Assembly: GCA_025360455.1 (NCBI GenBank)
Contig: JANYCF010000186.1
Span: forward strand, 1 to 37,029
DNA: 37,029 bases
Direction of reading: 5' to 3'
Source of the DNA: Opitutaceae bacterium
GTDB lineage: Bacteria > Verrucomicrobiota > Verrucomicrobiia > Opitutales > Opitutaceae
The translations under genes were made by a program, and so were the position numbers. The notes beneath the pieces are model-generated. The model saw only the letters and a list, made by a program, of their open reading frames with translations. It ran no database searches and was not told the DNA's origin. Positions 1 through 37,029 of this stretch are shown piece by piece; positions within the stretch are counted from its first letter, which is position 1, and every line of letters begins with the position of its first letter.

Positions 1-2
1 CC

Positions 3-1580
3 AATAACGCCCTCGTCGGCTACGGTGTGTCGATAGTCACACTCAGTTATTTGCGGCGAATGGTGGTCCATCTCCAACGCGAGCTTCTCCCCGCGCTCGG
101 TGAATCCCCGGTGGCGATCTCCCGTCCCGTGGCGACTCTGCTCCACCGCCTGCAATCCGCCTATGATGCCCAGCGCGCGATGCTCGCTGTGCCCACGATC
201 AACGCGACCGCACGACGTACCTTGCTCGATGCCGTTGCTTCGGCCGGCACGGACTACCGCGCGGAAATCTACACCAATGGTCTCGGTGTCGTCACCGATC
301 TCACCCCCGTCGAAATCAAACACCTCTTGGAAACCGCTCTCGCCTTTGTCGATCATACGTTGCACGCCAACCGCCGGGACGACGGTCTCTTCCACGCGTA
401 TAATTTGCTCGAGTTCACCGAGGAACCCGCCGGCCTAAAACTCCACCACCTCGGCCCCATGCTGGAGGGCCAAGTCGCCGTGCTCAGCTCCGGCCTGCTC
501 AACTCCACCGAAGTCATCTTGCTACTCACCGCCTTGCGCCGCAGTGCACTCTACCGCGCCGATCAAAACAGTTACCTCCTGTATCCCGACCGCCAGCTCC
601 CCGGCTTCCTCGATAGAAATATTATTCCCGCCGACGCCGTCACAGCCTGCCCGCTCTTCCTCGCGCTGCTCGCGGCCGGTGATACACGCGTGATTCTGCG
701 CGACGCCGATGGCCGCCACCGTTTCGCCCCTGACCTGGTCAACCACTCCGCGCTCAACGAAACCCTGACCGCGCTCTCCGCCGATCCCCGTTGGGCCACG
801 ACAGTTTCGCCGCACACCGAGCAGATTCGAGCGATCTACGAAAGTGTTTTCCACCACCGCGCCTTCACCGGACGCAGCGGTTCGATGTTCGGCTATGAAG
901 GACTCGGCTGCATTTATTGGCACATGGTGGCCAAGCTTCTGCTCGCCGTGCAGGAAAATCTCTTCGCTGCGGAGGCCGCCGTCGACCCGCAAGCCGGCCA
1001 TCTCGCCGCACTCTACTACGACGTGCGAGCCGGACTCGGCTTCAACAAAACGCCCGCCATCTACGGCGCATTCCCTACTGATCCATATTCGCACACGCCC
1101 GGTCATTCCGGCGCGCAACAACCCGGCATGACCGGTCAGGTGAAAGAAGAAATTCTCACCCGTCTCGGCGAGCTCGGAGTGAAAATCGCTCACGGCTGCG
1201 TCAACTTCGTCCCGACTTTGTTGACGGCCAGTGAATTTCTCACGGCCCCCGGACAGCTCCCCTCCTTTGCCGCCGGGCAAGAAATCTATTTGGAACTGCC
1301 CGCAGGCTCACTCGGATTTTCCTTCTGCGGCACACCCGTGATCTATCGGCTAAGCCATGGGCCGGCCACGATCCAGCTCCATCAAAGTGACGGCATCAGC
1401 CAACATCTCGTCGGACGACAACTCGATGCCGCCACCAGTGCGCGCCTCTTCGCCCGCGACGGCAGCATTCACCATCTTACAGTACAACTCGGCGCCGAAT
1501 TCCGCGCCTATGAAGTCACTCCAGAGCAAACCGCACCACATCAATTGGGATCCGTTACTGGATTCATTAGGGGTAGCTAG
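3..1580 (+). CDS. C-terminal part of a large conserved protein of unknown function (5' end outside window)
   Basis: Frame is open from base 3 upstream of the listed GTG at 27 (NNALVGYGVSIV...), so the ORF is truncated at the window edge. Contains distinctive blocks GLGCIYWHMVAKLLLAVQE and NKTPAIYGAFPTDPYSHTPGHSGAQQPGMTGQVKEEILTR. No family recognised with certainty. Confidence 0.75.
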   Translation, partial: NNALVGYGVSIVTLSYLRRMVVHLQRELLPALGESPVAISRPVATLLHRLQSAYDAQRAMLAVPTINATARRTLLDAVASAGTDYRAEIYTNGLGVVTDLTPVEIKHLLETALAFVDHTLHANRRDDGLFHAYNLLEFTEEPAGLKLHHLGPMLEGQVAVLSSGLLNSTEVILLLTALRRSALYRADQNSYLLYPDRQLPGFLDRNIIPADAVTACPLFLALLAAGDTRVILRDADGRHRFAPDLVNHSALNETLTALSADPRWATTVSPHTEQIRAIYESVFHHRAFTGRSGSMFGYEGLGCIYWHMVAKLLLAVQENLFAAEAAVDPQAGHLAALYYDVRAGLGFNKTPAIYGAFPTDPYSHTPGHSGAQQPGMTGQVKEEILTRLGELGVKIAHGCVNFVPTLLTASEFLTAPGQLPSFAAGQEIYLELPAGSLGFSFCGTPVIYRLSHGPATIQLHQSDGISQHLVGRQLDAATSARLFARDGSIHHLTVQLGAEFRAYEVTPEQTAPHQLGSVTGFIRGS

Positions 1581-1585
1581 GGAAT

Positions 1586-1634
1586 AGTATGCGCCTCCGG
1601 ACGTGTGTTAGGGCACGTCCGGAGGCCGCATACT
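1586..1634. repeat. Long hairpin AGTATGCG-CCTCCGGACGTG-tgttaggg-CACGTCCGGAGG-c-CGCATACT
   Basis: 20 bp of paired arms with one bulged base, directly after the stop at 1578-1580 and before the convergent CDS ending at 1667. Followed by TTTT. Confidence 0.85.
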
Positions 1635-1666
1635 TTTTCGCACCTGTACTCCGTCACGAAGTCGGC

Positions 1667-2605
1667 TCAACTCACCCGCCATTGCACCGACCAGCGAGCC
1701 GTCTCGCCCGGCTGGATCATAGCGAACTGCCGCCATTGCTCGACCGCATCCTTGAGCGAATCCGGCGCCGCATTCGTCGGCTCCAGCGCCACATGATGAA
1801 AACCCGCGTGCCCGCGATTCAGCCATAAGCCGAGATACGGCACCACTGTCGCATCCCAAGTCAGCTCCAGCCGATCGCCAGTCCCTTCATTGAAGATCGC
1901 CGCGCGCCCCGTCTGCAACGGGCCGGCAAATCCCTTGACGCAGCCCTTGGGCATCCCGGGCGTTTCCATGCGATCCAATCGAAAACCCGCGAACGGCTCG
2001 GGGTAATTCCACGTGTCACCAAAATTAATCGGCCGATCCCCCATCCCGCCATTCAGCCGGAACGAGGTAACCTCCGCTGGCAGTTCCAAACGATCACCGG
2101 CCTCGATGGTGAACAGCGGATGCAAGGACCACATAAATTCTTCCGCCACGGTCCCGCGATTGAACACGCTGTAATCGAAAATAAAATCCCCCGCCGCATC
2201 CGCCCGGATCGTGCGCTGAAAGATAAACGGCGAAATCGCCATCGGCACGGTCGCACTCAATCGCCCGACCGCGAGTTCCGCCGCGTCCAGCATCCATGCC
2301 TCCGCCCAGACTTCGCCATGATCGGGAATTCTCCGGCCGCGCCACATGCAACCTCCGACGGAAGGCACACATTCATCCACGCCGGCTTGTGGACTCAGCC
2401 CAAAATCATCACCGGGCTGATTGGCCCACAGCCAGTCCGGCCGCGGTTGATGCCAACACCATTCTCGACCCGTGCGCCGGCTCCGCAGGCTGATAATGCG
2501 CCCGCCCAAGGCCGGCACCATCGCCAGTTCCGTTGTCGCCGTACGCAGCCCCGTCACGGCAAACCCCTGTTCCCTGCGGGAAAAAATTTCAGTATTCATC
2601 GCCAT
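1667..2605 (-). CDS. Aldose epimerase / galactose-mutarotase-like (DUF4380-like) protein
   Basis: 312 aa; beta-rich mutarotase-like N-terminus LAMVPALGGRIISLRSRRTGREWCW and C-terminal NRGHAGFHHVALEPTNAAPDSL. Confidence 0.65.
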   Translation of the reverse strand: MAMNTEIFSRREQGFAVTGLRTATTELAMVPALGGRIISLRSRRTGREWCWHQPRPDWLWANQPGDDFGLSPQAGVDECVPSVGGCMWRGRRIPDHGEVWAEAWMLDAAELAVGRLSATVPMAISPFIFQRTIRADAAGDFIFDYSVFNRGTVAEEFMWSLHPLFTIEAGDRLELPAEVTSFRLNGGMGDRPINFGDTWNYPEPFAGFRLDRMETPGMPKGCVKGFAGPLQTGRAAIFNEGTGDRLELTWDATVVPYLGLWLNRGHAGFHHVALEPTNAAPDSLKDAVEQWRQFAMIQPGETARWSVQWRVS

Positions 2606-2670
2606 AGCAACCAGCCAATACGCCGCAGCCGATCTTGTCGGTCAAAAAAACAGGCGCAACGCGCCTTCGA

Positions 2671-3330
2671 TCACTCTTTCGGCGGCACGCCGTGATGGCT
2701 CTTGTGCGCCGCGTACGCCGCCGTGTCGCTCAGCATCGCCTCGATCGTCGCCACCATTGGCTCCAAGCGCACCAAGCCGGAGAATACCGCCTTATCCCCA
2801 ATCGCATCAGTCAACACAAACGCCGGGCGTTGGTTTATTTGATGCGCGAGAAATTCCGCCGTACTGGCGGCCACCCGATCCTTCACCGCCTTCGATTCCG
2901 CGGCCGCATGCAATTTTTTCGGATTAATCTTTCCGGCCTTCGCCGCCACTTTCACCGCCGTGGCGAGATCGCCGACCTTCACCCCTTCCCGCAGCGCCGC
3001 CTCCGCGATCGCCAACCGGATCTCATCACCGGTGAAACCAAAATCCTTCGCCGCTTCAGCCACAATATTCGGCGCCTCATAATTGCCTTTTCGCTCCGCC
3101 TCGAACCAACCGGAATTAAGCCTGTAGGGCGAATGCATCACCGTGCCGCCACTGCGCCGGTAGAACCACTCGCACTGCGCCTGCGATGCAGGAAAATCCC
3201 CGGGATTCATCAGCGCAATCTTCCAGTCAAATTCCGCCCGGCCCGCATAGCGCGTCTTCAACTCCGCCCAAACCGGCTCAACCCAATGACACCACGAGGA
3301 GAGCACTTCGACGTAATAGGTGATTTTCAT
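2671..3330 (-). CDS. DsbA-family thioredoxin-fold protein
   Basis: Likely start ATG at 3330 (MKITYYVEVLSSWCHWVEPVW...), 219 aa; DsbA-type beta-alpha start and a C-terminal QRPAFVLTD segment. The ORF track's 3447 start is probably too long. Confidence 0.7.
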   Translation of the reverse strand: MKITYYVEVLSSWCHWVEPVWAELKTRYAGRAEFDWKIALMNPGDFPASQAQCEWFYRRSGGTVMHSPYRLNSGWFEAERKGNYEAPNIVAEAAKDFGFTGDEIRLAIAEAALREGVKVGDLATAVKVAAKAGKINPKKLHAAAESKAVKDRVAASTAEFLAHQINQRPAFVLTDAIGDKAVFSGLVRLEPMVATIEAMLSDTAAYAAHKSHHGVPPKE

Positions 3331-3475
3331 GCCGCAGTTTTCGCCGGCTACGACGACGACGTCAACGCTGGCTAGCACCGGTTCCGATACAGCGCTCCGT
3401 CCTCCCCGTAAGCACAGCCCCGACGGAAAAATGCATGACTCCATCACCTATGCTCAATTCTTGTCGCCCCAAGCG

Positions 3476-3510
3476 CCAGCGAGTGGTCTGCCTTCCTTGC
3501 TGCTCGCTGG
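3476..3510. repeat. Inverted repeat CCAGCGAG...CTCGCTGG
   Basis: 8-bp perfect arms separated by 19 nt, intergenic. Confidence 0.6.
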
Positions 3511-3630
3511 TGTTCGCAGCTATATTAACCAAACCGGAGACGTTCGACCCTGCTCACGATCAACGACAAACTCGGGGACATTAGACCCACAGAGAGTATC
3601 GCGCCCTCCATTGCTGCGTCCGATCCCCCC

Positions 3631-4374
3631 TTACTTTTCCTCCTTGAACATCTTCTTGAGCGAATCACCCGCACTCTTGGCGGCCTCCTTGAGCTGATCG
3701 ACGGAGAGTGCGCCCCGCGAAGCATCGAAGATCCCCAAGGTCTTGCTCGCTCCTTCCACAATCGCCGAGAGCACCTTCTTGAGCAAAATACCACTCAGCT
3801 GGTCCGCGGTGATTCCGCCTTCAGCAACGCCCAAGTCATCAAGACTCACCGGGGGAAACTCGACGGAAATCGCCTTCGGGCCCACCCCCACCGTGGCCTT
3901 GCCCTTGGTCAGACGGAATTTCTTCACGATAAACTTCTTTCCCGGACCTGTCCCGACCTGGCTTGCTTTGTCCGCGCCCATGACTTTCTCGATATTGGCG
4001 AGGAGGTCCTTGAGATTACTCGAGATGATCTTCGTCTCGTAGTTGAACTCCGGCTGGTCGATCGTGATTTCGTTGATGACTACCGTATCGCGAAAAACCG
4101 ACAGCGGCTCGACGTCGATGCGGACGTGACCGAGTTGGAAGGCATCGCGCTCACTCCAACCCGCGGGATTGCCCACCACAAATCCAGTCATCTCACCCGA
4201 GCCCGACAGCGGCGAAAGACGGGCTGACTTCAGCACGACCTTGGTCTGCGTAAACTGCGGGCCGTAGGCGTTCACGCCCTTCACGACGAGAGAATCAATA
4301 CATAAGGCCAACACGCCATAGGCGACCAGCCCCAGCACGAGACAGACCAGCACGATGATTTTGATAAATTTCAT
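3631..4374 (-). CDS. Membrane-anchored AsmA/DUF748-like protein
   Basis: Start at MKFIKIIVLVCLVLGLVAYGVLAL (ATG 4374): N-terminal TM helix, then ARLSPLSGSGEMTGFVVGNPAGW and INEITIDQPEFNYE motifs typical of AsmA-like proteins. Confidence 0.7.
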   Translation of the reverse strand: MKFIKIIVLVCLVLGLVAYGVLALCIDSLVVKGVNAYGPQFTQTKVVLKSARLSPLSGSGEMTGFVVGNPAGWSERDAFQLGHVRIDVEPLSVFRDTVVINEITIDQPEFNYETKIISSNLKDLLANIEKVMGADKASQVGTGPGKKFIVKKFRLTKGKATVGVGPKAISVEFPPVSLDDLGVAEGGITADQLSGILLKKVLSAIVEGASKTLGIFDASRGALSVDQLKEAAKSAGDSLKKMFKEEK

Positions 4375-4504
4375 AAGAAATGAGATACAGGAGAAGCATA
4401 ACTGGTTCCAGCCAATCCGCCAATCCCTGTTTGTGACCTGACGACTCGCGCGCAATCACGCTTGCCAGCCCACTTCACCGCCCCTCAGTTTTCCGCCACA
4501 AACC

Positions 4505-6346
4505 ATGGCGTCCAACTATACTGAAGCCAGCATCAAGACCCTCAGCTCCCTCGAGCATATTCGCCTCCGCCCCGGCATGTACATCGGGCGGCTCGGCAAC
4601 GGCAACCACGCCGAGGACGGCATCTACGTCCTCCTCAAGGAAACCATCGATAACTCCATCGACGAATTCACGATGGGCGTCGGCAAAAAAATCGAGGTCG
4701 AGCTCACCGAGCGCACCCTCCGCGTCCGCGATTACGGCCGCGGCATCCCCCTCGGCAAACTCGTGGACTGCGTCTCCATCATCAACACCGGCGCGAAGTA
4801 CGATTCGGAAACTTTCCAAAAAGCCGTCGGCCTAAACGGCGTCGGCCAGAAAGCCGTCAATGCCCTCGCCCTCGCCTACCGCGCCCAGGCCTTCCGCGAC
4901 GGCGAAACCCGCGTCGCCGAATTCGAGAAGGGCAAACTCAAGAAGGAATCGAAAACCACCAAGACCGACGAACGCAACGGTACGCTCATCGAGTTCACCC
5001 CCGACGAAGCGCTCTTCGGCACCGACTTCAAGTTCCGCACCGAGTTCATCGAAGACATGTTGTGGAACTACGCCTTCCTCAACCGCGGCCTCACCCTCAC
5101 CTTCAACGGCAAGCCCTTCAAATCCGAACACGGCCTCAAGGATCTCCTCACCAAGGAGCTCGCCGGCGAGCCCCTCTACCCGATCATCCATCTGGAAGGT
5201 GAAGACATCGAAGTCGCCCTCACCCACGGCAACCACTACGGCGAAGAATATTGGTCCTTCGTCAACGGCCAGCACACCACCATGGGCGGCACCCACCTCG
5301 CCTCCTTCCGCGAGGCGCTCGTCGAGACCATCCGCAATCATTTCAAAAAAGACTACGAAGCCGCCGACGTCCGCCAATCCATCGACGCCGCCATCGTCGT
5401 CCGCGTGCAGGAACCGGTTTTCGAATCCCAGACCAAGACCAAACTCGGCTCCAGCGACATGGGTCCGAAAGGCCCGTCGATCAAGGAATTCATCGGCAAG
5501 TTCATGCAGCAGTCGCTCGACACCTACCTGCACAAGAACCGCGAGACCGCCGAGATCATCAAAAAGAAAATCGAGGAGAACGAGCACGAGCGCAAGGAAC
5601 TCGCCGGCATCCGCAACATCGCCCGCGAACGCGCCAAGAAAGCGTCCCTCCACAATCGCAAACTCCGCGACTGCCGCCTCCACCTCGGCGATCGCAACCC
5701 GCGCTCCGAGGAAAGCTCCCTCTTCATCGTCGAAGGCGATTCCGCCGCCGGCTCCCTCACCTCCACCCGCGACGTGCAGACCCAAGCCGTCTTCGCCTTG
5801 AAAGGCAAACCGCTCAACACTTACGGCCTCACGAAAAAAGTCATCTACGAGAATGAGGAGTTTCATCTCCTCCAATCCGCGCTGAACATCGAGGACGGAC
5901 TCGACGGCCTCCGCTACAACAAGATCATCATCGCCACCGACGCCGACGTCGACGGCATGCACATCCGCCTGTTGTTGCTCTCGTTCTTCCTGCAATTTTT
6001 TCCCGACGTTATCCGCAACAATCACCTCTTCATTCTCGAAACCCCGCTCTTCCGAGTGCGCAACAAGAAGAAGACGATGTATTGTTACTCCGAGCAGGAG
6101 AAGCAGCAGGCGATGGCCGAGCTCGGCACCACCCACGAGATCACGCGCTTCAAGGGGCTCGGTGAAATCTCCGCCGGAGAATTCAAAGATTTCATCGGTG
6201 AAAACATCCGGCTGGATCCTGTCAGCCTGAACCATCTCGCCAGCAGCGACGAGTTGCTCTCGTTCTTCATGGGCAAGAACACGCCCGAGCGCCAGGACTT
6301 CATCATCGACAACCTCCGCGTCGAGAAAGACCTGATCGAAGCCTGA
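4505..6346 (+). CDS. parE: DNA topoisomerase IV subunit B (type IIA topoisomerase ATPase/TOPRIM subunit)
   Basis: 613 aa; [39 protein letters not shown] (GHKL ATPase); EGDSAAGS and [14 protein letters not shown] (TOPRIM). Overall pattern matches the Bacteroidetes-type ParE. Confidence 0.93.
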
Positions 6347-6375
6347 GTCAGTCCGCACTCCGTGCTTTGCCTTAA

Positions 6376-6412
6376 AGTCCGGCGAGGCGTCCCGGCTGAG
6401 CCGCAGGGGCAT
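6376..6412. repeat. Degenerate copy of the GGCGAGGCGTCCC..GAGCCG palindromic element
   Basis: GGCGAGGCGTCCCGGCTGAGCCG resembles the reverse complement of the right arm of the element at 35111-35175. Confidence 0.5.
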
Positions 6413-6510
6413 ATCAAGTTTTTAGTTTTTCAATTACCAGCTGCTCGATTTCATAATCGCAGATCCCGTCCGAGCCAAACCGCACTCTCCCCCACTCGCA
6501 CCACACCACT

Positions 6511-6999
6511 ATGAAATTCTTAATGAAAGGCCTTCCCTGGTTCGCCGCCTTCGGCGCGTTTCTCCATACCGTTTTCGGTACAGCCGAAGTACACACCCCA
6601 TTGCTCCAATCGGCCATCCCTCGTGAAGTCAGTCTTCTGCTCTACGTCTGCTGGCATTTGATCACGGTCGTTCTCATCGGATCGACGATTGTACTCTTCA
6701 AGGCGATGCGGGCTCAGGGACAAAATCCATGGATTTATACCGCGCGATTTATCGGAGCGCTCTGGTTCATGTTTGGACTGGTCTTCATCGGGATCGCGCT
6801 GACGTTCGCCAATGCAGCCATGGTCTTAATCCTGGGCCAATGGATCATTTTAATCCCCATTGGCCTGCTGGCCCTTTTCGGAACCTACCCCGAGAAAGCA
6901 CCGCGAGTTGACCGTCAGTCCATTTTCCACTCTGTCCGGAAACAGCGCGGCGCTGCCGCTTGCAGCATGCCTTCAGACACGAAGGCTCATTCCCGTTGA
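6511..6999 (+). CDS. Small integral membrane protein of unknown function
   Basis: 162 aa with several hydrophobic segments (VSLLLYVCWHLITVVLIGSTIVLF, FIGALWFMFGLVFIGIALTF, MVLILGQWIILIPIGLLALFG). Confidence 0.7.
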   Translation: MKFLMKGLPWFAAFGAFLHTVFGTAEVHTPLLQSAIPREVSLLLYVCWHLITVVLIGSTIVLFKAMRAQGQNPWIYTARFIGALWFMFGLVFIGIALTFANAAMVLILGQWIILIPIGLLALFGTYPEKAPRVDRQSIFHSVRKQRGAAACSMPSDTKAHSR

Positions 7000-7326
7000 G
7001 CCATAAGCCACAAGGGGATTTCAATTTTTAGTTTTTCGGTTTCAAGCTGCCCGATTGCCTGATGTCGCTTTGCTCGGTATCACGATCACCAATCCGCTCG
7101 CGCCAGGAAGATTGTGCCCACCAGAGCATGTTCAACCATACGGCAGCGGCGCTTGAGCCGAAGGCGAAAGTGTGGACCGCGGTCAACAGCGACCCCTGCT
7201 CAATTTTCTCCGCCGAGAATTCTTCCGCCACTGGTCGGCTGACAATGTTTACCCGCGACAGCGCAGGCCGAAGCAACAGCAGGGCTACCGCGGCCAATCA
7301 AACGGCAAGCTTCGGAGGCCGGCTAC

Positions 7327-9756
7327 TTATTTTGCAAGGCGTTCCCGCATCGTTCCGGGCGGCAACAATTCGATGGCCAGCTCTTGGAGTCTCGGATCGG
7401 ATATTTCCAGGCCGAATTTTTTGGCCAGCAATTGCAGACGGAACAACGCCGCCGTAGTGAGCGAGCGTAATCGGATTTCATCCAGTCCGAGCAGACAATA
7501 TTGCACCTGAGTGCGCGCGAGATCGAAACGTTTCCCATGCGCGAGCACGATCGCCAGATTGACGCGACGCTCCCACGGCAGGACGGCAGCAGACTCGGGA
7601 TTGAAATTCGTCAGCAAGATTTTGAAGATGCTGGCAAAATCTCCTTTTTCACCCAACCCCGCCTCGACCAACGCCAAGGCGGTCAGGGCGCCAAGATCGC
7701 CCGTGAAGCGTTGCAATCCGGAGCGTGTCGCGGTGGCCAGATCCATCTGTCCGGTTTCGACAAAATATTCCGCGAGCCGGCTGAAAGCGACGGAAGGCTC
7801 CTGCTCGTCCACCACCTCCAGCACCACCACCGACTGTTTTTCAAATCCCCCGATCGCCGGCAGTGTATACGGCACCGGTCGCAACCAGGACGGCAGTGCC
7901 CAGCGGTGCAGCGCGACCATGAAGGAATTTTCCGCGCGCAGTGACCCTCTCTGCGCATACTGGTCCAGCATCCGATCCCATGAGGGAATCACGAGATAGG
8001 CGATCCCCCGTCGTTGCACCAAGGCCTGCGCTTCCTCGGGAGAGGTCGCGCTGGCGAGCCTCACCGCCGCCGCCAGACCATCGTGATTCTCCCAGGAAAA
8101 CGTCCCCACTCCACGCAGACCGCCATGGTAAGCCAACGTAGCGGTCACATTGGGCGGCGCGTAAACCACCGCACCCGCCGTTCCGGCCCGTTGCGCCAGC
8201 CAAACCGCCAAGTCCCGTTCGACCAATCCCTCCACGTCCACTTCATCGAGTGATTCCTCCGCCTTTTCGCGATGTTCGGGAATAAGTTCAAACACCCCCA
8301 AAGCCACAACTGCGGCAAGGCTGACGGACCACAAGCTGCGATTGCGCCAGTTATTTTCCGACTCCGCTGCCGCACTCGCGGCTACCAGCATTACCAGCAA
8401 CACGCCATCACACATACTCCATCCACTAAGCTGAAAGCACGCCAAGCCCAGCGCCAGCAGTACAGGCCCGAGCGCCACCGCAATCGCGGCACCTAAGCGC
8501 GGAATCGTGCGCCGGCGAAACAATATAATCACTGCTGGCACGATCAACAGCACCGGAAGAGTGGTCGCCGCCACCAATCGCGTGAAACCATCCTGCATAA
8601 CCCACGCCGCTAAATTGGGCGCGGCGAAATCGCTCAGGCAGGTCAAGCGCGTGGCGAGCGGATTCACCGTGAACAGACCGCGGGAATCGAGTCGGACCAT
8701 GGCGAGTGGCACTGCGGCGACAGCCAACAGCGCAAGCCCCACCCTTATTTTATCGCGAATTTTCCAATTCGGTCTGCTCCCGTACAACCAGTCCACCGCC
8801 CGCGCGAGGAGCTCAGTGCCACCGAGCCAGGCGCCCGCATAAAGCGGATGATTCACCTCCAATTGCCACCCGAGGTGCGAAGGAAAATATTCCATCACAT
8901 ACGCCGCGAGGCTCATCGCGGCACCACCCCAACCCCATGCGCGCCACGGCGGCACGCCCAGCGCCGCAACCGTCGGATTCATCTTCGATTCTTTCCGGGC
9001 CAACGCGGCGGAGAGGAGCGCGCCCAACCCAATACCCAGCAAAAGGGGAATCTGGCTGGAGGCATTGATCCAAAAGCCCAATCCGCCCATCTGCCCGGCG
9101 AGAAAAAACCAACGGCGTTGCCGCGAACGGAAATTGTTCGCCACCGCCGTCTTCGCCCCAAAAGCAGCGAGCAGGAGCAGCATGCTTTCGAGCGCACAGA
9201 TCCAAGCGAAGCCATGATGATCCGGTGCCCCGGGCAGAAATCCTCCCGCCAACGGGAAAATCGTCACGAGTCCGACGGCCAGCAGCACAGACGGAAAGAT
9301 CCCGAATTGCCAGGCCGTGAAAACCACCACTGCAACCAAACTCAACAAGTGCAGCAAAGGATCACCATAGAGCGCCGCCTGCTCCACCGAAAGCGCGAGC
9401 GAATGCCCAAAAACCGTTTGAGCGCAGCGCGCCATCAGTCCCAGCCACCACCGGTAAGGGGCCGGAGCATGCGTGACGCGACCCAGTGGCGCATTATCAT
9501 AATCGACTTGGCGCATACGCCACTCACCCCGCTCCAGCATCAGCCGGGTTTGCATGAGCCACTGGTAACTTTCGTTATTATGTTGCGGCACAATCAACCG
9601 CGATCGCCCGCTCGTGACCGCCGTTGACCATCCTGGCAAAGCCGAGACTTCTTCCACCCGGTGCAGCCGGGCAAGGTCCACCCAGATCAAAAATCCCAGC
9701 GCGCAAAGCGGGACAATAACCCAGATCGAAGCCAATCGCTGACGGAAAAATCTCAT
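7327..9756 (-). CDS. GT-C fold membrane protein, STT3/PglB-like, with TPR-like C-terminus
   Basis: 809 aa; multiple TM segments, N-terminal loop RQVDYDNAPLGRVTHAPAPYRWWLG, second motif PGAPDHHGFAW (STT3-like DHH), soluble C-terminal helical repeats. Confidence 0.7.
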   Translation of the reverse strand: MRFFRQRLASIWVIVPLCALGFLIWVDLARLHRVEEVSALPGWSTAVTSGRSRLIVPQHNNESYQWLMQTRLMLERGEWRMRQVDYDNAPLGRVTHAPAPYRWWLGLMARCAQTVFGHSLALSVEQAALYGDPLLHLLSLVAVVVFTAWQFGIFPSVLLAVGLVTIFPLAGGFLPGAPDHHGFAWICALESMLLLLAAFGAKTAVANNFRSRQRRWFFLAGQMGGLGFWINASSQIPLLLGIGLGALLSAALARKESKMNPTVAALGVPPWRAWGWGGAAMSLAAYVMEYFPSHLGWQLEVNHPLYAGAWLGGTELLARAVDWLYGSRPNWKIRDKIRVGLALLAVAAVPLAMVRLDSRGLFTVNPLATRLTCLSDFAAPNLAAWVMQDGFTRLVAATTLPVLLIVPAVIILFRRRTIPRLGAAIAVALGPVLLALGLACFQLSGWSMCDGVLLVMLVAASAAAESENNWRNRSLWSVSLAAVVALGVFELIPEHREKAEESLDEVDVEGLVERDLAVWLAQRAGTAGAVVYAPPNVTATLAYHGGLRGVGTFSWENHDGLAAAVRLASATSPEEAQALVQRRGIAYLVIPSWDRMLDQYAQRGSLRAENSFMVALHRWALPSWLRPVPYTLPAIGGFEKQSVVVLEVVDEQEPSVAFSRLAEYFVETGQMDLATATRSGLQRFTGDLGALTALALVEAGLGEKGDFASIFKILLTNFNPESAAVLPWERRVNLAIVLAHGKRFDLARTQVQYCLLGLDEIRLRSLTTAALFRLQLLAKKFGLEISDPRLQELAIELLPPGTMRERLAK

Positions 9757-9880
9757 GCAAAACGCAGTGTTGTTTTCATGGCAAACACCGACCGGCGGAT
9801 GCTCACAGGAAAAGGGGGTGCGGCAAGCAAAGTCAGAGGGAAAACACCGTTTTTTGCCCGGCCGAACCTTGACTCCGGAT

Positions 9881-9896
9881 CGGAATATTTATTCCG
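9881..9896. promoter_or_regulatory. Palindrome CGGAATA-tt-TATTCCG upstream of the FG-GAP/UnbV gene
   Basis: 7-bp perfect arms, 12 bp before ATG at 9908, followed by TTTTTT. Confidence 0.5.
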
Positions 9897-9907
9897 TTTT
9901 TTGCTTC

Positions 9908-12900
9908 ATGTTAGCCGCCACCACGACTCCGCGCCCGCTTGCCCAGGGGATCGCTCCGCTCCTCGTTCGCGGCCTGAGGCAAACGGGAATTTTTCTGGCC
10001 GGAATCACGGCCTTGGCCGCAGCCCCGACCGAACTCTTGACCGACGCGCCCCTCGCCCCTCGCTCCGGTCCGCGTGGTGCCACCCTGTTCACCGAACTGC
10101 TGCCGTCGCAAACCGGCGTGATCACGGAAAACAATTACGCCGACCCGGCGATGTGGTGGGAACGTTATCATGAATTTGAAGTCGGCGCGATCGGCACCGG
10201 CATCGCCATCGGGGATTACGACGGCGACAGCCGGCCCGACATTTATGTGGTGAGCAAGACGGAGAACGGCCGTCTGTTTCGCAATCTCGGCAATTGGAAA
10301 TTTGAAGAGGTCACGGCCCAGGCCGGACTGGGCGGAGCCGGCGGCACTTGGCAACAGGGCCTCGCTTGGGCCAAACGGTTGACGAAACAAACGACCGGAA
10401 CGGAAGACGCACCGGGAATTTGGAAACAAGGCGCGACCTGGGTGGATGTGAACAATGACGGCCGGCTTGATCTCTATGTGTGCCGGTTCGGTGCACCGAA
10501 TTTACTTTATATCAACCAAGGCGACGGCAGGTTCAAAGAAGAAGCGGCGGCGCGAGGACTCGCCTTAAACAGCGCGAGCGGCATGGCGGCCTTTTGCGAC
10601 TACGATCGCGACGGCTGGCTCGATGTCTATATCCAGACGAACCTGCTCGATGCGAACACGCATCCGAACGGTGAACGCGACCGCCTCTACCACAACAATC
10701 GCGACGGCACTTTCAGCGAGGTGACCGACCAAGCCGGAATTTCCGGCATGACGCAGGGCCACTCGGCCACCTGGTGGGATTATGATAACGACGGTTGGCC
10801 GGATCTCTATGTGGCCAATGATTTCGCGACGCCGGACCAGCTGTATCACAACAACCGCGACGGCACCTTCACCAACCGGATCGATCAGGTGGTGCCGCAC
10901 ACGCCTTTTTCTTCCATGGGCGCTGATCTCGGAGACGTGGACAACGACGGACGGCTCGATCTGCTCGTCGCCGACATGGCCGCCTCTTCCCACGAAAAAG
11001 ATCAGCGCGGCATGGCCGAATCCCGTTCACGCAACCGCTCCGAGCCGGCTGATTCCACCACGGCACCGCAATATACCCGCAGCGCACTCTACCTGAACAC
11101 CGGCACCGAGCACTGCCTGGAAGCCGCGCACCTCACCGGCCTCGACGCAACCGACTGGACTTGGTCCGTACGTTTCGAGGATCTCGACAACGACGGCCGG
11201 CTCGATCTGCACCTCACCAATGGAATGTTTCGCGAGCCGCACAACGTGGATCTGCTCGACAGTGTGATGAGCGCGGAAACTCCGGCCGAGCGAATCAAAC
11301 TCATCCGCTCCAGTCCGGTTTTTGCCGAAACCCATTTTGCGTTCCGCAATCTCGGCGATCTGCACTTTGAGAACTGCGCCCACGCCTGGGGACTCGATCA
11401 AACCGGCGTCAGCTTTGGCGCCGCCTTCGGCGACTTCGATGGCGACGGTGATCTCGATCTGGTGTATGCCAACTATCAGGGCGGCGTGACGCTATTGCGC
11501 AATGACAGTGATTCCGGCCATCGCATCACTCTCGGTTTACGCGGCACCGTTTCCAACCGCTTCGGAGTCGGGGCCACGATCCGGATAGAAAGCGAGTCGG
11601 GCGTTCAGGTCCGCCAGCTCGTGCTGGCGCGCGGCTATCTTTCCAGCAGCGAACCCATGGTGCACTTCGGGCTGGGCAACGATGCCATCATCCAACGCCT
11701 GACGGTCACCTGGCCCAGCGGTCACGTGCAAGAATTTGCCCACCTGCCCGTCGACCGCCACTTCACCATTACAGAACCATCGGCGGTGATCGCACTCCCG
11801 GCTCAAAGCGCGTCTCCTGCGTTTGGGCAATTTTCAGAAATCAGCCAAAGCTCCGGACTGTCACTCCTCTCCCGCGAAACGGTGGTGGATGAAAACGTGC
11901 AACAACCCTTGCTCCCGATTCGCCACAACCGGAACGGTCCGGGCCTCGCCATCGGGGATTTCAACGGCGATGGCGCCGACGATATTTGGATCGGCGGAAC
12001 CGCCGCCAACCCTGCGCGCATCCAGCTGAACACGGGAATCGGAAAATTCGAATCCATACTTCACCTGCCGCCAACGCTCGCTCCCGCCGTCAACGACGGC
12101 CCCGCCTTGGTTTTGGATTTCAACGGCGACGGGGCCAATGATTTGCTGATCACGAAAGGCGGGGCGAGTCGGCCGGCCAATGATTCCGGTTATCAACCCG
12201 AACTCTTGCTCAACGATGGGCATGGGCTGCTGCAACGGGCACCGGCTGGAAGTCTTCCGGCGCTGACCATGAGTGCCGGCACCCTCACCGCCGCCGATTT
12301 CAATCGCGACGGCCAGCTCGATATTTTCATCGGCGCTCGGCTGATCCCCGGAAAATATCCCGCCGCGCCGCGCAGCGCTTTGCTCGTCAATCACGGCGGA
12401 CGTTTCGAAGACGTGACGGATTCCCTCGCGCCCGGATTGCGCACCGTCGGGCTGGTGACGTCCGCCTTGTGGAGCGACGTCGATACGGACGGCTGGCCCG
12501 ACCTCATGCTCACACTGGAATGGGGCCAAGTGAAATATTTCCACAACAATCTCGGCCGGGGATTTTCCGACTGGACGGAGCAGGCCGGCTTCGCCGCTGC
12601 CGGCACCGGCTGGTGGACGTCTCTCGCGACGGCCGATTTTAATGGCGATGGCCGGCCCGACTTTGTCGCGGGTAACGCCGGCTTGAACACTCCCTATCAC
12701 GCGAGTCCGACGGAGCCGGCGTTGCTCTACGCCGGGGACTTCAAGGATGGCGGCGCACCGCAGCTAATCGAAGCGTATCACGAGGGCGAAAAGATTTTTC
12801 CATGGCGCACCCGGAAGGATCTCAGTCAGGCCGTCGGATCGTTGCGCAAACGCTTTCCCAAAAATAACGATTACGCCAAAGCCACCCTCGGTGAATTAGT

Positions 12901-13603
12901 GGGCGAAGCCCGCCTCGCCGCCGCCCAACGGTTCGCCGCCACGGAATTTCGCAGTGGCGTTTTTCTCAGCCAAGCCGACGGATGCTACCGCTTCGAAGCG
13001 CTCCCGCCGTTGGTGCAAATCGCCCCGATGCAAGGCGTGGTCGCCGGCGATTTCGACGGCGATGGCTATGCCGATATCTATGCTGTGCAAAATTCTTACG
13101 CGCCTATTCCCAGCATCGGCCGGTTTGACGGCGGACTGAGCCAGCTGCTGCGCGGCGATGGGCACGGACATTTCACCCCGGTGCCCCTGACGGAAAGTGG
13201 ACTCCTCGTGCCGGGTGACGCGAAGGCGCTGGGGGTATTCGATTTGAATCAAGACGGCTGGCCCGATTTTTTTGTCACACGCAACAACGACACCACTCTG
13301 GCTTTTCAAAACCGCGGGGTGGCCGGACGGCATTCCCTGCGAGTCCTGTTGCATGGGCCGGCCGGCAATCCGACGGGAGTCGGCGCACAAATCACACTAG
13401 AACTCTCCCACGGCTTATGGCAGACCAGCGAAGTTCAAGCGGGTTCAGGTTTTTCCAGCCAGTCTGCCGCCGCGTGTTTTTTTGGCTGGCCGGAAAATAA
13501 TCCTCCTCGCCACATCAGGGTCCGTTGGCCATCAGGCACCATCACCCAACATGAAGTGTCGCTGACGGCGACCACCTTGGTTTTGTCCTGTCAGGATCAT
13601 TGA
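9908..13603 (+). CDS. Secreted FG-GAP/VCBS repeat protein with two ASPIC/UnbV (CRTAC1-like) domains
   Basis: Repeated DxDGDGxxD motifs (GDYDGDSRPDIYV, FCDYDRDGWLDVYI, GDFDGDGDLDLVY and others) and two UnbV segments ending TVTWPSGHVQEF and RVRWPSGTITQHEV. ATG 9908 (MLAATTTPRPLAQ...) is more plausible than 9755. Confidence 0.9.
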   Translation: MLAATTTPRPLAQGIAPLLVRGLRQTGIFLAGITALAAAPTELLTDAPLAPRSGPRGATLFTELLPSQTGVITENNYADPAMWWERYHEFEVGAIGTGIAIGDYDGDSRPDIYVVSKTENGRLFRNLGNWKFEEVTAQAGLGGAGGTWQQGLAWAKRLTKQTTGTEDAPGIWKQGATWVDVNNDGRLDLYVCRFGAPNLLYINQGDGRFKEEAAARGLALNSASGMAAFCDYDRDGWLDVYIQTNLLDANTHPNGERDRLYHNNRDGTFSEVTDQAGISGMTQGHSATWWDYDNDGWPDLYVANDFATPDQLYHNNRDGTFTNRIDQVVPHTPFSSMGADLGDVDNDGRLDLLVADMAASSHEKDQRGMAESRSRNRSEPADSTTAPQYTRSALYLNTGTEHCLEAAHLTGLDATDWTWSVRFEDLDNDGRLDLHLTNGMFREPHNVDLLDSVMSAETPAERIKLIRSSPVFAETHFAFRNLGDLHFENCAHAWGLDQTGVSFGAAFGDFDGDGDLDLVYANYQGGVTLLRNDSDSGHRITLGLRGTVSNRFGVGATIRIESESGVQVRQLVLARGYLSSSEPMVHFGLGNDAIIQRLTVTWPSGHVQEFAHLPVDRHFTITEPSAVIALPAQSASPAFGQFSEISQSSGLSLLSRETVVDENVQQPLLPIRHNRNGPGLAIGDFNGDGADDIWIGGTAANPARIQLNTGIGKFESILHLPPTLAPAVNDGPALVLDFNGDGANDLLITKGGASRPANDSGYQPELLLNDGHGLLQRAPAGSLPALTMSAGTLTAADFNRDGQLDIFIGARLIPGKYPAAPRSALLVNHGGRFEDVTDSLAPGLRTVGLVTSALWSDVDTDGWPDLMLTLEWGQVKYFHNNLGRGFSDWTEQAGFAAAGTGWWTSLATADFNGDGRPDFVAGNAGLNTPYHASPTEPALLYAGDFKDGGAPQLIEAYHEGEKIFPWRTRKDLSQAVGSLRKRFPKNNDYAKATLGELVGEARLAAAQRFAATEFRSGVFLSQADGCYRFEALPPLVQIAPMQGVVAGDFDGDGYADIYAVQNSYAPIPSIGRFDGGLSQLLRGDGHGHFTPVPLTESGLLVPGDAKALGVFDLNQDGWPDFFVTRNNDTTLAFQNRGVAGRHSLRVLLHGPAGNPTGVGAQITLELSHGLWQTSEVQAGSGFSSQSAAACFFGWPENNPPRHIRVRWPSGTITQHEVSLTATTLVLSCQDH

Positions 13604-13644
13604 ACTGAAGTTGGACAGCAATGATCGAGAGTTACCCCGATAAA

Positions 13645-13667
13645 GAACGCGTCCGGAGGCCGCGTTC
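13645..13667. repeat. Hairpin GAACGCG-TCCGGAGGC-CGCGTTC
   Basis: 7-bp perfect stem around the conserved TCCGGAGGC loop, in a convergent intergenic region. Confidence 0.85.
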
Positions 13668-13733
13668 CACCGTGATCGTGAAAGGGCGTCACTTGCCGTT
13701 CGCTCGGTCAGAGCATCGTCAAAATTTGGGCGC

Positions 13734-13776
13734 AAAAAAAGCCCGGCGACTTTTAGTCACCGGGCTTTTTCCCCTA
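13734..13776. terminator. Bidirectional rho-independent terminator
   Basis: AAAAAAA-GCCCGGCGAC-tttta-GTCACCGGGC-TTTTT: 10-bp stem with one mismatch flanked by A- and T-tracts, between convergent CDSs. Confidence 0.92.
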
Positions 13777-13812
13777 GCAGGCCCTCGTCAACCAAAACGA
13801 GGAACCCTACAG

Positions 13813-16800
13813 TTAGAATTCAAACGTATTGCTGAGCGACCAACCCATGCCGTCTTGGATACGGTAGTGGGCAATGGCGCCGTTCGGTTGAATCGCGATA
13901 GGAACCAGCTTGTTCTTCGCAAAGGCGTTGTTCACGTTAAGCTGGATCCGCCAGTTAACATTTTGATACGATAGTTTGCGGCTATAACCGATCCAAAGAT
14001 CGATTTGCTGGCTGCCTGGCCCGGTGATGGGCTTGGTCACATCGTATTCCACCAAATCCTTGGGCAGTACGCCCGGAATTTGCTTCAACTGGTAACCAAG
14101 GACCGACTTGTCTTCCCAGCGGTAGCTGCCGCCAATGAAGGAACCTTTCAAGATCCCCTGATCAAAGGAGTAGGTATTCACGACATTGAAGCGCCAAGGA
14201 CGAAGCTCGGGAGCCGAGGTGTTTTCCTGGGCTTTCAACAAGGTGTACTTGGAATAGAATTCATTCCAGACATCATGGACCGTGTAGTTGGAACCTGCCC
14301 ACCAGAGCCGGATGTCGCCCGCCGGACCGGTATAGACCGGATTGCGCAGCTCCACCCATTTGGCAAGAGCACCGCCGACATTGAAGCGGGTTCCCGTCAC
14401 CTTCGCGGCATTGGCCGTGATACGCCAATTTTTGGTGGGCTGAGCGGTCAGTTCGAATTCGTAACCTTCCGACATCGTGTCACCGGTGGCGGTTAATCCG
14501 ACAGGAGCGCTGGCGCCCAATCCATTCCGGTAGGCCGTCGGGCTGGTGTTGGCGATACTCCACGCATTGTAGAATTTATCACCCGCGTAATTAGCATACC
14601 ACGCAGTCAAAGCGGCCTGCTTGGAAGCTTCACGAGCGGCGTTACCCGCCGCATCGGTGCCGAAGTTGTCTTTGCCGTTGCCCTGGCCATTATTCCAATT
14701 CCACTGCCAGTCGGCACCATAGCCGTCGCGGTAGTAACCCGCGAATTGCGTTCCCCAAGCCTCGACGTTACCGAGCTTATAGATATCATCAATGCCAACG
14801 GTGGCGTCTTTCGAAACGGTTTTAAACTTAGTGATCTTGAAGGATAATTTGTCGTTCAACGTTTCAATCAGAATACCAAAATCCTTGGTTTTGCCGGTAG
14901 GCGGGGCCAAAGCATCGCCGAGAACATCTACCCGTTGGGTATCTGGTTCGAAATTCTGGGACTGGCTGTAAAATACCGAGATACCGGTATTGCCCGGCAT
15001 ACGCCGGCGCAGTTCCGGGGGAGTATGCACCACCAAGCTGTACGTTCTGCTGATACCTTTAAAAACAACCGGCGTAGTCGGCAGCACATACAAGGGATCA
15101 CGAACATTGATCACATCGCTGAGATTATTCTTCGCCCCTTGTTTGGTGTACTGTTTCTGGGTGTCTTCGCGCCAGCCGAACATCGGCACGATATTGCCAT
15201 CCCACAGGAAGGACTGGAGGACCATGGCCTTGGTCGAGATCTTGTTCTTCTGTTTGTAGCCGGCCTTGGTGAGCTGATCCTTGTCGCCATTATCGACGCT
15301 CAACACTTTCGCATCATAAGTCGTCCAGCCGACATAGTTGGCCGGATTTTCTGCCTGGAAGGAATAATCCGTGCTCGTGCTGCCGACTTTCCAATTGCCG
15401 GCCCAGGGCGCATCGGGTGCCGGAGCCGTACCCCATTTATAATGGGAATCGAAGTACAAAATCTTCCCGTCCTGCGGCATCATGACCACGGAAGGAGCCT
15501 GAATATTCAAGCCGACCGCTGAAGCGCGGCCGCTGAGATCCCCGGTGAGATAGACCACGTTGTTCGGCTGACGGGCATTGTCGGTGACTTTGGTCACGCC
15601 GATCTGATTGGCATAACCCTGATCATAGATATAGCGGATGTACTCACGGTGATCGATCTTGGATTCATCGCTCGCGAGTACGCCCGTGAAGGTGTGCCGG
15701 CCGAGAATCCGCGCGAGGGTGGATTTACCCAGCACATCTTCAAATCTGAATTCACCAAACATGGTGAGACGCAAATTATCCCGCTCAATCCAGTTTTCAT
15801 TATTCCCCCAGTTCGGATCACTTTGGATATACGCCCGACCGATATTGGGATTGGCTTGGTAGACATTTACGCCACCCGCGGTGGTGCCCTCGTCGCTGAT
15901 ATAGCCGCCGCGGTCATTCAGATTCAGGTCGACGCCGATGCCTTGATTGGCCCAGATGAGCTGGCCTTCATTGTACTTCTGGTGATTTTGCACCAACTCA
16001 AATCCGAGACGGTTGTCGAAAAACGTCTGGCTGAGGTTGATATTGAAAGTATCCCAATTCTGCCATTCGTGTTTATTCGGACCATCGAGACTTTGTTTAT
16101 AGTAATTAAAGATCGAGGTATCGGTGATGGAGTTATCCTTGTAATCACCCGTTTTATAACCGGGCAGCTGATTGGAATAGGCCCAGCCATTGTAACCGGA
16201 GACGCCCATGGGACGGGCAAAGCCCAGAGCTTCGATGCCGCCATCGGTCGCACCCACATTGCCGGCTTTGCCCGAGATGCCGAAATTCGTCTTCCGCTCG
16301 GGAATGCGCGAAATCGCATCGGGCACCGAATCAGTACTGCCGTTGAAAATCACGAAAGGCCCGCCGAGCGCATTGCCGAAGCCGCCCAACCAAGAGTTAA
16401 ACGCCGCTCCGCTCGAAGTCTGCGCCTGCCCGATGTAATTATCCAAGTAGTACTGCCGGTTAGGATAACCGACCGGCAACGTAGCCGAAGCGCTGGTGAG
16501 CGTATTCCACGCTCCTTCGCTATCGACCTTAAGCTTGTTCAGCTGGCTCGGATTGAACCAAGGAGTGATCTTGTCATCCGGGGGCAGCACGTGTGGGCGG
16601 TTGGCCTTGATCTTGCCGTGCTCATAGTTGAACTTCAACTCGGTGCGATTGCCATTTTTTGCCAGAAATTTTGGCGCATAACGGAAAGCACCGAAGTAGC
16701 GCCGATCATCCTGGAACGTGGGCTTCTGCTGCCAATGTTTGTTTTCGTTCATGAAGTCGAAACGAACGGAGAGTTCACCCTTCAACAACACGCGGTTGAT

Positions 16801-17442
16801 GTTCAACTGTTCCCGCTTGCTGTTATACTTGCTGATCGTCAGCTCGACCTTGGTCGAATCCTTAAACGAGGCGATATTGGTGGTGACGTTCACAATGCCG
16901 GCCGGCTTGCCGAGACCGAACAAAATGGAATTCGGCCCGCGCTGAAGGTCCACGCGATCCACATTATAACTGTCCCAAGGAATTTCCGTGACGAAAAAGT
17001 CACGGGTATTGGCGGCGGCACCGAGACCGCGCACGCGCGTCGAGCTGTCCGGGCGCAGGAGCGAACCGGTGTCATCCAAACCGCCGCCGTATCCGGTGCC
17101 GGCAAAATTTCCGTTTACGCCGCCGACTTCCGTACCGACGGTGTATTTCAGCAGGTCCTGATTATTCTTCGCACCCGTATCCTGCAGGAATTGGGAGGTG
17201 ATAACCGAGAGCGCTGTACCGACGTCGCGCAGATTTGTTTTAATACGCGTACCGGCCAGCGTATTGGTGGCCGAGTAGCCGGAATCTTCCGTGGGATCGA
17301 CCAGAAAAGGCGACAAGACGAGAACGTCGTCCTGCTCATTTTTCGGGGTAGCGGGTTTGGCAACTTCCTGGCCGTGTGATAACGGACCGGAAGCCAGTGC
17401 GGTCGCAAGCAATGCGCCCGCCAATAGATATCTGTTCTTCAT
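13813..17442 (-). CDS. TonB-dependent outer-membrane receptor
   Basis: 1209 aa; signal peptide, plug motifs RIKTNLRDVGTALSVITSQFLQDTGAKNNQDLL, RVRGLGAA.TRDFFVTEIP.DSYNVDRVDLQRGPNSILFGLGKPAGIVNVTT, and C-terminal aromatic NTFEF. Confidence 0.93.
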   Translation of the reverse strand: MKNRYLLAGALLATALASGPLSHGQEVAKPATPKNEQDDVLVLSPFLVDPTEDSGYSATNTLAGTRIKTNLRDVGTALSVITSQFLQDTGAKNNQDLLKYTVGTEVGGVNGNFAGTGYGGGLDDTGSLLRPDSSTRVRGLGAAANTRDFFVTEIPWDSYNVDRVDLQRGPNSILFGLGKPAGIVNVTTNIASFKDSTKVELTISKYNSKREQLNINRVLLKGELSVRFDFMNENKHWQQKPTFQDDRRYFGAFRYAPKFLAKNGNRTELKFNYEHGKIKANRPHVLPPDDKITPWFNPSQLNKLKVDSEGAWNTLTSASATLPVGYPNRQYYLDNYIGQAQTSSGAAFNSWLGGFGNALGGPFVIFNGSTDSVPDAISRIPERKTNFGISGKAGNVGATDGGIEALGFARPMGVSGYNGWAYSNQLPGYKTGDYKDNSITDTSIFNYYKQSLDGPNKHEWQNWDTFNINLSQTFFDNRLGFELVQNHQKYNEGQLIWANQGIGVDLNLNDRGGYISDEGTTAGGVNVYQANPNIGRAYIQSDPNWGNNENWIERDNLRLTMFGEFRFEDVLGKSTLARILGRHTFTGVLASDESKIDHREYIRYIYDQGYANQIGVTKVTDNARQPNNVVYLTGDLSGRASAVGLNIQAPSVVMMPQDGKILYFDSHYKWGTAPAPDAPWAGNWKVGSTSTDYSFQAENPANYVGWTTYDAKVLSVDNGDKDQLTKAGYKQKNKISTKAMVLQSFLWDGNIVPMFGWREDTQKQYTKQGAKNNLSDVINVRDPLYVLPTTPVVFKGISRTYSLVVHTPPELRRRMPGNTGISVFYSQSQNFEPDTQRVDVLGDALAPPTGKTKDFGILIETLNDKLSFKITKFKTVSKDATVGIDDIYKLGNVEAWGTQFAGYYRDGYGADWQWNWNNGQGNGKDNFGTDAAGNAAREASKQAALTAWYANYAGDKFYNAWSIANTSPTAYRNGLGASAPVGLTATGDTMSEGYEFELTAQPTKNWRITANAAKVTGTRFNVGGALAKWVELRNPVYTGPAGDIRLWWAGSNYTVHDVWNEFYSKYTLLKAQENTSAPELRPWRFNVVNTYSFDQGILKGSFIGGSYRWEDKSVLGYQLKQIPGVLPKDLVEYDVTKPITGPGSQQIDLWIGYSRKLSYQNVNWRIQLNVNNAFAKNKLVPIAIQPNGAIAHYRIQDGMGWSLSNTFEF

Positions 17443-17462
17443 GGTGTGGTGTGGGGGTTAGG

Positions 17463-17476
17463 TTCAAACGACTGAA
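17463..17476 (-). promoter_or_regulatory. Putative operator TTCAGTCGTTTGAA upstream of the TonB receptor
   Basis: CpG-centred palindrome 21 bp upstream of ATG 17442; matches the motif at 18961-18974 and 23249-23262. Confidence 0.5.
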
Positions 17477-17578
17477 ATAAAACAGCCGTGAGCTCTTTTC
17501 TGGGAGCACAGGAGCCACTCTAGTGTAACGCCCCGAACTTGAGTATGTGTTCGCCGGCCAAAAAAATTGAGAATGGTT

Positions 17579-18817
17579 TCAGCTCGCTGAAACCGCGTAC
17601 AACGGCTGCCGCACCACGGGCAGCGACATGCTTTGCTCGCCATCGCAAACTTGCACTGAGCGCAGGCTCTTGCGGAATTTACCCGGCGTCTCCCCCACCA
17701 GCCGCTTGAACAAAACACACATGTACTCCACGTATTCAAAACCCGTGAGATCAGCGATGTCCTTCAGCGGTTTGTCCGTATGCTGCAACAAGCGTTTGAT
17801 TTCCGTCAGCTGCACCCGTCGAATTTCCGCCTGGGGCGACCGGCCGATATATTTCCGAAAGCCTCGCTCCAGATCGTGGCGCGACACGGACACCCGGTGC
17901 ACCACTTCCTCTACCGTGACGCCCCGGCACGCCTGCTCCCGAATAAAACTCAAGGCCGCCACCATCCGCCGATCAGCAATCGCGAGCGTGTCCGTGGATT
18001 GACGGGTGACGACCCCCGACGGCGCCACCAACATTTGTTCAGGCCCCAGCGACTGGCCGGCCATCACCTGCGCCAATCTTTCCGCCGCCAGATAGCCCGC
18101 CGCAGAGGCATCAAGCGCGATGCTGGAGAGCAAGGGTTGGGACATTTCACAACTCGCCCGATCATCATTCACTCCTAGTACCGCCAGGTCTTCCGGCACG
18201 GAAATTTCGCAAAGTCGGGCGGCCGCCAGAACCTGCACGGCCAGTTGATCATGACAGGCCAGCAGGGCGAGAGGCTTCGGCTGTTTTTCCAACCACGCGG
18301 CAATCAGCTGCACTTGGCGCGTATCCCAATCCGGCGAGTAACGCTGCGGACTCACGGTTTCCATCACGGAACAGGTCTGCCTCAGCAAGGCCAACCCCTC
18401 GATAAAACCATCGCGCCGTTCCGTCGACCACAGTTCGTTCGAGAAACCACAATAGGCAAAATGACAATGCCCGCGCTCGGCCAGATCTTCCGCGGCCATG
18501 TGGCCCACTGCCACATTGTCGGGCCGGACTTGCGGTATGCCCGCGAACGCCAAGCCGTCAGTCAGATCCACCAAAGGCACCTTTTGCTCCAAACAGGTTT
18601 TAACCAGACTTGGCGTCGTGTGCGCACAAATGACTCCATCCCATTTCTCTTCCCACAAATTTTCCGAACGACATTCAAAACCAGTGTCATCATCCACAAA
18701 CACGGACCATCGCGCATGCAATCGTTGGTACTTCGCGATCCCTTGCAGCATGGCAGCCGTATCCGCCGAGGGACGGCGAAATACCAGCAGCACACGTAGC
18801 TTTTCGATCAACGACAT
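17579..18817 (-). CDS. XylR-type AraC-family transcriptional regulator with LacI-like sensor domain
   Basis: Start MSLIEKLRVLLVFRRPSADTAAMLQG (ATG 18817); periplasmic-binding-like sensor (LALLACHDQLAVQVLAAARLCEISVPEDLAVLGVNDD) and C-terminal AraC HTH (EVVHRVSVSRHDLERGFRKYIGRSPQAEIRRVQLTEIKRLLQHTDKPLKDIADLTGFEYVEYMCVLFKRLVGETPGKFRK). Confidence 0.92.
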   Translation of the reverse strand: MSLIEKLRVLLVFRRPSADTAAMLQGIAKYQRLHARWSVFVDDDTGFECRSENLWEEKWDGVICAHTTPSLVKTCLEQKVPLVDLTDGLAFAGIPQVRPDNVAVGHMAAEDLAERGHCHFAYCGFSNELWSTERRDGFIEGLALLRQTCSVMETVSPQRYSPDWDTRQVQLIAAWLEKQPKPLALLACHDQLAVQVLAAARLCEISVPEDLAVLGVNDDRASCEMSQPLLSSIALDASAAGYLAAERLAQVMAGQSLGPEQMLVAPSGVVTRQSTDTLAIADRRMVAALSFIREQACRGVTVEEVVHRVSVSRHDLERGFRKYIGRSPQAEIRRVQLTEIKRLLQHTDKPLKDIADLTGFEYVEYMCVLFKRLVGETPGKFRKSLRSVQVCDGEQSMSLPVVRQPLYAVSAS

Positions 18818-18960
18818 GGGAATAACAAATAGGCAGATACCGGAATAAAAGCAGACGAAACGGAAATAGGGTGACGGTTGAGGGAACCAACGGACGAAGT
18901 GTAAGGAGGAGAACAAGCCCAGTTAATCCAACCCCCGCGTGCGACGAAAGCATGCCTTCA

Positions 18961-18974
18961 TTCACTCGTTAGAA
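18961..18974. promoter_or_regulatory. Putative operator TTCACTCGTTAGAA in the divergent regulator intergenic region
   Basis: Matches the TonB-receptor upstream site at 12 of 14 positions; a weaker copy TTCACTCAATAGAT lies at 19067-19080. Confidence 0.5.
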
Positions 18975-19131
18975 AATAACAACCATCCCACGCCGTACTC
19001 CCCGCCCGGACAGTAAAGCCCTAGCTGCTCCGGTCTTCTGCGTGGAAGAGGCCGCCGTCCCCATCATTCACTCAATAGATTTCTTGCCTCCACCCGATAC
19101 GGCTGCTCCGGTGCCGTCTGACGGAATCCGC

Positions 19132-20172
19132 ATGTTCACCCAAGCAACCATCAAAGATGTGGCGCGCGCCGCCGGAGTTCACTTCACCACGGTCTCGATG
19201 GCCCTACGGGGTCATCCGGCGGTCGCAAAGCGTACGCGCCAGCAGATCGAGGCCGTCGCCAAACAAATCGGATACCAGCGCAATGCGATGTTCGCCTCTC
19301 TCAGTCGACAGCGAAAAGACTCCGTGTTCCCGTCTGTGATTCCCAGCCTGCTCTATCTGGGCCGCGCCAGAAATGATCGGCATTTTTTTGCCATGCCGCA
19401 TCACCAGCAAATGGTCGCCGGTGCGACCCGCGAGGCCAAGGCGCTCGGTTACCAACTCACGGTTAAACTGGTCGGCCCCACCGGAATCAAACCCGAAAAC
19501 TTATCCGCCTACCTCGCGCGCTCCCCGGCGGCGGGGGTAGTCATCGGAGCTTGGGATGCCACCTTGGCGGTTCCCGTGGTGGACTGGACCCGCATGCCCA
19601 CCATCAAGATCGATTCCAGTCATGTCCCCGCGAAAGTCCCTTTTGTTTCGAATGATCAGATGAAAGGCGTGCTTCACGCCTTTCGCCAACTGCACGCGCG
19701 CGGTTACCGCCGCATCGGGCTCGCGACCGGAGAAAAAGACGAAGATGCGACCGATGGCATGCATGTCTCCGGCTGGCTCACGGCCCACCACGAATATCCC
19801 CGCCTGCGCAAAATCCCGATTTTGTTTTTTCCGCCCGGAATTAATTTCCCCACCACCACCCGCTTGATCAACGCCTGGCGTGACGCGCATCACCTCGATG
19901 CGATCATAAGCAACTGGGGCTCCATTCCGCTGATCTTGCAGCAGCACCCGCGGCCAGCCAGGCAAGCGACCGGCTTTGTGGGTTTGTGCTGCGACCTGCA
20001 TGAGCCTCAGATCACCGGCATCGTCCCGAATCTAGATCTGGTCGGACAACGGGCGGTCTCACTCCTCGGCAGCATCATCAATGCGCCCACCGATCTGAAT
20101 CCCACCACTCCACTCATCAGTTACGTTGAAGGTACTTGGCATGACGGTTCCTCCATCCAACGCAAAAAATAA
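19132..20172 (+). CDS. LacI-family transcriptional regulator
   Basis: N-terminal HTH TIKDVARAAGVHFTTVSMALRGHPAVAKRTRQQIEAVAKQIGYQRN; C-terminal ligand-binding domain. ATG 19132 gives the canonical short N-terminus. Confidence 0.9.
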   Translation: MFTQATIKDVARAAGVHFTTVSMALRGHPAVAKRTRQQIEAVAKQIGYQRNAMFASLSRQRKDSVFPSVIPSLLYLGRARNDRHFFAMPHHQQMVAGATREAKALGYQLTVKLVGPTGIKPENLSAYLARSPAAGVVIGAWDATLAVPVVDWTRMPTIKIDSSHVPAKVPFVSNDQMKGVLHAFRQLHARGYRRIGLATGEKDEDATDGMHVSGWLTAHHEYPRLRKIPILFFPPGINFPTTTRLINAWRDAHHLDAIISNWGSIPLILQQHPRPARQATGFVGLCCDLHEPQITGIVPNLDLVGQRAVSLLGSIINAPTDLNPTTPLISYVEGTWHDGSSIQRKK

Positions 20173-21211
20173 CAGGCAACCGGTTTCCCGTCCAACGATG
20201 CGTGATGTCGCCCGTCTGGCCGGCGCTATCCATCCCTCCACCGTTTCTCTCGCCCTGCGGAACAGCCCGAATATTTCGCCGGCCACGCGGGCGAAAATCC
20301 AGGCGGTGGCGAAACGGATCGGCTACCGCCGCGACCCGCTGCTCGATGCCTTCAATCAGCACCGGCTCAAAAATATTCCCCAGCGCTCCTCCCGTCATAT
20401 CGTCGCCCTCTCGGATTTTTCCTCGGCGGAAGAACTCGCTCGCTCGCCCCATCACGCCGCCGCACACACCGGGGCGATGGAGACCGCCGCGCGCCTGCAT
20501 TGTCAGCTCGATTTCTTTTTTTTCGGGCCGGGCCAGCCCAGTTCCAAGCGGCTCGACGCCGTCCTCCATGCCCGCGGCATTCACGCGCTGCTCCTCTTCG
20601 GCGTTAAAGCCGATTCCAGCGCCTTGGCCTTCACCTGGTCACGCACCTGCACGGTGGCCATTGATTCGCTCCAGCTGACGACTCCGCTCTACCACCTCAC
20701 CCCCGATTACCGCGAGGCTACCCGTCTGCTTTGGCGTCACGCCTGGGCCCAGGGCAGCCGCCGCATCGCCATGATACGAACCAGCACCCAGCCGACTAAT
20801 GCCGAACAACGCGCGCTGGCCGGTTTCATGCTCGAGCAGTTTCGCCAGCCCCAAGCCACGGTCATTCCCTTTTTCCAGCACACCCAGGAACGGGGCAACC
20901 CTGCGCGTTTCAAAACCTGGCTGCACCTGCATCGCCCCGAAGTCATCATCCACCCGGCGTGCCTCGCGCCCTTCCTCACGCCATTACTCGCGAATGGGAA
21001 CCTCCGCTGTTTGGCCTATGATGCGTCACATCCCGATGAACCGGGAATAGTACCCGACTACCGCGAAGTCGGACGCCGCGCCGTCGAGCAACTCATGACG
21101 CTCATGCAAACCAACCAGCTTGGCCTGCCCCCAACCACCACCTGCACCTACGTCGCTGTGAATTTGCCGGTGGAAGAAAAGTCCCAAAAACAACTCACCG
21201 TTTCGGCGTGA
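20141..21211 (+). CDS. LacI-family transcriptional regulator (second, tandem)
   Basis: HTH TMRDVARLAGAIHPSTVSLALRNSPNISPATRAKIQAVAKRIGYRRD. Starts inside the 3' end of the preceding LacI gene, consistent with translational coupling. Confidence 0.9.
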   Translation: MTVPPSNAKNNRQPVSRPTMRDVARLAGAIHPSTVSLALRNSPNISPATRAKIQAVAKRIGYRRDPLLDAFNQHRLKNIPQRSSRHIVALSDFSSAEELARSPHHAAAHTGAMETAARLHCQLDFFFFGPGQPSSKRLDAVLHARGIHALLLFGVKADSSALAFTWSRTCTVAIDSLQLTTPLYHLTPDYREATRLLWRHAWAQGSRRIAMIRTSTQPTNAEQRALAGFMLEQFRQPQATVIPFFQHTQERGNPARFKTWLHLHRPEVIIHPACLAPFLTPLLANGNLRCLAYDASHPDEPGIVPDYREVGRRAVEQLMTLMQTNQLGLPPTTTCTYVAVNLPVEEKSQKQLTVSA

Positions 21212-23186
21212 GCCGGGCGCAGAAGCCACCTTTGGCCGCAAGGTCGATCACGGGTTTGTCGCCTGAACCTACGGTCAACCTAGTGGGTGCATCGGGGAAC
21301 TTATGCTGGCTCGGGCCGTCGGTGATAAATTCGGCATCGTAGCTGCCGGTGCCGAGGAAGCCGAGCGGCACCGTGATTTTTTTCGCCGTAGCTTCGCCGT
21401 TAAGACAGGCGAGGTACCAATTGTCGCCTTTGCGGCGGGCGAGGAGCACGAGTTCGCCGGGAGCGCCATCGAGGTAGCGGGTATCATCCCAGGTGACCGG
21501 CACGTGTTTCAGAAAATTCTGCACGTAGTCGGGCTGGCTGCGGTAGGCCGAGACGCTGTCCACGAAGTGCTGCACGCCGCTCTCGAAGGCGACAGAGAGG
21601 GCGAGTTCATGACCGTTGGTGGTCTGATGACGTTCGAGTTCGGGAGCATCGCCAAAAATCACGGGCGTGTAATCCATCGAGCCAACAACATTGCGGGTGT
21701 AGGCGTAGATGGTGTGGTAGGTGTGAGCGTTCGCGGCGAAGACGGGATCCCAATATTGCTCGGCGCCGCGAATGCCTTCCTGCGAGAGCAGATTGGGATA
21801 GGTGCGGGCCCAGCCGCGCGGAGTAGTGGCACCGTGGAAATCCACGAAAAGATGTTCGGCGGCGGCATCACGCAGGATGTCCACATAGAGCTGCATCACG
21901 TACTGTTGGTCGCTCTGCATGAAGTCGACCTTGACGCCCTTGATACCCCATTGGGCGAGCTTGGCGAATTCCTTGCAACGCACGTCGGGTTTATCCATCA
22001 GGTCTCGCAGGCCGAACATGATTTTATTATGCGGACCGCCGGAGTTGTACCAAAGAATCAGGCCAACTTTCTTCTTGGCGGCGTAGGCGAAGAGTTCGGT
22101 GCGGTCGGTTTCGGGGATGTTTTCCCAACCGCCGTCCACGAGCGAGTATTCCCAGCCGTAGTCTGCGGAGAGATCGATAAAGGGAATGATGCGGTTGCGA
22201 TCCGACGGGCTGCCCTTGTCGCTCCACCAGCTCCACGAGACGCGGCCGGCTTTGAGCCAGGAAGTGTCGCCGATGGCGTTCGGGGCGCTGAGGTGAGTGA
22301 CGACGTTGGTCTCAATGATGGTGGCGAGAGTGGGGCCGATCACGATGATGCGCCAAGGCGATTGCCAGGGCGTGGTGATCTTGGCCGCGCGGCCCGCGAC
22401 TCCGTTGGTTTCCCATTCCTCGGGCAGGCGGATGCGATAGAGACCGTCCGTGGCCTGCCCTTCCAGGTGAGCTCCGTAGCAGGTGCCGTCGAGACCGGCT
22501 TCGGTGAGCAAAACCCAGCGGCGCGCGGCGTGAAAAAGCGCCGGAAAGGCCCAGCCGGATTTGCTGTCGGACGTGGTGCCGAGAGCGATTTTATTTTGCC
22601 AAATCGCTTCGTAGGCCGGAGCCCAGATGGCCTGTTCGTCGTAATGCATCATCCAGGCGTCGCCTTTGGCGGGCAGTTTGAAACCCGTCGATTCACCCGA
22701 GACGAGGACCTGACCGGTGGCACCGGAGGGAAATCCGTAGCGAAATGCGACGCTGTCCGGCATGACCTGCACCGTCAGCGTGAACGGCTGACCGGCGGCA
22801 TTTTGAAAAGTGAAGGCTTGCTCGACCGCTTGGTGACGAAGCGCCAGACGTTTGCCGGCGACAAGGGTGTAGCTCTCGTCGATTGAGTGCGGGGCGGCAG
22901 CCGAGATGAATTTCAAGCCGGTGGTGAAATCGCCATCCGAACGGGTGAGACCGAGCGGTGAAGGCCCGATCAGTTCGAAGGCGGGTTGGCCGGGCGCAGC
23001 ATCAATAACCGCATAACTGAGCTGGCCCTCGTCGAGGGTCCAAGTGTAGCGCAGCGGACTAAGGTCGCCAGAGACGGATTGGGTGAGCGGAGCGGCACCT
23101 AAGCCGGCAGTGAACAGCAGAGAAATGATGAGACCAATCAGGTGACGAAGAATTGAACGCGAGTCGTGGGCGAACGGAGTAATCAT
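21195..23186 (-). CDS. GH97 family glycoside hydrolase (alpha-galactosidase/alpha-glucosidase type)
   Basis: WSWWSDKGSPSD, YSLVDGGW, LILWYNSGG, WGIKGVKVDFMQSDQQYVMQLYVDILRDAAAEHLFVDFHGATTPRGWARTYPNLLSQEGIRGAEQYWD. Likely start ATG 23186, giving a signal peptide; 23210 and 23237 are alternatives. Confidence 0.92.
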   Translation of the reverse strand: MITPFAHDSRSILRHLIGLIISLLFTAGLGAAPLTQSVSGDLSPLRYTWTLDEGQLSYAVIDAAPGQPAFELIGPSPLGLTRSDGDFTTGLKFISAAAPHSIDESYTLVAGKRLALRHQAVEQAFTFQNAAGQPFTLTVQVMPDSVAFRYGFPSGATGQVLVSGESTGFKLPAKGDAWMMHYDEQAIWAPAYEAIWQNKIALGTTSDSKSGWAFPALFHAARRWVLLTEAGLDGTCYGAHLEGQATDGLYRIRLPEEWETNGVAGRAAKITTPWQSPWRIIVIGPTLATIIETNVVTHLSAPNAIGDTSWLKAGRVSWSWWSDKGSPSDRNRIIPFIDLSADYGWEYSLVDGGWENIPETDRTELFAYAAKKKVGLILWYNSGGPHNKIMFGLRDLMDKPDVRCKEFAKLAQWGIKGVKVDFMQSDQQYVMQLYVDILRDAAAEHLFVDFHGATTPRGWARTYPNLLSQEGIRGAEQYWDPVFAANAHTYHTIYAYTRNVVGSMDYTPVIFGDAPELERHQTTNGHELALSVAFESGVQHFVDSVSAYRSQPDYVQNFLKHVPVTWDDTRYLDGAPGELVLLARRKGDNWYLACLNGEATAKKITVPLGFLGTGSYDAEFITDGPSQHKFPDAPTRLTVGSGDKPVIDLAAKGGFCARLTPKR

Positions 23187-23248
23187 GGGAATAGCGAGTG
23201 GGTCGCTCATCGATATAAAGGCGTTGTGGGCGTGCAATCGCGGCCTGA

Positions 23249-23262
23249 TTCACTCGTTTGGG
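23249..23262. promoter_or_regulatory. Putative operator TTCACTCGTTTGGG upstream of GH97
   Basis: Shares TTCACTCGTT exactly with the site at 18961; 62 bp upstream of ATG 23186. Confidence 0.45.
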
Positions 23263-23832
23263 ATTAGGCCACTTGCGCGGTGACTCCGACGAAGGCGCGA
23301 CCACCAAGGACAATACGTCCTCCACGTCGCCACACTTAGACTACGGCCCGGCAAGCGCCTGCCGCTACTCCGAACTGGTCCCACAGAGGTGCAACAAGAG
23401 AGGGGAAGGAATCTTCTTTATCCACTGGAAACAGGGATGCGGTCAATCAAGTGCTAAGCTCCGCGCCACTGAGGGCGGCGGCGGCGAACACGTCCGGATG
23501 CATAGCCAAGCCGATGATTCTTTGGTTCGGTTTTGGTTTCATAGCCTTTTCGGTTTCGAGTTAAGCAAGCGGCGCAGACAGCAGACGGCTACAGGACAAT
23601 CAGGTATGCGGTTTTGCACCATGTGGGTCTGTTCCGTCGGCGCCCAATCAGCGATACGGAGAGTAACTCCAGTGTCGATGCGTGAAAAAGATTCTCGCCG
23701 AAATGCATCGGCTCTCCCGCCAGATCATGCGTCAAAGCTTCCCCGGTACCGAATGCCGCAGGCTCCTTGACAGGAAAATTTTGAGCCATTCAAGCCTGAC
23801 GCCTTTTCATGCATGGAGGAAGACTTGTTTCG

Positions 23833-25752
23833 TTACTGCGCCGTGATCGGAAGGTAATCGAAGACGGCAATGGTGCGCACGGAATTATTGTGCGAAGTCA
23901 CGGCAAAACCCACATAGAGGTTCGTGCTCATGGGCACCGTTTTAGTGCCGGCCAACGTCCAGGTGGAGCCGTTGGACGAAGCATAACTCGTGAACGTATT
24001 GCCTACGCGAACGAGTTTGAGCCAATACGGTGCCATTGATCCGGGGCCGCGAGCCAGATCCGTCATGCCGCCGAGGGTCGTCCGGCATTGCAAATTCACC
24101 CCTTGGCCCGGAGTCACGCACACGAAGGCGTTGCGTGCATTGGCGGCCAGACTTTCCCGAAACATGACGCCGGCCTTGGCCCACGGGTCGGTGTTGTCCA
24201 AGCTCGCCACCCGGGTGATCATCACTCCGTCACCGCTCCATGACTGATAAACAAACCGGAAGGCGTCGCTCCCACCCCAGATATCCGCGCCTGATGCGCT
24301 GAGGGTGGCTGTCGTGGCCCCCACGCTGCCGGAACCGGCCAGACCCACACTGCCCACATCGGCCTGTGTCCAGTTGACCGTCGCCGCCGGTGTGGTCGCG
24401 CTCACGGAATTCGAAAAGCCCGAGACCGTGGTGCCGAGGAAGGCTCGCACCCGGTAAGTGTAGGTCCTCCCATCTGGCAGTCCGGGATCCGTGTAACCCA
24501 GTATATTGGCCCCCACCGTTCCGGCCGTAAGGAAGGTCGTTCCGTCCACCGAATACTGCACTTCGAATCCGGCTTCATTTGTGGAATTATCACTCCACGC
24601 CAGTGTGATTGTTCCGCTGCCGGCTAACGCAGTCAGATTCCCCGGCGCCGCTACGGTTACCGGAGTGTTGACCGTGAGCACGGCCCCACTGCTCGTCGCC
24701 GAGCCCGCCGAATTAGTCACGACCGCGCTATAGGTGCCGGCGCTGGCGCTCGTAACACCCGTAATAGAATATGAGGCGTTCGTTGCTCCACTGATATTCA
24801 CGCCATTCATGCGCCATTGAATGATCGGTACGGGCGTACCGCTCACGACCACTGTAAATGTGACAGTGCTACCCGCCATTACCGTCTGGCTCAACGGCTG
24901 TATCGTGAATGCGGGCGGGCTATTCACCGTGAGTACGGCGCCATTGCTCGTCGCGGCACCTACCGAGTTCGTGGCCACGACGCTGTAGGTGCCGGCGTTG
25001 CCGGTGGCGACACTGGCAACCGTATAGGTCGCGTTGGTCGCGCCGCTCAGATTCACTCCGTCTTTCCGCCACTGATAGGTAGGTGCGGGGATTCCGCTGG
25101 CGGCGACCGTAAAGGACACGCTGCTGCCGGAGTTCACGTTTTGGCTCAGTGGTTGAGTCGTGATGACAGGAGCGATTACCACAGCGTTGACGGTTAAAGT
25201 GGCGGTATTGCTGGTGACAGAGCCAGAGGTGTTCGTGACCACCAAATTATAATTACCGGCATTGGCCACTTGCGCGTTGGCCATGGACAACGCGGACGTG
25301 GTCGCCCCGGCGATACTGATTCCATTGAACTTCCACTGGAAAGTGAGTGCAGGTGAACCACTGGCCGCGCCCGTGAAAGTGACAGCAGCGCCCGCCGTCA
25401 CCGTCTGGCTGATCGGTTGCGTCGTGATCACAGGCGAGGAAGACAGACTGATCGTGGCGTTATCCGAAGTTGTGGAACCAGCCACATTAGAAATCACAGC
25501 AGAGTAAGAGCCCACGTTGCTCGTCTGCATCGCGCTGATCTGATAGGTCGCGCCGGTGGCGCCAGCCATCGTGGCTCCGTCCTTATACCATTGGTAGGAG
25601 AAGGGGGCCGTGCCGGAAACATTCGCGGAAAAGGTAACGGCCTGACCGGGCGCGACGATGGCACTGGCGGCGTGGGCCGTGATTCCTGCGACGCACATTA
25701 GGCCAAAAAGAGAGCGCGCTGCCGCAGAAAAGGAGAATTTTTTAGTGAACAT
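23833..25752 (-). CDS. Secreted multi-domain surface protein: Ig-like repeats, fibronectin type III, C-terminal DUF1349-like beta-sandwich
   Basis: Start MFTKKFSFSAAARSLFGLMCVAG (ATG 25752). Four Ig-like units with xITTQPxSQxVxAGxxVTF...YQWxxxGxxxxGAT...NxGxYxxVxxNxxGxxTS pattern; FN3 TLAWSDNSTNEAGFEVQYSVDG; C-terminal KAGVMFRESLAANARNAFV. Confidence 0.88.
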   Translation of the reverse strand: MFTKKFSFSAAARSLFGLMCVAGITAHAASAIVAPGQAVTFSANVSGTAPFSYQWYKDGATMAGATGATYQISAMQTSNVGSYSAVISNVAGSTTSDNATISLSSSPVITTQPISQTVTAGAAVTFTGAASGSPALTFQWKFNGISIAGATTSALSMANAQVANAGNYNLVVTNTSGSVTSNTATLTVNAVVIAPVITTQPLSQNVNSGSSVSFTVAASGIPAPTYQWRKDGVNLSGATNATYTVASVATGNAGTYSVVATNSVGAATSNGAVLTVNSPPAFTIQPLSQTVMAGSTVTFTVVVSGTPVPIIQWRMNGVNISGATNASYSITGVTSASAGTYSAVVTNSAGSATSSGAVLTVNTPVTVAAPGNLTALAGSGTITLAWSDNSTNEAGFEVQYSVDGTTFLTAGTVGANILGYTDPGLPDGRTYTYRVRAFLGTTVSGFSNSVSATTPAATVNWTQADVGSVGLAGSGSVGATTATLSASGADIWGGSDAFRFVYQSWSGDGVMITRVASLDNTDPWAKAGVMFRESLAANARNAFVCVTPGQGVNLQCRTTLGGMTDLARGPGSMAPYWLKLVRVGNTFTSYASSNGSTWTLAGTKTVPMSTNLYVGFAVTSHNNSVRTIAVFDYLPITAQ

Positions 25753-26060
25753 AGCGAAGAACGATTTGTTCGACTCGTTGACCTGAACTTTAAAACAATA
25801 GCGCGTCCTTGCCCCTAAACTTACACACGCTTTACCAAAAGCGTGGACGGACCAGAAAATCACTTTTCGGAAAATAATTTTCAACTTAACCGGAACAAAG
25901 TTGCGGAAAGAAAACCGGCGCCGATGTGGCGCGGCTCGGTCGAACCCGGTATGCCGGTGTCACTTGACGCGACCTTGACGCATGACCTACCTTGATTTTT
26001 CTCGTGCCCATAATTGCTTAATAACAGAAATCGCGCCCAGACCAAAACGATGGCTAGGAC

Positions 26061-27281
26061 ATGAAACGACCCTCTTCCCAATGCGTCACCCTGATGGGGC
26101 TCGCGCTCGTCTGCTTCGTTGGCGGTTGCACCTCGACGCCGACGGAGTATCGAGAGCCGCCGCCACTCGCCGCCACCGCGCGCTCGTCCTACAACTTGCG
26201 GGTGTTCGAGCGTACCTGGCAGTTGGTGAATAAAAAATACTTCGACGCCCATTTTCGCGGCGTCGACTGGCCGGCCATGCGCATCAAATATCGGCCGGAA
26301 GCTATCGCCGCACCGAATGAGGAAGCCCTCTACCAGGTGTTGAAGCGTCTGTGCGCGGAATTAAAAGAGTCGCACCTTGCGGCCATCCCGCCCCGCCGGG
26401 CGCACGAATTCAGCACGGAACATCGCGCCAGCGTTGGTTTGCGCTGGCAATTGCTCGAAGGCCAGCGGGTTGTCATCGACGTCCTGCCCGCCAGCCCGGC
26501 GGCGTCCGCGGGCGTTCGCCCGGGTTGGCTCGTGCTCTCACGCAATGACACTCCCCTCCAGGAGAAAGACACCTACATCACCAAGCTCCATCAACCCGTC
26601 ACCTATGGCTTTCTCGATGAGCATGACCAACCTCGATCTCTCACGCTGGAGCCGCAGCTGCTGAATTTTGATCGGCTGGAAGTGCGCGAACTCTCTGACG
26701 GCTATCTCTCCCTTCGCTTTGACGTCTTCAGTCACACCTCGCTCCATTGGCTGAGCGAGCAGCTCAAAGCTCATGCGACCGCTCGCGGAGTGGTGATCGA
26801 TCTGCGCAGCAATCCGGGGGGGAATATTTTGGCGCTGAACGTGGCGTTGGCAGAATTTTTTCCCAAATCGGTTGCCGCGGGACGCATGATTAAACGCAAC
26901 GGCCATGAGAGCGAAAACCATAGTCTGGCTTGGTTGTCGGCCCGCTATGCCGGCCGGGTCGTGATCCTGACCGACCACCCCACCGGCAGTGCAGCGGAAA
27001 TTTTCAGCCATGTACTGCACTATCATCACCGCGCTACAGTGATTGGCCAACCAACCGCAGGCGCGGTGATCGCGTCACGGCTTTACTCGTTGCCCGGTGG
27101 TGGGCGTTTGCAGGTGCCGGTGACAGATTACATCGGACTTGATGGTCATCGTCTCGAAGGTCGCGGCGTCACGCCTGACGTGGTGCGCCCGGCTCGCACG
27201 CTCGCCGAGTTGCGCGCGCAACAGGATCCCGATCTGGTGGCAGCGCTGGAAATATTGCAGCAAGCGCAGCCGGAGAAATGA
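26061..27281 (+). CDS. S41-family (C-terminal processing protease-like) peptidase, lipoprotein
   Basis: Lipobox-like LVCFVGGC; PDZ-like VDVLPASPAASAGVRPGWLV; S41 core GVVIDLRSNPGGNILA and PTGSAAEIFSHVLHYHHRATVIGQPTAG. Confidence 0.88.
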   Translation: MKRPSSQCVTLMGLALVCFVGGCTSTPTEYREPPPLAATARSSYNLRVFERTWQLVNKKYFDAHFRGVDWPAMRIKYRPEAIAAPNEEALYQVLKRLCAELKESHLAAIPPRRAHEFSTEHRASVGLRWQLLEGQRVVIDVLPASPAASAGVRPGWLVLSRNDTPLQEKDTYITKLHQPVTYGFLDEHDQPRSLTLEPQLLNFDRLEVRELSDGYLSLRFDVFSHTSLHWLSEQLKAHATARGVVIDLRSNPGGNILALNVALAEFFPKSVAAGRMIKRNGHESENHSLAWLSARYAGRVVILTDHPTGSAAEIFSHVLHYHHRATVIGQPTAGAVIASRLYSLPGGGRLQVPVTDYIGLDGHRLEGRGVTPDVVRPARTLAELRAQQDPDLVAALEILQQAQPEK

Positions 27282-27365
27282 AAATCAATTCGGCAATTCA
27301 TTTGGCCACAAAAAGTGCAAGGATCACAAAAACAAGCAGTGGGAGATTAAATTTCGCCCATGTAA

Positions 27366-27396
27366 GGTGGAACCCGGCCTCCGGACGGGTTCCACC
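27366..27396. repeat. Hairpin GGTGGAACCCG-GCCTCCGGA-CGGGTTCCACC
   Basis: 11-bp perfect stem around the conserved GCCTCCGGA loop, between convergent CDSs. Confidence 0.9.
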
Positions 27397-27422
27397 TCAA
27401 GCAAACGGAAACCGCTTTGAAC

Positions 27423-28634
27423 TTAGCGGGTTTTCTGACCGGTGCGGACGAGAATATCCTGGAACCAGCTGACGCCCGGATCGAAGTGTTTGCCGCCTTT
27501 GATGCGGGGATATTCGATAGCGCGGAGCTTATTACCCTGCTCTTCATCTTCGCCAATCAGGCCGGACTCGCCGCGCAAGGCGCAAGCGACGGCTTCATCG
27601 ACGCAGCGTTGGATGAGCGCGAGATCAGTGGTATTGGCCGGAGCGGAGCGGGCAAAATAGCCGCTCTTCTGCACGAGGACTTTCTCCGCCTTCACGAGCT
27701 TGGCGAACTGCTTGCCGAACCACGCACCGACGTTTACCTTGTCGAGCGCGACGTGGCCGAACGCATCGCGTTCCACTTTCTCGCCGCGGGATTCGATCTC
27801 GGCAATGATGGCGTCCATGCAGGCGCCTTCACTGACGAAGAGATTGAGATTACCCTGCTGATCCATGACTTTGACCAAACGGTCGGCCTCGGCCTGAAGA
27901 TTGAATTCCACTTCGGGCACATAGACGCCGTGGACGGCCCACTTCTTCGCATCCAAACCTAGTCCGGGGACAAAGGGGCTGCGATCGATCCAGGAAAAAT
28001 AATCCTTCGTGGTGGCGGCGGTGAGCCAACCGGAATGGCGACCCATGATTTCGTGGACGATCAGCATGCGGCCGCTTGCGCCCTGCTCGCTGGCGACATT
28101 CTGGAAGAAGCGCGCGCCTTGCTCGGCAGCGGTCATGGCGCCGAGACTCTGGCGGATCGGCACGATGTCGTTGTCGACCGTCTTGGGGAGACCGATGACG
28201 GAAAGATTATAGCCGTTCCGACCGAGATAAGCGGCGAGGTCGGCGGCAGCAGTGTTGGTGTCGTCACCTCCGATGGTGTGGAGCACGTTGACCTGATCCT
28301 TGACGAGTTGGTCGGCGGCGACTTTTTGCGGTTCCTGACCTTCCTTAACCAAACCGCGCTTCACGCAGTCCTTGATGTTGGTCAGTTTCACGCGGCTGTT
28401 GCCGATGGGGCTGCCACCGTAGCCGAGCAAAATATGAGCCTGTTGGCGCAACTCCGGAGTGACCTTGATCGAATCACCGAGCAAGAGACCCTTGTAACCG
28501 GAACGGTAGCAAATGATCTCGGTCTCGGGGGAGACTTCGGAATATTTTTTGATAAGACCGCCAACAGCCGCGCTCAAGCAAGGAGCGAGACCACCGGCGG
28601 TGAGGAGGGCGACTTTACGAGGATGTGTGCTCAC
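27423..28634 (-). CDS. 6-phosphofructokinase, probably pyrophosphate-dependent
   Basis: LLTAGGLAPCLSAAVGG, TIGGDDTNTAA, GLPKTVDNDI, EIMGRHSGWL; GGDD and PKTxDND are the PPi-type signatures. GTG start. Confidence 0.9.
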   Translation of the reverse strand: MSTHPRKVALLTAGGLAPCLSAAVGGLIKKYSEVSPETEIICYRSGYKGLLLGDSIKVTPELRQQAHILLGYGGSPIGNSRVKLTNIKDCVKRGLVKEGQEPQKVAADQLVKDQVNVLHTIGGDDTNTAAADLAAYLGRNGYNLSVIGLPKTVDNDIVPIRQSLGAMTAAEQGARFFQNVASEQGASGRMLIVHEIMGRHSGWLTAATTKDYFSWIDRSPFVPGLGLDAKKWAVHGVYVPEVEFNLQAEADRLVKVMDQQGNLNLFVSEGACMDAIIAEIESRGEKVERDAFGHVALDKVNVGAWFGKQFAKLVKAEKVLVQKSGYFARSAPANTTDLALIQRCVDEAVACALRGESGLIGEDEEQGNKLRAIEYPRIKGGKHFDPGVSWFQDILVRTGQKTR

Positions 28635-28867
28635 GGTAATAGAGGGAAATGAAACCGGACTTTCCCGTTCCCCGCGTCTGAGGTCAAGAACGGGCTTGGG
28701 GGCAACGCCGGGGAGTAGCGCCTATTCTCAACCTCATAACCCCACCGATAAACCTCGATCGACACCGCCCAGGGACAACCGGAGAAGCACGAAAGGTTAT
28801 TCTGGTTGGTTCGAAGCAGCGGCTGGCGTCCCTGCCTGCCGGGTTAGGACGCACCTCCTCCGAACCA

Positions 28868-28895
28868 CAGGCCTCCGGGCCTTTGGCTACGTCAA
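28868..28895. repeat. Hairpin CCACAGGCC-TCCG-GGCCTTTGG
   Basis: 9-bp arms with one mismatch; carries a GCCTCCGG core similar to the loop of the other hairpins. Approximate coordinates. Confidence 0.5.
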
Positions 28896-28996
28896 AACAT
28901 TCTCCATGATCCATCGGAAATAGCGAAGAGCCGTTATTCTTTAGTAATGATCGCGATGCTCTTGCGACGGGCTTTCCGCAGCTTACCAGTAAGAAT

Positions 28997-30535
28997 GTGA
29001 TTTACCCCTCACTTCTCTGCCGCACGGCCATGGCTTCGCGCCGGCCTTTGATTTGGATTTTAGTATCGCTGTTCATCTTCGCCGGTCTGTCTGCGGCCGT
29101 TACGGAAACGCCAGTCCCCGATCTCGGATTGTTTTCCGGGCACACGGATATCGACACACCCCAGCAAGCCGGCAGCGTCGCGTTCGATGCCGCGTCCGGC
29201 ACCTACACCATCGGAGGCGGTGGGGTGAACATGTGGTTCAAGCGCGATTCGTTTCACTACGTGTGGAAAAAAATCGAAGGCGATATTGCCCTCGCCGCCG
29301 ACATCGCTTTCGCCGGCCAGGGTGGCGATCCGCACCGCAAAGCCTGCCTGATGATTCGTGAAAGTCTCGCAGCTGATTCGGTCTATGCCGATGTCGCATT
29401 TCATGGCGATGGTCTCACCTCACTGCAATTTCGCGAAGTTGGCGGCGATATCACCCGCGAAGTCCAGACTTCGATCAAAGCCCCGCACCGCCTGCGCCTA
29501 GAAAAAGTCGGCGATACCCTTTATATGTCACTCGCCGGAGTCGACGGCGAACTGCAACCCTCGGGTTGCTCGGTACGATTGCCGTTCAAAGGTTCGTTTT
29601 ATATCGGCCTCGGCGTGTGTGCGCATAAGGCCGACGCGTTTGAGTCCGCCGTGTTTTCCCATGTGCAACTCACGCCTCCTTCCCAAGCCGTCACGGCGGT
29701 ACGCAGTTCACTCGAATATATCGTGGTCGCCTCGCGGGACCGACGAAGTGTTTATCATTCGAATGAGGTCATCGAAGCGCCTAACTGGACGCGCGATGGT
29801 TCCGCGCTGATCTTTAACGGCGGCGGGCGCCTCTACCGACTCCCGTTCGCAGGTGGCACGAAGCCAGCCTTGATCGACGCCGGCTTTGCCGTCGACAGCA
29901 ACAACGACCACGGCCTCTCCCCCGATGGACAAACTCTCATCGTCAGTGATCGCAGCCAAGACGGCCAAGCCCATCTCTACACCTTGCCCCTCACGGGTGG
30001 CACGCCCAAGAAAATCACGCCGCATGCACCGTCTTACTGGCTCGCGTGGTCACCCGACGGCCGGACGCTGATCTACTACGCCGAGCGCGGCGGCAAGGCC
30101 GGGCTCTACACGATGCCACTCGCCGGGGGTGAGGAAAAAATTCTCGCCGGCACGGAAGCGCAGGACAACGGCCCCGATTATTCACCCGACGGACAATGGA
30201 TTTATTTCAACTCGGCCCGCTCCGGCCACATGCAGATTTGGCGGATGCATCCGGACAGCTCAGGCTTGGAGCAGATCACCCAAGACGAATACAACAACTG
30301 GTACGCCCACCCTTCGCCCGATGGAAAATGGATCGTCTTCCTCAGTTACGCGCCCGGCATCAAAGGCCACCCGGCCGACCAGGACGTGATCCTGCGCCTC
30401 TGGCCCACTGCGGGCGGCGAGATCACGGTGTTGACCAAACTTTTCGGCGGCCAAGGCACGATCAACGCGCCTTCGTGGTCGCCCGACAGCACGAAGATTG
30501 CCTACATGCGTTATCAGCCCGCGCAGAAAAAATAA
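28997..30535 (+). CDS. Secreted protein with DUF1349-like domain and TolB-like (PD40) beta-propeller
   Basis: Repeated propeller blades LSPDGQTLIVSDRS, WSPDGRTLIYYAER, YSPDGQWIYFNSAR, PSPDGKWIVFLSY, WSPDSTKIAYMRY; N-terminal FAGQGGDPHRKACLMIRESL. Confidence 0.88.
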   Translation: MIYPSLLCRTAMASRRPLIWILVSLFIFAGLSAAVTETPVPDLGLFSGHTDIDTPQQAGSVAFDAASGTYTIGGGGVNMWFKRDSFHYVWKKIEGDIALAADIAFAGQGGDPHRKACLMIRESLAADSVYADVAFHGDGLTSLQFREVGGDITREVQTSIKAPHRLRLEKVGDTLYMSLAGVDGELQPSGCSVRLPFKGSFYIGLGVCAHKADAFESAVFSHVQLTPPSQAVTAVRSSLEYIVVASRDRRSVYHSNEVIEAPNWTRDGSALIFNGGGRLYRLPFAGGTKPALIDAGFAVDSNNDHGLSPDGQTLIVSDRSQDGQAHLYTLPLTGGTPKKITPHAPSYWLAWSPDGRTLIYYAERGGKAGLYTMPLAGGEEKILAGTEAQDNGPDYSPDGQWIYFNSARSGHMQIWRMHPDSSGLEQITQDEYNNWYAHPSPDGKWIVFLSYAPGIKGHPADQDVILRLWPTAGGEITVLTKLFGGQGTINAPSWSPDSTKIAYMRYQPAQKK

Positions 30536-30553
30536 TTTTCGCCCGTTTGAATC

Positions 30554-31414
30554 ATGTACGCCTCTCTCAACCCTGGACTAGTCGGGATCAAAGCCAGTCT
30601 CACTGAATCCTTCATGCTCGCGCAACGCCACGGTTTCGGTGGCCTTGATGTCCAAATCAATCAGCTCCACGACGCCGTGAGCCAGAGGAGTGTAGCCGCA
30701 GTACGTGATCTCTTCACCGAACACAAGTTGCGCCCCGGCACATGGAACCTGCCCTTCAAACCCTACACGCTCACCAAAGCCAAATGGCAGGACGCCTTGG
30801 CCAAGCTCCCGCCTTTACTGGCAACGGCCCAAGCCTTGGGTGCCACTCGCGCCGGCATGTGGATTCTGCCGGGCAGTTATGATCGGAGCTATGCGCAAAA
30901 CTTCACCTTTCATGTGGAACGCTTCCAACCAGTCGCGCGCCTGCTGGCCGACTACGGCATCAGGCTTGGACTGGAATTTCTAGGACCGGAAACTTTGTGC
31001 CGGATATTCAAACATCCCTTCATCCGTTCCGTCGCTCAAACTCGCGAGCTCGCCCGGGTGATCGGATCGAATTGCGGCCAGCTGTTCGACAACTATCACT
31101 GGCACTGCGCCGGTGGCACACGGGCCGACTTGGCGGAACTGACTCGAGAGGAAATCGTCAGTGTTCATCTGAGTGATGCTCCAGCCGGAGTGGAATTAGC
31201 CAAACAGTTCACCGGGGTACGCAAACTTCCCGGGACGACCGGCGAAATCGATCTCGCTGGCTTTATGCAGGCCATGGCCGATGCCGGCTATGACGGCCCC
31301 CTCACCGCCCAGCCGTGTGAGGCCGGACTCAGTGCGTTGCCCGCCGATGAATCCGCCGCCCGCACGGCCCACGCCATTCACACCGCCATTGCCACCACGC
31401 AGTGCCCCACTTAA
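30554..31414 (+). CDS. Sugar phosphate isomerase/epimerase (xylose isomerase-like TIM barrel, AP endonuclease 2 family)
   Basis: LGLEFLGPETLCR, GQLFDNYHWHCAGGT, EEIVSVHLSDAPAGV, LPGTTGEIDLAGFMQAMADAGYDGPLTAQPC. Confidence 0.85.
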   Translation: MYASLNPGLVGIKASLTESFMLAQRHGFGGLDVQINQLHDAVSQRSVAAVRDLFTEHKLRPGTWNLPFKPYTLTKAKWQDALAKLPPLLATAQALGATRAGMWILPGSYDRSYAQNFTFHVERFQPVARLLADYGIRLGLEFLGPETLCRIFKHPFIRSVAQTRELARVIGSNCGQLFDNYHWHCAGGTRADLAELTREEIVSVHLSDAPAGVELAKQFTGVRKLPGTTGEIDLAGFMQAMADAGYDGPLTAQPCEAGLSALPADESAARTAHAIHTAIATTQCPT

Positions 31415-31425
31415 CCTTAACTCCC

Positions 31426-32565
31426 ATGCACCGTTTCCTCATCACCATCCTCCTCTCACTTTTAGTTGTCGGACCATCGTTTGCCGCCAAGGAACGTCCT
31501 GTCCTCCCACTTGGTTCACTGCTCCCTGATTTCAAACTGCCCGCAGTGGATGGGCGCGACTACAGCCCGGCCGACTTCGCCACGGCCAAAGTGTTCGTCA
31601 TCGTATTCACCTGCAATCACTGTCCCACCGCTCAGGCCTACGAGGGACGTTTGAAAAAATTGGTGACCGAGTACCAGCCGAAAGGCGTGGCGTTTCTCGC
31701 CATCAACCCCAACCACGCCGATGCCGTACGTCTCGACGAAATGGGCTACACAGATCTCGGCGACACCTTTGCCGAAATGAAAATCCGCGCCGCCCATCAG
31801 GGTTATAATTTCCCGTACGCCGATGATGGCCCGACGCAGGCCATCGCCGAAAAATTCGGCGCAATCGCCACGCCGCACGTTTTTATCTTCGACGCGACCC
31901 ACCGCCTGCGCTTCCAAGGCCGCATCGATGACTCCGAACGCGAAGACCTCATCAAGCACCGCGACACCCAAGATGCCATTGAGGCCCTGCTCGCCGGCCA
32001 TGAACCCGCGGTCACGAGCACAGCCGTGTTCGGCTGCTCGCTCAAGTGGCGCGAGAAAACCGAAGACAACCAGCGCTGGCGCGAGAAGGTCGCGAAAGAA
32101 CCCGTCGCCCTCACCCGCGTCGATGCCGCCGCCCTCCAAGAACTTCGCGCCAATGTCGGCACCGGCAAACTTCGTTTGATCAATGTCTGGGCAACGTGGT
32201 GCGGTCCGTGCGTCTCGGAGTTCGACGAGCTCATCGAGCACAACCTTCGTTTTCGTCACCGCGATTTCGAGCTGGTGACCCTCGCCGCGCAATTCCCCGA
32301 CGAAGAGCCGAAGGTTTTGAAATTTCTCCAGACGCACCAAGCCTCCACACGCAACCTGATCTTTGGTACCACCGACAAATACGCGCTGATGGCCGCGCTC
32401 GATCCCGAGTGGAAAGGCGCGTTGCCGCACACCCTCCTCATTGGCGCGGACGGAAAAATTCTCTACCGCGAAACCGGCAGCATCGATTTCCTCGCCCTGC
32501 GCCGCGTAATCTTTCCCGCCCTCAACGCCCTCGCCCCTTGGCCCGGCCTGAGTCCGACGAAGTGA
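31426..32565 (+). CDS. Secreted tandem redoxin (AhpC/TSA-like) plus thioredoxin-domain fusion
   Basis: Start MHRFLITILLSLLVVGPSFA (ATG 31426, signal peptide). Two redox motifs: FTCNHCPTAQ and NVWATWCGPCVSEFDEL. Confidence 0.88.
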   Translation: MHRFLITILLSLLVVGPSFAAKERPVLPLGSLLPDFKLPAVDGRDYSPADFATAKVFVIVFTCNHCPTAQAYEGRLKKLVTEYQPKGVAFLAINPNHADAVRLDEMGYTDLGDTFAEMKIRAAHQGYNFPYADDGPTQAIAEKFGAIATPHVFIFDATHRLRFQGRIDDSEREDLIKHRDTQDAIEALLAGHEPAVTSTAVFGCSLKWREKTEDNQRWREKVAKEPVALTRVDAAALQELRANVGTGKLRLINVWATWCGPCVSEFDELIEHNLRFRHRDFELVTLAAQFPDEEPKVLKFLQTHQASTRNLIFGTTDKYALMAALDPEWKGALPHTLLIGADGKILYRETGSIDFLALRRVIFPALNALAPWPGLSPTK

Positions 32566-32579
32566 CCGGCGAAGGCCGG
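32566..32579. terminator. Small hairpin CCGGC-gaag-GCCGG between convergent stops
   Basis: Fills most of the 27-nt gap between the stop at 32565 and the convergent CDS end at 32593. No T-tract. Confidence 0.4.
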
Positions 32580-32592
32580 CCCATGGAATGGC

Positions 32593-34848
32593 TTACTTGA
32601 CCGGCTTTGTAGGCGTCAACAATTTTACCAGTGCGGCCGGATCGCTGGTGGGCATCTGACAAACGAAGTTCTCACACACGTACGCGGTGGCACTGGTGAG
32701 ATCCTGCTCTGGGAAATCTGCCACGAGTGGCACGCGGGCGTTGTAGAAGGGCCGGCTCGCCCCATCGATCAACGCGAGCGCACGACGAGGCAGATAGCGG
32801 GGCCACACTTCCGCGAGAAGCCGTTGGGTCGCGGGCGAGGTGCGTTCGCCCTGAATTAAAATTTGTTTCGGCGAGCCATCGAGCCACGCGGCCGAGACGA
32901 GCATCTGGGGCATCGACAGAGGCGCACGCTCCAGTTGCGGACCGAACGCCCGTGCGGTGCGCCGGGCCAGCGCGAGAAATTCTTCCGAGTGCAACAACGC
33001 GCCGAGCCGCGCGAGATTGCGCACCGCGATAGAGTTGGCGGATGGTTCCGCGCCATCGTTTTCCGCTTTCAAGCGGAGCAGCACGCTGGGATCGCCGGCA
33101 GCGTTGGCGAAATATCCTCCCGCAGCAGTATCGTTGAACAATTGATTCTGTTTCTCCTGCAGCTGCACCGCCCACTCTAGCCAGCGCACCTCAAAAGTCG
33201 TCTCATACAGATCGAGCAGCCCTTGGATCAGATACGCGTAATCCTCGGCGAAACCGCGTTCATCGCGGACGCCCGCGCGATAACTGTGGGCGAGGCGACC
33301 CGTAGCGGCATCAAATAACTTGGCCTGCACAAAAGACGCCGCCCGCGTGGCGGATTCAGCCATGGCGGGATCACCGAGCACCTGCGCCGCCCGGGCGAAC
33401 GCGGAAACCGCGAGGCCATTCCAGGCCGTGACAATTTTCTCGTCGCGCATCGGATGCGGACGCTGCTCGCGAGCGACCGTGAGAGCGCGCGCGGCTGAAG
33501 CTAGGCGCGTGTGGACCACCGGTTCTTCCAATTTAAAATGCGTCGCTGTCTCGGTGTCAGTGTGGGCACGATAAAGAACATTCTGGTGGGCGAGCTCGGT
33601 GGCGGATTCGCCGGTGACATTGCCTTCAGCCTTCACGCCGTACGCATAAGCAAAGAGCGGAGCCTCGTCGGCTCCGAGAATTTTTTCGATTTCTGCGGCG
33701 GTCCAAACATAGAAGGCGCCTTCGCCGTGTGTGGAGGGATTGGCCGCAAATGAGCTATCCGCATCTTCCGCGGTGTAGAAGCCGCCGTCTGGATCGGTCA
33801 TTTGGCGATGCAGGTAGCCGAGCGTATCAGTCGCCGCCTCGCGCATCGCTGGCTCGGTGGAGAGTTGCCACGCGGTCAGGTAGACATTGGCGAGCTGCGC
33901 TTGATCATAGAGCGTTTTTTCAAAGTGCGGCACGCGCCAGGCCGCATCGACCGAATAGCGGTGAAACCCGCCACCGAGTTGATCGTGGATGCCACCCGCC
34001 GCCATCGCTCGCAACGTAGCCAGGGCCATACGCAGCGCGTCTTGCCGCTGCTCGGCATGGGTCGAGGTCGCCGCCACATCAAACAGAAACTCGAGGTTGA
34101 CCGGCATCGGGAATTTTGGAGCCGCATCGAAACCGCCGTGCGCCGAGTCGGAGGCACTCTTGAGCTGGTCGAAGGCCGTCTTCCGCAATGCCGCAAGCGG
34201 CAACTCGCCGGCCGGGGCCGTCGCTTGGGGATTTTCCGCCAGCGCGGTGAGCATCTGCTCGGAGCGTTGCAGGACTTGTTCGTGCTGCTTCGTCCAAAGA
34301 TCGGTCAAACGCGTGAGCATCGTCTTGAACCCGGGGCGGCCGTCGTGATCCTCGGGCGCGAAATACGTGCCGCCAAAAAACGGTTTCAAGTCGGGTGTGA
34401 GCCAGACCGACATGGGCCATCCTCCGCTCCCGGTGGACGCTTGCACAAACGCCAAGTAGACGCGGTCGATGTCGGGTCGTTCCTCTCGATCGACCTTGAT
34501 GCAGATGAAGTTTTCGTTGAGCTGCCGCGCGATCGCGGGATCAGAGAATGATTCCCGCGCCATCACGTGACACCAGTGGCAGGTGGAATAACCGATCGAG
34601 AGAAAGATGGGCTTGTTTTCCTTTTTCGCGCGGGCGAAAGCTTCGTCACCCCACGGATACCAATCCACCGGATTATCCGCATGCTGGCGCAAATACGCCG
34701 AGCGCTCATGGCTGAGCCGGTTGGGCTGGTGCACGGCGGGCGAGAATGCCGCCGCTTCCGGATCAGCCCGAAGCGAAGAGGCGTTCGGGAGAGCGAGCGC
34801 ACCGGCGAGCAACAACCAAACGGCGGAGGAGAGAATACGCGGAGGCAT
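32593..34848 (-). CDS. DUF255/YyaL-type thioredoxin domain-containing protein (SPATA20-like)
   Basis: [59 protein letters not shown] and [22 protein letters not shown] are diagnostic. Likely start ATG 34848 with signal peptide. Confidence 0.92.
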
Positions 34849-35110
34849 AGGAAGAAGTCCGCTGACCGAACCGTGCATCGCGCAACCGAGCGCGCGACTC
34901 GAGGCAGAAACCGGACAAGTGCGCATGTTGGGCGATTCTCCCGCCGCCGGTCGATGCAAATCCGAATCAGCACCACGTACAAGTAGACGTATTGTTTTAT
35001 TACAGCAGACAAACTGAAGATTACTTTTTTCTCATTCGTTTCTGCCGAGCTGGAGGAGCGGCTTGATGCCCCGATTAATGAAAATTGCTCAAAGAAGAGA
35101 CGCCTCGTTG

Positions 35111-35175
35111 GGTAGGGCGAACCCTCCGGGTGAGCCGCTGGCTCCCTCGGCTCGGCAGGGACGCCTCGCCCTACC
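35111..35175. repeat. Palindromic intergenic element GGTAGGGCGA...GAGCCG...CGGCTC...TCGCCCTACC
   Basis: 10-bp terminal stem and 6-bp internal stem. Confidence 0.8.
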
Positions 35176-35243
35176 TTCCAATCTGTTTTTGTCACTTCAA
35201 CAAGTAATCCTCATTGGTTGTTATGCGGTGCTCGAAAGTTATA

Positions 35244-35270
35244 AATCGGGGCGTAAAACCCCTCCTACAG
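35244..35270 (-). repeat. CTGTAGGAGGGG-TTTTACG-CCCCGATT hairpin element
   Basis: GGGG/CCCC stem; bracketed by TGCGGT (35224-35229) and ACCGCA (35273-35278). Confidence 0.6.
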
Positions 35271-35283
35271 TTACCGCAAAAAT

Positions 35284-35700
35284 CTACTCACTCCGCTTCG
35301 AATCTTCAATGGCGAGCGTCTCTGGCTCCAGCGTGATCCCCGCATGCAGCAACTGACGCCGCAACGGACGCATGAACCGGGCCTCGATCGTTTCCAGCCG
35401 GAAAGTCGTAGCCTCGCCGTCTTCTCCCGTGACGAAGAAAAGCAACTCTTCCAGTTCCAGAATATCCTCATCGGTGAAATGCTCCTCGATCACGGATTGG
35501 CTGCACTCCAAGGCGGTGAGCACAGGCCAATAGCGTTCCGTCGAGGGATCGGCGGGCGAGAGGCAAACTTTGCCGCGCAGATTGGCATTCGTGATCCGCT
35601 CGGCATAATCGCCGAAACGGCGGTAAGCGTAAGCGAGGTTGGCGAGGCGCGTCTGCCGGAGCAGCGCTTCGCGTTGATGGAGAAGTTTGGAGAGTTTCAT
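35284..35700 (-). CDS. Conserved hypothetical protein (138 aa)
   Basis: MKLSKLLHQREALLRQTRLANLAYAYRRFGDYAERI...; no overlapping better ORF. Family not recognised. Confidence 0.65.
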   Translation of the reverse strand: MKLSKLLHQREALLRQTRLANLAYAYRRFGDYAERITNANLRGKVCLSPADPSTERYWPVLTALECSQSVIEEHFTDEDILELEELLFFVTGEDGEATTFRLETIEARFMRPLRRQLLHAGITLEPETLAIEDSKRSE

Positions 35701-35742
35701 GGGATTATCCTCTGGGTTGATGGTTGGACTGCTGCCCCACGC

Positions 35743-35760
35743 GTCCGTTAACCAACGGAC
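35743..35760. repeat. Perfect hairpin GTCCGTT-aacc-AACGGAC upstream of the 138-aa gene
   Basis: 7-bp arms with 4-nt loop, 43 bp upstream of ATG 35700. Confidence 0.55.
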
Positions 35761-36032
35761 ACGGGCCCACGGTTGAAACCTGACGGCACTCGGACACAGA
35801 CACTGGAAGACCGGACGATAGCCTTGCTGACCGTATCACTCGATACCCCGGCAACTACCTGAACGCGGTTCGGATATTTCCTGACCTGACACATGCAGAT
35901 ATCACTGACGCTGCAATAAACTGTCGCGCTGTCGGACTCAAATCACGCTTTCAACCGTGCATCTGAAGAACATTAACTAGTCAGTAATATGAATCGGCTC
36001 AATCGACCGATTCTCAAGCAGAATATTTTTAT

Positions 36033-36137
36033 TTGTAGGAGCTTGCTTGCAGGCGACTCAGCACGTGGTCCGGCAGATCCCTATTGTAGGTTGCGAGCTT
36101 GCCTCGCAACGTGGCGCGGCGAGATTTTCTCGCTGCG
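36033..36137 (+). repeat. Cluster of TTGTAGG-led hairpin repeats
   Basis: TTGTAGGAGCTTGCTTGCAGGCGA (36033), TTGTAGGTTGCGAGCTTGCCTCGCAAC (36084; 8-bp stem), then GCGAGA-TTT-TCTCGC (36119-36133). Confidence 0.7.
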
Positions 36138-36167
36138 ACCGGATCGCATCCACATAAAATTATTTCA

Positions 36168-37029
36168 ATGTCCGACTCGAATCCAGCCTCGCCCCCTTCA
36201 CCTGACGCCAACACCCCGACACCGCACCGCCGTCGTCCGCGTTACGCCGGGAAAAATCCGCGTCGCTTCGAGGATAAATATAAAGAGCTGAATCCCGCGC
36301 GTTACACCGAAGACGTGGCCAAAGTCATCGCTTCAGGCAAGACACCTGCTGGCAGCCACCGACCAATTATGGTCGCCGAAATTCTGGATGTCCTCGCTCT
36401 CCAGCCCGGCGAGCTCGCCGTCGATTGCACGCTCGGCTACGGCGGTCACGCCCGTGAATTACTGGCCCACGTCGCGCCGGAAAGCAGCAAGACTCGTGGC
36501 CGCTTGATCGGACTTGATGTCGATCCGATAGAGCATCCCAAAACCACCGCCCGCCTCCGCGCCGCTGGTTGGGGCGAAGACGTGTTCACTTCTGTGCGCA
36601 GCAATTTCGCCGGCCTGCCCAAGGTGCTCGCGCAATACGCGCCCGAAGGTGCCGATGCCATTCTCGCTGATCTCGGCGTCTCCTCAATGCAGCTCGACGA
36701 TCCCGCCCGCGGCTTCACTTTCAAAACCGACAGCCCACTCGATCTCCGTTTGAATCCGTCGCGTCCACCCTCCGCCGCCGAATGGTTGGCCAAGGTTTCC
36801 ACGGAGGATTTAGCCACCGCGCTTAAGGATAATGCCGACGAGCCGAACGCCGACCTGATCGCCCACGAACTCACCAACCGCCGGGCGCGCACCCCGATCA
36901 CCCGCACGCTGCAACTCGCCGAAGCGCTGCGGGAAATCTTGCAGACCCATAATCGCAGTCGCGACCGGGAGAAAAACGACACTTGCGTACGCCGGGTTTT
37001 CCAAGCACTGCGCATTGCGGTGAACGATG
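36168..37029 (+). CDS. rsmH: 16S rRNA (cytosine(1402)-N(4))-methyltransferase RsmH (MraW), partial at 3' end
   Basis: Read directly from the sequence (absent from the ORF track because it runs off the window): MSDSNPASPPSPDANTPTPHRRRPRYAGKNPRRFEDKYKELNPARYTEDVAKVIASGKTPAGSHRPIMVAEILDVL...VDCTLGYGGHARELL...ADLGVSSMQLDDPARGFTF...DLRLNPSR...VFQALRIAVND. Confidence 0.93.
   Translation, partial: MSDSNPASPPSPDANTPTPHRRRPRYAGKNPRRFEDKYKELNPARYTEDVAKVIASGKTPAGSHRPIMVAEILDVLALQPGELAVDCTLGYGGHARELLAHVAPESSKTRGRLIGLDVDPIEHPKTTARLRAAGWGEDVFTSVRSNFAGLPKVLAQYAPEGADAILADLGVSSMQLDDPARGFTFKTDSPLDLRLNPSRPPSAAEWLAKVSTEDLATALKDNADEPNADLIAHELTNRRARTPITRTLQLAEALREILQTHNRSRDREKNDTCVRRVFQALRIAVND

Follow-up and report, generated by a model that had tools for sequence, protein, structure and literature searches.

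In Escherichia coli, two LacI-family paralogues, GalR and GalS, act on one operator set; their genes do not form an overlapping pair, and their operators are regarded as symmetric. Even, CG-centred palindromes and frequent autoregulation are described in a survey of LacI regulons (PMC4052901). The locus described here lies in a 37,029 bp stretch of DNA from an Opitutaceae bacterium (JANYCF010000186.1, referred to as the window), and shares with the local LacI/GalR-family sugar regulons of that survey a CpG-centred, partly inverted repeat, a LacI helix-turn-helix (HTH) joined to a sugar-binding domain, and sites placed before the regulator's own gene and before neighbouring uptake and hydrolase genes. 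It differs from them in that two overlapping LacI genes are always present, that the operator is asymmetric throughout the clade of the window, and that the conserved core is about 14 bp rather than 16–22; the text of the survey makes no mention of Verrucomicrobia or TonB. The likeness to GalR/GalS lies in the two LacI-family proteins, and the difference in the overlap of the LacI1 and LacI2 genes and in the asymmetry of the operator. The nearest solved structures by sequence are CcpA, PurR and LacI, with low similarity that is strongest in the DNA-binding domain, and no NCBIfam equivalog cut-off is reached. In the body of literature searched, no relevant work turned up on LacI heterodimers or on LacI operators of Opitutaceae.

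The genome holding the window consists of 405 contigs with a total of 4.85 Mb. LacI1 and LacI2 are arranged in tandem, with the GH97 gene convergent to LacI2 (Table 1). The LacI HTH (PF00356) is above cut-off in both proteins, while the sugar-binding effector domain is above cut-off in LacI1 (Peripla_BP_1) and appears in LacI2 as a weak Peripla_BP_3 match only. The ATG of LacI2 lies 32 nt ahead of the end of LacI1. The GH97 protein matches a retaining alpha-galactosidase model with a score below the cut-off of that model, and the named relatives of the XylR-like protein come from uncultured Opitutaceae. Two genomes encode large FG-GAP/ASPIC-UnbV proteins close to the LacI pair (9755-13603 in the window and L168:9682-13001). 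All four 14-mers of the original prediction are found at the coordinates given there.

Table 1. Predicted operator sites, genes and promoter-like block of the locus, in window coordinates
Feature	Position	Strand	Sequence or domain	Context
Operator site A (predicted)	17463..17476	+	TTCAAACGACTGAA on +, TTCAGTCGTTTGAA on -	20 bp upstream of TonB-receptor ATG
Operator site B (predicted)	18961..18974	-	TTCTAACGAGTGAA on -, TTCACTCGTTAGAA on +	Divergent XylR-like // LacI1 intergenic region
B2, weak candidate, doubtful	19067..19080	-	ATCTATTGAGTGAA on -
GH97 candidate operator	23249..23262	-	CCCAAACGAGTGAA on - (GH97 coding strand)	62 bp before GH97 ATG
TonB-dependent receptor	13813..17442	-	Pfam Plug 9.7e-08	Proposed target of site A
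XylR-like regulator	17579..18817	-	Sugar-binding domain and AraC-type HTH; Pfam Peripla_BP_3, HTH_18	Probable site B target
LacI1	19132..20172	+	Pfam LacI 8.6e-14, Peripla_BP_1 1.3e-08	Most likely operator reader
LacI2	20141..21211	+	Pfam LacI 9.2e-11	Proposed LacI1 partner
GH97 glycoside hydrolase	21195..23186	-	Pfam GH97_N, GH97, GH97_C	Proposed target
Promoter-like block	19084..19113	+	TTGCCT-N17-TCCGGTG	In front of LacI1

Comparison with relatives indicates that the 14-mer is very probably the operator of LacI1, a member of an Opitutaceae-wide subfamily in which a LacI2 gene always accompanies LacI1, nearly always with overlapping frames. Exact TTCASTCGTTWGAA occurs twice in the 4.85 Mb genome, at sites A and B, 1.5 kb apart, a uniqueness that is partly circular because the pattern was derived from these two sites; since it was made from sites of the window, evidence from other species is needed. 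Among 252 Opitutaceae genomes, 27 LacI1 homologues were found at E<=1e-50, with the window and two LacI2-type second members excluded, and a class-wide search showed that close homologues are confined to the family. The two closest (L100 and L101) have 63% identity, belong to another genus and keep the XylR//LacI1-LacI2 order. In L100, exact TTCACTCGTTAGAA is found between XylR and LacI1, at another distance from the genes and in surrounding DNA that is largely unalignable, and in L101 the near-identical TTCTAACGAGTGTA lies upstream of GH97, with no site before the TonB receptor of that locus; conservation in orthologous loci, on which the prediction had been staked, is thus borne out. MAFFT alignment of the intergenic regions leaves the sites unaligned because their distances from the genes differ. 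The more distant homologues have CTCTAACGAATGAG-like words beside LacI1. In L100 (about 5980-6455), the XylR gene ends abruptly against PurK-type ATP-grasp-like sequence, a possible assembly chimera.

The motif is also recovered without reference to the window. Word discovery was applied to the upstream regions of 15 LacI1 homologues having the helix type of the window (HFTT), with the window excluded and with composition-corrected scores, as an uncorrected palindrome-restricted search was dominated by GC-rich words. It returned CTCTAACGTATGAA in 9 of the 15 regions, with a log10 p of -9.5 as compared with -4.1 in the best of five shuffled sets. When matrices were scored with one genome left out at a time, 12 of the 15 LacI1 upstream regions reached p<0.05 and three had no convincing site; the combined Fisher p of 2.7e-14 is to be read with the shared ancestry of these relatives in mind, which are not phylogenetically independent. 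The slot after LacI2, unused in training, holds 13 matches of at least 13 bits in 13.5 kb, compared with 12 in the 292 kb making up the rest of the same loci. Twelve genomes were chosen for contrast: the six that hold the closest LacI1 homologues contain 12 copies of the strict consensus YTCWAACGANTGAR, and the six others contain none, although one of these (G029) encodes a distant homologue of LacI1 accompanied by a variant site; the reversed control has two matches across all twelve. A third strict-consensus match in the genome of the window, TTCAAACGATTGAA (G000:C362:3715-3728, L005), lies where a sugar-isomerase-like (AP_endonuc_2) gene meets a gene for an MFS transporter and may be due to chance.

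The genes adjoining the operators in relatives represent the make-up of local carbohydrate regulons. TonB receptors are found directly after LacI2 in L152 and L160 and across from LacI1 in L104, and other neighbours include GH31 (L150), an MFS sugar transporter (L170), a GlcNAc-2-epimerase-type enzyme (L159), GH130 (L139) and the GH97 of L101. As in the described regulons, sites are thus placed both before the regulator's own gene, in 12 of 15 relatives, and before the TonB receptor and other sugar genes. Comparative evidence supports the claim that a cluster-specific, CpG-centred LacI-type operator is common to the regulators, GH97 and the TonB receptor. Several sister-clade loci (L152:8667-8701, L162, L163, L158) have a tandem pair of near-perfect operators immediately behind LacI2, spaced by 20-21 bp and, where a TonB receptor is annotated, lying before it; this spacing equals two helical turns and suggests cooperative or tetrameric binding.

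The sites in the window are not equally strong. With a matrix built from other species only, the scores in bits are 18.7 for A, 19.8 for B, 14.2 for B2 and 13.6 for the GH97 site, where 0.013 matches at >=18.5 bits and 0.78 at >=13.5 bits are expected per 37 kb. When each site was compared with shuffled versions of the intergenic region that holds it, A and B reached p=0.001, the floor of the test, and the GH97 site p=0.025; the latter is weak but supported as a candidate. The description of the sites as near-palindromes holds in part: agreement with the reverse complement is 8-10 of 14 letters at A and B and 6 of 14 at B2 and the GH97 site. B2 has no counterpart in either ortholog locus and shares some of its letters with the 5' end of the separately conserved block at 19084-19113, and for these reasons it is doubtful and, although present, probably does not belong to the set. 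The spacing within this block is unchanged in each of the two close orthologs, making three species in all, and the block occurs once in the window where 0.01 occurrences are expected. It resembles a promoter without a TATAAT-like -10; a sigma-70 and terminator scan of the region gave nothing. A further word, TTCAAACGGGCGAA at 30538-30551 (12.4 bits, local p=0.011), stands directly before a xylose-isomerase-like TIM-barrel gene and is probably a chance match.

A LacI2 homologue lies directly downstream on the same strand in all 27 LacI1 homologues, and of the 26 relatives in which its start could be located, 25 have an in-frame LacI2 ATG 4-59 nt before the end of LacI1, a conserved overlap suggesting coupled translation. 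Operators in the clade of the window consistently have the lopsided form YTCWAAC|GANTGAR, with halves YTCWAAC and YTCANTC; the central CG and the outer TC/GA are kept, and the inner half-site positions are asymmetric in this clade and symmetric in the sister clade, where perfect palindromes such as CTCTAACGTTAGAG occur. At positions 4-6 the half-sites differ more within an operator than between operators (2.15 versus 1.70, P 0.002; P 0.004-0.006 with strong sites alone) in the clade of the window, and in the sister clade they do not (P 0.22). The recognition helices of LacI1 and LacI2 match in the sister clade (HITT/HVTT) and differ in the clade of the window (HFTT/HPST). Helix likeness correlates with operator symmetry over 21 loci (Spearman 0.76) and within the clade of the window alone (0.76, permutation p 0.01), and all these half-site and helix p values are optimistic because the loci share ancestry. 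In LacI2 of the window's group (20199-20400 in the window, and L100-L104, L150), the HTH has one extra residue (GAIHPSTVS, GGVHPSTVS), and Phe replaces Leu at the hinge position which enters the central CpG in LacI.

That operator asymmetry tracks the helix difference suggests, without proving, that LacI1 and LacI2 form a heterodimer in which one protein would read the half YTCWAAC and the other YTCANTC, in either assignment. This reading is a refinement of the LacI1-operator explanation and not an alternative to it, and is put forward tentatively. It would account for the invariable presence of LacI2 with a conserved frame overlap, for half-sites that differ more within than between operators, and for the pairing of matching helices with near-perfect palindromes and of differing helices with lopsided operators. 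On the other hand, the known assemblies of LacI-family proteins are homodimers, single or paired into dimers, and the correlation is drawn from about 20 loci of shared ancestry. The more general proposal, that an obligate LacI1-LacI2 heterodimer with an asymmetric operator, whose symmetry co-evolves with helix divergence, is a widespread unit in Opitutaceae, may hold but is, if anything, more speculative.

The XylR-like AraC-type regulator is a very improbable reader of the sites, even though its gene lies between A and B and is a neighbour of LacI1 in both of the closest orthologous loci. The motif co-occurs with LacI1 homologues only. Around 30 XylR-homologue loci (150 kb) gave just two matches at >=13 bits and none at >=15, a lack of enrichment on which this candidate was rejected; a contig search with the XylR-like protein returned only distant paralogues, which are without the motif. 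LacI1 pairs that were found through LacI1 alone, in other gene settings, still carry it. In addition, usual AraC-type sites are direct repeats, unlike CG-centred near-palindromes. LacI2-like loci without LacI1 gave no match at >=13 bits in 46 kb. The idea that one of the three local regulators reads the sites is thereby narrowed to LacI1, probably together with LacI2. What the computation shows is that the sites exist, that they are conserved and that they go with LacI1 and not with XylR.

Genome-wide occurrence was assessed by pattern searches. With up to three mismatches the window has seven matches where 6.5 are expected, and with up to two mismatches the genome has 71 (34+37), compared with 76 (44+32) for the reversed control. 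It was proposed at the outset that the motif should not hit random DNA at the same rate; loose matches do so, and strong ones do not. Since loose matches occur at the chance rate, the sites represent a local operator, and a genome-wide (global) regulon was rejected for lack of enrichment. That the likeness among the sites is itself accidental, as the frequency of loose matches in window and genome might imply, is extremely unlikely, because relatives yield the motif independently and one ortholog retains it letter for letter, which contradicts this reading for A and B, though chance may account for B2.

On the preferred reading, in which LacI1 reads the 14-mer, the regulator would be bound while the sugar signal is absent and would repress the TonB receptor through site A, the divergent XylR//LacI1-LacI2 region, including LacI1's own promoter, through site B, and GH97 through the site at 23249. 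Oligosaccharide uptake would then lead the regulator to release its targets. From sequence, we infer the binding itself, repression rather than activation and the heterodimer, together with a ligand which, judging from GH97, is perhaps an alpha-galactoside or alpha-glucoside.

The analysis provides a predicted operator and its probable reader for a regulator subfamily in the sugar-uptake loci of Verrucomicrobiota, a phylum with few mapped regulons, and ties TonB receptors and hydrolases to their putative switches by sequence alone. If the heterodimer is real, nature would provide in it an example of partner-dependent LacI proteins, and LacI-DNA recognition could be tested on the way in which helices and half-sites have changed in parallel.
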